Below, one piece after another: positions 1 through 64,000 of a DNA stretch of 64,000 bases (positions are counted from its first letter, which is position 1; each line of letters starts with the position of its first letter). Made by a program: the position numbers and the translations under genes. The notes below the pieces were generated by a model. That model worked only from the letters and a program-made list of their open reading frames with translations. It ran no database searches and was not told the origin of the DNA. This DNA comes from Rhizobium sp. CCGE531 (GTDB lineage: Bacteria > Pseudomonadota > Alphaproteobacteria > Rhizobiales > Rhizobiaceae): positions 2,643,001 through 2,707,000 of the forward strand of contig NZ_CP032684.1 in NCBI RefSeq assembly GCF_003627795.1, written 5' to 3'.

Positions 1-47
1 TTGCGCCCGAGAGCCCGAATTCCTTGATGGGAAAGCAAAAGCGCGCA

Positions 48-76
48 TTGACCGGCTCGCCTTGTTTAGCTATGTC
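48..76 (+). promoter_or_regulatory. possible sigma70 promoter upstream of carA
   Basis: TTGACC (48-53) and TATGTC (71-76) are separated by 17 bp, about 125 bp before the carA start. The -35 is good and the -10 is weak. Nothing else is recognisable in bases 1-200. This is inference from spacing alone. Confidence 0.3.
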
Positions 77-200
77 CATCACCTGCACATTAGATCGATA
101 GGAAGATCTCAAGCCGTGACGCACGTCGCCGGCTGTACCTTGCTACAAACATGGCGGAACCGCCGGTCTCTTCAAGGCCGCGCTCGACGCCGGAAACGGG

Positions 201-1415
201 ATGACTATGACCGCCACAGCCCCATGGACCACTGAAAAGCCGACTGCTCTTCTCGTTCTCGCCGATGGTACCGTGATCGAAGGCAAGGGCATCGGCGCGA
301 CTGGCAAGGTCCAGGCCGAAGTCTGCTTCAACACCGCGCTGACGGGTTACGAAGAGATCCTGACCGACCCCTCCTATCTCGGCCAGATCGTCACCTTCAC
401 CTTCCCGCATATCGGCAATGTCGGCACGAACGACGAAGATATCGAAGACCTGACGCCCGCTGCCCGACACGGTGCCGTCGGCGTCATTTTCAAGGCCGAT
501 ATCACCGATCCGTCGAACTATCGCGCCGGCAAGCACCTCGACCAATGGCTGAAAGCGCGCGGCGTCATCGGCCTCTGCGGTATCGATACCCGCGCGCTAA
601 CCGCCTGGATCCGCGAGAACGGCATGCCGAACGGCGTGATCGCCCACGATCCGAACGGTGTCTTCGATATCGAACAGCTGAAGGCTGACGCCAAGGCCTG
701 GAGCGGCCTCGAGGGTCTCGATCTCGCCAAGGTCGCCTCTTCCGGCCAGTCGTCGCAATGGTCGCAGACGCCCTGGGTCTGGAATGAAGGCTACGGTGAA
801 CTCGGCGCGGCTGACGCAAAATATCACGTCGTCTGCCTCGACTACGGCGTCAAGCGCAACATCCTTCGCCTGTTTGCCGGCCTCGATTGCAAGGTCACCG
901 TCCTGCCGGCGACGGCCTCGACGGATGACGTCCTCGGCCTCAACCCGGACGGCATCTTCCTCTCCAACGGCCCCGGCGATCCGGCCGCGACCGGTGAATA
1001 CGCCGTTCCAGTCATCAAGGATCTGCTGAAGACGGAGATTCCGCTCTTCGGCATCTGCCTCGGCCACCAGATGCTTGGCCTCGCGCTTGGCGCGAAGACC
1101 GCGAAGATGCATCAGGGCCATCACGGCGCCAATCATCCGGTCAAGGACCACACGACGGGCAAGGTCGAGATCGTCTCGATGAATCACGGCTTCGCGGTCG
1201 ACTCGAAGTCGCTGCCGGAAGGCATTGAGGAGACTCACATTTCGCTCTTCGATGGCAGCAATTGCGGCCTGCGCGTGTCAGGCAAGCCGGTCTTCTCGGT
1301 GCAGCATCACCCGGAAGCCTCTCCCGGTCCGCAGGACAGCCATTACCTTTTCCGCCGCTTCGTCAATCTGGTGCGTGAAAAGAAGGGCGAACCCGCTTTG
1401 GCGGAGCGCGCCTGA
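201..1415 (+). CDS. carA: carbamoyl-phosphate synthase small (glutaminase) subunit CarA
   Basis: CarA hydrolyses glutamine and passes ammonia to CarB for carbamoyl phosphate, which feeds arginine and pyrimidine synthesis in the cytoplasm. The 404-residue product has the CarA N-terminal domain (about 1-150) and a C-terminal class I glutamine amidotransferase. The nucleophile Cys286 lies in GICLGHQ and the His370/Glu372 pair in HHPEASPGP, so the triad is complete. The length is normal for alphaproteobacterial CarA. The start MTMTATAPW follows a purine-rich stretch (GGAAACGGG). carA stands alone here: carB lies 10.5 kb downstream on the same strand, so the two are not an operon. A strong hairpin terminator follows the stop. 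Confidence 0.97.
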   Translation: MTMTATAPWTTEKPTALLVLADGTVIEGKGIGATGKVQAEVCFNTALTGYEEILTDPSYLGQIVTFTFPHIGNVGTNDEDIEDLTPAARHGAVGVIFKADITDPSNYRAGKHLDQWLKARGVIGLCGIDTRALTAWIRENGMPNGVIAHDPNGVFDIEQLKADAKAWSGLEGLDLAKVASSGQSSQWSQTPWVWNEGYGELGAADAKYHVVCLDYGVKRNILRLFAGLDCKVTVLPATASTDDVLGLNPDGIFLSNGPGDPAATGEYAVPVIKDLLKTEIPLFGICLGHQMLGLALGAKTAKMHQGHHGANHPVKDHTTGKVEIVSMNHGFAVDSKSLPEGIEETHISLFDGSNCGLRVSGKPVFSVQHHPEASPGPQDSHYLFRRFVNLVREKKGEPALAERA

Positions 1416-1433
1416 TAGGGTCGACCATCCAAT

Positions 1434-1486
1434 CACAAAGAGAAAAGTCCCGGATTGATAATCAATCCGGGGCTTTTCTCTTTGTG
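1434..1486. terminator. bidirectional terminator between carA and the EVE-domain gene
   Basis: This is a nearly perfect inverted repeat: CACAAAGAGAAAAG (1434-1447) pairs with CTTTTCTCTTTGTG (1473-1486) around a CCGGATTGAT/ATCAATCCGG core. The A-rich and T-rich flanks let it terminate both convergent genes. Confidence 0.8.
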
Positions 1487-1535
1487 CGTCAAGCTGGGAG
1501 GTCTTTTCGTCACATCGATTCGGGCTTGCTGAAAC

Positions 1536-2114
1536 TCATGCCTGCAGACGGCGCTGCTTGACCACTTCAAGCTCGCTCATCAGGATTTCCTCGAGAAACT
1601 CAAAGTCGGATTGTTCGAACTCAACGAGGCCGAATCTCAGTTTGTAGCCCCAATTCTTGTCCTGGGTAAAATCAAGCCAGCCCAGGAGGGGACGAAGCGG
1701 TTGTTCGGGCGCGTCCAGCCAGTCCACATCCTTGCGATAGGCCTTTCCGCAGCCCATCTCGCCGAGGTAAGGCTCGCCCTCGCGGACAAAGCCGATGGCG
1801 GTAAAGCTCTGAAAGCCGTCCTTCTCGCCCATTTTGACTGAAGGTGAGTAGTAGACGATGCCGTCACCCGGCTTGATGCGCATCAAGGGAGCTCGCTTGC
1901 CGTGGTTCACCTGCATGAAGCCATGCTTGCGCCCAATGCGTACGTGCTCTGCACTGGCCACCGCAAGCCAATAGGATTTCCGCGCAGGCTCGGGTCGCCG
2001 GCGGGACTCGTTGGCAGATGGGAAAAGACGAACCATCTTGCCCTGATCAAAGGAACCTTCCCGCGGGAAAGGCGCGGCATCGATACGATCGCTTGCATTG
2101 AATGTCATGGTCAT
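1536..2114 (-). CDS. EVE domain protein (UPF0310/YdcG type)
   Basis: The 192-residue product has a roughly 45-residue non-conserved N-terminus and then an EVE domain (about 47-185). The domain begins [12 protein letters not shown], with [20 protein letters not shown] and a C-terminal [11 protein letters not shown] segment. EVE domains are PUA-like folds that read modified bases, and UPF0310 members are single-domain cytoplasmic proteins of unknown substrate. The start is supported by GGGAG seven bases upstream of ATG. It is longer than the roughly 145-residue family norm because of the N-terminal extension. Its neighbours are carA (convergent) and a MATE pump (same strand, 80 bp away), and neither suggests a function. 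The family call is firm; the role is unknown. Confidence 0.85.
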
Positions 2115-2195
2115 CTCCCGTCATTGGTATGGGAAGACTATAGACGATCATGCTGTCAATTTTTGTCAGCAGTCTCTCGATCCGAGATTCCGCTG

Positions 2196-3593
2196 TCAGC
2201 TGGCGGCCTTCTCGGAGCGCACGAGAATATAGAAACGCGCGCACAGCATCGCCGCCGCCGAGGCAAGGCCGAGCAGGAAGCCGAACCATATGCCGATGCC
2301 GCCCAAATCGAACCGAAACGCCAGCAGCCAGGCGAGGAAGAAGCCGATCGGCCAATAGGCGATCAACGCCAGAATCATCGGCACGCGCGCATCCTTCAGC
2401 CCGCGCAACAGACCGCTGGCAATCGCCTGCAACCCATCGACAAGCTGAAACAGGCCGGCCACGACGATCAGCGGCGCCGCATAGGCGAGCACCTTCGGCG
2501 CATCGGCCGACGTGACGTCAAGGAATAAGCTTCCCAGCCAGGATGGCGCGGTCGCAAACAGGATACTGCCGCAAAGTGCAATGCAGCATGAAACGATGAG
2601 CACAACGATTGCCGCACGCTTTAGGCCGAGATGATCGCCCTGCCCGTGCGCAACACCCACCCGCACGGTCGCCGCCTGGCTGAGACCGAGCGGGATCATG
2701 AAGGCGATCGACGCCCACTGCAAAGCGATACCATGAGCTGCGAGCTCGATCGTGCCGATCTGGCCCATCAGCAGCGATGCGGCGGTGAACAGGCTGACTT
2801 CGGCCAGAACCGTGACGCTGATCGGAAAACCGAGCCGGATGACATCCCACAAAGCGTGCCAGTCGGGCCGCCAGAACCGGACGAAAATCTCATAACGACG
2901 CGTTTCCTCGTGGCTCTGAACGTAACCGACGATGAAGAGGAAACCAGCCGTCTGCACGGCAACGGAAACGATAGCCGCGCCATGCAGCCCCATGGCCGGC
3001 AAGCCGAAATGGCCGAGCACCAGAATGTAGGCAAGCACGGCATTCATAACCAACATGGCGATGGTGACCTTGAGGATGATGCCGGCACGGCCGATTGCGC
3101 TCACCAGCGCACGGATGACGTTATAGAGCAGGCCCGGCAGCAAGGCGAAGTGACCGATATCGATATAGCCGCTGGCCAGTTTCGCGACCTCGGGCTTCTG
3201 TCCCGCCGCCAGAAGGATCTGCTCGGAATAGAAGAATGCGGGTTGCACCACGAGCCAGTAAGCCGTGACGACCCATAGGCCCATGCGCAGCGCACGGCGC
3301 ACCGAGGAAACGTCGCCTTTGCCATAGGCCTGCGCCACCAGCGGCACGACGGCGATGGAGAAGCCCGAACCGAAAATCAGAATCGTGAAGAGAAACTGCG
3401 CGGAGAGCACCATTGCCGCCAGCGGCTCGGCGCCGAGCCGGCCGACAATCATGACGTCCGTGGTGTTGATGCCGAGCTGCGCCAACTGTGCGCCGATCAA
3501 AGGAATGCCCAGCGCAAGCGTAGCGCGAATATGTGCGGACCACGAATTATCATTGTCATGCGCGGACGAGCGCGCAGTTACAGGCATATCCAT
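2196..3593 (-). CDS. MATE family multidrug efflux transporter (NorM-like)
   Basis: The product is an inner-membrane antiporter that exports cationic drugs or metabolites using a Na+ or H+ gradient. About 465 residues form 12 predicted membrane segments in two MatE repeats (roughly 30-240 and 250-455). Repeat 1 opens with the typical ALGIPLIGAQLAQLGINTTD segment, and NTTDVMIVGRLG and AAHGIALQWASIAFMIPLG are typical of NorM. The start is uncertain: GTG at 3596 and ATG at 3593 are adjacent and neither has a clear ribosome-binding site. It lies 144 bp upstream of, and parallel to, a TetA-like pump, which makes a small efflux cluster. Substrates cannot be read from sequence. Confidence 0.9.
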   Translation of the reverse strand: MDMPVTARSSAHDNDNSWSAHIRATLALGIPLIGAQLAQLGINTTDVMIVGRLGAEPLAAMVLSAQFLFTILIFGSGFSIAVVPLVAQAYGKGDVSSVRRALRMGLWVVTAYWLVVQPAFFYSEQILLAAGQKPEVAKLASGYIDIGHFALLPGLLYNVIRALVSAIGRAGIILKVTIAMLVMNAVLAYILVLGHFGLPAMGLHGAAIVSVAVQTAGFLFIVGYVQSHEETRRYEIFVRFWRPDWHALWDVIRLGFPISVTVLAEVSLFTAASLLMGQIGTIELAAHGIALQWASIAFMIPLGLSQAATVRVGVAHGQGDHLGLKRAAIVVLIVSCCIALCGSILFATAPSWLGSLFLDVTSADAPKVLAYAAPLIVVAGLFQLVDGLQAIASGLLRGLKDARVPMILALIAYWPIGFFLAWLLAFRFDLGGIGIWFGFLLGLASAAAMLCARFYILVRSEKAAS

Positions 3594-3741
3594 CACGAAA
3601 ACTCGATTGTTAAAGTCGCGCGAACCGCCCTACCCAAGGGTGCGCGAGCCTGTCGGCTTATCGCAATTGGAGTTAAAAAGCCAGCCGACAAGCCTATAGT
3701 GCTAAAGAATTCATCGCGGTATCAAAATATCTGATGAATTT

Positions 3742-4998
3742 TTAGGCCGCCTCGCCCGCCTGCGACTGGGCAACCACTTTCGGCTCTGTCTTGCGAACCT
3801 TGGTCAAAAGCACGATCAGCGCTGTCGCGACCAGAATTGCGCCCATGACGAAGGGCGCTCCCGCAAAGACCACGGGAGCCGTCGGCGCGGTATAATATTG
3901 GAACAGGTACGGGAACAGCAAAGGCCCGATGATGGCGGTGATGCTCGTCAGGCTGCCGAGCACGCCTTGCAGCTCGCCCTGTGCTGAAGGCGGCACCTTG
4001 CTGGCGGCGATGGAACGCAGGGGCGCATCCGCGACGTTTTCGATGACGGTCAAGACGACGACCGCGTAAACCATCCAGCCTTGCCATGCGAAAGCGTAGC
4101 CCATGAGGCCGAGGCAGGAAAACATCAATCCGAGCAACGCGGTCTTCCACTCGCCGAGCACAGGCACCAGCCGCGGCAGAACGAAGCCCATGACGATGGC
4201 GGCACCAATCCCATAGATGCCGAGGGAGAAGCCGATCTGCCCCTCGCTCCAATCATAGCGGTAGGACGTCACGAAGGACCATACGGCCGGATAGACGCCA
4301 TGCGCCAGCCAATTCAGGAACATGACGACGCAGATCCAGCCGATGCCGTGATAGCGCCGCATTTGCTTCAACGCGCCGAAAGGATTGGCGCGCGCGATCT
4401 CGAAGGGCCGGCGATGCTTCGCATCCAGCGTTTCCGGCAGCAGGAAATAGGCACCCACGAAATTCAGGAACGCCACCGCCGCCGCGCCATAGAAGGGTAC
4501 ACGCGGACCGAACTCGCCAAGAAAGCCGCCGATGACAGGTCCGAGGACGAAGCCGACGCCGAAAGCCATGCCGATCAGGCCGAAATTCTTCGCGCGGTTC
4601 TCGTCATTGCTGATGTCGGCGATATAGGCCGAACAGGTCGAGAAGCTCGCGCCGCTGATGCCGGCGAGGATGCGGCCTACGAAGAGCATCCAGTAGGAAC
4701 CGGCAATCGCACAGATGAAATTGTCGATCGCGAATGTCAGCACGGAGGCCAGCAGCAGCGGCCGTCGGCCGAAGCGATCGCTCAGATTGCCGATCAAGGG
4801 CGAAAACAGGAACTGCATGGCGGCATAGGCGAGCAGCAGCCAACCGCCTTCCGTCGCCGCCGCGCTGACCGACGCACCCGTCAGCTCTTCCAGATATTTC
4901 GGCATGACCGGCATGATGATCGCAATGCCGATAACGTCGAGGAAGAGGATAAGGAAGACGAGGAACAGACCTCGACGAGCGAATTTTTGATCGATCAT
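3742..4998 (-). CDS. TetA-like (TCR/Tet) MFS transporter
   Basis: This is a 418-residue, 12-TM drug:H+ antiporter of the DHA1 family. MFS motif A is present as [16 protein letters not shown] (loop 2-3) and motif C as [16 protein letters not shown] (TM5), both typical of class A-C tetracycline exporters and their chromosomal relatives. I chose ATG at 4998 ([10 protein letters not shown]) because AGAAGG lies seven bases upstream; an in-frame extension to 5094 has no family similarity. It is parallel to the MATE gene and convergent with nothing. A divergent TetR repressor, usual for true tetA, is absent, so a resistance role is inference and the substrate is unknown. Confidence 0.88.
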
Positions 4999-5158
4999 GG
5001 AGATGCCTTCTGGCGGCCCCGTCTCCATGAAAGAGACAGAACGTGAACGAAAAACTGGAGCATTCCCCATACATAAAGATTTTGGCGGAAACAATCCGTG
5101 AACGCTTCAATCTTATTGATTTATCGGCCGCTTTTTTTGATCCTCGGCACAAAAGCGA

Positions 5159-6070
5159 CTATCTGTCACGACCGCGCCGCTGGTCGCGATTGAGAAAATC
5201 GACGAAGGCCCGCAGCGGCGCTGGCATATGTCGTCTGCTGGCATAATAAAGGAACGGACCGGAAAAGGCAGTCTCCCATTCCTCGAGGATGGGCACCAAT
5301 TCTCCTCTGGCAATCTGTGGCGCAAGGAACTCCCGAAAGGTTCTGATGATGCCGAGCCCGGCCGCAGCCGCGTTGCGCTCGATGTCGATCGAATTCGTCG
5401 CGACGACCATCGGCGGTGCGATGAAGATCGTCTCCCCCTTCCTTTCGAACTCCCAGGGCATGACCGAGCCGCTCAAGAACCGATGGCGGATGCAGCGATG
5501 CTCGAGTATGTCGCGCGGATGTTGCGGGGTGCCGTTGGCAGCCAGATAGGCTGGCGCGGCCGCGGTGATATAATGTTGCTGTCGCGGCCCGATCGGCACG
5601 GCGATCATGTCTTTCTCCAGTCTTTCGTCGTAGCGGATGCCGGCGTCATAGCCGGCCGCCACAACATCGATGAAACTGTCTTCGGCGACGATTTCGACTG
5701 AGATCGCGGGATATTCCTTCAGGAAGCGGCTGATGATGTCCGGCATGACCACCATGGCGGCGACGGTTGGCACATTCAGCCGCAGGGTCCCGCCTATGCT
5801 GTCGCGAAAGCTGTTGATATCATCGAGCGCGACGGCGATCTCGCTCATGGCGGGCGTCAGGCGCTCCATCAATCGCTCCCCCGCCTCCGTCGGCGTCACG
5901 CTTCGGGTCGTGCGATTGAGCAGGCGAACCGCCAGCCGCTCCTCCAGCCGTCGCACCGCTTCGCTTAGCGACGATGCAGAAACACTACGTTTGCGCGCCG
6001 CTTCGCGAAAGCTGCGCTCGCGGGCAACGGCGGTAAAGGCAACCAGATCGGCCAGCGGCAATTCATCCAT
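5159..6070 (-). CDS. LysR-family transcriptional regulator, divergent from an aldo/keto reductase
   Basis: The 303-residue LTTR has an N-terminal winged HTH (about 1-60: [20 protein letters not shown], then [16 protein letters not shown]) and a LysR substrate-binding domain (about 90-295). It belongs to the large group that controls a divergently transcribed oxidoreductase. I preferred ATG 6070 (MDELPLADL) over TTG 6085 by family alignment; neither has a good ribosome-binding site. The 124-bp gap to the aldo/keto reductase holds dyads (see 6071-6119) that probably bind this protein. The effector is unknown. Confidence 0.9.
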
Positions 6071-6119
6071 TGTGCGAAATTCCAAACAACCTGTTTCGAT
6101 TTACCCGGATTATCGCACA
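6071..6119. promoter_or_regulatory. nested dyads in the LysR/aldo-keto reductase gap
   Basis: TGTGCGA (6071-6077) is repeated as its exact complement TCGCACA (6113-6119). Between them lies the smaller dyad AAACA-N3-TGTTT (6084-6096). LTTRs commonly bind paired sites in divergent gaps. Assignment to this LysR is inference. Confidence 0.4.
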
Positions 6120-6194
6120 GAAGGCAATGCAGTAAAACACGATCGACAGAGGCCTCTGAAGATGAGAACGCGCCTCCCACCAAGGAGAACCACG

Positions 6195-7187
6195 ATGGAA
6201 AAGCGTCAATTGGGAAAAACAGGACCGCAGGTATCGGCGCTCGGCCTCGGCTGCATGGGAATGTCGGGCATGTATGGCCCGTCCGACCGGGCCGAGAGCA
6301 TCGCCACCATCCATGCCGCGCTCGATGCCGGGATCAACCTGCTCGACACGGGCGATTTCTACGGCATGGGCCACAATGAGATGCTGATCGGCGAAGCCAT
6401 CAAGGGGTTGAAGCGAGACGATTTCCTGCTGAGCGTCAAGTTCGGCGCCCTGCGCGACCCCGCCGGCGCCTGGCTCGGCTACGATGCCCGACCGGCGGCA
6501 ATCAGGAATTTCCTCGCCTATTCGCTGCAGCGTCTCGGCGTCGATCATATCGACGTCTATCGCCCTGCCCGCCTTGACCCGAACGTGCCGATCGAAGACC
6601 AGGTCGGCGCGATGGCCGACCTCATCAAAGCTGGTTACATCAGGCATATCGGCCTATCGGAAGTCGGCGCGGACACTATCCGCCGCGCCGCCGCAGTTCA
6701 TCCGATCGTCGACCTGCAGATCGAATATTCGCTGATCTCGCGCGGCATCGAAGACAAAATCCTGCCGGCCTGCCGCGAACTCGGTATAGGCATCACCGCC
6801 TATGGCGTCCTCTCGCGCGGCCTCATCAGCGGTCATTGGCAGAAAGACGGTGCTGAGAAAGGCGATTTCCGCAGCCTGAGCCCGCGTTTCCAGACGGGAA
6901 ACGTGGAAAAGAACCTGGAGCTCGTGGAAGCCCTGCGAGAGATCGCCGAGGCGAAGGGCGTCAGCGTCGCCCAGATCGCGATCGCCTGGGTCGCAGCCCA
7001 GGGCAAGGAGATTGTCCCGGTCATCGGCGCCCGCCGCCGCGACCGCCTGACGGAAGCCTTAGGCGCACTGTCAGTCGAATTGTCGGACGCCGATATGGCT
7101 GCGATAGAGCGCGTAATCCCCAAGGATGCCGCCGCCGGAGGCCGCTACCCCGAAGCGCAGCTGACACATCTCGACAGCGAGAAGTGA
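6195..7187 (+). CDS. aldo/keto reductase
   Basis: The product is a 330-residue (alpha/beta)8 NAD(P)H-dependent oxidoreductase of the AKR13/YajO-like type. It starts with [20 protein letters not shown]; Asp and Tyr of the catalytic set lie in DTGDFYGMG, Lys in LSVKFGA, and the C-terminal cofactor segment is [10 protein letters not shown]. The position normally holding catalytic His (YYQHRVDP in relatives) reads YRPARLDP, so His is replaced by Ala. Start ATG 6195 has AAGGAG seven bases upstream. It is divergent from a LysR gene that likely regulates it and is followed by a clear terminator. The substrate is unknown. Confidence 0.9.
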
Positions 7188-7199
7188 CAAGCCGAAGGG

Positions 7200-7234
7200 C
7201 TTGCCCGCTCGCCGGTATTCCGGGAGCGGGCAAG
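7200..7234. terminator. hairpin between convergent aldo/keto reductase and YpfJ-type peptidase genes
   Basis: A perfect 11-bp stem CTTGCCCGCTC / GAGCGGGCAAG encloses a 13-nt loop. It has no long T-run but sits exactly between two convergent stop codons. Confidence 0.6.
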
Positions 7235-7239
7235 CAAAA

Positions 7240-8160
7240 TCAGACGGGATTGTTCAGCGTATCGCAATCGCTGAGCTTGCCGGAATCGAAGCCCTGCTTG
7301 AACCACTTCATGCGCTGCGCCGAAGTGCCGTGGTTGAAGCTGTCGGGAACGACGTAGCCCTGGGTTCGCTTCTGCAGCGTATCGTCGCCGATCTGCTGCG
7401 CGGCGTTCAAGGCCTCTTCGAGATCGCCGGTCTGCAATATGCCCTTCTGCTGCGTGAACTTGCCCCAGATACCGGCAAAGCAATCGGCCTGCAGCTCGAT
7501 CCGCACCGACATCTTGTTGGCATCCACCTCGCTCATGTTGCGGCGGGCCTGATTGAACTTCGGCAGGATGCCGAGCAGGTCCTGAACATGGTGGCCGACT
7601 TCATGCGCGATCACATAGGCCTGCGCAAAATCGCCAGATGCGCCGAACTGGTCTTTCATCTGCTTGAAGAAGGCCATGTCGAGATAGACCTTCTGATCGC
7701 TTGGGCAATAGAAGGGGCCGGTGGCAGCCGAAGCTTGCCCGCAGGCCGAGGGGAAACTGCCGGAGAACAGCACCAGCTTTGGATCCGTATAGGTCTGGCC
7801 CATCGACTTGAAGATGCCGGTCCAGGTGTCTTCCGTATCGGCGAGAACAGTCGAGACGAACTGCTTCATCTCGTCATTGGCCGGCTGAGCCCCACCGCTG
7901 TTGTTGGAGGTGCTCTGCTGATATCCGGAACCTCCGCCCTCCAGCATGCCGCTTTGCTGCAGCAGGCCGATAACGTCGACGCCCATCGCCCTCAGGATCA
8001 GGAAGATGACGATCAGCACGATAATGGTGCGGAAACTCAAGCCGCCCCCGCCGATACCCCCACCGGGAAACCGGAAGCCGCCGCCACCCGTGCCGCCCAT
8101 GGGCGATGAGCCGCGCTCGTCCTCGACATTGTCGGATTGCCGACGCCCCTTCCAATCCAT
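7240..8160 (-). CDS. YpfJ-family neutral zinc metallopeptidase
   Basis: This is a 306-residue membrane-anchored predicted zinc protease (Pfam zinc_peptidase family). It has a Gly/Pro-rich cytoplasmic N-terminus (about 1-42), one TM helix (about 44-60), then an extracytoplasmic domain. The zinc motif H186-E-V-G-H190-H and the downstream third-ligand region RIELQADCFAG are intact. Cys residues in SACGQ and FYCPSD probably form a disulphide. The start is strong (AGGAGG before ATG 8160). The length matches the family (about 290-310). The substrate is unknown throughout the family. Confidence 0.9.
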   Translation of the reverse strand: MDWKGRRQSDNVEDERGSSPMGGTGGGGFRFPGGGIGGGGLSFRTIIVLIVIFLILRAMGVDVIGLLQQSGMLEGGGSGYQQSTSNNSGGAQPANDEMKQFVSTVLADTEDTWTGIFKSMGQTYTDPKLVLFSGSFPSACGQASAATGPFYCPSDQKVYLDMAFFKQMKDQFGASGDFAQAYVIAHEVGHHVQDLLGILPKFNQARRNMSEVDANKMSVRIELQADCFAGIWGKFTQQKGILQTGDLEEALNAAQQIGDDTLQKRTQGYVVPDSFNHGTSAQRMKWFKQGFDSGKLSDCDTLNNPV

Positions 8161-8254
8161 AGCGCACCTCCTGGCGATGCCTAAACACCAAAGACCCTTG
8201 AGGCATTTATATATCCAGGAAGAGAGACAAAGCCAGTTGGCTATCCACAGAAGA

Positions 8255-8749
8255 TCAGGTTAAACGGCGACGGCGCCACATTTCTTTCGACATCAGCCAT
8301 AAAAGCGCGATGCCTATACCCGCCGCGACCAGAAGTGGGGCAATTTCATCGCCATCGAAGGCCACTTTGTTCATGATGCGGCCTGGAATGAGCGTAAACG
8401 CACCCGCGCCGACAATACCGCCAAAGTAAAGGCCTCTGACGATGCGCTTGTGCGCCTCGATGTTGTGCTTGCGGGCATTGGCGATGGCGCCCCAGCAACC
8501 GAACAGAACGTATATCGAAAGCAGGTGAATGGGGCTGAAGCCGTAAAACATGTTGATCTGGTGAATGAAGAAGCTCGACAGCGCCGTGATCACCATCAGG
8601 ACCAGCCATATCTTGCCGAACAGACGGTGCATTGGCGTCCCCTTCGGCCTGAGGAGGAGATAGGCGCCGAGCAAGGCGGCGGGAATGACGGCCGCGACAT
8701 GGACGTGGATCGCGATTGAGGCATTGAGAAGCGGCTCGAGTGTCATCAT
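8255..8749 (-). CDS. DUF2306 integral membrane protein
   Basis: The 164-residue protein has four predicted TM helices. HVHVAAVIPAALLGAYLLL and HRLFGKIWLVLMVITALSSFF are characteristic of DUF2306, a family with conserved histidines in helices and no proven role. The paired ATGs at 8749 and 8746 leave the exact start open. It is divergent from the LytTR regulator gene, about 80 bp away, so that regulator is a candidate controller. The function is unknown. Confidence 0.75.
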   Translation of the reverse strand: MMTLEPLLNASIAIHVHVAAVIPAALLGAYLLLRPKGTPMHRLFGKIWLVLMVITALSSFFIHQINMFYGFSPIHLLSIYVLFGCWGAIANARKHNIEAHKRIVRGLYFGGIVGAGAFTLIPGRIMNKVAFDGDEIAPLLVAAGIGIALLWLMSKEMWRRRRLT

Positions 8750-8831
8750 CCGTATCCGGTTGAGTTTGCCGAGCCTTTCCGCGATATTGTCGTTCCCTCA
8801 ATCGAAATTGCGCGAAAGAACGGAAATCTTC

Positions 8832-9656
8832 GTGGATCACACCTTTCTGCAATCCACGCTTCGCGAATTGCGGATCATCCAGCGTTCACCGCGTTTCTGG
8901 GCGACCTTTGTCACGATCGTCCTGATCTTTGCTCTCACTGGCCCCTACGGCACCTTTGCCCGGCTGACGCCGGGAGCCCGGCTCGGCTATTGGCTGGTTC
9001 TCCAGGCCATGGCCTGGTCCATCGCCATCGTCTTCTCCGTCGTCGCCGAAATCCTTCTGCGCAGGCATGTATCGAGCATGTTCGCCCGGATGATGATCGG
9101 ATCCATCGCCGCCGCATTGCCGATAGGCTTCGGCATCTCGCTCGTCGAGCTAGCCTTCTTCGGAACGACGTCCACGGTAATCGACAGCCTGCGTCAGTCG
9201 CTTGGCGCGATACCGCTTTGTGCCCTTTTTTGTATTTTGTCCTATCTGACCATGCACCGGCAGATAGCAATGGCGGCGCAGGGATCGGACGCCACGGAGA
9301 CGAAAGCCACGCTCGCCGCCGCAGCCGAGCTCAGAACCCTGGCTTCTCAGCCGCCGATTCTATCGCGCCTGAAGCCGGAAAACCGGGGGGCATTGGTAAG
9401 GCTCACCGTTCGCGATCACTATACCGAAGTCGTAACGACACGCGGGCGGGAGCTCATCCTGCTGCGTTTCGGCGATGCACTCATGGAAATCGGCAATACG
9501 GAGGGCATGCGCCTGCACCGATCCCACTGGATCTCGACGGAGCACGTCGCCCACCTGAAACGCGACAACGGCAAGCTTATCGTCATCGCGCGTGACGGCG
9601 TTGCGGTGCCCGTCAGCCGTTCCTATGCCGAAGCTGTCCGGCACCGTTTCGATTGA
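8832..9656 (+). CDS. membrane-anchored LytTR-type DNA-binding regulator
   Basis: About 274 residues. The N-terminal half has four predicted TM helices (about 25-45, 55-75, 85-110, 118-140). A linker leads to a C-terminal LytTR DNA-binding domain (about 175-270), recognised by VRLTVRDHYTEVVTTRGREL, RLHRSHWI and VPVSRSYAEAVR. There is no receiver domain, so this is a one-component membrane regulator, a LytTR subtype seen in alphaproteobacteria. The start is uncertain: GTG 8832 (VDHTFLQ) is preferred, with TTG about 8807 possible; upstream ATGs overlap the divergent DUF2306 gene. That neighbour is the likeliest target. The signal sensed is unknown. Confidence 0.8.
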   Translation: MDHTFLQSTLRELRIIQRSPRFWATFVTIVLIFALTGPYGTFARLTPGARLGYWLVLQAMAWSIAIVFSVVAEILLRRHVSSMFARMMIGSIAAALPIGFGISLVELAFFGTTSTVIDSLRQSLGAIPLCALFCILSYLTMHRQIAMAAQGSDATETKATLAAAAELRTLASQPPILSRLKPENRGALVRLTVRDHYTEVVTTRGRELILLRFGDALMEIGNTEGMRLHRSHWISTEHVAHLKRDNGKLIVIARDGVAVPVSRSYAEAVRHRFD

Positions 9657-9912
9657 CTTATGAAAACTGGAAAGACATTTTTTACGATCGCAACCATTGG
9701 TCTAAAAAAATTCGACTGGACACACGCCTACGTTCTTTAAATGCGGCCAATTTATACCTAACTCTCTTTTCGCGCTCATATTCTTAACGTTGCAATCCTT
9801 ACATATGTGGACAACCGCAATTCCGCGTCTGCGTGTGTTGCGGCTGGTCGACTTGAGCGGGCAACGTCCCGGAATATGTGGTCGTGTGAACGCGCAATGC
9901 GCCGGGGGTTTT

Positions 9913-10506
9913 ATGAAGCGATCGATGAGTGTGTCCCTGCTGCTCATGGGAACGGCGGCATTGACGGCCTGCGGCCAAAAGGAGGATCGGGTTCAGATAT
10001 ACAAGGACATCAACGCCTGCGTCGCGGGGAGAGTTTTTTCCGCTGACGAATGTCGATCTCAATTTGCCGCTGCGGAAACGGAGCGCCAGCGAAATGCGCC
10101 CGCCTATGAAACAGCGGCGAACTGCGAAAAGGATTATGGCGTCAACAATTGCCAGCCAACGACCAGCGCCCATCAATCGGGCATGGGCCACTTCGTTCCC
10201 CTGCTGGCCGGCTATCTTGTCGGCAACGCCGCCAGAACGTTTGACACTAAAGCCCTTTACCAGCCGCGAGGGAGCAGCGACTTTCGAACGGCAACCGGGC
10301 GAAGCCTTGCCAACGGCATGTTGCTCGGAAATACGACCTATGCGGCAAGAAAGAAGGACGACAACACGCAATCCTCGTCTTCGAGCGGCGGCGGCGGTGG
10401 TGGCGGCAGTAGCTTTTGGGGAACGTCTTCCGAGCACTCAGCGCGCTCAAGCGGCGCGGTAGAGCGCGGCGGCTGGGGTTTTCGTGGCTTCCATCTTTCG
10501 GGTTAA
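9913..10506 (+). CDS. DUF1190 (YgiB-like) lipoprotein
   Basis: The 197-residue product has a lipoprotein signal peptide ending in the lipobox LTAC (Cys at about 20). A DUF1190 domain follows (INACVAGRVFSADECRSQFAAA ... NCEKDYGVNNC, paired Cys), then a low-complexity Ser/Gly-rich tail. ATG 9913 follows GGGGG, and upstream in-frame codons have no similarity. It lies 11 bp ahead of a glutathionylspermidine-synthase-like gene, the same pairing as ygiB-ygiC in E. coli. It is probably in the outer membrane or periplasm. Its role is unknown. Confidence 0.85.
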   Translation: MKRSMSVSLLLMGTAALTACGQKEDRVQIYKDINACVAGRVFSADECRSQFAAAETERQRNAPAYETAANCEKDYGVNNCQPTTSAHQSGMGHFVPLLAGYLVGNAARTFDTKALYQPRGSSDFRTATGRSLANGMLLGNTTYAARKKDDNTQSSSSSGGGGGGGSSFWGTSSEHSARSSGAVERGGWGFRGFHLSG

Positions 10507-10517
10507 CAGGTGAGCTG

Positions 10518-11687
10518 ATGAAACGCGTAGTCATGAACGAGCGGCCGGATTGGAAGGCCGACGCCGAGGCCTGTGGCTTCACCATCCATTCCATGTATGG
10601 CCAACGCTATTGGGATGAGCGACACGCCTATGCTTTTAGCCTTGAGGAAGTAGAGACGAAGCTCGAGGAGCCTTCCGCCGAATTGCTGGAAATGTGCTAT
10701 GCGGCAGTCGAAAGGATCGCTTCGGACGATGAATTGATGCGTCGGATGGCCATCCCGTCGGCGTATCACGATGCGATATTGCGCTCCTGGCGCGATCGGG
10801 AACATGACCTCTACGGCCGTTTCGATCTGTCCTATGACGGAAACGGTTCGGCAAAGCTGCTCGAATTCAATGCCGACACGCCCACCAGCCTGTTCGAAAG
10901 CGCTGTTTTCCAATGGCGCTGGCTGGAAGACATGAAGCAGCGCGGCGAACTTCCGCCTACGGCGGACCAGTTCAATTCGGTGCACGAACGCCTGATCGAC
11001 GCAATGCGTGTCCTTGCCGAGCCTTCGCGGCGCATGCACTTTGCCGGCATGCTGGAATCGGAGGAAGACCTCGTAACGCTGAACTACCTTGTCGATTGCG
11101 CCGCCCAGGCTGGCTGCGAAACGAAGCTGATCGCCATGCCCGATATCGGCGTCGACGACAAACACTGGCTGATCGATCTTCAAGACGAGCGTATCGATTG
11201 CATATTCAAGCTCTATCCGCTCGAAGATATGGTCCGCGAGCCTTTCGGCCGTCATCTGCCGCTGACGCCCACGCGCGTCATCGAACCGCTTTGGAAACTC
11301 GCGCTATCCAATAAGGGGCTGCTGCCGGTTCTGTGGGAAATGTTCCCAGGCCATGAAAATCTGCTGCCTGCCTATTTCGAGGATGATCCGCGCATCGGCG
11401 ATCTCGGCGATCGCTACGTTCGCAAGCCGTTGCTATCCCGCGAAGGTGCGAATGTGACGCTTGTCAACCACGAAGCCGGTGCTGGCATATATCACGTCGA
11501 AGGACCTTACGGTGAAGAAGGGTATGTAAGGCAGGCGCTGCATTTGCTTCCCCGCTTTGGCGACGATTGGACCGTCATCGGATCCTGGATCGTTGCGGGC
11601 CAACCGGCGGGTATCGGCATTCGCGAGGACGACACTCCCGTCACGCGAGACACCTCACGCTTCGTCCCCCATTATATAGAGGGCTAG
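10518..11687 (+). CDS. glutathionylspermidine synthase-like ATP-grasp ligase (YgiC family)
   Basis: The 389-residue product matches the synthetase half of glutathionylspermidine synthase (GSP_synth). Landmarks are SYDGNGSAKLLEFNADTPTS (ATP/Mg region, about 105-124), FKLYPLEDM, RKPLLSREGANV and GSWIVAGQPAGIGIREDD near the C-terminus. YgiC/YjfC proteins are ATP-dependent peptide ligases that lack the amidase half and do not make glutathionylspermidine; the true substrate is unresolved. Start ATG 10518 has CAGGTGAG upstream. It is the second gene of a two-gene unit with the DUF1190 lipoprotein, so the lipoprotein may be the product partner. Family call firm, reaction inferred. Confidence 0.88.
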   Translation: MKRVVMNERPDWKADAEACGFTIHSMYGQRYWDERHAYAFSLEEVETKLEEPSAELLEMCYAAVERIASDDELMRRMAIPSAYHDAILRSWRDREHDLYGRFDLSYDGNGSAKLLEFNADTPTSLFESAVFQWRWLEDMKQRGELPPTADQFNSVHERLIDAMRVLAEPSRRMHFAGMLESEEDLVTLNYLVDCAAQAGCETKLIAMPDIGVDDKHWLIDLQDERIDCIFKLYPLEDMVREPFGRHLPLTPTRVIEPLWKLALSNKGLLPVLWEMFPGHENLLPAYFEDDPRIGDLGDRYVRKPLLSREGANVTLVNHEAGAGIYHVEGPYGEEGYVRQALHLLPRFGDDWTVIGSWIVAGQPAGIGIREDDTPVTRDTSRFVPHYIEG

Positions 11688-11801
11688 CTGATCGATAGCG
11701 TCAGCACAGGTTGCCAATCGTCCGCATAACTCGTCATTTGACCGCCCCATGGCGATCTCGACAGAATTCATGTCGATTCCGCGATTTATGGGGTTCCGTT
11801 T

Positions 11802-11815
11802 GCAAATACATTTGC
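11802..11815. promoter_or_regulatory. dyad upstream of carB
   Basis: GCAAAT-AC-ATTTGC is a perfect 6-bp-arm palindrome, just before TATAAG and about 100 bp upstream of carB. It could be an operator for an arginine or pyrimidine regulator. No known protein is assigned. Confidence 0.3.
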
Positions 11816-11850
11816 CTATAAGCCGCTTCTAGCCTGAAATAATTGCTCAT

Positions 11851-11893
11851 GCGCCCCGGCCGGTGATCTCCCACCCTGGCCGGTTTTTGGCGC
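11851..11893 (+). terminator. terminator-like hairpin in the carB leader
   Basis: CCGGCC (11856-11861) pairs with GGCCGG (11878-11883) across a 16-nt loop and is followed by TTTTT. Outer GCGCC/GGCGC arms could extend it. It ends 24 bp before the carB ATG. It either stops the DUF1190/ligase transcript or acts as an attenuator for carB. Confidence 0.5.
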
Positions 11894-11916
11894 AACGAAA
11901 AAACGGATGAGAGCCC

Positions 11917-15402
<3,486 letters not shown>

Positions 15403-15527
15403 CGGGTGAAATTCAATCGTGACGGGCGTGAATCAGGGTAGCCGGCTCACATTCGTCACGGCCCCGTCAGGCGGTCGAACGGGCAAGGAACTTCAACAGA
15501 AGCCTTTCCTTAAGTCTTCGAATTTTC

Positions 15528-15556
15528 TGGCAATCGTCTGTCGCAATCTGCTATAG
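15528..15556 (+). promoter_or_regulatory. probable greA promoter
   Basis: TGGCAA (15528-15533), a 17-bp spacer, then CTATAG (15551-15556). The -10 resembles the rhizobial CTATAT form. Transcription would start near 15563, giving a roughly 95-nt leader that contains the hairpin at 15580-15604. Confidence 0.45.
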
Positions 15557-15579
15557 ATGACAGAATAACGGCTCTGAAT

Positions 15580-15616
15580 GGTTCCGAAGTACCGCTTCGG
15601 GACCTGTTTTCTTTTG
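15580..15616 (+). terminator. terminator-like hairpin inside the greA leader
   Basis: GGTTCCGAAG (15580-15589) pairs with CTTCGGGACC (15595-15604) with one G:U pair and a 5-nt loop, followed by the T-rich tract TGTTTTCTTTTG. It sits between the likely promoter and the greA start codon, so it would reduce read-through into greA and release a short leader RNA. Confidence 0.6.
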
Positions 15617-15657
15617 TGTCTGCAGCAGAGCAACACTGGGAGTGAAGGATAAAAAAA

Positions 15658-16134
15658 ATGGTTGAAAAGGTACCGATGACACAGAACGGGTTCGTCAAGC
15701 TGCAGGAAGAACTGCGCTGGCGTCAGCAGGAAGAGCGCCCGCGGATCATCGAGGCAATCGCGGAAGCACGCGCCCACGGCGATCTCTCCGAAAATGCCGA
15801 GTATCATGCAGCCAAGGAAGCCCAGAGCCATAATGAAGGCCGCGTCGCCGAACTCGAAGACCTGACGGCGCGCGCCGAAGTCATCGATCTCACCAAGATG
15901 TCCGGCTCGAAGATCAAGTTCGGCGCCAAGGTGAAGCTCATCGACGAGGACACCGAGGAAGAAAAGATCTACCAGATCGTCGGCGACCAGGAAGCCGACG
16001 TGAAGGCAGGCCGCATCTCCATCTCCTCCCCGATCGCCCGCGCCCTGATCGGCAAGGAAGTCGGCGATTCCATCGAGGTCAACGCGCCCGGCGGTGCCAA
16101 GGGCTACGAAATCCTCTCCGTCACCTGGGGCTAA
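15658..16134 (+). CDS. greA: transcription elongation factor GreA
   Basis: GreA binds the secondary channel of RNA polymerase and triggers transcript cleavage to rescue backtracked complexes. The 158-residue protein has an N-terminal antiparallel coiled coil (about 1-75), whose tip carries the acidic pair in [16 protein letters not shown]-terminal FKBP-like domain follows (about 85-158, with [15 protein letters not shown]). The length is normal. ATG 15658 follows GGAG/AAGGA sequences and an A-run. The leader contains a terminator-like hairpin. The next gene, lpcC, begins right at the stop codon, so the two are probably co-transcribed. Confidence 0.97.
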
Positions 16135-17220
16135 TTGCCCGTGCGCGATCGCGAGTCAGCGCATGCCAGCGATCTCAGCGAGATCGAAATCATAGCAACG
16201 AATTTCAAACGCCGGCTTTCCGGCGTTACCTCGACGATCGTGCAACTAATCCCCAAACAGGTCGAGCTTGGCTATCATATCGCCACGCTCGGCCCCGGCC
16301 TGCCGGAAGACCTGCCCAAGCTCGGCTGGCTCCGGCTCCCGGGTTTATGGAGCAGGCCACGCCGCTGCCGCGTCCGCGTCTGGCATGCACGCCGCAACAA
16401 CGAAATGCTGGTAGGCTTGCTGCTGCGCGCTGTTCTGCGCATGCCTCTGAAGTTGGTCTTCACCTCCGCCGCGCAGCGCCGCCATACCGGCTATACGCGC
16501 TGGCTCATCCGCCGCATGGATGCAGTTATTGCCACCAGCACCCGTTCCGGCAGCTTTCTCGAGGTGCCGCACACCGTCATCCAGCACGGCGTCGATCTCA
16601 ATCGCTTTCATCCGCCGGAAAGGCCAGACGACCGCATGGCGGCTACCGGCCTGCCCGGCACCTATCTGATCGGCTGCTTCGGCCGCGTCCGCCATCAGAA
16701 GGGCACGGATCTTTTCGTCAAGGCGATGATCGAGCTGCTGCCGCGCTATCCGGACTGGACGGCCGTCGTCTGCGGCCGCGTGACGTCAGAGCATCGCGGT
16801 TTCGGCGATGAGCTGGAAAAGATGGTGGCCGACGCCGGCCTTTCCGACCGCATCCGCTTTCTGGGCGAGGTCGACGACATCAAGCCCTGGTATCGCCGCG
16901 CCACCCTCTATGTCGCCCCGTCCCGCAACGAGGGTTTCGGCCTGACACCACTGGAAGCCATGGCCTCCCGCACAACCGTCGTAGCCTCCGACGCCGGCGC
17001 CTATGCCGAGATGATCGTCCCGGGCGAGACCGGTGCCGTCGTGCCGGCCGGCGATGGCGAGGCCCTGATCAGAGCGATCGGCTTCTATCTGGCCGATCCA
17101 GAGGAAACGCTTCACCAGGGCGAGAATGCCGTGCGCCATGTGCGCAGCGAGTTCGCATTGGAAAAGGAAGCAACCGCGATCGGCGACGTCTATAAGCGGC
17201 TGCTCGTCGCCAACAAATAA
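16135..17220 (+). CDS. lpcC: LPS core mannosyltransferase (LpcC/LpsB family, GT-B fold)
   Basis: The 361-residue family 1/GT4 glycosyltransferase has an N-terminal acceptor domain and a C-terminal donor domain with GCFGRVRHQKGTDLF (about 180) and the nucleotide-sugar motif NEGFGLTPLEAMAS (about 265-278). R. leguminosarum LpcC and S. meliloti LpsB transfer mannose to Kdo in the LPS inner core and sit next to greA, as here. It is a cytoplasmic-face membrane-associated enzyme. The start is ambiguous: TTG 16135 lies directly after the greA TAA with GGGG upstream, and GTG 16141 is the alternative. A RIME1-like repeat begins immediately after its stop. Confidence 0.88.
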   Translation: MPVRDRESAHASDLSEIEIIATNFKRRLSGVTSTIVQLIPKQVELGYHIATLGPGLPEDLPKLGWLRLPGLWSRPRRCRVRVWHARRNNEMLVGLLLRAVLRMPLKLVFTSAAQRRHTGYTRWLIRRMDAVIATSTRSGSFLEVPHTVIQHGVDLNRFHPPERPDDRMAATGLPGTYLIGCFGRVRHQKGTDLFVKAMIELLPRYPDWTAVVCGRVTSEHRGFGDELEKMVADAGLSDRIRFLGEVDDIKPWYRRATLYVAPSRNEGFGLTPLEAMASRTTVVASDAGAYAEMIVPGETGAVVPAGDGEALIRAIGFYLADPEETLHQGENAVRHVRSEFALEKEATAIGDVYKRLLVANK

Positions 17221-17333
17221 AGCATGTCGCGCAGAAGTGTGCAGCGGTTTTTGCGTCCGGAATTGCGAGAAACGAAGAGATAGAGTGGCTCAGAGGGCTC
17301 GTGAAAACTGAACCGCTTTAGGCGGTCAACTAG
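17221..17333 (+). repeat. RIME1-like palindromic element, copy A
   Basis: It is about 110 bp and shares GCAGCGGTTTT, GTCCGGAATTGCG and GAAGAGATAGAG with three other copies in the window. It starts directly after the lpcC stop, and its far end (CTAG) coincides with the TAG stop of the convergent glycosyltransferase gene. The 5' half is diverged (AGCATGTCGCG instead of GAGCAATTCCAGG). Confidence 0.75.
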
Positions 17334-18253
17334 CGACCAAGATCGATATGGTGGCGCTCGATGAAATCGATCATCGAACGATCCTCCACCATATCTTCCT
17401 CGATGCTTTTGACGACCGACAGGACCTTGTCTCGATATTTCGCCGCGCTGCTGTCGTAAGCCCATCCTCGCGCGAGCTTCTCCATCAGCTCCTGCCGGGA
17501 TTTCGTATAATAGTGGTTGAGCTGCAGGAACCGGTTTGAATAGAATTCCGGAGATTTTCGCGCGCGGCGCGTGAAACGCTTGCCGGCATCATTGGCCGTC
17601 AGATCACCGTGGGAACGCGTCTGGAACTGATGCACGCTGACCTCGGTCACTTCGCATGGATCGACGATGCACTTGAAATTGCTGACATTTTCTTTTGTCG
17701 TCATCGGATCGGCGCCGCGCATCGTATAATTCAGTGTCAAAGGTCCGTCCGGCGGCGTCTCGTGGCCGCTGGTGGCAAACATATGCCATGGTAGCGAGAC
17801 ATTGGGAAAATCGCCGACCGCCTCCAGCGCCTGCTCGACGGTTGCCGCTTCCTTCGGCAGAAGGAATTCATCGACATCGATGAACGCCATCCAGCGGTAA
17901 TGACCGCCGAAATTCAGGATGGCGTGCGCAAATGTGATGACCTGGCCGTTCAGCACGGCCGATGTTGCCGTATCGCGCATCCGCCCAGCCCAGGGGATGA
18001 TCGTCAGCATGTGCTCATTCAGCAGACTGCGAAGAAGAGTGCAGGTCTCGTCGGTGGAGCCGTTGTCATAGATATAGAAGTGACGAATACCGACCGCCTG
18101 GTGAAAGCGCACCCATTCCTCGATATAGCGTGCCTCGTTCTTGACACAGGCAGCGATGGCGATGCCATGGCGCCCTGCCCTCGCCTCGGGCGGATCGATG
18201 GTCAGCTTCTTGGCGTCGGACGCTTTCGGTTTCAGCCAGCGCATGAACTTCAT
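17330..18253 (-). CDS. glycosyltransferase family 2/92-like protein, LPS locus
   Basis: The 307-residue GT-A type protein (Glyco_tranf_2_4/GT92-like) has AACVKNEARYIEEW (34-47), YDNGSTDET (62-70) and the metal-binding DVDEF (126-130). The C-terminal half holds aromatic and His-rich segments (FLQLNHYYTKS) typical of this group. ATG 18253 follows AAGG. It is the distal gene of a run with the DUF115-like gene and lrp, the place occupied by lpsCDE beside lrp in S. meliloti. A role in LPS core assembly is therefore inferred; the sugar and acceptor are unknown. Its TAG stop lies in the end of RIME-like copy A. Confidence 0.78.
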   Translation of the reverse strand: MKFMRWLKPKASDAKKLTIDPPEARAGRHGIAIAACVKNEARYIEEWVRFHQAVGIRHFYIYDNGSTDETCTLLRSLLNEHMLTIIPWAGRMRDTATSAVLNGQVITFAHAILNFGGHYRWMAFIDVDEFLLPKEAATVEQALEAVGDFPNVSLPWHMFATSGHETPPDGPLTLNYTMRGADPMTTKENVSNFKCIVDPCEVTEVSVHQFQTRSHGDLTANDAGKRFTRRARKSPEFYSNRFLQLNHYYTKSRQELMEKLARGWAYDSSAAKYRDKVLSVVKSIEEDMVEDRSMIDFIERHHIDLGR

Positions 18254-18305
18254 TCCAGCAACCTTATTTGCAATCCGCGCGTGGGCTCGTCGTCTTCGGC
18301 AAGCG

Positions 18306-19214
18306 TCACGCCGTCGATTTCATGGCGAACCTGTCGTCGTAACCGAAATCATATTTCAGGAGTGCCGAAATGGGAGAATAGTTGACGAAAGAGACGCCGC
18401 GCTCGGTGGCGATCTGCCGCGCGAGCACGAGATGCTCGATGATACGGCCCTCAGCCCGCGCAATGCCGGAAAAAGCCGTATCGCCGACAGTCTCATAAAA
18501 GCGCGGCTCGCCGGCATTGGAAATATCGATCCCCAGAAAGCCGACCTGATGCCGCGCGCAGTAAAGAGCAAATTGCAGGGCCGAGACCGCGACGGACCCG
18601 CCCAGAAAAACCCCACGATCCGGCGAAATAGAAAAGCCCGCCGAACCCTCGGCATCCAGCCGCACATATTGCAGCTTCTTGAGATCGTCGAGCGAACGGC
18701 GACGGGCGCCATAGGGTTTGCGGATATCGTCGATCAGGATGATGGTCTTGTCCGCCAGCCAGCTCTTGTCGATCTCGCAAAGAGCCCGCAGCACCGCGAC
18801 GGAAAACAGACAGAGCGAGCCGGGGGCGACCTTCTTGCGCAGCATGTCGATGTGCCGCCAGACGAAGCGCTCGTCCTCGACCGCAATCGCCAACGGCTCG
18901 CCAATCGGCTCGCCCGACAACCCGATAGCGCCGTTCAGAAGAATGGCGCTTTTGGCTTCCAGGCTGCTCAGGTCGCAACCACGAATGGATGGGCCGGAGC
19001 CGACAATATGGATTGCATCGCCACAACGTTCGCGCAGCCGATCCATGCCGGCAAGGCTCGCGACTTTCGCCCCACGGTAATGCACCTCGCTGACGCTTTG
19101 GCTGCGGACGATGCTGAGCCCCGGAAACCAGTCCTGTACATGCGCCAGCGAACCGCCCAGGAAAAGGCGCACGCCGGACTTGATCAGCGACCGGTGCCAG
19201 GGGCGATCCGCCAT
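18306..19214 (-). CDS. DUF115/MptE-like putative LPS-locus enzyme
   Basis: The 302-residue protein is not assigned to a characterised enzyme. It has a Rossmann-like start HIVGSGPSIRGCDLSSLE (about 69-86) and a later FLGGSVAVSALQFALYCA ... GFLGIDIS block (about 205-235). That pair of motifs resembles DUF115/MptE-like proteins, a fold shared with some glycosyltransferases. There is no signal peptide. It starts 4 bp after the lrp stop (ATG 19214) and ends 52 bp before the family 2/92 glycosyltransferase, so the three form an lrp-led operon. Involvement in LPS core decoration is inferred from context. It could instead be a sialyltransferase-like enzyme. Confidence 0.6.
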   Translation of the reverse strand: MADRPWHRSLIKSGVRLFLGGSLAHVQDWFPGLSIVRSQSVSEVHYRGAKVASLAGMDRLRERCGDAIHIVGSGPSIRGCDLSSLEAKSAILLNGAIGLSGEPIGEPLAIAVEDERFVWRHIDMLRKKVAPGSLCLFSVAVLRALCEIDKSWLADKTIILIDDIRKPYGARRRSLDDLKKLQYVRLDAEGSAGFSISPDRGVFLGGSVAVSALQFALYCARHQVGFLGIDISNAGEPRFYETVGDTAFSGIARAEGRIIEHLVLARQIATERGVSFVNYSPISALLKYDFGYDDRFAMKSTA

Positions 19215-19218
19215 CCGC

Positions 19219-19686
19219 CTAGAGCTCCACCAGACCGAGTTTCTTGACCTGCCGGATCGTCAGCATGGTGCGCACGGTATCGACATGTTCGTTCGCGGTT
19301 AGAATTTCGATGACGAAATCCTGGAAGCGGGTGAGATTTTCGGCAACGCAGTGGAGAAGAAAATCGCTATCGCCGGAAACCATCCACGCCTGCCGCACCA
19401 GCGGCCAGGCTGCCGTCGCATTGGCAAAGGCCTTGAGATTGGCCTCCGACTGATGCTTGAGGCCGACCATGCAGAAGGCGACCAGATCGAAGCCAAGCTT
19501 CGGGCTGTTGAGCATGGCATGATAGCCTTCGATGATACCGGCTTCTTCCAGCTTGCGCACCCGGCGCAGGCATGGCGGCGCGGAAATGCCGACACGGTCC
19601 GCCAACTCGACATTGGTCATCCGTCCGTCTCGCTGCAGTTCCCGCAGAATCTTGATATCGATGGCATCGAGTTCAGCGCGAAGCAC
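19219..19686 (-). CDS. lrp: Lrp/AsnC family regulator
   Basis: The 155-residue protein has an N-terminal HTH (about 5-55, ELADRVGISAPPCLRRVRKLEE) and a C-terminal RAM ligand/oligomerisation domain (about 65-145). GTG 19686 is the start, with AAAGG eight bases upstream. It leads an operon with two putative LPS genes (4-bp gap) and is divergent from trxB across about 240 bp. The equivalent gene in S. meliloti is co-transcribed with lpsCDE and activated by LsrB, whose gene also lies in this cluster. The ligand is unknown, probably an amino acid. Confidence 0.9.
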   Translation of the reverse strand: MLRAELDAIDIKILRELQRDGRMTNVELADRVGISAPPCLRRVRKLEEAGIIEGYHAMLNSPKLGFDLVAFCMVGLKHQSEANLKAFANATAAWPLVRQAWMVSGDSDFLLHCVAENLTRFQDFVIEILTANEHVDTVRTMLTIRQVKKLGLVEL

Positions 19687-19805
19687 TTTTATTGCCTTTC
19701 TTTAATTCCCCTTCGGCAGCTTCTATATAAGGCGGGAAAATACGCAAGAAAGTTTCTCTCGCGTAACTGATTCTTACAGAGAGCCGATTTGCTCTGTGTG
19801 TAATG

Positions 19806-19819
19806 CAAGGCTGCCCTTG
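19806..19819. promoter_or_regulatory. dyad in the lrp-trxB gap
   Basis: CAAGG-CTGC-CCTTG is a perfect 5-bp-arm inverted repeat midway between the divergent lrp and trxB genes. It could serve Lrp autoregulation or LsrB. No consensus is claimed. Confidence 0.3.
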
Positions 19820-19925
19820 AATAAATGCATAAGGCAATCATAAATGAAGCGGCGGACCGTGAAATCGCCTGCTTTGGACGTTTGAAGCCGCGGTTTCCCA
19901 ATCGCTGAAATTGAAAGGACTGACT

Positions 19926-20900
19926 ATGCCTGCCCGCCACACGAAGGTGCTCATCATCGGTTCCGGCCCCGCCGGCTATACCGCCGCGGTTTATGCCGCG
20001 CGCGCGATGCTGCAGCCGGTTCTGATTGCCGGTATGGAACAAGGCGGCCAGTTGATGATCACGACGGATGTCGAGAACTATCCGGGCTTTGCCGATCCGA
20101 TCCAGGGCCCGTGGCTGATGGAGCAGATGCTGCAGCAGGCCCAGCATGTCGGCGCCGAGATCGTCAACGACCTCGTGACCGAAGTCGATACCAGCCAGCG
20201 TCCTTTCGTCGCCCGCACCGATAGCGGCCAGGTCTGGACGGCCGATACCCTCGTCATCGCGACCGGCGCCAAGGCGAAGTGGCTGGGAATCGAGAGCGAG
20301 CAGCATTTCCAGGGCTTCGGCGTTTCCGCCTGTGCTACCTGCGACGGCTTCTTCTATCGCAACAAGGATGTGATCGTGGTCGGCGGCGGCAATAGCGCCG
20401 TCGAGGAAGCGCTCTATCTCTCCAATATCGCCAAGTCGGTGACGGTCGTGCATCGCCGCGATTCCTTCCGTGCGGAAAAGATCCTGCAAGAGCGCCTTTT
20501 CGCCAAGGCAAACGTCAAGATTCTCTGGAATACCGAGGTTGCCGAGATCACCGGCACGCCGGCCAAGCCGCCGATGCCGCCGTCGGTTACAGGTGCACGC
20601 CTGCGCGATGTGCGCACGGGCGCCGTCACGGACATGCCGATCGACGGCGTTTTCGTCGCCATCGGCCATGCGCCGGCGACCGAACTCTTCAAGGGAAAAT
20701 TGAAGCTCAAGGACAATGGCTATCTCTGGACCGCACCGGATTCGACGGCGACCAACGTCGAAGGCATCTATGCCGCCGGTGACGTGACCGACGATACGTT
20801 CCGGCAGGCGATCACGGCAGCAGGGATGGGCTGCATGGCCGCGCTTGAGGCGGAACGCTACTTGACCGGGCACATGCCCGTCGCCGTGGCTGCGGAGTGA
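19926..20900 (+). CDS. trxB: thioredoxin reductase
   Basis: TrxB reduces thioredoxin with NADPH through FAD and a dithiol. The 324-residue protein has the FAD motif IIGSGPAGYTAAVYAAR (about 9-25), the redox-active C136-A-T-C139, the NADPH motif VVGGGNSAVEEALYLS (about 153-168), and the C-terminal FAD segment GIYAAGDVTDDTFRQ. ATG 19926 (MPARHTK) has AAAGGA upstream; a TTG five codons earlier is less likely. lsrB starts 23 bp after its stop, so the two are co-transcribed, linking thiol redox to LsrB. Confidence 0.96.
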   Translation: MPARHTKVLIIGSGPAGYTAAVYAARAMLQPVLIAGMEQGGQLMITTDVENYPGFADPIQGPWLMEQMLQQAQHVGAEIVNDLVTEVDTSQRPFVARTDSGQVWTADTLVIATGAKAKWLGIESEQHFQGFGVSACATCDGFFYRNKDVIVVGGGNSAVEEALYLSNIAKSVTVVHRRDSFRAEKILQERLFAKANVKILWNTEVAEITGTPAKPPMPPSVTGARLRDVRTGAVTDMPIDGVFVAIGHAPATELFKGKLKLKDNGYLWTAPDSTATNVEGIYAAGDVTDDTFRQAITAAGMGCMAALEAERYLTGHMPVAVAAE

Positions 20901-20923
20901 TGCAGCCGATGAGGGGAAACGGC

Positions 20924-21820
20924 ATGCCATTGGATTGGGACAAGCTGCGTATCTTTCACGCGGCTGCCGAAGCGGGTTCGTTCACGCATGCGGCCGATAA
21001 GTTGCATTTGTCCCAGTCCGCGATCAGCCGGCAGGTCAGCGCGCTCGAGCAGGACGTCGGCATCAAGCTTTTCCACCGCCATGCGCGCGGCCTCATCCTG
21101 ACCGAACAGGGCGAGTTGCTTTATCGCACGGCTCATGACGTTCTCTTGAAGCTCGAAACGGTCAAGATGCAATTGACCGAAACGACCGACAAGCCGAGCG
21201 GCAAGCTGCGCGTGACGACGACGGTCGGCCTCGGCCAGGGCTGGCTCACCGACAAGATCCAGGAATTCCTGCAGCTTTATCCCGACATGTCGATCCAGCT
21301 CATCCTCGATAACGAGGAGCTTGATGTGAACATGCGCCATGCGGATTGCGCCATCCGGCTGCGCCAGCCGCAGCAATCGGATTTGATCCAGCGCAAGCTC
21401 TTCACCGTCCACATGCACGTCTATGCGGCCCCCTCCTACATCAACCGCTACGGCGAGCCGCAATCGGTCGAGGCTCTGGACGAGCATCGCATCATCAGCT
21501 TCGGCGAGCCGGCGCCGAACTACCTGCTCGACGTCAACTGGCTGGAGATCGCCGGCCGGTCGTCCGACAACAAGCGCGTGCCGCATCTGCAGATCAACAG
21601 CCAGACGTCGATCAAACGCGCATGCCTGCTCGGCATCGGCATCGCCGTTCTGCCTGATTATATCGTCGGTCGCGATCCGGGCCTTATCCAGCTCGCAATC
21701 AATGCGGACGTACCATCCTTCGATACATATTTCTGCTACCCGGACGAGATGAAAAACGCGGCTAAGCTTAAGGTTTTTCGTGATTTTATCGTGTCCAAGG
21801 CTCGTAACTGGAATTTTTAG
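20924..21820 (+). CDS. lsrB: LysR-type regulator LsrB/VtlR
   Basis: The 298-residue LTTR opens with the signature MPLDWDKLRIFHAAAEAGSFTH. It has an HTH at about 18-45 and an effector domain at about 93-290. Orthologs are LsrB of Sinorhizobium (LPS genes, redox, symbiosis) and VtlR of Brucella/Agrobacterium (activates AbcR sRNA genes). Cysteines at about 142, 234 and 270 are candidates for the redox response reported for LsrB. ATG 20924 is chosen because GAGGGG lies eight bases upstream; GTG 20897 and ATG 20900 overlap the trxB stop. Its position between trxB and two abcR genes matches the family's conserved synteny. Confidence 0.9.
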   Translation: MPLDWDKLRIFHAAAEAGSFTHAADKLHLSQSAISRQVSALEQDVGIKLFHRHARGLILTEQGELLYRTAHDVLLKLETVKMQLTETTDKPSGKLRVTTTVGLGQGWLTDKIQEFLQLYPDMSIQLILDNEELDVNMRHADCAIRLRQPQQSDLIQRKLFTVHMHVYAAPSYINRYGEPQSVEALDEHRIISFGEPAPNYLLDVNWLEIAGRSSDNKRVPHLQINSQTSIKRACLLGIGIAVLPDYIVGRDPGLIQLAINADVPSFDTYFCYPDEMKNAAKLKVFRDFIVSKARNWNF

Positions 21821-21881
21821 TGAAGGTAAGTCACTGATAACGAACTCTTTTTATGACTAATATATCAGCTGCGCGTATGAT

Positions 21882-21896
21882 GCATAGCTGATATGC
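21882..21896. promoter_or_regulatory. candidate LsrB operator of the first abcR gene
   Basis: GCAT-N7-ATGC (extended TGCAT-N7-ATGCA) is a 15-bp LysR-type dyad followed by ACAAAA, ending 11 bp before the -35 of the first sRNA. The same dyad occurs 203 bp downstream at the same distance from the second promoter. That LsrB binds it is inference. Confidence 0.6.
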
Positions 21897-21907
21897 ACAA
21901 AATAGAG

Positions 21908-21936
21908 TTGAAGCCTGCCCATTTAACTACCATATC
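21908..21936 (+). promoter_or_regulatory. promoter of the first abcR sRNA
   Basis: TTGAAG (21908-21913), a 17-bp spacer, CATATC (21931-21936). Predicted start is about 21943-21944, which gives a 115-nt RNA ending in a T8 tract. Confidence 0.7.
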
Positions 21937-21943
21937 GCACATA

Positions 21944-22058
21944 GCTGATGCACACGGTGGCTTTTCCTCCCAGTTCCACCGCATTGGCTGTTCCCCTCTG
22001 GAGGTTTTTGACCTTCATACCTATAGGGCCCTGGTTTACTCCGGAGGCCCTTTTTTTT
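21944..22058 (+). ncRNA. abcR: AbcR-family (alpha-r15) trans-acting sRNA, first copy
   Basis: This is a roughly 115-nt Hfq-type sRNA. It carries two exposed anti-Shine-Dalgarno stretches, TTTTCCTCCCAGTTCC and GTTCCCCTCTGG, and ends with a terminator (GGGCC ... GGCCC then eight T, 22025-22058). AbcR1/AbcR2 silence many ABC-transporter mRNAs in Agrobacterium, Sinorhizobium and Brucella, and they lie in tandem between lsrB/vtlR and an ArsR gene, exactly as here. It is nearly identical to the second copy. Which copy is AbcR1 or AbcR2 cannot be decided from this window. Ends are predicted, not mapped. Confidence 0.88.
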
Positions 22059-22084
22059 GCCTTTTTGATGCCAGGCCCGCAAAC

Positions 22085-22099
22085 GCATAACTGCCATGC
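22085..22099. promoter_or_regulatory. candidate LsrB operator of the second abcR gene
   Basis: GCAT-N7-ATGC followed by ACAAAA, exactly 203 bp from the copy at 21882 and at the same distance (11 bp) from its -35. The N7 cores differ (AGCTGAT versus AACTGCC) while the arms are kept. Confidence 0.6.
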
Positions 22100-22110
22100 A
22101 CAAAAAAGCA

Positions 22111-22139
22111 TTGCGCACTGCACAAATTAGCATCATAAC
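22111..22139 (+). promoter_or_regulatory. promoter of the second abcR sRNA
   Basis: TTGCGC (22111-22116), a 17-bp spacer, CATAAC (22134-22139). It is weaker than the first copy's promoter at both hexamers. Predicted start is about 22146-22147. Confidence 0.65.
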
Positions 22140-22146
22140 GCACATA

Positions 22147-22262
22147 GCTGATGCACATGGTGGCTTTTCCTCCCAGTTCCACCGCATTGGCTGTTCCCCT
22201 CTGGAGGTTTTGACCTTCACACCTATAAGGGCCCTGGTTCATTCCGGTGGCCCTCTTTTTTT
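22147..22262 (+). ncRNA. abcR: AbcR-family (alpha-r15) trans-acting sRNA, second copy
   Basis: This is a roughly 116-nt RNA with the same unpaired CU-rich seed regions as the first copy (TCCTCCCAGTTCC and TTCCCCTCTGG). Its terminator is GGGCCC ... GGTGGCCC followed by CTTTTTTT, ending at 22262. Differences from the first copy are few and mostly in loops or compensating single-base gaps. It lies 122 bp upstream of the ArsR gene. The two copies probably share targets but may differ in expression because their promoters differ. Confidence 0.88.
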
Positions 22263-22327
22263 GCCCAATTTCTAAGCACGCGCGCGAGCAGCCCTGCCAA
22301 AAATAATATTCGGCGTCGCCCTTGATA

Positions 22328-22345
22328 TATCGAAATCTGTCGATA
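22328..22345. promoter_or_regulatory. candidate ArsR operator
   Basis: TATCGA-N6-TCGATA is a perfect dyad 39 bp before the ArsR-family start codon, followed by the imperfect ATCG-N8-CGAT. Location and symmetry suit autorepression. Confidence 0.5.
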
Positions 22346-22383
22346 CATAAATCGGGATTATTCGATATTGCTTGGTGAACACC

Positions 22384-22677
22384 ATGGACAAGAACGAGAT
22401 ATTGAAGGCCTTGGCCAATCCGGCCAGGCTCGAAATCCTCAACCACCTCAAGGATCCGGAAACCCATTTCCCGACCCAGGAACATCCGCTGGAGCTTGGT
22501 GTCTGCGCCAGCCAGTTCGAGCGCTGCGGTCTCTCGCAATCGACTGTCTCCGCTCACCTGGGCACGCTCCACCGCGCGGACCTGGTGACGACGCGGCGCC
22601 TCGGCCAGTGGATTTTCTACAAGCGCAACGAAGAAACCATCGCTGAATTCCTCGAAGCCATGCGGAAGGAACTCTGA
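22384..22677 (+). CDS. ArsR-family winged-helix repressor
   Basis: The 97-residue regulator has a winged HTH (LKALANPARLEILNHL, then SQSTVSAHLGTLHRADLV). Cysteines lie in GVCASQFERCG, ahead of the recognition helix. It is the syntenic equivalent of the ArsR gene that flanks abcR in other rhizobia. ATG 22384 is preferred; in-frame TTG/GTG codons lie 9-12 bp upstream, and the ribosome-binding site is weak. The MFS gene starts 2 bp after its stop, so it heads an ArsR-MFS-OYE unit that it probably represses. The spacing of its cysteines is compatible with a metalloid or thiol/electrophile sensor; the inducer is unknown. Confidence 0.88.
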   Translation: MDKNEILKALANPARLEILNHLKDPETHFPTQEHPLELGVCASQFERCGLSQSTVSAHLGTLHRADLVTTRRLGQWIFYKRNEETIAEFLEAMRKEL

Positions 22678-22679
22678 AC

Positions 22680-23846
22680 ATGCCTCTTGCGCTCCTCGTT
22701 CTCGCGCTCAGCTCCTTTGCCATCGGCACGACTGAATTCGTCATCATGGGATTGCTGCCGGAGGTGGCCTCGGATCTTACGGTCACCATTCCGCAAGCCG
22801 GTTGGCTAGTCACCGGCTATGCGCTGGCCGTCGCCATCGGCGCGCCGATCATGGCTGTCTCGACAGCCCATTTGCGCCGGCGATCGGCGCTGATCATGCT
22901 GATGGGCTTCTTCATTCTCGGCAATCTTCTCTGCGCCGTCGCCCCGAATTATTGGGTCCTGATGATCGCCCGCATCGTCACCGCGCTTTGCCACGGTGCC
23001 TTCTTCGGCATCGGTTCGGTGGTTGCGGCCAGCCTGGTGCCGGAAGACCGTAAGGCCCGCGCCGTCGCCCTGATGTTCACCGGCCTGACGCTCGCCAATG
23101 TGCTTGGCGTTCCCCTCGGCACGGCTTTCGGCCAGGCTTTCGGCTGGCGCGCGCCATTCTGGATCGTCACGCTGCTCGGCGTCGCCTCGATTGCAGGACT
23201 TGTCGCCGTGCTGCCGAAGGACGAAGCTGCCCGTCAGGGCAGCCTTGGCCGCGAGATAGCCGCATTGCGTGGCCTCGGCCTCTGGCTGGCATTGCTGACG
23301 ACCGTTTTCTTCTCGGCCGCCATGTTCGCCCTTTTCACCTATATCGCCCCGATGCTGCGCGATGTTACCGGTGTCTCGCCCGAGACCGTAACCTGGACGC
23401 TGCTCTCGATCGGCGTCGGCCTGACCATCGGCAATCTGATCGGCGGCAAGCTGGCTGACTGGCGCCTTGGTTCCACGCTTGCCGGTGTCTTCCTGGCGAT
23501 CGCGGCGACATCGGCGATCTTCAGCGTCACCATCCACTCCCTGGTCGGCGCCGAGATCACGCTCTTCCTATGGGCTGCGGCGGCTTTCGCCGCCGTGCCG
23601 GCATTGCAGATCAATGTCGTCAACTTCGGCAAGGACGCCCCGAACCTCGTATCGACCATTAACATCGGCGCCTTCAACACCGGCAACGCGCTCGGCGCCT
23701 GGGTCGGCGGAATGCTCATAGACGAAGGTTTTTCACTCTCGCAGGTGCCGCTGGCCGGCTCGGGCATGGCAATCCTGGGCTTCCTCACCGTCTTGCTGAC
23801 ATTTGCCGCCATACGTCCCCGTGACGAGGCGCTCGCCTCATCCTGA
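22680..23846 (+). CDS. MFS transporter (YdhP/AraJ-like DHA1 family)
   Basis: The 388-residue protein has 12 predicted TM helices and opens LALLVLALSSFAIGTTEFVIMG, typical of the AraJ/YdhP/NepI branch of drug-H+ antiporters. Motif C-like glycines are in TM5 (GLTLANVLGVPLGTAFG). It is translationally coupled to arsR: the AAGGAA ribosome-binding site lies inside the end of arsR. The partner downstream is an Old Yellow Enzyme, so the operon may detoxify an electrophile by reduction and export. Substrate unknown. Confidence 0.9.
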   Translation: MPLALLVLALSSFAIGTTEFVIMGLLPEVASDLTVTIPQAGWLVTGYALAVAIGAPIMAVSTAHLRRRSALIMLMGFFILGNLLCAVAPNYWVLMIARIVTALCHGAFFGIGSVVAASLVPEDRKARAVALMFTGLTLANVLGVPLGTAFGQAFGWRAPFWIVTLLGVASIAGLVAVLPKDEAARQGSLGREIAALRGLGLWLALLTTVFFSAAMFALFTYIAPMLRDVTGVSPETVTWTLLSIGVGLTIGNLIGGKLADWRLGSTLAGVFLAIAATSAIFSVTIHSLVGAEITLFLWAAAAFAAVPALQINVVNFGKDAPNLVSTINIGAFNTGNALGAWVGGMLIDEGFSLSQVPLAGSGMAILGFLTVLLTFAAIRPRDEALASS

Positions 23847-23884
23847 TCCCTCTCCTCCTCCCACCTCAACTGAAAGGACGACCC

Positions 23885-24997
23885 ATGACCAAATTGTTCG
23901 AACCGACGAAGCTTGGCGATATCTCCATCGCCAACCGCATCGTCATGGCACCCCTGACGCGCAATCGCTCGCCGAATGCCGTGCCGAACGAGCTGAACAT
24001 CAAATATTATGCCCAGCGTGCCAGCGCCGGCCTGATCATCACGGAGGCAACGGCGATTACCCATCAAGGTCAGGGCTACGCCGATGTTCCCGGCCTCTAC
24101 AGCCAGGAAGCGCTCGACGGCTGGAAGAAGGTGACCGATGCCGTGCACGCCAATGGCGGCAAGATCGTCGTTCAGATGTGGCATGTCGGCCGCATCTCCC
24201 ATACGACCTTGCAGCCGAATGGCGGCAAGCCGGTCTCCTCCACCTCCAGGCGCGCTGAAAATTCGAAGACCTATCTGGTTAACGGCGACGGCACCGGCGG
24301 CTTTGCAGACGTTTCCGAGCCGCGTGCGCTCGAAACCTCGGAAATCCCGGGCATCATCGAAGACTATCGCAAGGCCGCCCGCGCCGCGATCGATGCCGGT
24401 TTCGACGGCGTCGAGATCCACGGCGCGAACGGCTATCTGATCGACCAGTTCCTGCGCGGCGACGTCAACGACCGCACCGACCAGTATGGCGGCTCGATCG
24501 AGAACCGTGCCCGCTTCCTGTTCGAAGTGGTCGATGCCGTCACCAAGGAAGTCGGTGCGGGCCGCACGGCAATCCGCATTTCGCCGGTCACGCCATCGGG
24601 CGATGCCAGCGACCCGGCCCCGCAGCAACTCTTCACTTATGTCATTGAAGGTCTGGCGAAACACGGCCTCGCCTATGTCCACGTCGTCGAAGGCCAGACC
24701 GGCGGCAAGCGCGACTTCCTGCCCTTCGATTACGATGCCCTGCATGCCACCTATAAGGCCGCAGGAGGCAAGGCCGCCTGGATGGTCAACAATGCCTATA
24801 CCCGCGAGATGGCGGTCGAAGCCGTCGACAGCGGCAAGGCCGATGTCGTTGCCTTCGGCAAGCCGTTCATCTCCAACCCGGATCTCGTTCGGCGCCTGAA
24901 GGAAGATGCGCCGCTCGCGCCGCTGGATCAGGCAACGCTCTACGGCGGTGGCTCCAAGGGCTACGCCGACTATCCCTCGCTTGAAGAAGCCGCTTGA
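23885..24997 (+). CDS. Old Yellow Enzyme family alkene reductase (NemA-like)
   Basis: The 370-residue FMN-dependent TIM-barrel reductase acts on activated C=C bonds and nitrate esters using NAD(P)H. It has IVMAPLTRNRSP (N-terminal FMN contact), the substrate-binding pair His179/Asn182 in IHGANGYLIDQFL, and the C-terminal FMN segment VAFGKPFISNPDLVRRL. ATG 23885 follows AAAGGA. It lies 38 bp behind the MFS gene in the ArsR-led unit, which parallels nemRA-type electrophile responses. A strong terminator follows. The exact substrate is not predictable. Confidence 0.93.
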   Translation: MTKLFEPTKLGDISIANRIVMAPLTRNRSPNAVPNELNIKYYAQRASAGLIITEATAITHQGQGYADVPGLYSQEALDGWKKVTDAVHANGGKIVVQMWHVGRISHTTLQPNGGKPVSSTSRRAENSKTYLVNGDGTGGFADVSEPRALETSEIPGIIEDYRKAARAAIDAGFDGVEIHGANGYLIDQFLRGDVNDRTDQYGGSIENRARFLFEVVDAVTKEVGAGRTAIRISPVTPSGDASDPAPQQLFTYVIEGLAKHGLAYVHVVEGQTGGKRDFLPFDYDALHATYKAAGGKAAWMVNNAYTREMAVEAVDSGKADVVAFGKPFISNPDLVRRLKEDAPLAPLDQATLYGGGSKGYADYPSLEEAA

Positions 24998-25028
24998 CCT
25001 GGCCTCTGAACGGTCTTGATATCGATAG

Positions 25029-25061
25029 AAAACCCTCGCAACGCATGTTGCGAGGGTTTTT
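25029..25061. terminator. strong bidirectional terminator
   Basis: AAAACCCTCGCAAC / GTTGCGAGGGTTTT form a perfect 14-bp stem with GCAT loop and T-run on both strands. It lies between the convergent OYE and epimerase genes. Confidence 0.85.
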
Positions 25062-25118
25062 CATTATCTGAGCTTTGAAATGGCCGGACCAAGCAGGCTT
25101 TGCACCTGAGGATGGCAC

Positions 25119-26096
25119 TCATGCGGCCTGCAGGCAACCAATGGACGCCAGGCTGGCCCGGACGGCCTCATCGATCGGCGTATGCGGCTCTTCGCCGAGC
25201 ACGGCCAGCAGCTTGTCGTTGCGCATCTGCAGCGGTACGTCCCAGAGATAGCTCATTTCGCGTAGCTCCCGCATGAATGGGACGAAGGGAGCCGCCAACG
25301 GCACGATCCACCAGGGAAATGCCTTTACCTTCACCTTGTGGCCGAGCACGCGCTGCACGGCATCCACGATCTGCATACCATCGCCATCCCAATGGCCGCG
25401 CATATGATAGACGGCGAAGACCGGCAGCTCGTCGCCCTTCTCGATCAGCCGGATCATGGTCTCGGCGACATCGGGCAGATAGGCCCATTGATGGCCGAGG
25501 CCGCGCTCGCCCGGATAGGTCATCGAGCTGATCGGCTTGCCCGGCGTCACCATGGCCTGCGAGAACCAGCTATTGGCACGGGATCCACCGAAAAAATCGC
25601 CGGCGCGAACGATGATGACCGGAGTGCCATCCTGCTCCGCGGCCGCTCTCAAACGCCGCTCCATCTCAACGCGAATGGCGCCTTTGCGGGTCTTCGGCCG
25701 CTGCGCGCTGTCCTCGCTGACATCAGGGAAGACATCGGGGCCGAAATTGTAGACGGTCCCTGGCAACACGATCCGCGCACCAACTGCCTTGGCGGCGGCA
25801 ATGGTGTTGTCCAGCATCGGCAGGACGACCTTGCCCCAGTTGCGGTAGCCGGGAGGATTGACTGCATGCAGGATGACATCCGCACCTTGCGCTGCCTTCA
25901 GGACATCATCCGCCTGCATCGCGTCGCCCTGAACCCAGTCGAAGTCCGGCTGGCAGCGGGTTGCCTCGGCTGCATTGCGGTTCAGCGCCCGGATGCGCCA
26001 GCCACGTGCGGCGAGCCCCTCAGCGACGGCGCCGCCAATGCCGCCGGTGGCGCCAAGTATCAAGGCCGTTTTGCCATGCTCCATCTGATTGCTCAT
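25119..26096 (-). CDS. NAD(P)-binding epimerase/reductase (extended SDR)
   Basis: The 325-residue protein has the N-terminal Rossmann motif LILGATGGIGGAVAEGL (about 12-28). In place of the YxxxK signature there is a PGTVYNFGP segment and a GHQWAYLPDVAETMIRL domain typical of NmrA/epimerase-like proteins. ATG 26096 (MSNQMEHGK) is chosen since GGAG lies six bases upstream; ATG 26102 and 26108 are alternatives. It is divergent from a LysR gene with a 92-bp gap. The substrate is unknown; it may be a quinone or nucleotide-sugar type reductase. Confidence 0.82.
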   Translation of the reverse strand: MSNQMEHGKTALILGATGGIGGAVAEGLAARGWRIRALNRNAAEATRCQPDFDWVQGDAMQADDVLKAAQGADVILHAVNPPGYRNWGKVVLPMLDNTIAAAKAVGARIVLPGTVYNFGPDVFPDVSEDSAQRPKTRKGAIRVEMERRLRAAAEQDGTPVIIVRAGDFFGGSRANSWFSQAMVTPGKPISSMTYPGERGLGHQWAYLPDVAETMIRLIEKGDELPVFAVYHMRGHWDGDGMQIVDAVQRVLGHKVKVKAFPWWIVPLAAPFVPFMRELREMSYLWDVPLQMRNDKLLAVLGEEPHTPIDEAVRASLASIGCLQAA

Positions 26097-26176
26097 GATC
26101 ATCTCCATCGGTTTCGATGGACTGACTATGCCGAACCCTCGCGATAAACGAAATTGCCAAAAAATCTGCAGATGAT

Positions 26177-26190
26177 ATACATAAATGTAT
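26177..26190. promoter_or_regulatory. dyad overlapping the LysR start codon
   Basis: ATACAT-AA-ATGTAT is a perfect palindrome whose right arm reaches into the ATG at 26189. A second palindrome, ATCTGCAGAT, lies at 26164-26173. Both are candidate operators for this divergent pair. Confidence 0.4.
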
Positions 26191-27103
26191 GCCGCTCTTA
26201 TCTGAACCAAGCTGGGATTTCTATCGTACCTTCCTTGCCGTGCAGCAGCACGGCTCGCTCTCGGCCGCTGCTCGCGATCTCGGCCTGACACAGCCGACGG
26301 TCGGCCGTCATATCGACGCATTGGAAAAGGCGGTCGGCGCTGAACTGTTCACGCGTTCGCAGCAGGGCCTGTTGCCAACCGATACCGCCCTCGCCCTGAA
26401 ACCCTATGCCGAGACGCTGGCAAGCACGGCCGCCGCCCTACTGCGGGCCGCCTCCGGTTCGAAAGACAAGGTCAGCGGCACGGTGCGCATCAGCGCCAGC
26501 GAGGTCATCGGAACGGAAGTGTTGCCACCGATCCTTGCCGCACTGCAGGCAAGATATCCCGAATTGATTATCGAGCTGTCCGCTTCCGACGCGGTGGAAG
26601 ACTTGCTGCAGCGCGAGGCGGATATTGCCGTGCGCATGGTGGCGCCGGCGCAGGAAGCTCTGCTCGCCCGGCATATCGGCATCATTACCCTCGGTCTCTT
26701 CGCCCATCGCAGCTATGTCGAGCGACACGGCAAACCCACAACCCTTAAGGAGTTACACCGGCACAAGCTGATCGGCTTCGATCGTCAAACCGCTTACATA
26801 CGAATGATGCAAAAGCGCTATCCGATGCTCGACGGCGTCTCTTTCAGCTTTCGATCCGACAACAGCATCGCACTGCATAACGCTTTGCGCGCCGGTATCG
26901 GCATCAGCTTTTACCAGATTCCCTTGGCAAGGCGCGACGCAAGCCTTGTGCGCCTGTTGCCCGAGATCGAATTGTCGCTCGACACCTGGATCGTCATGCA
27001 CGAAAACCTGAAGACGTCGCCGCGCTGCCGCGTGACATTTGACGCGCTGGTTGCGGGTTTGCTGGATTATATCAAGGGTAACAACGCGGAGGAGCCGTAT
27101 TGA
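26189..27103 (+). CDS. LysR-family transcriptional regulator
   Basis: The 304-residue LTTR has an HTH at about 18-62 (GSLSAAARDLGLTQPTVGRHIDALE) and a LysR substrate domain at about 95-295. There is no visible ribosome-binding site before ATG 26189, and a palindrome overlaps the start, so expression is probably low and autoregulated. It is divergent from the epimerase gene, the expected target. The GrpB gene starts 3 bp after its stop and may be co-transcribed. Effector unknown. Confidence 0.9.
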   Translation: MPLLSEPSWDFYRTFLAVQQHGSLSAAARDLGLTQPTVGRHIDALEKAVGAELFTRSQQGLLPTDTALALKPYAETLASTAAALLRAASGSKDKVSGTVRISASEVIGTEVLPPILAALQARYPELIIELSASDAVEDLLQREADIAVRMVAPAQEALLARHIGIITLGLFAHRSYVERHGKPTTLKELHRHKLIGFDRQTAYIRMMQKRYPMLDGVSFSFRSDNSIALHNALRAGIGISFYQIPLARRDASLVRLLPEIELSLDTWIVMHENLKTSPRCRVTFDALVAGLLDYIKGNNAEEPY

Positions 27104-27105
27104 CC

Positions 27106-27621
27106 ATGGGAACAGCGGTGGAACTGGTGCCCTACGATCCAAACTGGCCGGATGATTTCGGCCGCATCCGCGACGGGCTTCAGCGATTGCTGGCGCCCTA
27201 TGTCTTGACGATCGCGCATATCGGCAGCACGTCCATTCCCGGCCTCGCGGCAAAACCGCTTATCGATATCGACATCATCCTGCGCGGCCTCGCCGACATC
27301 CCTGCCGCGGCACGCATTCTGCTGGACCAGGGCTACGAACCACGCGGTAACCGCTATGACGATGAAGTCTGGGCATTCATGCGGCGCGATGGCAGGCCGC
27401 CGGAGCGCCTCTATCTTTGCACGCCGGGCAACCGGACACATGAACGCAGGATGATCTTTCAGGATTATCTTCGGGCGCACCCGGCGGACGCGGCCGCCTA
27501 TGCGAAACTGAAGCGAGAACTCGCCGAAACCCACCGGCACGATGGTGATCGCTATACCGCCGAGAAGCGTCACTTCGTCGACGCGATCATCGAAAAAGCG
27601 GTCGGCACTGACCTGCTCTAG
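27106..27621 (+). CDS. GrpB family protein (nucleotidyltransferase superfamily)
   Basis: The 171-residue product has the GrpB core: VPYDPNWPDDF, HIGSTSIPGLAAKPLIDIDI (about 36-55; the GS motif with following acidic residues resembles the nucleotidyltransferase metal site), and RDYLRAHP-like FQDYLRAHPADAAAYAKLK. GrpB proteins are small cytoplasmic proteins of unproven function. ATG 27106 lies 3 bp after the LysR stop with GGAGGA upstream. Its last 4 bp overlap the convergent DUF2188 gene. Confidence 0.88.
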   Translation: MGTAVELVPYDPNWPDDFGRIRDGLQRLLAPYVLTIAHIGSTSIPGLAAKPLIDIDIILRGLADIPAAARILLDQGYEPRGNRYDDEVWAFMRRDGRPPERLYLCTPGNRTHERRMIFQDYLRAHPADAAAYAKLKRELAETHRHDGDRYTAEKRHFVDAIIEKAVGTDLL

Positions 27622-27899
27622 GCACCAGGCGCCGTATCGACCGGCGGGAAATGCTTTTGGCCATCGATGACCTCCGTTTCCGGACGGTCGCCGCCATCGG
27701 CATATTCCTCATGCCATTTGCCGCTTTCATCCTGCCAACTGATTTCAGCCGAGTCGCCTCCGACCTGCTGTTCAGCCGCAACGATCCGCGCGGCCTCCAC
27801 AGCCTCGGAATGCGTCGGAAACGCCTCCGAATAAACATCACGGAAACGATAGGCCCATCCACCGTCGTGCGGCACGATTTCGTAAACGACCTTGACCAT
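27618..27899 (-). CDS. DUF2188 small protein
   Basis: The 93-residue protein has VVYEIVPHDGGWAYRFRDVYSEAFPTHSEAVEAARIVA, a DUF2188 domain in which a small beta-sheet is followed by an amphipathic helix, then a charged tail. No membrane segment is present. The stop overlaps the GrpB stop by 4 bp in antisense. AGGAGGGAGTG upstream of ATG is a strong ribosome-binding site. Function unknown; members are often stress-induced. Confidence 0.8.
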   Translation of the reverse strand: MVKVVYEIVPHDGGWAYRFRDVYSEAFPTHSEAVEAARIVAAEQQVGGDSAEISWQDESGKWHEEYADGGDRPETEVIDGQKHFPPVDTAPGA

Positions 27900-28129
27900 T
27901 CACTCCCTCCTTCTCATCTGCCAAGACCTTCGAATCCGGACATCGCCGGCAGGATCGCGTGCATCTGAGACGGGTTTCGAGGATGCCGCGGCATTTTGGT
28001 GGGCAGACCTATCCGGGCAGTATTCCATTAAACTGCGCTAACTGCAAATTTCGGCCCCTTCCTGAGCGCTTGATGTGCGAAATCATTGCTTTAGAGTGCA
28101 ACCGTGAATCGGCGCAAAGGTTGGGCAAA

Positions 28130-29227
28130 GTGATCGCAGCAAAGTGGTTTAAGCAGGAAAAAGCGCTGTTGGTCGCATTGGCAATTGCCGTCATTGCCTA
28201 TGTTGGCGAGCATTCCGTGCTCGAAATGGGGCAAGCTGCATCGATGATCGCGGCTGTGGCATTGATCGCAACGATTGTGCTGGCATCCATGCGCGTCGCC
28301 CATCATGCCGAAACCCTTGCCGTCAAGGTCGGCGATCCCTACGGCACGATGATCCTGACGCTGGCGGCCGTTGCCGTCGAAGTCATCATCCTCGCCATCA
28401 TGATGAGCGGGGAAAGCTCGCCGACGCTGGTGCGCGACACGATCTACTCCGCCGTCATGCTCGATATCAACGGCATCCTCGGCCTCGCCGCCCTTCTCGG
28501 CGGCCTCAAACACGGCGAGCAGCCCTATAACGATGATTCCAGCAAGACCTATGGCGTGATGATCCTGACGGCCATGGGAATTTCGATGATCGTGCCGGAG
28601 TTCATCCCCGATGCGAAGTGGCATTATTATTCGGCCTTCACCATCGTTGCGATGATCGCGCTCTATGCGCTGTTCCTGCGCATGCAGGTCGGCAAGCACA
28701 GCTATTTCTTCAGCTACAGCTATCCGCGCACGGAGAAGAAACTCGCGGCGACAGAAGAGCATCAAGAGGACGAGTCCACCACCACATCGATCGTTACCAT
28801 CCTCATCGGCGTCGTGCTGATCGGCGCGCTCGCGGAGTTCATGGCGGTCTTCATGGATACTGGCCTCAAGGGCACGGGAGCACCGCCTGCCATCGCGGCC
28901 ATCGTCGTCGCCGCGATCTCGGCGGCCCCGGAAATTTTGACGGCATTGCGGGCGGCCCTGCGCAACCGCATGCAGGCGACGGTCAATATCGCCATGGGCG
29001 CCTCGCTATCGACGGTCATCTTGACGGTGCCCGTCATGGAGGCGATTGCGCTCTATACCGGCCAGCCCTTCATCATGGCCATGTCGCCGGTGCAGACTGT
29101 CATGGTGATGATCACGCTGATCGCCGCCGCCATCAATCTCAACGACGGCGAAACCAACGCCATCGAGGGCATGACCCATTTCATTCTCTTCGCCACCTTC
29201 ATCATGCTGACCGCGCTCGGGCTTTGA
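28130..29227 (+). CDS. chaA: ChaA-type calcium/cation-proton antiporter
   Basis: The 365-residue CaCA-family exchanger has 11 predicted TM helices and two alpha repeats. The first contains VAVEVIILAIMMSGESSPTL and the second ISAAPEILTALRAALRNRMQ, each with the conserved acidic residue. E. coli ChaA exports Na+, Ca2+ and K+ for protons at alkaline pH. The start is uncertain: GTG 28130 has AAAGG nine bases upstream; ATG 28073 (MCEIIALEC) and codons further up extend a non-conserved N-terminus. It is a single gene with a terminator downstream. Confidence 0.88.
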   Translation: MIAAKWFKQEKALLVALAIAVIAYVGEHSVLEMGQAASMIAAVALIATIVLASMRVAHHAETLAVKVGDPYGTMILTLAAVAVEVIILAIMMSGESSPTLVRDTIYSAVMLDINGILGLAALLGGLKHGEQPYNDDSSKTYGVMILTAMGISMIVPEFIPDAKWHYYSAFTIVAMIALYALFLRMQVGKHSYFFSYSYPRTEKKLAATEEHQEDESTTTSIVTILIGVVLIGALAEFMAVFMDTGLKGTGAPPAIAAIVVAAISAAPEILTALRAALRNRMQATVNIAMGASLSTVILTVPVMEAIALYTGQPFIMAMSPVQTVMVMITLIAAAINLNDGETNAIEGMTHFILFATFIMLTALGL

Positions 29228-29317
29228 GCCCGATTTCAATGGCTTGCGCCGATCGGCGGACTCAAATTGCGAAGCGCTTGAATCAATTGATGAACCCGAG
29301 GCCATCGAGCTGAACGC

Positions 29318-29343
29318 AAAAAGCCCGCCGTCTGGCGGGCTTT
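29318..29343. terminator. terminator between chaA and aatA
   Basis: AAAGCCCGCC-GTCT-GGCGGGCTTT, flanked by A and T runs, serves both convergent genes. Confidence 0.85.
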
Positions 29344-29366
29344 CCATTTGAGCGATTATTGACTGC

Positions 29367-31087
<1,721 letters not shown>

Positions 31088-32248
31088 ATGCGCCCTGACA
31101 GAACGAGATTTGACAGAGCGGGAGTTTCGATCGCTTTGATGGCCTGCGCCCTGCTCTCGGCAACATCAGCGCTTGCCGAACCGGCACAAACCATCAAGAC
31201 GCAAGAGATAACCGTCAAGGTCGAAACGATAGCGGCAGGGCTCGAACATCCCTGGGCGGTCGAAGTGCTGCCCGATGGCGCTTATCTCATTACCGAACGC
31301 CCGGGCCGTATTCGGCTTGTCCGCGATGGCAAGATCTCCGCTCCGATCTCGGGCGTCCCCGAAGTCTATGCTCACGGTCAGGGCGGCCTCCTTGACGTGG
31401 CGCTCGATCCGAAATTCTCCAGCAACCGCACCCTCTATTTCACCGCCGCGGTGGCGGGCGACGGCGGAAGCGGCACCGCCGTCTTTCGTGCCCGATTGTC
31501 GCAGGACGAAAAACAGCTGACCGACGTGAAGCGTATCTTCCTGATGAACAAGCTGTCGCGCGGAGATCTCCAATACGGCTCGCGCATCGCGATCGCTCGC
31601 GACAGAAGTCTTTTCGTCAGCCTCGGCGACCGCGGCCAGCAGGATCGCGCCCAGGATTTTCACGACGATGCAGGCTCCATCATCCATATCGAGGCCGATG
31701 GAAGCATCCCAGCCGATAATCCGTTCAAGGACGGCAAGCGTGCGCTGCCGGAAATCTGGTCGAAAGGTCATCGCAATCCGCAAGGCATCACCTTCGACAG
31801 CGAGACGAACAAGCTCTATACGGCGGAACACGGCGCCAAAGGCGGCGATGAGATCAACACGCCCGAAGCCGGCAAGAACTACGGCTGGCCCGTCATCTCC
31901 TATGGAGTCAATTATTCAGGCACGAAAATCGGCGTCGGCACCGCAAAGGCCGGCATGGAGCAACCCCGTTTCTATTGGGACCCTTCGATCGCGCCCGGCG
32001 CCATCTCCGTCTATCGCGGCAAGATGTTTCCCGAATGGAACGGCGATATCCTCGTCACGGCCCTGAAATTCGAGCTGCTGTCGCGGCTGAGCCTGGACGG
32101 CAAGAGCAAGATCACCGAGCGGGAACGCATGTTCGACGATAAGTTCGGCCGCTTGCGCGATATCACGGTCGCACCCGATGGCGCGCTGCTGATCACGACC
32201 GATGAAGAGGATGGCGCGCTCCTGAGGGTTTCGCGGGCTAAAAGCTAG
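31088..32248 (+). CDS. periplasmic PQQ-dependent sugar dehydrogenase (YliI/Asd-like)
   Basis: The 386-residue protein has a signal peptide (about 1-31, ending SATSALA) and a six-bladed beta-propeller of the soluble glucose/sorbosone dehydrogenase family. Typical points are GLEHPWAVEVLPDG, the catalytic-region GQGGLLDVALDP, KGHRNPQGITFD and the Ca-binding EHGAKGGDEIN. Substrates are aldose sugars oxidised with PQQ in the periplasm. ATG 31088 follows GGGGAG/GGGACGG. No PQQ synthesis genes are in the window, so cofactor supply cannot be judged. Confidence 0.9.
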   Translation: MRPDRTRFDRAGVSIALMACALLSATSALAEPAQTIKTQEITVKVETIAAGLEHPWAVEVLPDGAYLITERPGRIRLVRDGKISAPISGVPEVYAHGQGGLLDVALDPKFSSNRTLYFTAAVAGDGGSGTAVFRARLSQDEKQLTDVKRIFLMNKLSRGDLQYGSRIAIARDRSLFVSLGDRGQQDRAQDFHDDAGSIIHIEADGSIPADNPFKDGKRALPEIWSKGHRNPQGITFDSETNKLYTAEHGAKGGDEINTPEAGKNYGWPVISYGVNYSGTKIGVGTAKAGMEQPRFYWDPSIAPGAISVYRGKMFPEWNGDILVTALKFELLSRLSLDGKSKITERERMFDDKFGRLRDITVAPDGALLITTDEEDGALLRVSRAKS

Positions 32249-32346
32249 TACCAAGCGCTCCGCTTCTGATGCCCTTCGCCCTTGCCCGGCGCAAAAGCAG
32301 CTGCTAACGGTCGCCTCGCTCTTTCCTCCCCTTCCGCAGGATGCAG

Positions 32347-33237
32347 ATGTCTCGCATACAGGCGAATTTGTTGTTGTTGGTTGCCGCCGCGATCTGGGGC
32401 GGCGGTTTCGTTGCGCAATCGACAGCCATGAAGGCGATCGGACCCTTCTGGTTCATCGGCCTGCGATTTGCCGTGGCCACCCTGGTCGTCCTGCCTTTCG
32501 TCTGGATGGAGAACAAGAAGGCCGCAAAGCCGCTGACGCGCAGCAACTGGCTCGTCTTTCTGCTGATCGGCATCGCCCTCTTCGGGGGCGCCGCGACCCA
32601 ACAGATCGGGCTTTTGACGACGACGGTGACGAATTCGAGCTTCATAACCGGCCTATACGTGGTCTTCGTGCCGGTGATTGCCGTTATCTTCCTGCGTCGC
32701 TCGCCGCATTGGATCATCTGGCCGGCAGCGCTGATGGCGCTTTGCGGCATCTATCTTCTGTCGGGCGGCTCACTCTCACGCCTAACATCAGGCGATTTCC
32801 TAACGGTCATCTGCGCGCTCTTCTGGGCGGCGCAAATTACCCTTGCCGGCTCGGCCGTCAATGAAACCAGCCGGCCGCTTGGTATTTCCGCAACTCAATT
32901 TGCCGTCACCGCCGTTCTCGCCCTGGCCGTTGCAGTCGCCATCGAGCCGATCAGCATCGCCGCTATCCGCGCAGCGCTTGGCGAAATCCTGTATGTGGGC
33001 ATCTTTTCGTCCGGTCTGGCTTTCGCGCTGCAGATCATCGGCCAGCGTTACACAACCGCCCCCCAGGCTGCGATCTTCCTGTCTTCGGAAGCATTGTTCG
33101 GGGCTTCGCTCGGTGCTTTGCTGCTGGGCGAAACCATGGGTCCGCTCGGCTATGTCGGTTGTGCCCTGATGTTTACCGCGATGCTTGCGGTCGAACTCGT
33201 ACCGGAGTTGACCCGCCGTCGCCACGCCGCAGCGTAA
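32347..33237 (+). CDS. EamA/DMT family transporter
   Basis: The 296-residue permease has 10 predicted TM helices in two EamA repeats (about 5-135 and 148-285), with LLLLVAAAIWGGGFVAQSTA in TM1 and ALFWAAQITLAG opening repeat 2. It belongs to the drug/metabolite transporter superfamily of amino-acid or metabolite exporters. ATG 32347 is preferred to ATG 32341 because GCAGG then lies six bases upstream. Single gene; substrate unknown. Confidence 0.88.
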   Translation: MSRIQANLLLLVAAAIWGGGFVAQSTAMKAIGPFWFIGLRFAVATLVVLPFVWMENKKAAKPLTRSNWLVFLLIGIALFGGAATQQIGLLTTTVTNSSFITGLYVVFVPVIAVIFLRRSPHWIIWPAALMALCGIYLLSGGSLSRLTSGDFLTVICALFWAAQITLAGSAVNETSRPLGISATQFAVTAVLALAVAVAIEPISIAAIRAALGEILYVGIFSSGLAFALQIIGQRYTTAPQAAIFLSSEALFGASLGALLLGETMGPLGYVGCALMFTAMLAVELVPELTRRRHAAA

Positions 33238-33262
33238 AAAAAGCCCTGAAATGGGCGCTTTT
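33236..33262 (+). terminator. probable terminator after the EamA gene
   Basis: AAAAGCCC-TGAAAT-GGGC(GC)TTTT forms a 4-bp GC stem extendable with A:T pairs and a two-base bulge. It overlaps the stop codon. Confidence 0.45.
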
Positions 33263-33735
33263 GGCGGCGCTCGACAAGCTTTGCCGAAAATTTTCCGAAC
33301 AATCGAAAATAGACGTTCACACCGGCTGATTTGGGAAAATTTCACCAAAACTATATCGCGAGCGATGGAAAAACCTTAGAAACTTGTTTCAAAGTGAGAA
33401 AATTCGCGAATCGCAATAACACAGTCGCATTACGCTATTGTGCCTCCTCGGACACGTTAGAAAACTTTTGCTTGCCAATTTCCCATAAACACAGCACTCT
33501 CAACGGTGTTCGGGCATTTTTAGAGCATGGGAAGTCCTAATAGAATTGCGCGCCGGAAACGCTAATATTCCGGTCTGCCTGATCGAGAAGCGGGGTGGCA
33601 AACATCGCATCGAGATCATGCCGAGTTACGGGGACCTTTTCCTTCAAAATTCGAGAACTGCCTGCAAGCGCCCGCGAGGGTAAGGACGTAATGCTGCCCG
33701 TGTGGATGGTGGGCAGGGAGAAAAGGACCTGAGGC
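33238..33735. other. 498-bp AT-rich region ahead of cspA, probable long 5' leader
   Basis: No gene is recognised. The left 300 bp are AT-rich compared with neighbours. The right part, near cspA, holds hairpins CCGGAA-N9-TTCCGG (33553-33573) and CTGCCC ... GGGCAG close to the ribosome-binding site. It also holds a 21-codon open frame starting at ATG 33617 that ends before cspA. A long structured leader is typical of cold-shock genes; the start of transcription is not identifiable. Confidence 0.45.
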
Positions 33736-33951
33736 ATGGCCGAGACTGGCACTGTAAAGTTTTTCAATACCGATAAGGGCTTCGGTTTCATCAAACCGGA
33801 CAAGGGTGGCGCGGACATCTTTGTACATATTTCTGCAGTTCAGGCTTCTGGTCTGGCGGGATTGTCGGAAAACCAGAAGGTAAGCTTCGACACGGAACCG
33901 GATCGTCGCGGCAAGGGACCGAAGGCTGTTAATCTGCAGATTGACGGCTGA
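33736..33951 (+). CDS. cspA: cold-shock protein CspA
   Basis: The 71-residue single CSD beta-barrel binds single-stranded RNA/DNA and melts structure. RNP1-like KGFGFIKP (about 14-21) and RNP2-like DIFVHIS (about 27-33) are intact. Start ATG 33736 has AAGGAC-type ribosome-binding sequence ahead. It follows a long structured leader, which fits post-transcriptional cold regulation. A terminator follows its stop. Confidence 0.95.
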   Translation: MAETGTVKFFNTDKGFGFIKPDKGGADIFVHISAVQASGLAGLSENQKVSFDTEPDRRGKGPKAVNLQIDG

Positions 33952-33983
33952 GACGCCTTGACGACTATCAATTCGAGTTGAGG

Positions 33984-34005
33984 CCCGGCAGCGATGCCGG
34001 GTTTT
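33984..34005 (+). terminator. cspA terminator
   Basis: CCCGGC-AGCGAT-GCCGGG followed by TTTT, 30 bp after the cspA stop. Confidence 0.8.
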
Positions 34006-34099
34006 GTCATTCAGTCTGCATTCAGTTTGCCGCGTATAGTTTGCCTCCCATGAAAGAGCGGGAATACCAGTTATCCCGCTTCCTTTAGAGGATAGGCCA

Positions 34100-34534
34100 A
34101 TGACCATACTCAGCAAAACGCTCGTCATGTCCGCCGTAGCCGCGGCACTGACGGTAACTTCCATGAGCGCCGCGTCCGCTGATGAATACTGGCGCCATCA
34201 CAACCGCGATGGATGGGCGATCGGCGCCGCCGGGCTGGCTACCGGCCTGATCGTCGGTTCCGCCATCGCCAGCCAGCCGCGCTATGTCGAGCCGGCGCCG
34301 ACCTATGTCGACCCAGATTACGACGCGCCTCCCCCGTCCTACTATGATCGTCCGCCGCCGCGCCGCGTTTATGTCGAGCGGGATGTGAGCTACTATGCGC
34401 AGCCGGCATCTGGTCTGCGCCCGTGGTCTTCCACCTGGATGCGCTATTGCTACGACCGTTACAGAAGCTTTGACGGCCGCTCCGGCACCTATGTCGGCTA
34501 TGACGGCATGCGCCACTTCTGCACCGCCGACTGA
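34100..34534 (+). CDS. BA14K-family secreted protein
   Basis: The 144-residue protein has a signal peptide (about 1-27, ending AASA), a Gly/Ala-rich membrane-like stretch (about 40-58), and a Pro/Tyr-rich linker. It closes with the BA14K C-terminal motif WMRYCYDRYRSFDGRSGTYVGYDG ending in RHFC. The Brucella homolog is an immunoreactive envelope protein that affects LPS/O-antigen; the function is otherwise unclear. AGAGGAT precedes ATG 34100. RIME1-like copy B begins 2 bp after its stop. Confidence 0.85.
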   Translation: MTILSKTLVMSAVAAALTVTSMSAASADEYWRHHNRDGWAIGAAGLATGLIVGSAIASQPRYVEPAPTYVDPDYDAPPPSYYDRPPPRRVYVERDVSYYAQPASGLRPWSSTWMRYCYDRYRSFDGRSGTYVGYDGMRHFCTAD

Positions 34535-34536
34535 TT

Positions 34537-34637
34537 GGAGCAATTCCAGGAAAAGTGCGCAGCGGTTTTCCGTCCGGAATTGAGAGAAAACAAAGAGATA
34601 GAGCGGTTAAAGCTGAGCCGCTCTACGGAGCGGCTAC
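34537..34637 (+). repeat. RIME1-like palindromic element, copy B
   Basis: It begins GGAGCAATTCCAGGAAAAG, with GCAGCGGTTTTCC and GTCCGGAATTG completing a long first dyad (GCAATTCC/GGAATTG, GGAAAA/TTTTCC). A second dyad, AGAGCGG ... CCGCTCT, follows. It has the same orientation as the BA14K gene it follows. Confidence 0.8.
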
Positions 34638-34658
34638 AACATCATATGACGAGGAACC

Positions 34659-34687
34659 AAAACGCCGCTTCCAAGCGGCGTTTTTTT
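34659..34687. terminator. terminator between BA14K and MBL-fold genes
   Basis: AAACGCCGCTT-CC-AAGCGGCGTTT followed by a T-run. Its T-tract touches the convergent MBL gene stop. Confidence 0.8.
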
Positions 34688-35330
34688 ACAATCCGCGCAG
34701 GAAAGGATTGGTGCGGCGCTCATCGCCGATCCGGCTGCCTGGCCCGTGACCGCAGATGAAGCCGACCTCATCGCCAAGCGGAAATACCTTGTCGCGGATC
34801 GATTCCAGCAGTTGCTGGTGATTGCCGCCAGGCAAATCCGTCCGCCCGATCGAGCCATTGAACAGCACGTCGCCGAGATGGGCAAAGCCCTGCTTGCGGT
34901 TGAAATAGATGACATGGCCGGGTGCATGGCCAGGGCAGTGGAAAACCTCGAATTCATGCTCGCCGAAAGAGAGCTTGTCGCCCTCTTTCAGGAAACGGTC
35001 CGGCACGACATTGCGCACGCCGCCGATGTTGAACATCTTGCCCTTGGCTTCGATATCCTCCAGCAGGAAGCGATCGTCCTCATGCGGGCCGATCACCTCG
35101 ATCCCAAGCGCTTCGCGCAGTTCGTCGGCGCCGCCGGCGTGATCGATATGGCCGTGCGTCAGCCAGATCGCCTTCAACGCGATGCCGTTCTCGCGCACGG
35201 TCTGCAGAATGACGCCGACATCGCCGCCCGGATCGACCACGACACCCTCCTTCGTCTCCGGATCGAACAGGATGGTGCAATTCTGTTCAAAAGGGGTCAC
35301 CGGAATGATGCCGGCCTGGAGCATGCCCAT
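34686..35330 (-). CDS. MBL-fold hydrolase (glyoxalase II-like, YcbL type)
   Basis: This 214-residue metallo-beta-lactamase-fold protein has all metal ligands: THGHIDHAGG (about 58-67), CPGHAPGH (about 131-138), GDVLF (about 152) and GHGPGS (about 193). It is shorter than true GloB (about 255) because it lacks the full C-terminal glutathione-binding region, like YcbL-type glyoxalase II enzymes. ATG 35330 with GAGG upstream. Cytoplasmic; the likely role is hydrolysis of thioesters such as S-lactoylglutathione, inferred. Confidence 0.88.
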   Translation of the reverse strand: MGMLQAGIIPVTPFEQNCTILFDPETKEGVVVDPGGDVGVILQTVRENGIALKAIWLTHGHIDHAGGADELREALGIEVIGPHEDDRFLLEDIEAKGKMFNIGGVRNVVPDRFLKEGDKLSFGEHEFEVFHCPGHAPGHVIYFNRKQGFAHLGDVLFNGSIGRTDLPGGNHQQLLESIRDKVFPLGDEVGFICGHGPGSRIGDERRTNPFLRGL

Positions 35331-35581
35331 GGAGTGCCTCGTCTGTCTGATCGTCCTGTTGCGGGATATAGCCGCAAACCTCGGGCAAAACAGCCCCCGC
35401 CGGCTTCAAAGCGGCGCGAAAGCCAGCCGGCACCTCGATAATTCGCGAATAAATATAATGAATTCCGTGGCTTAAACGCACTCTCTCATTCAACGACAGC
35501 ATGATCGAAGCAGGCCGGCCGGAACACTGAAGCACCCGAAACGTTGAGGATAGGTCTTTGGAGGCCAGAAGGAGAGAACCA

Positions 35582-36220
35582 ATGTCCTTGAAGAGAAATT
35601 TGCTGCTGGCCGGTGTCATCCTTGTCGGCAGCGCGGGCCTGGCCCAGGCTGAAATGTCCGCAACCACGGCCACCGACATCGAAGTTCGCTCCGGCCCAGG
35701 CGCCGAATTCCCGACCGTCGGCGTCGCAACGCGCGGATCCGAGGCGACGCTGGATGGCTGCATCGAAGGCAGCCGCTGGTGCCGTGTCGATGTCAACGGC
35801 ATGCGAGGCTGGGTCTACGCCCAGTATCTCAGCGTCGAACAGAACGGCGCGTCGGTGGTCGTCCAGGACCATCGCGATGATCTCGGCATTCCCACCATCA
35901 CCTACGAGCAGAGCGATCACGTCAAGACCGGCAGTGTCCGGACCGCGCAGCCTGGTCCGACCGACCAGTTGCTCGGCCCCGTCGATCAGGGCGGCGGCAA
36001 TGTGGTCGCGATCACGCCGCCTGAGGAAGTCCGAACCTACATCGACGGCAATCCGATCGATACGGTCCAGTTGAATGGCGACCTGGTCGTCGGCGCCACC
36101 GTTCCGCAGAGCGTGGAGGTGCACCGCATTCCGGATTATCAGTATAGCTACGTCGAACTGAACAACCAGCCGGTCTTGGTCGATCCGGGTACGCGCCGCA
36201 TCGTCTACGTCTACCGCTAA
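35582..36220 (+). CDS. secreted SH3b + DUF1236 protein
   Basis: The 212-residue protein has a signal peptide (about 1-23), then a bacterial SH3 domain (about 26-85; TDIEVRSGPGAEFPTVGVA, WCRVDVNGMRGWVYAQYL). A C-terminal DUF1236 repeat follows (VPQSVEVHRIPDYQYSYVELNNQ ending RRIVYVYR). SH3b domains often bind peptidoglycan, so an envelope role is likely; the exact function is unknown. ATG 35582 follows AAGGAG; an in-frame ATG 24 bp upstream lacks a ribosome-binding site. Confidence 0.88.
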   Translation: MSLKRNLLLAGVILVGSAGLAQAEMSATTATDIEVRSGPGAEFPTVGVATRGSEATLDGCIEGSRWCRVDVNGMRGWVYAQYLSVEQNGASVVVQDHRDDLGIPTITYEQSDHVKTGSVRTAQPGPTDQLLGPVDQGGGNVVAITPPEEVRTYIDGNPIDTVQLNGDLVVGATVPQSVEVHRIPDYQYSYVELNNQPVLVDPGTRRIVYVYR

Positions 36221-36426
36221 TTTGTCTGCGGAGCCGAACAAGATGGCGAAATTGGCATGCGGCCGATCGGCCGCAAGCCCACAACGCGGATTTCCCCTGA
36301 AATTATTGCGGAATTCTCCCGTTTGGGTTGCCCTTCTATTTGCAGCGATCCTTGCTTGATGTAATCCTAATATCCACTGAGGATATCGCCGCTCCCCGCA
36401 GCAATCCGGGATGCGACGAGAGGGGA

Positions 36427-36445
36427 TCCGGAAGTGTCTTCCGGA
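36427..36445 (+). promoter_or_regulatory. hairpin just upstream of a small membrane protein gene
   Basis: TCCGGAAG-TGT-CTTCCGGA, a perfect 8-bp stem, ends 20 bp before the start codon at 36466. It has no T-run, so it is more likely mRNA structure or an operator than a terminator. Confidence 0.4.
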
Positions 36446-36465
36446 GCAATGGGAGAAGGGTAGTC

Positions 36466-36729
36466 ATGGAAAGTTTAGGGCCTATCATCACGCAATTGAT
36501 AGCCGGTGCGATCGGTGGCAACGCCGCGAGCGCCGTTTTGAAGCAGGAAGGGATAAACCTTGTCGCAAGAACGATCGCCGGCGCCATTGGTGGCCTTGGC
36601 GGCGGTCTGATCCTTAATCTGATCGGCAGCGAAGCCCTTACCGGCCTCGTCGCGCAAGGCATTTCCTCACTGGTCGCCGGCGGCGTGCTTTCCGCCATTG
36701 TTGGCGCGGTTCTCGGCCGCAAGTCGTAA
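36466..36729 (+). CDS. small glycine-zipper membrane protein, unknown function
   Basis: The 87-residue protein is almost wholly hydrophobic with three helical stretches (about 5-24, 32-52, 58-82). They are rich in small-residue GxxxG-like patterns (AGAIGGNAASA, AGAIGGLGGGLIL, SLVAGGVLSAIVG). The C-terminus is basic (LGRKS). A strong ribosome-binding site (GGAGAAGGG) precedes ATG 36466. I do not recognise a named family; similar short proteins are annotated as hypothetical in rhizobia. Glycine zippers suggest oligomerisation in the membrane. Confidence 0.65.
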   Translation: MESLGPIITQLIAGAIGGNAASAVLKQEGINLVARTIAGAIGGLGGGLILNLIGSEALTGLVAQGISSLVAGGVLSAIVGAVLGRKS

Positions 36730-37192
36730 ATTCATCAAATCGCACAGGCCGGCGGAGTGACCCGCCCGGCTTGTGCGGATCCAAGCGCAGGGTCGCCCGG
36801 CACCGGCCACCGCCCATCCGCATCTAGGGATGGACGACGCGGGACAGATCGGCGCAGCTGGCGCTTGCCGGATCCGGATCGAATGCCGCGTCATTCGATT
36901 ACATCTTTTATGCGGCCTCTCTTCCTGCCATGGCCTGCCAAGATTGCCTTCGCTGTCACACCAGGGGTTGATTATCGTTTCCGCCGCGCTCTATCCACGA
37001 GATGCGGAAGGGGAAAATACGAGATATATTGGAGTTTTACGGGGTCGCGCGTAATTTTCGGATGCGGCAACGCCGTTTGAGCCGTGCAGCAATTGTATGA
37101 AAACAGTCGATGGCGTAAAAATGTGTCAACGAAGCTGACATATTTTTACGTAAGTTTCCCGGATGGTCCAAAATTGGAAAGGAACTGCCAGG
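36730..37192. other. 463-bp gap ahead of petP with a 37-bp inverted repeat
   Basis: No gene is recognised. A hairpin (GCACAGGCCGG ... CCGGCTTGTGC, 36742-36776) follows the small membrane gene and may end its transcript. The right part carries the long dyad at 37114-37150. Confidence 0.5.
37114..37150. promoter_or_regulatory. 37-bp inverted repeat upstream of petP
   Basis: CGTAAAAAT-G-TGTCA (37114-37128) mirrors TGACA-T-ATTTTTACG (37136-37150) around a 7-nt spacer, with a single mismatch in 15 bp arms. It ends 43 bp before the preferred MarR-family start. Size and place suit an autoregulatory operator. Confidence 0.55.
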
Positions 37193-37675
37193 GTGCCACG
37201 ACAGATGAGCCAGAACGCGGCAAAGACGGAGTTGCTGGAAACACCGCTGCAGAATGCGGGAAGCATCGATTTCGAAGTGATCGAGCTGCTTTTCTTCGCC
37301 TACCGCGATTTCGTTTCGGATCCAGACCAGATTCTCGTCAAGAGCGGCTTCGGGCGCGCTCATCATCGCGTCGTTCATTTCGTTAACCGCGAACCCGGCA
37401 TGACCGTTGCAGACCTTCTGGAAACATTGCAGATCACCAAACAGAGTTTGGCGCGGGTTCTCAAACAATTGATCGATTCGGGTTATATTCGGCAGGTCGC
37501 CGGTCCGGAGGATCGGCGGCAGCGCAAGCTTTACCCCACGCGGGCCGGCCGCGATCTGGCTCTGGCACTGGCCGAGCCGCAATCGCGCCGCATTGAACGG
37601 GCATTCGAAGGCGCATCGGAAGCGACGCGCGAAAGTGTAAAACATTTCCTGCGGGGAATGCAGACCGAGAAGTGA
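37193..37675 (+). CDS. petP: MarR-family regulator (PetP-like)
   Basis: This is a roughly 160-residue winged-helix protein; HTH and wing are at about 60-115 (MTVADLLETLQITKQSLARVLKQLIDSGY, then GPEDRRQRKLYPT). A MarR gene directly before a PetR-type response regulator corresponds to PetP-PetR, which controls cytochrome bc1 expression in Rhodobacter. The start is uncertain: GTG 37193 has AAAGGA nine bases upstream, while ATG 37163 and ATG 37205 are alternatives. A long inverted repeat precedes it. The symbol is by synteny and family. Confidence 0.78.
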   Translation: MPRQMSQNAAKTELLETPLQNAGSIDFEVIELLFFAYRDFVSDPDQILVKSGFGRAHHRVVHFVNREPGMTVADLLETLQITKQSLARVLKQLIDSGYIRQVAGPEDRRQRKLYPTRAGRDLALALAEPQSRRIERAFEGASEATRESVKHFLRGMQTEK

Positions 37676-37752
37676 TGGCAATTCAGACCGAGGGGGCCGG
37701 TGCGGAATGCGTCATCTCAATCTATGGGTAGGACAGGATCGAGACGGATCGA

Positions 37753-38454
37753 ATGACGACAAAAACAGCAATCTCGGATGATGCCGCACATCTTCTGGTC
37801 GTGGACGACGATACGCGTATCCGCGCCCTCCTCAACCGCTACCTGATGGAGAAGGGATTCCGGGTAACGGCTGCCGCCGACGGTGCCGAGGCCCGCCGCA
37901 AACTGGAAGGGCTCGATTTCGATCTCATCATCATGGATGTGATGATGCCCGGCGAATCCGGGATCACGCTGACATCGAGCCTGCGTGCCATCAAGAACAT
38001 TCCGATCATCATGCTGACGGCGCTTGCCGAAGCCGACTCCCGCATAGCGGGCCTCGAAGCCGGCGCGGACGACTATCTGCCGAAGCCCTTCGATCCGCGC
38101 GAACTGGTGCTGCGCATCAACAACATACTTCGGCGCAATACCCCCGCCGACTCCCCGAAGATCGAGCTCGTCATGTTCGGGCCCTATACGTTTTCGCTGA
38201 CCCGCAAGGAACTCAAGAAGGCGGCGGAGCTCATCCGTCTGACCGACCGCGAACAGGAAATCATGCTGCTCTTCGCGAAGCGCGCCGGCGAGACGATCCC
38301 GCGTCACGAGTTGATCGGCGGCGATGCCGAAGTGGGCGAACGGACCATCGACGTGCAGATCAACAGGCTGCGTCGCAAGATTGAAGACGACCCGGCCAAC
38401 CCTATCTGGCTGCAGACGGTGCGTGGCATAGGCTACCGCCTTAGCATAGACTGA
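37753..38454 (+). CDS. petR: OmpR/PhoB-type response regulator (PetR-like)
   Basis: The 233-residue protein has a receiver domain (about 12-125) with the phospho-acceptor Asp62 in LIIMDVMMPG, the acidic pair in VVDDD and Lys in LPKPFD. A winged-helix output domain follows (about 135-230, ERTIDVQINRLRRKIE). It is preceded by a PetP-like MarR gene and followed after 22 bp by a sensor kinase gene. The three form an operon. In Rhodobacter PetR is required for petABC transcription; the petC end lies at 63.9 kb here. Confidence 0.88.
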   Translation: MTTKTAISDDAAHLLVVDDDTRIRALLNRYLMEKGFRVTAAADGAEARRKLEGLDFDLIIMDVMMPGESGITLTSSLRAIKNIPIIMLTALAEADSRIAGLEAGADDYLPKPFDPRELVLRINNILRRNTPADSPKIELVMFGPYTFSLTRKELKKAAELIRLTDREQEIMLLFAKRAGETIPRHELIGGDAEVGERTIDVQINRLRRKIEDDPANPIWLQTVRGIGYRLSID

Positions 38455-38476
38455 GATCGGCCCGCGGGATCAGGTG

Positions 38477-39859
38477 ATGGTGACTTTCGATTCGATCAGG
38501 CGCGACCAGGACCACACCCCCTCTAACGGGCTCCGGTGGCTGACACGCTGGCTGCGCCGGTATGTTCTGCCGACCGGCCTTTATGCCCGCTCGCTGCTGA
38601 TCTTCATCCTGCCGATGATCATCCTGCAGGCTGTCGTGACCGTCGTCTTCATGGAACGTCACTGGCAGATGGTGACGCAACGGCTGTCGATGGCGACCAC
38701 GCGCGACATCGCCGCCATCATCACCATAATCCAGACCTATCCGCAGGATGCCGATTATTCGGCCGTTACCCAGATGGCGCGTCAGAAGCTCGACCTTGCC
38801 ATTTCGATCGAGCCCGGCGGCGAGCTGCCGCGGCCCGGCGAGAAGCCCTTCTTTTCGATCCTCGACGGCATTCTGAGCGATGAGATCCGCGATCAGATCA
38901 ACCTGCCCTTCTGGATCGACACCGTCGGCAATTCCAGCCTGGTCGAGATCCGCATCAAACTGCCCGACAAGGTGCTGCGCGTCTTCGCCAAGCGCAGCCA
39001 GACCTATGCCTCCAATACTCATATCTTCATTCTCTGGATGGTCGGCACCTCGCTGGTGCTGATCGGCATCGCCGTGCTTTTCCTGCGTGGCCAGATCCGC
39101 CCGATCCTAGCGCTGGCTCAGGCCGCGGAAAGCTTCGGCAAGGGACAGCGGCTGGAAAACTATTCCCCCCGCGGCGCCGACGAGATACGCCGCGCCGGGC
39201 TTGCCTTCATCCTGATGCGCGAGCGCATCGAACGGCAAATCGAGCAGCGCACGGCGATGCTCTCCGGCGTCAGCCACGACCTGCGCACCGTTCTCACCCG
39301 TTTCAAGCTGCAACTCGCTCTTGTCGGCGACAATCCCGATCTTGTCGGCCTCGGCGAGGATGTCGAGGACATGCAGAGCATGCTCGAGGGTTACATGGCC
39401 TTCGCACGTGGAGAAGCCGAGGAAGATGTCGGCCAGTTCAAGCTCAGCGACATCCTTGAAAAGATCCGGCAGGACTTCGCGCTGCATGGTAAATCCATGA
39501 GCTTCTCGATCGATGGCGACGATGAGATCTCTGTCCGGCCCAATGCCTTTACGCGGCTGGTGGCCAATCTCGCCACAAACGCCCGCCGCTATGCCGACAG
39601 CCTCCGCGTCGAGGCCCGGCACAGCGCCAAATGGCTGACGATCGTCTTCGATGACGACGGACCCGGCATCCCTGTCGAGGCGCGAGACGATGTCTTCAAG
39701 CCGTTCTTCCGGCTGGATACCGCGCGCAACCTCGACAAATCAGGCACAGGCCTCGGCCTTGCCATCGCTCGGGACATAGCCCGCAGCCATGGTGGCAACG
39801 TCACGCTCGGCGATAGCCCGCTCGGCGGCCTGCGTGCCACGATCCGTATTCCTGCGTGA
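38477..39859 (+). CDS. EnvZ-like sensor histidine kinase
   Basis: The roughly 460-residue kinase has TM1 (about 35-58), a periplasmic domain (about 60-175), TM2 (about 180-202) and HAMP (about 203-255). The dimerisation domain carries the phospho-acceptor His267 in SGVSHDLRTVLTRFK. The HATPase domain has NLATNARRYAD (N box), DDDGPGIP (G1) and GTGLGLAIA (G2). Start ATG 38477 (GTG 38474 and GTG 38480 are alternatives) follows GGGAT. It is the cognate kinase for the PetR-like regulator by gene order. Signal unknown. Confidence 0.88.
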   Translation: MVTFDSIRRDQDHTPSNGLRWLTRWLRRYVLPTGLYARSLLIFILPMIILQAVVTVVFMERHWQMVTQRLSMATTRDIAAIITIIQTYPQDADYSAVTQMARQKLDLAISIEPGGELPRPGEKPFFSILDGILSDEIRDQINLPFWIDTVGNSSLVEIRIKLPDKVLRVFAKRSQTYASNTHIFILWMVGTSLVLIGIAVLFLRGQIRPILALAQAAESFGKGQRLENYSPRGADEIRRAGLAFILMRERIERQIEQRTAMLSGVSHDLRTVLTRFKLQLALVGDNPDLVGLGEDVEDMQSMLEGYMAFARGEAEEDVGQFKLSDILEKIRQDFALHGKSMSFSIDGDDEISVRPNAFTRLVANLATNARRYADSLRVEARHSAKWLTIVFDDDGPGIPVEARDDVFKPFFRLDTARNLDKSGTGLGLAIARDIARSHGGNVTLGDSPLGGLRATIRIPA

Positions 39860-39871
39860 GGGAGACATCCC

Positions 39872-40453
39872 ATGTCGATCGATATTGATGGCATGCACTG
39901 GCTGAACGCGCCGCCGGCATGGGAAATGAACCAGGGCCGATTGTTCGTCCGCTCCGGCAACAAGACCGATTTCTGGCAGGAAACCTATTACGGCTTCCAT
40001 CGCGACGACGGCCATTTTCTCGGGATGCCTCGCCGCGGCGATTTCACCGCCGAAGCAACCTTCATCGGGCACTATCGCGAGCTTTACGACCAGGTGGGCC
40101 TGATGGTCCGCCACGACGCCAGGCATTGGATGAAATGCGGGATCGAATATACCGACGGCGCCAAGCATTTCAGCGTCGTCGTCACCAACGGCAATTCCGA
40201 CTGGTCTGCTTTCCGGCTGGATCATGATTTCGGCGCCATCTCCGTGCGGGTCACACGCAACGGAGACGCCCTCTTCATCCAGTATCGCACCGACCGGATG
40301 AGCGAATGGCGCATGGCAAGACTCGCCTGGTTCGATCCTACGCTGGAGGACATATCTGTCGGTCCGGCCTTCTGTTCGCCGCAGCGGGAAGGCTTCGAGG
40401 CGGAATTTCTCGATTTCAGCCTGACCGATCCCCTATCCAGGGATATTCACTGA
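39872..40453 (+). CDS. DUF1349 protein (concanavalin-like fold)
   Basis: The 193-residue protein is the DUF1349 beta-sandwich: WLNAPPAWEMNQGRLFVRSGNKTDFWQ, DQVGLMVRHDARHWMKCGIEYTDG, and a C-terminal VGPAFCSPQREGFEAEFLDF. The family is related to yeast regulation of enolase protein 1 and may bind carbohydrate; no activity is established. ATG 39872 has GGGAG upstream, 12 bp after the kinase gene, so it may be the last gene of the petPR operon. There is no signal peptide, so it is cytoplasmic. Confidence 0.85.
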   Translation: MSIDIDGMHWLNAPPAWEMNQGRLFVRSGNKTDFWQETYYGFHRDDGHFLGMPRRGDFTAEATFIGHYRELYDQVGLMVRHDARHWMKCGIEYTDGAKHFSVVVTNGNSDWSAFRLDHDFGAISVRVTRNGDALFIQYRTDRMSEWRMARLAWFDPTLEDISVGPAFCSPQREGFEAEFLDFSLTDPLSRDIH

Positions 40454-40488
40454 GCCTGTTTCTCCGCGATCACGAAAGGGGCGATCGC

Positions 40489-40830
40489 TCACATCATCCT
40501 CTTGCCGTTCGGCACCGGCTGGGTCACCGCGGCAAGAACGATCGCGCCCGTCTCATCCTCGAAACCAAGGGTCAGCACTTCGGAACGCACCGGCCCGATC
40601 TGGCGCGGCGGAAAATTGACGACGGCCAGCACCTGCCGCCCGACAAGGGTTTCCGGCGTATAATGCACGGTGATCTGCGCGGAGGAACGCTTGATGCCGA
40701 TCTCCGGCCCGAAATCGATTTGTAGCTTGTAGGCGGGCTTGCGCGCTTCCGGAAAGGTCTCCGCTTCGATGATCGTTCCGACACGGATATCCACCCGTTC
40801 GAAATCGCCATAGGTGATCTCTTCCGCCAT
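40489..40830 (-). CDS. csaA: CsaA-like tRNA-binding protein
   Basis: The 113-residue OB-fold protein has the tRNA-binding (EMAP/Trbp111) domain: [42 protein letters not shown] and the C-terminal [16 protein letters not shown]. CsaA forms dimers that bind tRNA and was described as an export-related chaperone in Bacillus. It is a single gene with RIME1-like copy C just upstream, belonging to the next gene's 3' end. Confidence 0.9.
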
Positions 40831-40851
40831 GCCTTGCCCTTTATCGAAAAC

Positions 40852-40953
40852 CTAGAACGGTTCAACGTTTCGTGGAACCGCTGAACCGTTCCATCTCTTT
40901 GCTCTCACGCAATTCCGGACGGAAAACCGCCGTACATTTTTCCTGAAATTGCT
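40852..40953 (-). repeat. RIME1-like palindromic element, copy C
   Basis: Read on the minus strand it starts AGCAATTTCAGGAAAAATG at the TAG stop of proC. It continues GGCGGTTTTCC, GTCCGGAATTGCG and AAAGAGATGGAACGG, and ends CTAG. CTAG is present at both borders. It has the same orientation as proC. Confidence 0.8.
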
Positions 40954-41791
40954 AGCCGGCCAGTTCCTGCGCCCGCTTGCGTGCCGCTTCCAGCGCCGCA
41001 TCGAACAGTGGCTGCATGCCATCTTCCGCCATCAGCACGCCGAGCGCCGCAGCGGTCGTCCCGCCGGGAGATGTCACATTCTGGCGCAGGCGCGAAGCGT
41101 CGTCGGGAGACTGGTGCAACAATTCACCAGCCCCCGCGACAGTTTCCCGTGCAAGCCGCATGGCGAGGTCCGCCTGCAGGCCGAGCTTCCGGCCCGCCTC
41201 CGCCATGCATTCGACGAGATAGAAAACATAGGCCGGCCCGCTACCCGAAACCGCGGTCACCGAGTCGATATCGGCCTCACCAGGCACCCATTCGACCGGG
41301 CCGGACACTTTCAACAGGTTGTGAACCAATTGCCGCTGGCGATCGCTCACTCCAGCATTCGCGAAAGCCCCCGTCACGCCGCGCCCGACCATCGCGGGCG
41401 TATTCGGCATGGCTCGCACCATCGCCGCCTCTCCCAGGTGCTTTTCAAGCGAGGAGAGCATCTTGCCGGCGGCAATGGAGACGACGACGGTCTCCTCGCC
41501 CATCAGGGATTTGAGCGGCGGCAGAACCGCATCCATGAGCTGAGGTTTGACGGCGATGAAAAGAACACCGGCCGTCACGCCGGCGGGAGCTTCGGTGACA
41601 TGGCTGGCACCCGCATCCGCGATCATTTTCCGCATCGCTTCGGCCGGATTGGGATCGACGACGATGACCGACGATCCCGGCACACCGTTCTTCAGCCATC
41701 CCGTCAGCAGGGCGCCACCCATATTCCCCGCGCCGATCAGCATGATCGGCCCGGAAGATACGAATGCATTGGCGGATTGTTGACCTGTCAT
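40952..41791 (-). CDS. proC: pyrroline-5-carboxylate reductase
   Basis: ProC makes proline from P5C with NAD(P)H, the last step of proline synthesis. The 279-residue protein has the N-terminal Rossmann motif IMLIGAGNMGGALLTGW (about 15-31). The C-terminal family signature covers SGSGPAYVFYLVE and RLARETVAGAGELL, plus NVTSPGGTTAAAL. ATG 41791 is chosen since it starts 1 bp after the YbjN gene stop; upstream in-frame codons overlap that gene. YbjN-proC is an operon order common in Rhizobiales. The TAG stop abuts repeat copy C. Confidence 0.96.
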   Translation of the reverse strand: MTGQQSANAFVSSGPIMLIGAGNMGGALLTGWLKNGVPGSSVIVVDPNPAEAMRKMIADAGASHVTEAPAGVTAGVLFIAVKPQLMDAVLPPLKSLMGEETVVVSIAAGKMLSSLEKHLGEAAMVRAMPNTPAMVGRGVTGAFANAGVSDRQRQLVHNLLKVSGPVEWVPGEADIDSVTAVSGSGPAYVFYLVECMAEAGRKLGLQADLAMRLARETVAGAGELLHQSPDDASRLRQNVTSPGGTTAAALGVLMAEDGMQPLFDAALEAARKRAQELAG

Positions 41792-41792
41792 G

Positions 41793-42293
41793 TCACGCTT
41801 CGCCCACCGTTTCAAAGAGCACGGCTTCCATGGCGCGGTTCGCGTCAAGCCCGGACCATACCACGAATTGGAAAGCCTGATAGTATGCCTCGCAGGTGTC
41901 AAGCCCGTTGGAAAGCAGCACTTCCACTTGCCGGTTGGTGGGTTCGGCCCCGCCGGACAGCAGCAGCGACTGCCGGAAGATGACGATATCTTCCTGTCGC
42001 CACAGATCGAAATGGCCCATCAGCACCTGCCCGTTGATGCAGGACAGGAGCTTGATCACCTCGTTGACGCGCGGGTCCGGAACCTTGACATCGAACGCGC
42101 AGGCAATGTGCAGCGCCTCGAACTCCTCCATCCAGGAGAAAGAGACGTGATAATCGGTCCATCGCCCTTCGACCGTCATGGCGATTTCATCCTCGCCCGA
42201 CCGCTCAAACGACCAGTCGTTATTGGCAGCAACGAACTCGATCATATCGACCGGATTCGATTGTCGTTCGACTTCCATTTCCATAAGGCTCAT
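41793..42293 (-). CDS. YbjN domain protein
   Basis: The 166-residue cytoplasmic protein has a YbjN domain (about 10-140) with NPVDMIEFVAANNDWSFER, VSFSWMEEFEALHIAC and VLMGHFDLWRQEDIVIFRQSLL. The fold resembles type III secretion chaperones. E. coli YbjN affects motility and stress, with no defined mechanism. ATG 42293 has AAGGTG upstream. It precedes proC by 1 bp and is probably co-translated with it. Confidence 0.88.
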   Translation of the reverse strand: MSLMEMEVERQSNPVDMIEFVAANNDWSFERSGEDEIAMTVEGRWTDYHVSFSWMEEFEALHIACAFDVKVPDPRVNEVIKLLSCINGQVLMGHFDLWRQEDIVIFRQSLLLSGGAEPTNRQVEVLLSNGLDTCEAYYQAFQFVVWSGLDANRAMEAVLFETVGEA

Positions 42294-42682
42294 GCAGCAC
42301 CTTCTTGACCGGAACGATTGCAGTTTTCCCGTGACCCAACACTGAAAGAACGCAAACAGTTTTACTCCGGAAACACATTCGGGATGATGTTGAACGGCTG
42401 CCAGGCTAACGCTTCCACCATGCCCGGGGCTTACCAAGTCCGTTTCGAATCATCATTTAAAATCAGTGTATAGCGGCATGCCCGGCATGCCAGCCCCTGA
42501 ACATCGATTTTGGAAACGGCACTGTGGAAAGCTCTTCCGACGCCTATTCAGAAGGGAGTCATAACCGACTCTGGCGATTGGCTTTTTTGCCTATGTCCAC
42601 AAGTGGAAAAACAGGCGGAAATTTTCAGAGGAAAAAGGTGCGGCAAGCGGGGCCGCACCGGCCCGCAGGCAGAAGATCGAGC
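42294..42682. other. 389-bp gap with palindromes and GANTC sites, no gene recognised
   Basis: It contains the double palindrome GGCATGCC-C-GGCATGCC (42475-42491), GANTC sites at 42447, 42556 and 42567 (the last two are the arms of GAGTC-N6-GACTC), and a T6 run at about 42585. An unannotated short RNA on the plus strand (about 42480-42590) is possible but its terminator is weak. The right end is the ubiK terminator. Confidence 0.4.
42631..42659 (-). terminator. ubiK terminator
   Basis: On the minus strand GGTGCGGC-N7-GCCGCACC is followed by TTTTTCC: a perfect 8-bp stem, 23 bp after the ubiK stop. Confidence 0.88.
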
Positions 42683-42943
42683 TTATTTGTCCTTGGAAGC
42701 GAGCTTGGCTTCCAGCGCGTCGATTCTCGCGAGCAGCGCCTCGTTCTCATCGCGCGCCTTGATCGCCATTTCGCGAACGGCTTCGAATTCCTCGCGCTTG
42801 ACGATATCCATGCTGTTCAGCCAACGCTCCGCTTGGGCATTGAAGGCCGTCTCTATCTCGCGGCGCACGCCCTGGGCAGCACCGGCGGCATCGGTCATCA
42901 GCTTGGCGAATTCGTCCAGGATTCGGTTCGGTCCAGTGCTCAT
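42683..42943 (-). CDS. ubiK: UbiK-type ubiquinone biosynthesis accessory factor (BMFP)
   Basis: The 86-residue protein has an amphipathic N-terminal helix (NRILDEFAKLMTDAAGAAQGVRREIE) and a C-terminal trimeric coiled coil (about 50-86, VREMAIKARDENEALLARIDALEAKL). It matches the BMFP/YqiC family, in which UbiK helps the Ubi complex make ubiquinone and binds membranes. ATG 42943 has AAGGAG six bases upstream. A clear terminator follows. It is divergent from lgt. Confidence 0.85.
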   Translation of the reverse strand: MSTGPNRILDEFAKLMTDAAGAAQGVRREIETAFNAQAERWLNSMDIVKREEFEAVREMAIKARDENEALLARIDALEAKLASKDK

Positions 42944-43206
42944 GGCAATCTCCTTGCGGCCGTCGGCCCTCAACGGTCAGGCATCGATACGGGCCAGATA
43001 GTGCTGAGGTAGGATTTCCAAGGGATTGATGCAAGCAAATTGAGATAGGACGGGACAACGCAGCTCCGGATAACGGACGCGGCAACAAACGACTTGACCG
43101 TTTCGGTGGCGAACGCCATGTTCCGCGCACATTTGAATACTTAGCATGATCCCGTTCCGAAATGGCACGATGCTTTCGGGAACATGCTGCAACGGGCCTG
43201 ACGATC

Positions 43207-44094
43207 TTGCTGACATCCGCCAATCTCGCCGCCATCTTGCCTTTTCCGGATATCGATCCGATTGCTATCAACCTCGGCCCTGTCCCGGTCCACTGGTACG
43301 GGCTCGCCTATGTGGCGGGCATCCTGCTCGGATGGCTCTATGCAAGGTGGCTGGTCGACAGCGGCAAGCTCTGGCTGAACGACACCGCGCCGATGACGCG
43401 CCAACACCTGGATGACTTCATCCTCTGGGTCGCCTTCGGCATCGTCCTGGGTGGCCGTATCGGCTATATTCTCTTCTATGATCTCGATCAGGTAATTGCC
43501 AATCCGATCCGCGCGGTCCAGATCTGGAAGGGCGGCATGTCCTTCCATGGCGGTTTAATCGGCACGACCATAGCCATGTTTTTGTTCGCCAAACGCAACA
43601 AGATTCCCGTCTGGAGCTTGTTCGATATCGTCGCGGCCGCCGCGCCGGTCGGCCTCTTCTTCGGCCGCATCGCCAACTTCATCAACGGCGAGCTCTGGGG
43701 CCGCGTCACGGACGTCCCATGGGCGATGGTTTTCTGCAGCCCGCATGTGATCGCCGCCCATAACGGCGTCTGCCCCGCCGGCCCGGATCCGCGCCACCCG
43801 AGCCAGCTTTATGAAGCCGGCATCGAAGGCATCATTCTCTTCCTTGTCCTCTTTGCCCTCACGCGCTGGGCGCTGGCGTTGAAGAAACCGGGCACGGTCA
43901 GCGGTATTTTTGTCATCGGCTACGCTTTCTCGCGTATTTTTGTCGAATTCTTCCGTCAGCCTGATGAGCAACTCGGCTATCTGCTCGGCACGAACTGGCT
44001 GACGATGGGCATGGTGCTGTCGCTTCCGATGGTCGCCATCGGCGTTTGGGCCGTTATCCGCGCCCGTCAGGCGGCAACCAGGCAGATGGCATGA
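43207..44094 (+). CDS. lgt: prolipoprotein diacylglyceryl transferase
   Basis: Lgt transfers diacylglycerol from phosphatidylglycerol to the lipobox Cys, the first step of lipoprotein maturation in the inner membrane. The roughly 295-residue protein has seven TM helices, with [12 protein letters not shown], the essential FHGGLIG segment and the signature [14 protein letters not shown] (about 160-173). The start is uncertain: TTG 43207 ([18 protein letters not shown]) fits family alignments best; ATG 43162 adds 15 unconserved residues. It heads an lgt-midA-pgeF run that is conserved in alphaproteobacteria. Confidence 0.94.
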
Positions 44095-44171
44095 GGTGGG
44101 GTTCAAAATCGCGTGGTCTTTTCAAAAGAGGCGACCAGCCTGTCAGGGCCACGCATTAGCGAAAGCAAAGA

Positions 44172-45266
44172 ATGACGGCGCTCGGGGAAAAAATCAAAGC
44201 CATCATCCGCACCAACGGGCCATTGAGCATCACGGATTATTTTTCGCTGTGCCTCGCCGATCCGGTGCATGGCTATTACAAGACACGTGAACCCTTCGGC
44301 CAGTCCGGCGACTTCGTCACCGCGCCCGAGATCAGCCAGCTTTTCGGCGAGATGATCGGCGTCTTCATGGTGCACGCCTGGCAACGGCATGGAACGCCGG
44401 CCAACGTGCGCCTCGTCGAGATCGGCCCAGGCCGCGGCACGATGATGTCTGACATGCTGCGCGTCATCGGCAAGCTCGCGCCGCCGCTTTATGAAGCCAT
44501 GACGGTGCATCTGGTCGAAACCAGCGAGCGCCTGCAGGGCTTCCAGCAGCAGAGCCTCGAAGCCTACGGCGCAAAGGTCTCTTGGCATACCGACTTCGGC
44601 GAAGTGCCCGACGGCTTCACTTTGCTTGCCGCCAACGAGCTCTTCGATGCCATTCCGATCCGCCAGTTCGTTCGCACCGCCAATGGCTTCCGCGAGCGCG
44701 CGGTCGGCCTAGACGTCAACGACGAACTGACCTTCACGACAGGCATCGCCACGCTCGACCCCGCGCTTCTTCCGGAAGGTGGACTTCCGCCGATCGGCAC
44801 GGCGTTCGAAATCGCCCCAGCCCGCCAGGCCGTCATGACGACGATCTGCGACCGGCTGGCGGCCCACGGCGGCTCGGCGCTCGCCATCGATTACGGTCAT
44901 ATGGCGACAAGCTTCGGCGACACGCTGCAGGCCGTGCGCATGCATGAATACGACCCGCCGCTGGAACATCCCGGCGAGGCGGATCTCACCAGCCATGTCG
45001 ATTTCCAGCACCTGGCGCAAACCGCACTCGCCTCCGGTATCCACATCAACGGCTGCTGTCATCAGGGCGATTTCCTGATCGGGCTCGGTCTGCTGGAGCG
45101 CGCGGCCGCCCTCGGCCGGGACCAGGATGCGGCAACGCAAGAGAACATCCGCATCGCCGTGGAGAGGCTCGCAGGCGCCGGCGAAGGCAAGATGGGAGAG
45201 CTTTTCAAAGTGCTGGCCGTTTCCAGCCCGGCGCTCGACCTCCTGCCCTTTCGCCCCGTCGGCTGA
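44172..45266 (+). CDS. MidA/NDUFAF7-family SAM-dependent methyltransferase
   Basis: The 364-residue protein has DPVHGYYKTREPFGQSGDFVTAPEISQLFGE (about 30-60), the SAM-binding LVEIGPGRGTMMSDML (about 80-95) and NELFDAIPIRQF. In mitochondria the homolog methylates an arginine of complex I subunit NDUFS2 during assembly; the bacterial target is assumed similar but unproven. The start is ATG 44172, with GAAAG upstream. It lies between lgt and pgeF in a conserved order. Confidence 0.9.
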   Translation: MTALGEKIKAIIRTNGPLSITDYFSLCLADPVHGYYKTREPFGQSGDFVTAPEISQLFGEMIGVFMVHAWQRHGTPANVRLVEIGPGRGTMMSDMLRVIGKLAPPLYEAMTVHLVETSERLQGFQQQSLEAYGAKVSWHTDFGEVPDGFTLLAANELFDAIPIRQFVRTANGFRERAVGLDVNDELTFTTGIATLDPALLPEGGLPPIGTAFEIAPARQAVMTTICDRLAAHGGSALAIDYGHMATSFGDTLQAVRMHEYDPPLEHPGEADLTSHVDFQHLAQTALASGIHINGCCHQGDFLIGLGLLERAAALGRDQDAATQENIRIAVERLAGAGEGKMGELFKVLAVSSPALDLLPFRPVG

Positions 45267-45401
45267 AGCTTGACCATCGATCCCGCGGATTGACAGCGCG
45301 CGTCGGGCTGGGCCAACATCCCCGGCGAGATCGAACTGCTTCGCCGCGACTGCGTTATGTCAAGCACGACAGGCAAAACCAGATATCAAGGGACGTTTTA
45401 G

Positions 45402-46184
45402 TTGCCGACACCACTTGCTAGCCCGCTGCTGAGCGCCGCCGAGACTGCCGGCATTCGCCATGGCTATTTCACCCGCGCCGGCGGCGTTTCGGAAGGCCTC
45501 TATCGCGGATTGAACGTTGGCCTCGGTTCGCATGACGATCGCGATCGCGTTCAGGAAAACCGCCGCCGCGTCGCCGGCTGGTTCGGCCTTCCACTCGATC
45601 AGCTTGCCACCGTGCATCAGGTCCACTCCCCCGATGTCGTGACGATCGGCGCGCAGTACGACGGCAGCCGCCCGCAGGCCGACGCGATGGTAACGGCGAC
45701 GCCGGGCATCGCGCTTGGCGTGCTCGCCGCCGATTGCGGCCCCATCCTCTTCGCCGATCCGGAAAATCGGGTCATCGGCGCCGCCCACGCCGGCTGGAAG
45801 GGAGCGCTGACCGGCGTCCTGGAAAACACCATCGATGCGATGGTCGCGCTTGGCGCGAGACGCGAGGCAATCATTGCCTGCCTCGGCCCCTCGATCAGCC
45901 GGTCGAGCTATGAGGTCGGGCCCGAATTCGTCGAGCGTTTTCTCACCCACGATCCCGGCTATGCGAAATACTTCGCCCCTTCGGAGCGAGATGGCCACGC
46001 CATGTTCGATCTGCCGTCCCTAACCGTCGATCGCCTGCGCAAGGCTGGCGTCGCGGCCGAAAGCATGAACCTCTGCACCTATCCGGACCCGGAGCGTTTC
46101 TTCTCCTACAGGCGCACGACGCACGCGAAAGAGCCGGATTACGGACGACAGATTTCCGCCATCGCCATCGGGGAGGCAGCTTGA
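45402..46184 (+). CDS. pgeF: PgeF/YfiH multicopper-oxidase-like (laccase domain) protein
   Basis: The 260-residue Cu-oxidase_4 (DUF152) protein has the metal-binding His in VHQVHSPDV, Cys in LAADCGPILF and His in AAHAGWKG. E. coli YfiH/PgeF removes wrongly incorporated serine from peptidoglycan precursors; relatives act as purine nucleoside phosphorylases (mammalian FAMIN). Start TTG 45402 follows AAGGGA; no better in-frame ATG exists near the conserved N-terminus. It is last of lgt-midA-pgeF and 1 bp ahead of the M24 gene. Confidence 0.9.
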   Translation: MPTPLASPLLSAAETAGIRHGYFTRAGGVSEGLYRGLNVGLGSHDDRDRVQENRRRVAGWFGLPLDQLATVHQVHSPDVVTIGAQYDGSRPQADAMVTATPGIALGVLAADCGPILFADPENRVIGAAHAGWKGALTGVLENTIDAMVALGARREAIIACLGPSISRSSYEVGPEFVERFLTHDPGYAKYFAPSERDGHAMFDLPSLTVDRLRKAGVAAESMNLCTYPDPERFFSYRRTTHAKEPDYGRQISAIAIGEAA

Positions 46185-46185
46185 C

Positions 46186-47337
46186 ATGGCCTTGCATTTC
46201 GAACGCAGCGAATACGATGCTCGACTGGCGCGGATGCTGGCGAGGATGCAGGAAGAAAAGCTCGATGCCATGCTGCTCTTTGCCCAGGAGAGCATGTATT
46301 GGCTGACCGGCTACGATACCTTTGGCTACTGCTTCTTCCAGACATTGGTCGTCAAGGCGGACGGCTCGCTGACGCTTCTGACGCGCTCGGCCGACCTTCG
46401 CCAGGCACAGCTCACATCTGTTATCACGGACATTCGCATCTGGGTCGATCGCGTCAATGCCGATCCGACGCTCGATCTCAAGGACCTTTTGTCTGATCTC
46501 GATCTCCTCGGCACCCGCATCGGCATCGAATACGATACCCATGGCATGACCGGCCGCGTTGCCCGTCTGCTCGATCATCAGCTTGCCAGTTTCGGCCAGA
46601 TCGTCGATGCCTCCTACCTCATAAGCCGCCTGCGCCTGACCAAGAGCTCCGCGGAAATCGCCCATGTCGAACGCGCCGCCGCGCTGGCCGACGATGCCTT
46701 GGACGCCGCTCTGTCTCTGGTCAAAGCCGGCGCGGACGAAGCCGATATCCTCGCGGCCATGCAAGGCGCCGTCTTTTCCGGCGGCGGCGACTATCCCGCC
46801 AATGAATTCATCATCGGCTCGGGTGCGGAAGCCCTGCTCTGCCGTTATAAGGCCGGCCGCCGCAAGCTCGACACCGACGACCAGCTGACGCTCGAATGGG
46901 CCGGCGTCGACGCCCACTATCATGCCGCCATGATGCGCACAGTCGTCATCGGCAATCCAAGCCATCGCCACCGCGAACTCTACAGCGCTTGCCTTGAAAC
47001 CCTGCAGGCTATCGAGACGATCCTGATGCCGGGGCACACCTTCGGCGACGTCTTCGACATGCATGCCAAGATCATGGACGAGCGCGGCCTCGCCCGGCAC
47101 CGGCTGAACGCCTGCGGCTATTCGCTCGGCGCGCGCTTCTCGCCCTCCTGGATGGAGCATGAAATGTTCCATATGGGCAATCCACAGGAGATCCAGGAGA
47201 ACATGTCGCTTTTCGTGCACATGATCATCATGGATTCCGACAGCGGCACGGCGATGACCCTCGGCCAGACCTATCTGACGACCTCACAAGCGCCGAAAGC
47301 TCTTTCCCGCCACCCTCTCGAATTTCTTAACCGTTAG
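46186..47337 (+). CDS. M24-family creatinase/ectoine-hydrolase-like protein without the metal site
   Basis: The 383-residue protein has a creatinase N-terminal domain (about 8-150) and a pita-bread C-terminal domain (about 160-375). The five metal ligands of true Xaa-Pro peptidases are replaced: the first Asp region reads LEWAGVDAHYHAAMMRT, GHG is GYSLG, and the last two Glu positions lie in VHMIIMD and YLTTSQ. This resembles metal-free creatinase/DoeA-type C-N hydrolases. ATG 46186 follows the pgeF stop by 1 bp. Substrate unknown; peptidase annotation would be misleading. Confidence 0.8.
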   Translation: MALHFERSEYDARLARMLARMQEEKLDAMLLFAQESMYWLTGYDTFGYCFFQTLVVKADGSLTLLTRSADLRQAQLTSVITDIRIWVDRVNADPTLDLKDLLSDLDLLGTRIGIEYDTHGMTGRVARLLDHQLASFGQIVDASYLISRLRLTKSSAEIAHVERAAALADDALDAALSLVKAGADEADILAAMQGAVFSGGGDYPANEFIIGSGAEALLCRYKAGRRKLDTDDQLTLEWAGVDAHYHAAMMRTVVIGNPSHRHRELYSACLETLQAIETILMPGHTFGDVFDMHAKIMDERGLARHRLNACGYSLGARFSPSWMEHEMFHMGNPQEIQENMSLFVHMIIMDSDSGTAMTLGQTYLTTSQAPKALSRHPLEFLNR

Positions 47338-47392
47338 GGGCGTAAGATAGCGGTCCTGGACGGTCAGACCGTCGAGAGAAAGGATCGCGTCA

Positions 47393-48274
47393 ATGGGACC
47401 GGTCAGGATAACGTTGACTGTCGCCGGCTTTTGCCTCGCGCTCTCCGCCTGCAATACCACGGACGCCCTGACGCCGCCCGAGGCCATCGGCGATGCAGGC
47501 TCGAGCCCGGTCACACAGCGCGATGTCGAGCGCATGGCCGTGGTACCCCAGCGTCGCCAGAGCTATCAAAGCTCGCAGGACAGCTACGGCTATCAACAGC
47601 AGACCTCGCAGCAGGCGTATCAGCCGCAAAATGGCGGCGGCAGCGGCACGCTCGACCAACAGGCATCGGCGCTGAGATCGAACGGCACCAATCCTTACGC
47701 CTCCCGCCCGCTCAACGGTTCCGGCACGGCGTCCATCGCTCCGGCCAACAATCAGTTTTCGGAAGCGGACGAGCAGCGCGAGGCCGAGCGGCGCCTATCG
47801 GAGGATCCGCAACCACAACCACAGCAACAGCAACAGCAAGAACAGACTGCGGATGACCAGCAGCCGGAACAACGGCAAGCATCCTTGCCGCCCGCAGCCG
47901 CGGCCGGAGGCAACAGCATCCGCTTCCTGCCGATCATCGGCGCTCCGGTGGAAGCCGTCACGCCGCTGTCGCGCCAGCTCGGCGCCGACGCCCGTTCGCT
48001 CGGCCTGACGATCAAGAGCTCAGCCGATTCCAGCGCCGCCTATATTCTGAAGGGCTATCTTTCCGCCTTCGAGGACGGTCCGCAGATTTCCGTGACCTAT
48101 GTCTGGGACGTACTTGATAGCAACGGCAACCGCGTGCACCGCATACAGGGTTCGGAAAGCGCGCCGCTGAAGCGCGGCGACCCATGGTCGGCCGTTCCGC
48201 CGTCCGTCATGCAGAAGATTGCCACCAAAACCATGTCGGATTTCAATTCCTGGCACGATTCCAGCGGTGGATAG
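47393..48274 (+). CDS. low-complexity lipoprotein, conserved in rhizobia
   Basis: The 293-residue lipoprotein has lipobox LSAC (Cys at about 20). A long Gln/Ser/Tyr-rich disordered region follows (about 45-175) with a (PQ)n/Qn tract (DPQPQPQQQQQQEQ). A folded C-terminal domain closes the protein (about 180-290; AYILKGYLSAFEDG, SVTYVWDVLDSNGNRVHRIQG, DPWSAVPPSVMQKIA). GAAAGGA precedes ATG 47393. The C-terminal domain resembles small periplasmic beta-domains but I do not recognise a named family. Probable outer-membrane anchoring. Confidence 0.8.
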   Translation: MGPVRITLTVAGFCLALSACNTTDALTPPEAIGDAGSSPVTQRDVERMAVVPQRRQSYQSSQDSYGYQQQTSQQAYQPQNGGGSGTLDQQASALRSNGTNPYASRPLNGSGTASIAPANNQFSEADEQREAERRLSEDPQPQPQQQQQQEQTADDQQPEQRQASLPPAAAAGGNSIRFLPIIGAPVEAVTPLSRQLGADARSLGLTIKSSADSSAAYILKGYLSAFEDGPQISVTYVWDVLDSNGNRVHRIQGSESAPLKRGDPWSAVPPSVMQKIATKTMSDFNSWHDSSGG

Positions 48275-48379
48275 CCACAAGCTTTTCAGAAATATGAAAG
48301 CTAACGCGCGTCTCCCTCTTGCATTCGAGAGCAAGGCGGTTAAAAGCGCGGCTATCAGGTTGGTAACAGGCGGGCCACA

Positions 48380-49312
48380 ATGAAGGTTTTCGCAGGCAAT
48401 TCGAACCGGCATCTTGCCGAAGCGATCTGCAATTATCTCAACGTTCCCTTGGGCAAAGCCAGCGTCAGGCGCTTCGCGGACCAGGAAATCTTCGTCGAAA
48501 TCCAGGAGAACGTGCGCGGTGAGGACGTATTCGTCGTCCAGCCGACCGCATTCCCGGCCAACGACCATCTCATGGAACTGTTGATCATGATCGACGCCAT
48601 GCGGCGCTCTTCGGCGCGGCGCATCACGGCGGTCCTTCCCTATTTCGGCTATGCCCGCCAGGATCGCCGCGCCTCCGGGCGCACGCCGATCTCTGCCAAG
48701 CTGGTGGCCAATCTGATCACCGAGGCTGGCGCCGACCGCGTTCTTACGCTCGATCTTCACGCCGGCCAGATCCAGGGCTTCTTCGATATACCGACGGACA
48801 ATCTCTACGCACTGCCGATCCTGACGCGCGATATCAAGGCGAACTATGATATCGGCAACGTCATGGTCGTCTCGCCTGATGTCGGCGGCGTCGTGCGCGC
48901 CCGTGCGCTCGCCAAACGCCTCGACTGTCTGCTGGCGATCGTGGACAAGCGCCGTGATCGACCGGGTGAGTCCGAAGTGATGAACATCATCGGCGAAGTG
49001 GCCGGCAAGGATTGCATCCTGATCGACGATATCGTCGATTCCGGTGGCACGCTCTGCAACGCGGCCGATGCCCTGCTCGCACGCGGCGCGGCAAGCGTCA
49101 CCGCCTATATCACCCACGGCGTTCTTTCCGGCGGCGCAGTGACCCGCGTGGCAAACTCGAAGCTGAAGGAACTGGTGATCACCGATTCCATCCAGCCGAC
49201 GACCGCCGTGCAATCGGCGCCCAATATCCGCGTCATCACGACGGCAAGCCTTATCGGCGAAGCCATCAACCGCACCAGCCAGGAAGAATCGGTTTCCAGC
49301 CTGTTTGATTGA
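48380..49312 (+). CDS. prs: ribose-phosphate pyrophosphokinase
   Basis: Prs makes PRPP from ribose-5-phosphate and ATP for purine, pyrimidine, NAD, His and Trp synthesis. The 310-residue class I enzyme has the flexible-loop [13 protein letters not shown] (about 92-104), [15 protein letters not shown], and the PRPP loop [12 protein letters not shown] (about 214-225). ATG 48380 is the family start (MKVFAGNSN). It is single, convergent with an MFS gene. apt, another PRPP-using enzyme gene, lies 14 kb away. Confidence 0.97.
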
Positions 49313-49345
49313 GGCCGAGCGGCATTTCAGATGGCCTCGGCCTTT
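49313..49345. terminator. possible terminator at the prs/MFS convergence
   Basis: GGCCGAG (49313-49319) pairs with CTCGGCC (49336-49342), followed only by TTT. The stem spans the MFS stop codon. Confidence 0.4.
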
Positions 49346-50562
49346 GCGAGATGCGTCTGCCTCCATGCCAGCAGGCCAATTCCGATCAGGCCGGAGATGA
49401 AAACGGCAGCCCCCGATCCCATGATCGAAGGTCCGATACCGAACCAGGCAAACAGGCTCGGCGACATGAGGTAGGCCGCAAGCAGGCCGGTGAAGATCGC
49501 GCACATCAACAGACGATAGACCTGCGCCATCCGATGCGGCTCGCTGCGCGTCTGCATCAAATGCAGCATGGCGAGGTTCTCGAAAGGACCGTTGATCGCC
49601 GCAAAGCAGGCGACGATCATCAGCCATATCCGGTCATGCATCAGCGGCAGCAGGAAAACGCCCAATCCGAAAATGAGCTTCGCCGCGATGATCCAGACCA
49701 CCGGCCGACGTGGCTTGATGCTGCTGAGAATAAGATTTGCCGTGACGTTACCGACACCGTAAGCGGTCATCATCAGGCTGTAATCGGTCAGCGGATCGGC
49801 GCTGGTTTCGCGCAAGTGCAGGATCATGCCGAGCAGGATCCCCATGGCCCAGGCAATATTTCCCATCAGGTTGGTGAACAGGCCATAGAGGATTGCCGCA
49901 TGGCCGCGCGCCGCGCGCCATCCGCCGAGAACACCGTCCACGACGGCAGCCATTCCGGAAAATTCACGTCGGCGCGGTGCCGCCGGCAGCCTTGCCACCG
50001 CCAGCCAGACGGCAAGTGCCGAAAGCAGGAAAGTCGCTGCCGTGACAGTGAAGAATTGCGATTTCGGCAGAAACCCGTTCACCAAAGCGATCAGGCTCGG
50101 ACCGAGAATGCGCGCCATGCGGCGGGTGGCATCGAACAGGCCATTGGTCGCGTGCCGGACATCAGGATCGACCGCAATCGTCGGCAGCGTTGCCTGCAGC
50201 GACGGATCGAATGCGGATGTGAGCAAAGCGATGCATCCGGCAAGCACCACCAGCAACGGCAGGCTCATCAGATGCAGAAGCCCGGCAAGCGACAGCAGCA
50301 GCAGTAGAGCTGCCCGGACGAGATCGGTCGCGATCATCGTGGTGCTGTGACGCCAGCGGTCCGTGACGATTCCGCCGAAAAGACTGCCGAGCAACAGCGC
50401 GCCGGATTGCAGCGCGGACACATATCCCGCATTGCTGCCGATAAAATCGGCCGCGATCCAGACGACCGCGACCATATAGAATTCGGAGCCTGTCGCCGCC
50501 AGCACCTGACCGGCCCATAATAGAGAGATCGAGCGCTGGCTCAGCGGCTTCAGGACAAACAT
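49327..50562 (-). CDS. MFS transporter (macrolide-efflux/MFS_3-like)
   Basis: The 411-residue protein has 12 predicted TM helices. It begins LSQRSISLLWAGQVLAATGSEFYMVAVVW, with motif A-like GGIVTDRWRH and DPSLQATLPTI, all typical of the MefA/MFS_3 group of exporters. ATG 50562 has no strong ribosome-binding site. It is parallel to, and 25 bp downstream of, the first periplasmic paralog gene, so it may be read from the same transcript. Substrate unknown. Confidence 0.85.
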   Translation of the reverse strand: MFVLKPLSQRSISLLWAGQVLAATGSEFYMVAVVWIAADFIGSNAGYVSALQSGALLLGSLFGGIVTDRWRHSTTMIATDLVRAALLLLLSLAGLLHLMSLPLLVVLAGCIALLTSAFDPSLQATLPTIAVDPDVRHATNGLFDATRRMARILGPSLIALVNGFLPKSQFFTVTAATFLLSALAVWLAVARLPAAPRRREFSGMAAVVDGVLGGWRAARGHAAILYGLFTNLMGNIAWAMGILLGMILHLRETSADPLTDYSLMMTAYGVGNVTANLILSSIKPRRPVVWIIAAKLIFGLGVFLLPLMHDRIWLMIVACFAAINGPFENLAMLHLMQTRSEPHRMAQVYRLLMCAIFTGLLAAYLMSPSLFAWFGIGPSIMGSGAAVFISGLIGIGLLAWRQTHLAKAEAI

Positions 50563-50587
50563 GATCGCATTCTGATTTCGGAGTGAC

Positions 50588-52048
50588 TTACTTCACGACC
50601 TGACCGTTGACCGACACATGGCCGTCGTCGGAAAGATCGATATCCCAGCGCGAGCGTCCGTCGGTATCCGTCTTGGCAAAACCCTTGGCCATCATCAGAC
50701 CGAAAGAGACCTGGGAAAGATCGGTCTTGGTCTTTGCGGCCTCCTGGATGGCTGCGATCGTCTTGTCGAAATCGCGGGCAAGAACCGTCATCTTCATGGC
50801 GACGCGGTCCTTCTCGGCCAGCCAGCCGCGCATGCTGCCGGAAGCCTCGATATCATAAAGGCCGGAAACCGCGCTGATTTTCGGGAAGTTGATGGTCATC
50901 GTCCCATCGGGGAACATGGCCTTTTGCAGCTTCTCGTCCATGGCGGTGTCGCTGTTCGGCTTCTTGAAATCGGTGTCCTTCAGAACATTCATCATGGCGG
51001 TGAAGTTGAGGTTCGGCACCTGCACCTGGATATCGGCCGTATCGGGAATGAAGGCGATATAGTCTTCGGGCAGCAAGCTTGTAGCCAGCGTCAGTTTCTC
51101 GGCATTCAATCCGAAGTCGGCGCTCATCGCGTTGGCAGGCCCGGCAGCCTTGAAGAAATAACCCATCTTCCGCAACCCGCCATTGCCGAATGGAGTCGTA
51201 ACCGCGATGTCCTTTATGGCAACGGATTCGTCAAAGGAGCCGACGATCGGCATGGCATTCATTACCAAGGCCTTGAGCGCCTCGCTGTCCTTATCCGAAA
51301 GCGTCTTCTCATCCTTGTGCGCGGAGACGAACTGCAGCAGAGAATTCACCGCTTTCAGGGGGAGCTTCGTCGCGCCCATGTTGAAATCGATCGCCGCGAT
51401 CTTGATTTCGCCGAGCGTCGTGTCGTCCGACGAGATCTTGTTGTAGAGCGACTGCAGACTGCCGTCCATCTTGATATCGAGCTTGCCCGGCTCGCCGCTA
51501 TCGGCCGACGATAGCGTATAAACGATGCTGTCGGCGGTGGCATCATTCTTCTGGACGCCGTTGTTTTCGTCAGTCGTCTTGGTGGTAAAGGTAATGCCTT
51601 GCCCCTTCATATCCATCGAACGCAGATAATGGAGCGCGGGATCGAAAACGCCCTTGACCGTGGATGAGGCCAATGCATAGCGAAATTCGCTGTCGAGGCC
51701 CTTGCCAGGCTTGGAACGCGCCGTCACGTCCATGGCATTGTTGCCTTCGATATTCCAAAGGCCGCTGTCGAGCGGCGTCGCCAGCATCCGCAATGGCTTG
51801 AGGCCGCTGATATCGACCTCGCTGACATTCAGCTTGTCGAGCAGTTTCTGCAGGTCATAGGTGACCTCATAGTTCGCGCCGACCGGCTTGACCGAAATTG
51901 CACCGCTCTTGGCGATATCGTCAGGCAGGAAATAGGTCAGGTTGCCGTAGAGATCCTTCGCACCCTGTTCGCTGACGTCAGCCGCCTGTGCACTGCCCAT
52001 AACGCCGGCAGCGACGACAGCCGCTGCAGCAACCGCTTTAAAACGCAT
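50588..52048 (-). CDS. periplasmic protein of unknown function, tandem paralog 1
   Basis: The 486-residue protein has a signal peptide (about 1-22, ending SAQA). The mature chain is made of repeated beta-type segments without TM helices. Its C-terminal 80 residues (ARDFDKTIAAIQEAAKTKT, VSFGLMMAKGFAKTDTDGR and ending VNGQVVK) match the neighbour at 52160-53602 closely. I do not recognise a characterised family; it is annotated hypothetical in rhizobia. GGGGGTG precedes ATG 52048. It is followed after 25 bp by an MFS gene. It may be a lipid- or polymer-binding envelope protein, but that is a guess. Confidence 0.75.
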   Translation of the reverse strand: MRFKAVAAAAVVAAGVMGSAQAADVSEQGAKDLYGNLTYFLPDDIAKSGAISVKPVGANYEVTYDLQKLLDKLNVSEVDISGLKPLRMLATPLDSGLWNIEGNNAMDVTARSKPGKGLDSEFRYALASSTVKGVFDPALHYLRSMDMKGQGITFTTKTTDENNGVQKNDATADSIVYTLSSADSGEPGKLDIKMDGSLQSLYNKISSDDTTLGEIKIAAIDFNMGATKLPLKAVNSLLQFVSAHKDEKTLSDKDSEALKALVMNAMPIVGSFDESVAIKDIAVTTPFGNGGLRKMGYFFKAAGPANAMSADFGLNAEKLTLATSLLPEDYIAFIPDTADIQVQVPNLNFTAMMNVLKDTDFKKPNSDTAMDEKLQKAMFPDGTMTINFPKISAVSGLYDIEASGSMRGWLAEKDRVAMKMTVLARDFDKTIAAIQEAAKTKTDLSQVSFGLMMAKGFAKTDTDGRSRWDIDLSDDGHVSVNGQVVK

Positions 52049-52159
52049 AATTCACCCCCAAATATGATGGAAAAGAAATGTGAAAATCCGAAAAGGACCG
52101 ATCGGCCTTTTGAATGAAACTTTATTGTCGCCCCACTACATGGGCTTGCTCCCAAAACG

Positions 52160-53602
52160 TTAAGGCTTCTTCATCACCTGACCATTGACCGTCACCGTTC
52201 GGTCTTCATCCATCGTGATGTCCCAGCGCAGGCGACCGTCGGGATCGGTCTTGGCAAAACCCTTGGCGGCAAGCAAGCCAAAAGAAACTTTGTTCAGCCG
52301 CGGTTCTGCCTTGGCGGCATCCTGGAAGGCGGTAACCGTCTTGTCGAAATCGCGCGCCAGGATCGTCCCCTGCAGTGAAAAGCCGGCATGCGGCTTGGTC
52401 GAGCCCTTCAGCGCGCCGGAAATCTCGACATCATAGACGCCCGAAGTGGCGCTGATCTTCGGAAACTCCAGCGTTCCATAGCCACTCGGGAACATCGTCC
52501 GCTTCAACGCCTCACCGGAAACCGGCGTAGCACGCGTGGCAATCGCGTCGAGACCTGTATCGACAAGGCCCGCGAAGTTGATGTTCGGCACGCCGAGCTG
52601 CACGTCGAGCGTTGACGGCAGGAATGCGGAATAAGCCACCGGAATGAGATCCGCGTCCGGCGTGAATTGCTCGGCCCGCAGTTCCAGATTGACGTTGGAG
52701 GCCTTGGTGAGGCCGTCCATCTTGAAGCTGTAGTCGATGCGCTTGACGCCGACCTTGCCCTTGTCCGTCGCCACCAACGCATTGTTCAGGACGACGGTCT
52801 TGTTGAGCGATCCGAAAACCGGCAGGGCGCGGTGCACCAGCTGCTCGAACTTCTCGCTGCCGCTTTCGGAAAGCTGCTTGGTCTTGACGTGCTGAACGAA
52901 GAAGCGAATGAGCGCGCGCAGATCCTTCGCCGGCAGGCTGGTGGCTGTGAGGTTCGTATCTGCGCTATCCGCACTGAAGGTGATGGGCGAACCATCCGGC
53001 CGCACGGTGAACTGCTCGCTCAGGCGCTGCAGCGTTCCCTGCAATTGCAGATCGACCTTGCCGGCCTCGCTGCTGTCGGTGACCGTGTGAGCGAAAGACG
53101 CGCTGTCGATGGTCGCGTTGAGCTTGCGCCCGCTCCTGGGACCGGTGCCGACGCTGGAAAATTTCACGCCGCTGCTCTTGATGCCCATTGACCGCATCAT
53201 TTCGATGGTCGGATCGAAAATGCCGTCGAAGGAGTTGGACGCGATGGAATAGGCGACGTCGGACGTCGGTGAATGCAGGGCGATATCGAGGCTGTTGTCA
53301 CCCGTCAGGTGCCATCTCTCCTGCTCGACCGGCTGCGCAAAGAAGGAGAGCGGTTTGAAGCCCATGACAGAAAATGCACTGGAATTGATCTTGTCGAAGA
53401 ATTTCGCGAGATCGTAGACGATCTCGTATTGGTCGCCAGCCGGCTTGACGGTCACGAAATCGCTGCGGGCGAGATCCTGCGAAAGCGAATAGGTGAGGAT
53501 ATTGCGAAGTTCCTTGGCGCCCTGCTCATTGATCTCGGCAGCCTGCGGCGCGCCGGCAAGACCCATGGAAAAAACGGCGGCGGCAATAACCCTGGAGCGC
53601 AT
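52160..53602 (-). CDS. periplasmic protein of unknown function, tandem paralog 2
   Basis: The 480-residue protein has a signal peptide (about 1-22, ending PQA) and is a full-length paralog of the downstream gene. Shared blocks include EQGAKELRNILTYSL, KPAGDQYEIVYDL, FPKISATSGVYDVEISG, ARDFDKTVTAFQDAAK and VSFGLLAAKGFAKTDPDGR. The paralogs differ in the middle (about 110-300), so the duplication is old. ATG 53602 is chosen with GAGG upstream; GTG 53614 adds four residues. The 111-bp gap to paralog 1 has no terminator, so they are probably co-transcribed. Function unknown. Confidence 0.75.
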   Translation of the reverse strand: MRSRVIAAAVFSMGLAGAPQAAEINEQGAKELRNILTYSLSQDLARSDFVTVKPAGDQYEIVYDLAKFFDKINSSAFSVMGFKPLSFFAQPVEQERWHLTGDNSLDIALHSPTSDVAYSIASNSFDGIFDPTIEMMRSMGIKSSGVKFSSVGTGPRSGRKLNATIDSASFAHTVTDSSEAGKVDLQLQGTLQRLSEQFTVRPDGSPITFSADSADTNLTATSLPAKDLRALIRFFVQHVKTKQLSESGSEKFEQLVHRALPVFGSLNKTVVLNNALVATDKGKVGVKRIDYSFKMDGLTKASNVNLELRAEQFTPDADLIPVAYSAFLPSTLDVQLGVPNINFAGLVDTGLDAIATRATPVSGEALKRTMFPSGYGTLEFPKISATSGVYDVEISGALKGSTKPHAGFSLQGTILARDFDKTVTAFQDAAKAEPRLNKVSFGLLAAKGFAKTDPDGRLRWDITMDEDRTVTVNGQVMKKP

Positions 53603-53747
53603 GCCCGACCTCACTTTCTGACCCTGATCAATTGGATTCGACTGTTGATGGGGCCGGGGGTATATGTCAAGTCATTGATAGACATGGTATCGCAGGCTTG
53701 TCTCGGCCGTTGCAATGCCACCACAAAGCTTCGCATTCCGGGGGTGC

Positions 53748-53776
53748 TTGCACCTTTGGCCGCTTTGTATTATACG
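53748..53776 (+). promoter_or_regulatory. probable rplY promoter
   Basis: TTGCAC (53748-53753), a 17-bp spacer, TATACG (53771-53776), about 125 bp before the rplY start. The leader between them shows no obvious L25-binding structure. Confidence 0.5.
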
Positions 53777-53901
53777 CCACGCGTCCGCGTAGACACCCTT
53801 GGAGGCAACGCGGATGAGGCAGGGCATGCCCTCCTCCAGTTCAGCCGATGCGACTGCGGTCGACCGGGTGAACTCTCCAAATAACCTCGAAAGGAATAGC
53901 T

Positions 53902-54519
53902 ATGAGCCACGAAAGCTACGAGCTCAAGGCCGAGGCGCGCGAACGGGTTGGTAAGGGGTCCGCCCGTGAACTTCGCCGCAATGGTTTGATTCCCGCTGTC
54001 ATCTATGGTGACAAGCAGGCCCCCATTTCTATCGCTCTCAACACCAATGAGGTGACGAAGCGCATCCACGCCGGCGGTTTCCTGACGACGATCGCAACGA
54101 TCGACGTCGACGGCAAGAAGATCAAGGTTCTGCCGAAGGACTACCAGCTCGATCCGGTCCGTGACTTCACGGTTCACGTCGATTTCCTGCGCGTTTCCGG
54201 CAACACCACGGTCACCGTCGAAATCCCGGTTCACTTCGAAAACCACGAGAAGTCCCCGGGCCTCAAGGCTGGCGGCGTGCTGAACATCGTTCGCCACGAA
54301 GTCGAAGTCCATTGCCCGGCCGATGCGATCCCGGAATTCTTCGCCGTTGACCTCAGCGGCCTGAAGAGCGGCGACAGCATCCACATCTCGAGCGTGAAGC
54401 TGCCGAAGAACGTCACGCCTGTCATCGCCGACCGCGACTTCACGATCGCGACGATCGTTGCCCCGGCAGCCGGTCTCGCTGAAGAAGAAGCAGAAGGCGG
54501 CGAAGAAGCCAGCGCCTGA
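53902..54519 (+). CDS. rplY: 50S ribosomal protein L25 (CTC form)
   Basis: The 205-residue protein has the 5S rRNA-binding L25 domain (about 6-95, [31 protein letters not shown]) and a C-terminal TL5/CTC beta domain (about 100-190). It ends in an acidic Ala/Glu tail. It is the long two-domain form usual in alphaproteobacteria. ATG 53902 has AAAGGA upstream. A strong terminator follows. pth lies 3.4 kb downstream; in many rhizobia rplY-pth are adjacent, and here a GGDEF-EAL gene and a solute-binding gene lie between. Confidence 0.96.
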
Positions 54520-54547
54520 TCGGCATCTTCAACTTAAAGTATCAAGG

Positions 54548-54578
54548 CCCGCCTCCCCTTTCGGGGGAGGCGGGTTTT
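54548..54578 (+). terminator. rplY terminator
   Basis: CCCGCCTCCCC pairs with GGGGAGGCGGG (11 bp) around a 5-nt loop, followed by TTTT. Confidence 0.88.
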
Positions 54579-54766
54579 CTTATGCTTGGGAATAAATATT
54601 AGAGAAAGTAAAAATACAAACGTCTGGGAATCTATACTATCATTGATTTCCATTAACCCCAGAATTTCAGCAACATTTAACAGATTCATGAAAATCTACG
54701 CGAAAGAGTTGTAGAAAGCGGCGCCCCAAAGATCCGCTGGTCTATGGCTGGGGAGCAAACGGAACA

Positions 54767-57133
54767 ATGAGCCATTCGGTCGAAAACAGGTTTTTCGCGA
54801 TCGTCTGCGGTGCGCTGCTGGTTTTCGTGGCGCCGCTCTTCATTCTTTTCCTTTTCCTGTCGTCCGAACGCGCCGAGAAGGAAATCAAGGATCATATAAC
54901 CGTCCTCCTCGTCGCCAATGCCCAGGCGCTTGCCAAACCGCTGTGGGATCTGGATGAGGATAGCGTCACCCAGATCAGCGCGACGACGGTCGCCGAAGAT
55001 GCGATCGTTCGGGTCAACGTGCGCGATCTTTCCGGTCAGCTCGACGTCACGCAATCCACCATTCCGAAATCCTACAAGGGCGATCTGGAGTCTATCTCGC
55101 GGCCGATTGTCTACAACGGCGTGGATGGCACCAAGAGGCTCGGCACCATTACGGTCTTCTATCCCCAGCTCGGCCTCTTCGATGGTTTGAAGAACGAGGA
55201 GATCGTCTTCATTTCCATCTTCATCTTCGCGGTGCTGACGGTCTTCGGCGCGGCGCTGATCGGCAACCGCATTTTCGTCATCCAGCCGCTGATGCGCCTG
55301 ACGCACGCCATCGAGGCCACGCGGCGGCTCGGCTCTCGCCATCATGTCGACTGGCAGTCGAACGACGAAATGGGGCGGCTCGCCAGCAGCTTCAACGATA
55401 TGCAGAGCAAGTTGCAGCGCGAGGAAACCGAGCTGAAGCTTGCCCATCGCCGCGCCACCGATACCTATAATCTGACGCCCGCCATGCTTTTCTCCCTCGA
55501 CAAGGACGATTGCATCGCCGCCGTCAGCGACTACTGGCTCGCAGCCACGGGCTACGGCCGCGCCGAGGTGATCGGCCGTGAGTTTGCAAGCCTGATCCTG
55601 CCGGAATCGCGCGCGCGATATGTAGAGCGCAAGAACAGCAATCCCGATACCGCCGCCCGTCTTGCCGTCACTGTCAAGTTCCCGTGCCGGAACGGGCGGG
55701 TGATGGATGTCCTCATTCTGGAGACCACCGCGATCCAGGACGGTCTGTCGCTTTCCGTCATGACCGACGTCACCGAGCTCAAGCAGTCCGAGGACAAGAA
55801 CCTCCGGCAGGCAATCACCGATCACCTGACCGGCCTCCTCAACCGTCAAGGCTTCGAGACCGCGTTGGACGCCAAGATCAACGAGGCCGATCTGCGCAAA
55901 CGCGAACTTGCCTGCCTCTTTATCGATCTCGATCGGTTCAAGTGGATCAACGACAATATGGGCCATGCCGCCGGCGATGCGGCCCTGCGCGAGCTCGTAT
56001 CCCGCCTGCAGACATGCCTGAAGTCGGGTGACATCGCCGCCCGCCTGGGCGGCGACGAATTCGCGATCCTGCTGCTGGCGGAAGATGCCGAAGCGAGAGC
56101 GATCGACATGGCTGCCCGCATCGCCGAAATCTTCGAAGCGCCCTTCGATGGCGATGCGCGCCTCAGCGCCAGCATCGGCATCGCCGTCTATCCGCGTCAG
56201 GCGGCCAATGCCGCCGAACTGCTGCTGAAGTCCGATATCGCCATGTATGCCAAGAAGCGCGACGGCAAGAACGGCGCACAGATCTTCGACAATGGCATGC
56301 TCGACGACTCGCGCCACCGCGCCGAACTGGAGAGCTATATCGAGGCCGGCCTCAGCGAGGACTGGTTCGAGGCCCATCTGCAGCCAGTGGTAAATATCGA
56401 CGACCGTTCGATCGCCGGCTTCGAGGCACTGATGCGCCTGCACCACCCGCAGAAGGGTATCCTGCCCCCTGCCCGCATCATCGAGGTCGCCGAAGAGACT
56501 GGCTCGATCATTCGTATCGGCAACCGCATCATGGAAAAGGCAATCGCCAATTTCGTGCGCCTGTCGCGGCTCGACGGCATGCAGGACACCTACCTCGCCA
56601 TCAACTTCTCGCCTCTGCAATTCGAGCCCGAGCTGCCGCTGCGCATTGCCACCCTGCTTTCGCGCTATGACGTTCCCGCTTGGCGCATCGTCGTCGAAAT
56701 CACCGAAGCCGTGCTCATGGACGACAATCCGGAGACGCGCATGGTCATCAACGAGATCTGCCGCTACGGCTGCCGCATCGCGCTCGACGATTTCGGCACC
56801 GGCTATTCGTCGCTGAGCTATATCAATCGCTTCCCCGTCGACATCATCAAGATCGATCAGTCCTTCATCCGCGCAATCAACGATACCGCGTCCGATGTCA
56901 GCGCTAGGAGCCGCATGCTGGTCGAAAGCATCACCACGCTGTCGCATAAGATGAACTGCACAGTCATTGCCGAAGGCGTGGAGACCGAAGAGGAATGCGC
57001 GACCCTGCGCACCATGGGCATCGACTACGGCCAGGGCTATCTGTTCTATCGACCGCTGCATCCAGACACTCTGGCAAAGACACTCGTCAGCCAGCAGCAG
57101 GATCATTCCCCCCCCATAGCACAAGCGTCATAG
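54767..57133 (+). CDS. membrane GGDEF-EAL cyclic-di-GMP enzyme with HAMP and PAS
   Basis: The 788-residue protein controls c-di-GMP, hence motility/attachment. Order: TM1 (about 10-32), periplasmic sensor (about 35-145), TM2 (about 147-170), HAMP (about 172-225), PAS (about 230-345), GGDEF (active motif G428-G-D-E-F432 in RLGGDEFAI), and EAL (E553-A-L in FEALMRLHHP, with NFSPLQF, DDFGTGYSSL and EGVETEEE). Both sites look intact, so it could have synthase and phosphodiesterase activity. There is no I-site RxxD visible just before GGDEF (the region reads CLKSGDIAARL). The solute-binding gene follows after 14 bp and may supply the signal. Confidence 0.92.
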   Translation: MSHSVENRFFAIVCGALLVFVAPLFILFLFLSSERAEKEIKDHITVLLVANAQALAKPLWDLDEDSVTQISATTVAEDAIVRVNVRDLSGQLDVTQSTIPKSYKGDLESISRPIVYNGVDGTKRLGTITVFYPQLGLFDGLKNEEIVFISIFIFAVLTVFGAALIGNRIFVIQPLMRLTHAIEATRRLGSRHHVDWQSNDEMGRLASSFNDMQSKLQREETELKLAHRRATDTYNLTPAMLFSLDKDDCIAAVSDYWLAATGYGRAEVIGREFASLILPESRARYVERKNSNPDTAARLAVTVKFPCRNGRVMDVLILETTAIQDGLSLSVMTDVTELKQSEDKNLRQAITDHLTGLLNRQGFETALDAKINEADLRKRELACLFIDLDRFKWINDNMGHAAGDAALRELVSRLQTCLKSGDIAARLGGDEFAILLLAEDAEARAIDMAARIAEIFEAPFDGDARLSASIGIAVYPRQAANAAELLLKSDIAMYAKKRDGKNGAQIFDNGMLDDSRHRAELESYIEAGLSEDWFEAHLQPVVNIDDRSIAGFEALMRLHHPQKGILPPARIIEVAEETGSIIRIGNRIMEKAIANFVRLSRLDGMQDTYLAINFSPLQFEPELPLRIATLLSRYDVPAWRIVVEITEAVLMDDNPETRMVINEICRYGCRIALDDFGTGYSSLSYINRFPVDIIKIDQSFIRAINDTASDVSARSRMLVESITTLSHKMNCTVIAEGVETEEECATLRTMGIDYGQGYLFYRPLHPDTLAKTLVSQQQDHSPPIAQAS

Positions 57134-57147
57134 CGATGAGGAACCGC

Positions 57148-57879
57148 ATGCGAAAACCGCTGCTCATGCTTGCAACCAGCCTATTTTCGCTATCCCTTTT
57201 CTCTCCGGCCCGCGCCGAAACCGTTCATTTCACCACGGAGGAATATCCGCCCTTCAACTATCGCGACGGCAAGACGCCTGTCGGAGCAACCACCGAACAG
57301 GTGCGGAAGGTGATGGCCGATATCGGCGTCGACTATACCATCGCCATCATGCCCTGGGTGCGGGCCTATAATCAAGCGCTGGCGGAACCCATGACCTGCG
57401 TCTTCGTGACCGCCCACAACGAAGAACGCGATCCGCTCTTCAAATGGGTGCAGCCATTGCTGATCGATCGCAACATCCTGATCAAGCACAGCGGCTCGAA
57501 GATTGCCGCCGCCACCATCGACGAAGCCAGGAAATATCTCGTCGGCACCTGGCGGGCGGACTATACGGAGACGATACTGCGCCGGAACAATTTCCCGCGC
57601 ATCGACATCGGCAGCGATTTCACGGCCACGCTCAAGAAACTGATGAGCGATCGCATCGACCTGATGCCGATCTCGGAATTCTATTTCGACAAGCTGAAAG
57701 CGGAGGGCAATGCCGTGGAGAAGGTGACCATCCTTTCTCAGCAACCCATGGGGATTGCCTGCCAGAAGGATTTCCCAGCCGACCTTCTGAACAGGATGCA
57801 GGCGGCGCTGAACGCACTTATCGCTGACGGAACGCAAAAGCGGATTTTCCTGAAGTACGGCTTGCAACTTGGTGACTGA
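57148..57879 (+). CDS. periplasmic solute-binding protein (SBP_bac_3 family)
   Basis: The 243-residue protein has a signal peptide (about 1-22, ending SPARA) and a family 3 solute-binding fold (EEYPPFNYRDGK, VGATTEQVRKVMADIG, VGTWRADYTE). Homologs without cognate ABC permease genes often act as sensors. ATG 57148 has GAGGA six bases upstream; ATG 57136 is the alternative. It lies 14 bp after the GGDEF-EAL gene and no permease gene is nearby, which suggests ligand delivery to that protein's periplasmic domain. Ligand unknown. Confidence 0.85.
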   Translation: MRKPLLMLATSLFSLSLFSPARAETVHFTTEEYPPFNYRDGKTPVGATTEQVRKVMADIGVDYTIAIMPWVRAYNQALAEPMTCVFVTAHNEERDPLFKWVQPLLIDRNILIKHSGSKIAAATIDEARKYLVGTWRADYTETILRRNNFPRIDIGSDFTATLKKLMSDRIDLMPISEFYFDKLKAEGNAVEKVTILSQQPMGIACQKDFPADLLNRMQAALNALIADGTQKRIFLKYGLQLGD

Positions 57880-57952
57880 CCGTATCCCGTCTTGACTTTG
57901 CCGCCAAATCCCTGTGGTGAAGGGCATCGGTATTTTCCAAGGGGTGAAGCGC

Positions 57953-58669
57953 ATGCTTCTCATCGCGGGCCTCGGCAATCCGGGCGCCAAATATCAGGGC
58001 AATCGCCATAATATCGGCTTCATGGCCGTGGATGCGATCCACCGCCGCCACAGCTTTTCGCCGTGGTCGAAGAAGTTCAAGGCGGAGATTTCGGAAGGCG
58101 AGCTGGGCGGCCAGAAGGCGTTGCTCATCAAGCCGCAGACCTTCATGAATCTCTCGGGCGAAGCCGTCGGCGAAGCCATGCGCTTCTACAAGCTCCAGCC
58201 CTCCGACCTCGTGGTGATCTATGACGAGCTCGATCTGGTGGCCGGCAAGGCGCGGCTGAAGACCGGCGGCGGCCATGGCGGTCACAACGGCATCAAGTCG
58301 ATCGATGCGCATTGCGGCCGCGAATATCGGCGCCTGCGCCTCGGCATCGGTCATCCCGGCGTCAAGGAGCTCGTGCACAATCACGTTCTCGGCGATTTCG
58401 CCAAGGTGGATCAAAGCTGGCTGGAACCGCTGTTCGACGCACTTGCCGACAATGCCGACATGCTGGTGCGCGGCGAAGATTCGCAGCTGATGAACAAGAT
58501 CGCGCTCGCCCTGGGCGGCAAGGCGGAAGAAGACGCGCCAAAGCCGGAGAAGAAGACGCCGGCCAAATCCCATATTCATCAGGCGCGCAATCACAACCAG
58601 CCAAAGATACCGGAAACCGGCCCCATGGCGGAAATGCTGAAGAGGATGTTCGGCAAGAAGGATAATTGA
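57953..58669 (+). CDS. pth: peptidyl-tRNA hydrolase
   Basis: Pth frees tRNA from peptidyl-tRNA dropped by ribosomes. The 238-residue protein has [22 protein letters not shown] (catalytic His in RHN, about 20), [16 protein letters not shown] (catalytic Asp) and [15 protein letters not shown] 45-residue Lys/Pro-rich tail beyond the core (about 190-238) is usual in rhizobia. ATG 57953 has AAGGGG upstream; an earlier in-frame GTG extends into non-conserved sequence. The GNAT gene starts 1 bp after its stop. Confidence 0.96.
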
Positions 58670-58670
58670 G

Positions 58671-59144
58671 ATGCCGGATGCATCAGCCGAAAACGCCGCG
58701 GATATCGTCATCCGGCCGGTCGTGGCTGCGGACCTGCCGACGCTTCTTGCGCTCTACCAGCACCTGAACGCGGAAGATCCGATATTGGAGCCGCAGCTGG
58801 CGGAGAGCCGCCTTGCGGAAATCCTCGCCCATCACGGCATGACGATCTTCGCCGGCTTTGACGGCGACAAAGCCGTCTCCTCCGTCACGCTGGTGGTCAT
58901 TCCCAACCTCACGCGCGGCGGCGCGTCCTATGCTTTGATCGAAAATGTGGTGACCCACGCCGATTATCGTCAGCGCGGCCTTGGCGGCACCGTCATCCGC
59001 AAGGCAATAGCGAGCGCCTGGAAGAAGAACTGTTACAAGGTCATGCTGCTGACCGGCTCGAAAAATCCGGCAACACTGCGCTTCTATGCCAATTGCGGAT
59101 TTACGCAGGACAAGACCGGCTTCCAGGTCCGCCGTCCCGCGTAG
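58671..59144 (+). CDS. GNAT family N-acetyltransferase
   Basis: The 157-residue protein has IVIRPVVAADLPTLLALYQHL at the N-terminus and the acetyl-CoA motif VVTHADYRQRGLGGTVIRKAI (motif A with RQRGLGG, about 96-116), then NPATLRFYANCGF (motif B). It is probably translationally coupled to pth (1-bp gap) and convergent with clpS. Substrate unknown; small-molecule or protein N-acetylation are both possible. Confidence 0.9.
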   Translation: MPDASAENAADIVIRPVVAADLPTLLALYQHLNAEDPILEPQLAESRLAEILAHHGMTIFAGFDGDKAVSSVTLVVIPNLTRGGASYALIENVVTHADYRQRGLGGTVIRKAIASAWKKNCYKVMLLTGSKNPATLRFYANCGFTQDKTGFQVRRPA

Positions 59145-59160
59145 CGAGGGCGGCCGATCC

Positions 59161-59472
59161 CTACTCTTCCGGCTCCGTCGTGAACATCAGCGGGAAGCCG
59201 GCGCTTTTGGCAAGATCGACCGCCTCCTGGGCCTTCGTCTCGGCAATATCCCGCGCGCAGACCATCACCACACAGGTGCCGAGCTTGTGCGCCGTCATCA
59301 TCACGCGGTAGCCGGTCTCCTCGCTCATGCGGAAGACGGCCTTCAGCACCATGATGACGAATTCCCGCGGCGTATAATCGTCGTTCACGAGAATGATCTT
59401 GTAGAGCTTCGGCCTCTCGACCTTCGGCTTGGTTTTGGTCTTTGGTTTCAGGACAACATCATTGTCACTCAT
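59161..59472 (-). CDS. clpS: ClpS2-type N-end rule adaptor
   Basis: The 103-residue protein delivers N-degron substrates to ClpAP. It has the core YKIILVNDDYTPREFVIMVLKAVF (about 26-49), HKLGTCVVMVCARDIAETKAQEA, and ends FPLMFTTEPEE. It is closest in form to Agrobacterium ClpS2 (short basic N-terminus, VNDDYTPREF), distinct from the ClpS1 usually next to clpA. No clpA is nearby. ATG 59472 (MSDNDVV) is chosen; ATG 59478 is two codons earlier. Confidence 0.9.
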   Translation of the reverse strand: MSDNDVVLKPKTKTKPKVERPKLYKIILVNDDYTPREFVIMVLKAVFRMSEETGYRVMMTAHKLGTCVVMVCARDIAETKAQEAVDLAKSAGFPLMFTTEPEE

Positions 59473-59708
59473 CGGCATCACCGTTGACGACAGGGGAAAG
59501 GGGCTTTGGGCTAATAACGGAATTATAGTGCAGCGCACTACACGGTTCAAGGACGATGGCGTCCCTGAGACAATATGCAGAGCAGCATTCGAACGGCTTC
59601 CGCCTCTCTTTCGGCAGAAAAGAGCCTCCCTGCCCGCACAAGACTTGACCCGCAACCGCCCTTCCCCCATAGGCACAGCAAAGATTTTCAAGATATGGAC
59701 AAGGTGCC

Positions 59709-60812
59709 ATGGGTTTCAAATGCGGTATCGTCGGGCTGCCGAATGTCGGCAAGTCCACTCTGTTCAACGCGCTGACCAAGACGGCGGCGGCGCAGGCGGC
59801 AAACTATCCGTTCTGCACGATCGAGCCGAACACGGGTGAAGTCGCGGTTCCCGATCCACGCATGCGCAAGCTTGCCGACGTCGCCAAGTCGAAGGAGCTG
59901 ATCCCGACGCGCATCTCCTTCGTCGATATTGCCGGCCTCGTGCGCGGCGCATCGAAGGGCGAAGGCCTCGGCAACCAGTTCCTCGCCAATATCCGCGAAG
60001 TCGATGCCATCGTGCACGTGCTGCGCTGTTTCGAAGACAGCGACATCACCCATGTCGAAGGCCGCATCAATCCGGTCGCCGACGCCGAGACGATCGAGAC
60101 CGAGCTGATGCTCTCCGATCTCGAGAGCCTTGAGCGCCGCACCGAACAGATGCGCAAGCGCGCCACCGGCAAGGACAAGGAGTCCATGGCGATGCTGCCG
60201 ATCATGGAAGCCTCGCTCAGCCTTTTGAACGAAGGCAAGCCGGTTCGCACGCTGCTGTCGAAGCTCGATGCCGAAGAGCTGCGCATTCTCAAGAGCCTGA
60301 ACCTTCTGACCTCGCATCCGGTTCTCTACGTCTGCAATGTCGCCGAGGCCGATGCCGTTACCGGCAACGAGCATACGGCTGCGGTCGAAGTCATGGCGAA
60401 GGAGCAGAATTCCGAAGTGGTGATCATCTCCGCCGCCATCGAAGCGGAAGTAGCGCAGCTGCCCGAAGATGAATCCATCGAATTCCTCTCCGCGCTCGGT
60501 CTCGACGAAGCCGGCCTCGACCGGCTGATCCGCGCCGGCTACAAGCTGCTGCACCTCATCACCTATTTCACGGTCGGGCCGAAGGAAACGCGCGCCTGGA
60601 CGATCGAACGGGGCACGAAGGCTCCGCAGGCGGCCGGCGTCATCCATTCGGATTTCGAGCGCGGCTTCATCCGCGCCAGCACTATCGCCTATGACGACTA
60701 CGTCGCCTACAACGGCGAAGTCGGCGCCAAGGAAGCCGGCAAAATGCGCTCCGAAGGCAAGGAATATGTCGTCCAGGACGGCGATGTCCTCAACTTCCTG
60801 TTCAACGCCTAA
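59709..60812 (+). CDS. ychF: ribosome-associated ATPase/GTPase YchF
   Basis: The 367-residue OLA1/YchF P-loop NTPase has G1 GLPNVGKSTLFNALT (about 7-21), DIAGLVRGASKGEGLGNQFL (G3 and the switch region) and a coiled-coil insertion (about 125-200). A C-terminal TGS domain closes the protein (about 285-365, VHSDFERGFIRA). The NxxE motif, which favours ATP, is expected at YVCNVAEAD. It binds ribosomes and affects stress translation. ATG 59709 follows AAGGTG. Confidence 0.97.
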   Translation: MGFKCGIVGLPNVGKSTLFNALTKTAAAQAANYPFCTIEPNTGEVAVPDPRMRKLADVAKSKELIPTRISFVDIAGLVRGASKGEGLGNQFLANIREVDAIVHVLRCFEDSDITHVEGRINPVADAETIETELMLSDLESLERRTEQMRKRATGKDKESMAMLPIMEASLSLLNEGKPVRTLLSKLDAEELRILKSLNLLTSHPVLYVCNVAEADAVTGNEHTAAVEVMAKEQNSEVVIISAAIEAEVAQLPEDESIEFLSALGLDEAGLDRLIRAGYKLLHLITYFTVGPKETRAWTIERGTKAPQAAGVIHSDFERGFIRASTIAYDDYVAYNGEVGAKEAGKMRSEGKEYVVQDGDVLNFLFNA

Positions 60813-60822
60813 AGAATGAAGG

Positions 60823-60854
60823 GATTGCCGGCCCTCACCTGAGCGCCGGCAATC
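60823..60854. terminator. hairpin at the ychF/membrane-protein convergence
   Basis: A perfect 10-bp stem GATTGCCGGC / GCCGGCAATC with a 12-nt loop spans the stop codon of the convergent gene. There is no T-run on either strand. Confidence 0.4.
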
Positions 60855-61953
60855 TTCCCTGTATGGAGGCCGGCAGCAGCCGGACCGTGGCGCGGCGCAG
60901 ATGCGGCCAGCCGACGCCGATCACCAATACGACCAGCCCGACGATCATCAGCACGATGAAACTCACCTTGTCGAGCGCGGCGTTGTTCTGCCGCAAAATG
61001 GTGCCGATCGCCACACCGAGCGAAAGCAAACCAGCCGTTACGAAGGCGCGCCTGTCGATGATCAGGCCGATCAGCATCATGACCGCCACGATGACGACGA
61101 TGGTCGCCGCCCGCACGTAACTACCATTCTGAATGTCGGTTAAAATGGCGCTGTCATTGCCGAACTCAAGCATGAATGCGAGCAGGTTCGACGTGTAGAG
61201 CAGCGCCGGCGCGGTCGCGAGATGTAGCCAGAAGGCAACATCCGAGCGTCGTGTTATGCGCTTGGGATCGCTGAGATCGAAATACATCGCGACCGCGAAT
61301 GTCCCGAGCGCGGCCACAAACATGATGCAAATCGACTGCAGCGGGTAGGCAAGCACCACGTTCGGCACAGCTGTCACCAGCCCTATGATGTAGAAGACTG
61401 CGGCCAACAACAGGGCGAATAGCGAGAATAGCAGCATTGCCAGCGACAACGGCACGCGGTAGCGCCAATAGAACAGGGCAAAGAGCGGCGGGAACGGAAG
61501 CGTCATCATCATCCAGTCTACCATGATAGATCGGCCATCGTCGGCCGGACCGAGATAGACCAACGAGACGGTGATGATCCATTGCGCCAGCGCGATGGTC
61601 AGCGCAACGGCCGGAAGCGCCAACCGCTGGCGACGCACCAGGATTTCGGCAAGAATGATAATCGCCGGCAGTGGCCCGAAGAAGCCCGTAAACCCCCATA
61701 GCCCGGCAAGCAATACGATGATGCCGATGGTGATCAGCACATCATGAAAGCCACGGATGAAGCGCGGCGCTTCGCTGTCCTCGAGCGGATTTGCCAGATC
61801 ATCCTCGCGCGGCTGCGAAAGACCGCTCCGAATGGGCGATGCGCCGACACCGATATTTCTCTCGGTCAGATAGGGCAAAAGCCGGATGGCCTGATCCGGG
61901 GAAATGATCCCCTCGCCGGCGGCGCCTTCCAGCGCGGTCTTGAGATCGCTCAT
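60835..61953 (-). CDS. multi-spanning membrane protein of unknown function (DUF2157-like architecture)
   Basis: The 372-residue protein has a roughly 60-residue cytoplasmic N-terminus containing GIISPDQAIRLLPYL, then about ten predicted TM helices from residue 68 on (ITIGIIVLLAGLWGFTGFFG, AIIILAEILVRRQRLALP and so on). An N-terminal helical module plus a 10-TM body resembles DUF2157/DUF4401-type proteins, but I cannot confirm the family. ATG 61953 has AAGGAC upstream, and upstream in-frame codons are not coding. It is divergent from the MaoC gene pair. Confidence 0.7.
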   Translation of the reverse strand: MSDLKTALEGAAGEGIISPDQAIRLLPYLTERNIGVGASPIRSGLSQPREDDLANPLEDSEAPRFIRGFHDVLITIGIIVLLAGLWGFTGFFGPLPAIIILAEILVRRQRLALPAVALTIALAQWIITVSLVYLGPADDGRSIMVDWMMMTLPFPPLFALFYWRYRVPLSLAMLLFSLFALLLAAVFYIIGLVTAVPNVVLAYPLQSICIMFVAALGTFAVAMYFDLSDPKRITRRSDVAFWLHLATAPALLYTSNLLAFMLEFGNDSAILTDIQNGSYVRAATIVVIVAVMMLIGLIIDRRAFVTAGLLSLGVAIGTILRQNNAALDKVSFIVLMIVGLVVLVIGVGWPHLRRATVRLLPASIQGRLPALR

Positions 61954-62136
61954 GTCTGTCCTTGCTTCGTGACGATGTTGTGCAGCCTCACCATATTGCC
62001 GGGACACAATCAAGGGCTGCGGGTACCGGTATGCCTTCACCGCACCTTGTTGTCCGCTGCCGTTACGAAAATACTTGCGCCCTTCCCGCCCGGCATGCGA
62101 TTGCGCACGAACGGAATGAGGAGGCCTGTGACGAAT

Positions 62137-62601
62137 ATGACGAAACTCGTCTATGAAGACTTTCAGCCGGGACGGGAATTTCCGCTCGGCCCCAAACATG
62201 TGACGGCGCCGGAGATTATTGAATTCGCTAGGGAATTCGACCCGCAGCCGATGCATCTGGATGAGGAAGCGGGCCGCTCCAGTATTCTCGGCGGCCTCGC
62301 CGCTTCCGGCTGGCACACCTCTTCGATGTTCATGCGCATGATGTGCGATTCCTATCTCCTCGCCACCGATGCGCAGGGTGCGCCTGGCATCGATTTCATG
62401 GAGTGGAAGAAACCGGTTCTAGCCGGAGATACCCTGTCCGGCCGGTCCATCGTCGTCGAGGCGCGCCCCATGCGCTCCCGCCCCGGCATCGGCATCGTCA
62501 AGTTCCGCCACGAGGTCGAGAACCAGCGCGGCGAGCTCGTCTGCCTCGGGGAGAACGCAACGATGATCCGCATGCGTGCCGGCGCGGAGGTATTGGCATG
62601 A
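62137..62601 (+). CDS. MaoC-like hot-dog dehydratase, first of a pair
   Basis: The 154-residue hot-dog protein has the hydratase Asp/His pair in REFDPQPMHLDEEAG (about 29-43) and the pattern GGLAASGWHTSSMFMRM. MaoC proteins hydrate or dehydrate enoyl-CoA thioesters. The start is ambiguous: ATG 62137, GTG 62128 and ATG 62116 share the frame, with GAGGAGG at 62118-62124. Its stop overlaps the next start by 4 bp (ATGA), so the two are translationally coupled and could form a heterodimer. Pathway unknown. Confidence 0.85.
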   Translation: MTKLVYEDFQPGREFPLGPKHVTAPEIIEFAREFDPQPMHLDEEAGRSSILGGLAASGWHTSSMFMRMMCDSYLLATDAQGAPGIDFMEWKKPVLAGDTLSGRSIVVEARPMRSRPGIGIVKFRHEVENQRGELVCLGENATMIRMRAGAEVLA

Positions 62602-63065
62602 AGATGAGCGAGCTCTACGCCATCGGCGAACGTGTCGAGATCGGCAGCCATACCTTCACGCCGGAAGGCATCGTCCACTTCGCATCGCGCTATGATCCGC
62701 AGATCTTCCATATGGATGCGGAAGCGGCCAAGCAATCCTTGTTCGGCGGGCTCTGCGCCTCCGGTTGGCATAGTTGCTCCGTGTGGATGCGCACTTTCGT
62801 CGATTACTGGAAGTCCGAAACCGCGCGGCTGATCGCCGAAGGCAAGGCACCGCCCAATCTCGGCCCCTCGCCCGGCTTCAAGAACCTACAATGGCTGCGG
62901 CCTGTCTTTGCCGGCGACACGATCACCTATGGTGTCGCGATCCTCGGCAGCCGGCCTTTAGCCTCGCGCCCCGGTTGGGCGCTCTACACACTTGCCTGTG
63001 ACGGCGTAAACCAGCATGGCGCCCCGGCCCTGCGCTTCGAAAGCACCGTGCTGGCCTTCGAATAG
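62598..63065 (+). CDS. MaoC-like hot-dog dehydratase, second of a pair
   Basis: The 155-residue paralog of the upstream gene has the Asp/His pair in SRYDPQIFHMDAEAA (about 30-44) and GGLCASGWHSCSVWMRTF. GGAGG lies eight bases before ATG 62598. Both partners keep catalytic residues, unlike many MaoC heterodimers where one is inactive. RIME1-like copy D begins 5 bp after its stop. Substrate unknown; short-chain acyl-CoA is likely. Confidence 0.87.
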   Translation: MKMSELYAIGERVEIGSHTFTPEGIVHFASRYDPQIFHMDAEAAKQSLFGGLCASGWHSCSVWMRTFVDYWKSETARLIAEGKAPPNLGPSPGFKNLQWLRPVFAGDTITYGVAILGSRPLASRPGWALYTLACDGVNQHGAPALRFESTVLAFE

Positions 63066-63070
63066 CGACT

Positions 63071-63173
63071 GGAGCAATTCCAGGAAAAGTGCGCAGCGGT
63101 TTTCCATCCGGAATGCGCAAAAACAAGAAGATGGAGCGTTTTCGCGATTCGAAGAAAAGCGGAAATGCTCTAG
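63071..63173 (+). repeat. RIME1-like palindromic element, copy D
   Basis: It begins GGAGCAATTCCAGGAAAAG, then GCAGCGGTTTTCC and ATCCGGAATGCG complete dyad 1. The second dyad (GGAGCGTTTTCGC ... GCGGAAATGCTC) differs from copies B and C, and it ends CTAG. It has the same orientation as the MaoC gene it follows. Confidence 0.8.
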
Positions 63174-63214
63174 CGGGGTCGTCCATGACTGCCCCGCCAG
63201 CCTTCCGAACACAC

Positions 63215-63757
63215 TCAGTGTCCGGCGAATTCCACCAGCGTATGAACCGGCACGTCAAGCTCTTCGAGCTTCTTGCGGCCGCCGAGATCAGGCAAATCGA
63301 TCACGAAGCAGGCAGCGACGACTTCGGCGCCGATCTGGCGCAGAAGCTTGGTCGCGCCGACTGCGGTGCCGCCCGTAGCGATGAGATCGTCGACGAGAAT
63401 GACCCTCTCGCCCGGATTGACGGCATCGCGATGCATCTCCATCTCGTCCACGCCATATTCCAGGCTGTAGGCGATGCGGACGATATCGTGCGGCAATTTG
63501 CCCTTCTTGCGGATCGGCACGAAGCCGGACGACAGCTGATGCGCCACCGCGCCGCCGAGAATGAAGCCGCGCGCTTCCATGCCGGCAACCTTGTCGATCT
63601 TGGTGCCGGCATAGGGTTGCACCAGCGCATCCACGGCGCGACGGAATGCCCTGGCATCGCCAAGCATCGTGGTGATGTCGCGAAAGATGATGCCGGGCTT
63701 GGGATAGTCGGGAATGGAGCGGATGCTGGCGGCGAGCTCCGAAGCAGTCGTGTTCAT
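63215..63757 (-). CDS. apt: adenine phosphoribosyltransferase
   Basis: Apt salvages adenine to AMP with PRPP. The 180-residue type I PRTase has [25 protein letters not shown] (about 59-68), and the PRPP-binding [14 protein letters not shown] (about 121-134). ATG 63757 (MNTTASELA) is the family start; upstream in-frame sequence is non-conserved. It lies immediately downstream of petC on the same strand but behind a strong terminator, so it probably has its own promoter. Confidence 0.96.
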
Positions 63758-63824
63758 CAAATATGTACTCTCAGGCTGTGATGGGGCCGGCGGCACCCTA
63801 TCAAGAGCGGAGCGCTATACCAAC

Positions 63825-63850
63825 AAAAAAGGCGGCCTCGAAAGGCCGCC
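63825..63850 (-). terminator. terminator after petC
   Basis: On the minus strand GGCGGCCT-TTCG-AGGCCGCC is followed by six T. It separates the pet genes from apt. Confidence 0.88.
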
Positions 63851-63873
63851 TCTTTCTCGAAATATCGCGATCC

Positions 63874-64000
63874 TCAGTGAGCGCCGGCCTTGGCATAGAC
63901 GGAGCGCTTGGTGAGATAGATCAATACCGAGAAGATCAGCAGGAACACCATGACCATGAAGCCGAGATGCTTGCGATCCTCCAGATGCGGTTCGGATGTC
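63874..64000 (-). CDS. petC: cytochrome c1 C-terminus (PetC), truncated by the window edge
   Basis: Only the last 41 residues are present: SEPHLEDRKHLGFMVMVFLL, followed by the rest of the C-terminal membrane anchor and the basic end LTKRSVYAKAGAH. This charged-then-TM layout (EPHLEDRK before the helix, TKRSVYA after) is diagnostic of the cytochrome c1 subunit of the bc1 complex. The haem site lies outside the window. It would be the last gene of petABC, followed by a clear terminator. Confidence 0.85.
   Translation of the reverse strand, partial: TSEPHLEDRKHLGFMVMVFLLIFSVLIYLTKRSVYAKAGAH

Follow-up and report, generated by a model that had tools for sequence, protein, structure and literature searches.

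Results

Two complete AbcR genes lie between lsrB and an arsR-type gene

The window, i.e., the whole 64-kb stretch of DNA that was analysed, contains two complete AbcR (ar15) small RNA (sRNA) genes in tandem at the known address of this family, between an lsrB/vtlR orthologue and an arsR-type gene (Table 1). An Rfam covariance-model search returned two full-length matches to ar15 (RF02345, AbcR; model positions 1-112 of 112) on the plus strand, one at 21943-22056 (116.1 bits, E 8e-24) and the other at 22146-22259 (111.9 bits, E 8.8e-23), both above the family's gathering score of 40. Besides these two copies, no Rfam match exceeded the cut-off in the whole 64-kb window. The copies are offset by exactly 203 bp, and a gapped alignment of their RNA bodies gives 93% identity. 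Three hairpins were predicted for each (z = -3.25 for copy 1 and -3.34 for copy 2; 200 shuffles each), together with two single-stranded CU-rich anti-Shine-Dalgarno (anti-SD) motifs and a terminal U run, as is characteristic of ar15. These motifs, M1 (CUUUUCCUCCCAGUU; named after PMC7486931) and M2 (GUUCCCCUC), consist of the same letters in both copies.

A preliminary description of this DNA had named two near-identical AbcR units between lsrB and an arsR gene, each with CU-rich anti-SD loops and an intrinsic terminator, and had proposed a search with the Rfam alpha-r15 model as a check. The two matches reported above are the outcome of that search, the Pfam domains of both neighbouring genes confirm the position, and the predicted folds with their T8 and T7 runs agree with the loops and terminators.

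We also considered whether the locus might be a coding sequence rather than an sRNA locus, for example, the minus-strand frame of 97 aa at 21927-22220. Such an open frame does exist, but it spans both repeat units plus the spacer, and the covariance-model matches are full-length with folding z-scores below -3; we give this explanation virtually no credence and rejected the frame as a repeat artefact.

Table 1. Positions of the lsrB-AbcR-arsR locus features in the window
Feature	Position	Strand	Basis
lsrB (vtlR) orthologue, LysR-type activator	20924..21820	+	Pfam HTH_1, LysR_substrate
LsrB box, copy 1 (GCATAGCTGATATGCACAA), -61 to -43	21882..21900	+	7/7 fixed bases of consensus; exact extended 19-mer
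Core promoter position, copy 1, GTTGAA-N17-CCATAT	21907..21935	+	Direct reading of letters
AbcR (ar15) sRNA copy 1, through U run	21943..22058	+	RF02345; start inferred from Rfam model
M1 anti-SD loop, copy 1	21961..21975	+	Unpaired in predicted fold
M2 anti-SD single strand, copy 1	21990..21998	+	Unpaired in predicted fold
Intrinsic terminator, copy 1	22025..22058	+	Hairpin + T8
LsrB box, copy 2 (GCATAACTGCCATGCACAA), -61 to -43	22085..22103	+	7/7; exact 19-mer match
Core promoter position, copy 2, ATTGCG-N17-TCATAA, weak hexamers	22110..22138	+	Direct reading; copy 1 geometry
AbcR (ar15) sRNA copy 2, through U run	22146..22262	+	RF02345; start inferred from Rfam model
M1 loop, copy 2 (same as copy 1)	22164..22178	+	Copy alignment, predicted fold
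M2, copy 2 (same as copy 1)	22193..22201	+	Copy alignment, predicted fold
Intrinsic terminator, copy 2	22228..22262	+	Hairpin + T7
ArsR-type regulator gene, right-hand locus boundary	22384..22677	+	Pfam HTH_5, HTH_20

The arrangement resembles that of S. meliloti AbcR1/AbcR2 (SmelC412/SmelC411, smrC16/smrC15), which likewise form an ar15 tandem between lsrB and an arsR gene, with two anti-SD motifs, terminators of their own and, for copy 1, a box at -61. Likewise, it shares the A. tumefaciens gene order trxB-vtlR-abcR1-abcR2-arsR. Brucella abortus also has an AbcR pair, but there the genes lie on different chromosomes rather than in tandem, and AbcR2 is the VtlR-dependent one of the two. Whereas the S. 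meliloti genes are 84% identical, the window pair reaches 93% with identical M1 and M2, and the 5' loop, reported as variable in most chromosomal duplicates (PMC3712013), is not so in the window pair. For R. etli, a tiling array study lists two suhB-like candidate noncoding RNAs, ReC58 and ReC59 (PMC2881028).

Both copies carry an LsrB box at -61

Ungapped identity between the two units is 5/20 just upstream of position 21880 (about -63) and rises to 16/20 over the next 20 nt, so the duplication takes in the upstream region and, as the preliminary description had held, the promoters. Within this block, the published LsrB box GCAT-N3-TG-N3-T is found in both copies at exactly -61 (to -49), with all seven fixed bases in place, which is the AbcR1-subtype arrangement. 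Letter-shuffled upstream sequences reached 6/7 in 0.74% and 7/7 in 0.063% of 9500 trials. The boxes at -61 are a feature that the preliminary description did not mention.

The region from -61 to -1 is 75% identical between the window copies, compared with 93% for the body. The 17-bp-spaced promoters described earlier do line up at the 203-bp offset in geometry, but their hexamers (Table 1) are weak in both copies relative to the published abcR1 promoter consensus, CTTGAC-N17-CTATAT. A generic sigma-70 promoter and terminator scan detected neither promoter and neither real terminator, and was therefore uninformative at this locus. The poor -35 and -10 hexamers of copy 2 would fit dependence on an activator; copy 2 could instead be weak or silent.

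In S. meliloti, the LsrB motif of PabcR1 lies at -61 to -49 and its removal costs more than 22-fold of activity, whereas PabcR2 is unaffected by LsrB loss and abcR2 is mostly RpoH1-dependent (PMC8844928). The strong LsrB dependence was obtained in strain Sm2011 and stands against a result in strain 1021, in which loss of lsrB had no effect on AbcR1/2 (PMC7486931). In A. tumefaciens, abcR1 but not abcR2 responds to VtlR, which binds PabcR1; PabcR2 DNA is no competitor for this binding (PMC7486931).

Copy 2 of the window departs from both precedents. S. meliloti AbcR2 has an RpoH1 promoter, in which no other conserved motif was reported (PMC8844928), whereas copy 2 here has a perfect LsrB box and at best a 6/13-mismatch RpoH1-like core; the median is 3 for the 38 box-less second copies among the matches listed (see below). 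A. tumefaciens AbcR2 is VtlR-independent and said to lack M1, whereas copy 2 here has both M1 and the box. The label "AbcR1/AbcR2" given in the preliminary description is thus apt as to family and address, but not in the sense of an LsrB-independent second copy of the S. meliloti or A. tumefaciens type, since both copies here have the AbcR1-type box. The copy 1 core (21907-21935) differs from the published RpoH1 motif at only 3/13 positions, so copy 1 may itself respond to stress in this genome. We found no statement on an LsrB box in a second tandem copy in the main-text literature searched.

Second copies fall into box-bearing and box-less classes among relatives

To place the window pair among its relatives, we compared lsrB loci from genome contigs. 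Among the matches listed, 80 loci were kept, to whose lsrB the window gene is 93-100% identical, and ar15 lies downstream of lsrB in 79 of them, which bears out the conserved address claimed earlier. These 79 loci, again among the matches listed, hold 157 ar15 copies: two copies in 74 loci, one in 3 and three in 2. The exception, the lsrB locus of Rhizobium sp. FKY42, gave no ar15 match within 3 kb downstream when searched twice. Across the window's genus, ar15 was present in 147/148 genomes, at one to six copies each.

For pairwise comparison, we pooled the lsrB loci among the matches listed with the window locus and those of seven further genomes from the window's genus, giving 84 tandem pairs; where a locus had three copies, the first two alone were compared. 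First copies scored 6-7 of 7 for the box in 82 of the 84 pairs. Second copies carried the box in 46/84 (35 with 7 and 11 with 6 bases) and lacked it in 38 (scores 2-5). Median body identity between the copies was 92% where copy 2 bears the box and 71% where it does not. All these counts hold among the matches listed, and the same scope applies to the titles of the 38 box-less loci: 9 Agrobacterium, 8 Neorhizobium, 3 Allorhizobium, 1 Xaviernesmea, 3 "Rhizobiales bacterium", and 14 Rhizobium, including R. oryzicola, R. terrae, and R. nepotum. A "Rhizobium" title is therefore no predictor of box class. All seven relatives chosen from within the window's genus had the copy 2 box (7/7). In the nine Agrobacterium-titled loci among the matches listed, copy 1 scored 6-7/7 at -61 and copy 2 scored 0-2, in agreement with VtlR acting on PabcR1 and not on PabcR2.

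The box rule is imperfect. More specifically, several box-less second copies among the matches listed have a 6-of-7 match at -41 (L063, L078, L080, L083, and L084), and two others have a displaced 6-of-7 match, at -56 (L048) or -70 (L040). In 16 tandem arrays from other genera of the family (two of which, G252 and G193, repeat L032 and L052), a later copy had the box in 4 (G252, G246, G243, and G192) and lacked it in 12. Larger arrays occur as well: a four-gene array (L158; G246) has the LsrB box on three of its four genes, and a three-gene array (L169; G192) has it on all three.

A looser box pattern gave 2-12 matches in each of 148 genus genomes versus 0-2 for controls; these include true boxes and coding matches, and only pairs were used. 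On that basis, 18 of the 20 relatives in the window's genus whose matches were fully listed (G001-G020) have two boxes 203-225 bp apart, and G005 and G013 have one.

Copy 2 is of the AbcR1 type

Every box-bearing second copy among the matches listed (46/46) resembles the first copies of box-less loci (median identity 87%) more than the second copies of those loci (69%). Window copy 2 follows suit, at 88.5% to the first and 70% to the second copies of box-less loci. In a tree of 190 copies, a single clade of all 84 second copies was rejected (AU p 1.7e-8). By its closeness to AbcR1, window copy 2 is AbcR1-type in sequence.

These results bear on whether the window holds a classic split pair, with copy 1 as an LsrB-driven AbcR1, copy 2 as a stress-driven AbcR2 and the copy 2 box as a remnant. 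The shared address with the known AbcR1/AbcR2 pair and the weak sigma-70 hexamers at copy 2 would suit that arrangement. Against it, copy 2 boxes of 6-7/7 recur in more than half of the pairs compared, every such copy among the matches listed is AbcR1-like, and in the window it is copy 1, not copy 2, that more resembles the RpoH1 motif. We regard a split pair as improbable.

RNA bodies and promoters of the pair have different histories

To examine how the pair evolved, we built one tree from promoters (66 columns) and one from RNA bodies (114 columns), using 26 pairs of the R. tropici group, 13 of the R. leguminosarum group and 6 outgroup copies. In the promoter tree, the first copies of both groups fell on one side of a branch (97/100), and the second copies of both groups grouped together at 93/78, a support below the threshold of the tool. 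In the body tree, grouping by position was rejected (AU p 0.0035 for first and 0.0001 for second copies), and a single clade of R. tropici-group bodies was marginally rejected (p 0.046). As the groups were named after the first tree had been seen, these p-values are optimistic.

The grouping by position across both groups in the best promoter tree would date the duplication to before the R. tropici/R. leguminosarum split, and the disagreement of the body tree with the promoter tree suggests, but does not prove, gene conversion. An old duplication followed by repeated gene conversion in the RNA body is accordingly the reading that we favour, and two other histories were weighed against it. The first is a younger duplication of the whole unit with no gene conversion, the R. 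tropici group having duplicated anew. The 93% body identity and a duplicated block that holds box and promoter are what such an event would leave, and holding the two R. tropici-group promoters together was not rejected (p 0.398); yet the promoters group by position across the two groups, with the support values given above, and the interval from -61 to -1 is more diverged than the body. We consider a recent duplication unlikely. The second is strong purifying selection on the RNA, rather than conversion, holding the bodies alike. M2 is indeed near-invariant in the copies compared (exceptions include G002_C5, G025_C1x, and L180), but the M1 hairpin has diverged in R. leguminosarum-group second copies, and it is hard to see how selection by itself would lead the body tree to reject positional grouping. 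We consider this alternative, too, unlikely, if slightly less so. Gene conversion between a tandem AbcR pair is the subject of no statement found in the main-text literature searched.

An extended box matches three ar15 promoters and, with one mismatch, a site before NfeR1

An extended 19-mer box (GCATNNCTGNNNTGCACAA), derived from the same ar15 promoters, occurs four times without mismatch in the 7.14-Mb genome, whereas its reversed control does not occur. Three of them precede ar15 genes (both tandem copies and a further copy on contig C4; see below). The fourth falls within an ORF for a putative ABC-transporter ATPase, and we dismissed it as a target.

One of the four sites with a single mismatch (C1:3979519-3979537, minus strand; L191) precedes the start of a match to ar14 (NfeR1; 118.5 bits), elsewhere on C1, by 56 nt. 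The ar14 gene was not among the promoters used to build GCATNNCTGNNNTGCACAA. In S. meliloti, control of NfeR1 by LsrB is proven, the site lying at -72 to -57 (PMC10746234), and the box upstream of ar14 is in line with that link. Like AbcR, NfeR1 is an sRNA with several anti-SD loops that LsrB activates via a related box; unlike AbcR, it belongs to a separate Rfam family (RF02344).

Proposed regulation: two LsrB-driven doses of one sRNA

AbcR is a main posttranscriptional brake on rhizobial nutrient uptake. In the two-gene layout of S. meliloti, one copy serves LsrB and the other serves stress; the layout in the window's genus appears different. We propose that each AbcR gene would form its own transcription unit and that the neighbouring LsrB is predicted to switch on both. 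LsrB would bind GCAT-N3-TG-N3-T at -61 and assist RNA polymerase, the core promoter being weak. An RNA of ~116 nt would result and, with Hfq, cover the ribosome-binding sites of transporter and metabolic mRNAs by means of the CU-rich strands M1 and M2; Hfq binding and repression of ABC-transporter mRNAs by AbcR are known in S. meliloti. Because M1 and M2 are identical in both copies, the pair is expected to act as two interchangeable doses of one regulator, not as an S. meliloti-style LsrB/RpoH1 split pair. The RNA body of copy 2 has probably been kept like that of copy 1 via gene conversion, with the promoters diverging.

Taken together, we judge it very probable that the locus comprises two AbcR genes, both LsrB-driven, acting as a dose pair with an AbcR1-type copy 2 and probable conversion. 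In this account, LsrB dependence, targets, Hfq binding, the dose effect, and gene conversion are all predicted from the letters and their comparison. With an LsrB box on both copies, the window's genus may have given up the stress input or placed it elsewhere. Both the sRNA family and its address are known; the regulatory layout, as far as sequence can tell, differs from that of the model species.

Further ar15 copies lie on other contigs and on plasmids

Two more ar15 genes are present in this genome, on contigs C4 and C3. The C4 copy (C4:544414-544524; L085:8415-8525; 109 bits) has a box of 7/7 at -61 and is flanked by DUF3991/Toprim, DUF1419, NYN, ArdC, and DUF736 genes. The C3 copy (C3:511010-511125; L086:8511-8626; 89 bits) has a decayed box (5/7); it adjoins a LuxR-type gene and a gene for an LPD7-domain protein. 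Across the window genome and seven relatives, 14 of 17 non-tandem copies have a box of 6-7, the misses being the C3 copy, G010_C7 and G025_C1x.

The C4 copy with its promoter matched 390 of 72,556 plasmid records. Of these 390, 273 are typed as conjugative, and the match on pRtrCIAT899b of R. tropici CIAT 899 shows full identity over 191 bases. In a spread sample of 60 of the 390 alignments, 35 begin at query base 18-20, which is where the box lies; a further 17 begin at base 1-16, and 8 cover the RNA alone or part of it. We opened 26 records, a nonrandom selection of the five top-ranked and 21 picked by hand from the spread list. A box of 6-7 was present in 24 of these 26, the exceptions being Roseibium (L183) and S. 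americanum (L193).

Gene context was counted on the 25 annotated records of the 26, using a gene set made up of DUF3991-toprim, DUF1419, a 5.1-kb helicase/methylase, a ParB-N protein, an ArdC-like zincin, and DUF736. Sixteen of the 25 copies have a gene of this set no more than 6 kb away (9 kb in the first four records), and 2 more are near virB or mobC genes only, so that 18/25 are near set or conjugation genes. The sRNA comes directly after the 5.1-kb gene in 9/25 contexts, and traG is visible beside the set in two records. In the window's genome, the neighbours of the C4 copy belong to this set as well. We infer that the set represents a transfer module or leading region. The remaining 7/25 contexts showed no set, virB or mobC gene nearby, and a single address for every plasmid copy was rejected on their account.

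Plasmid copies of AbcR have been in print since 2007. According to the sra41 report, rhizobial chromosomes and (mega)plasmids carry two to three copies, those of Agrobacterium being confined to the chromosomes (PMC2245857), and three homologues are reported in S. meliloti (PMC7143759). Our observations resemble the sra41 data in that ar15 occurs on chromosomes and plasmids, and differ in that plasmid copies are found here in Agrobacterium too; the passages of the sra41 report consulted describe neither LsrB boxes nor this plasmid address. The main-text literature searched contained no statement on an address beside the gene set.

Conservation of the box on plasmid copies raises the question of whether conjugative plasmids adjust the metabolism of a recipient via its own core sRNA and regulator. 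The plasmid copies would presumably be driven by the chromosomal LsrB. We tentatively advance, while thinking it somewhat more apt to be wrong than right, a broader view of AbcR as a mobile regulator that plugs into LsrB: in Rhizobiaceae, conjugative plasmids, with an AbcR gene of their own that often sits in the gene set and retains the box of a chromosomal regulator, would on entering a recipient raise its AbcR dose via its LsrB and thereby retune nutrient uptake, and the pair in the window's genus would likewise be two doses kept by conversion.

Two further features of the plasmid records were observed. The Roseibium plasmid (L183), from outside Rhizobiaceae, has an ar15 match of 81 bits without an LsrB box, near a zeta-toxin gene. 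In two other records (L170 and L177), the plasmid region that holds ar15 also contains group II introns with reverse transcriptase.
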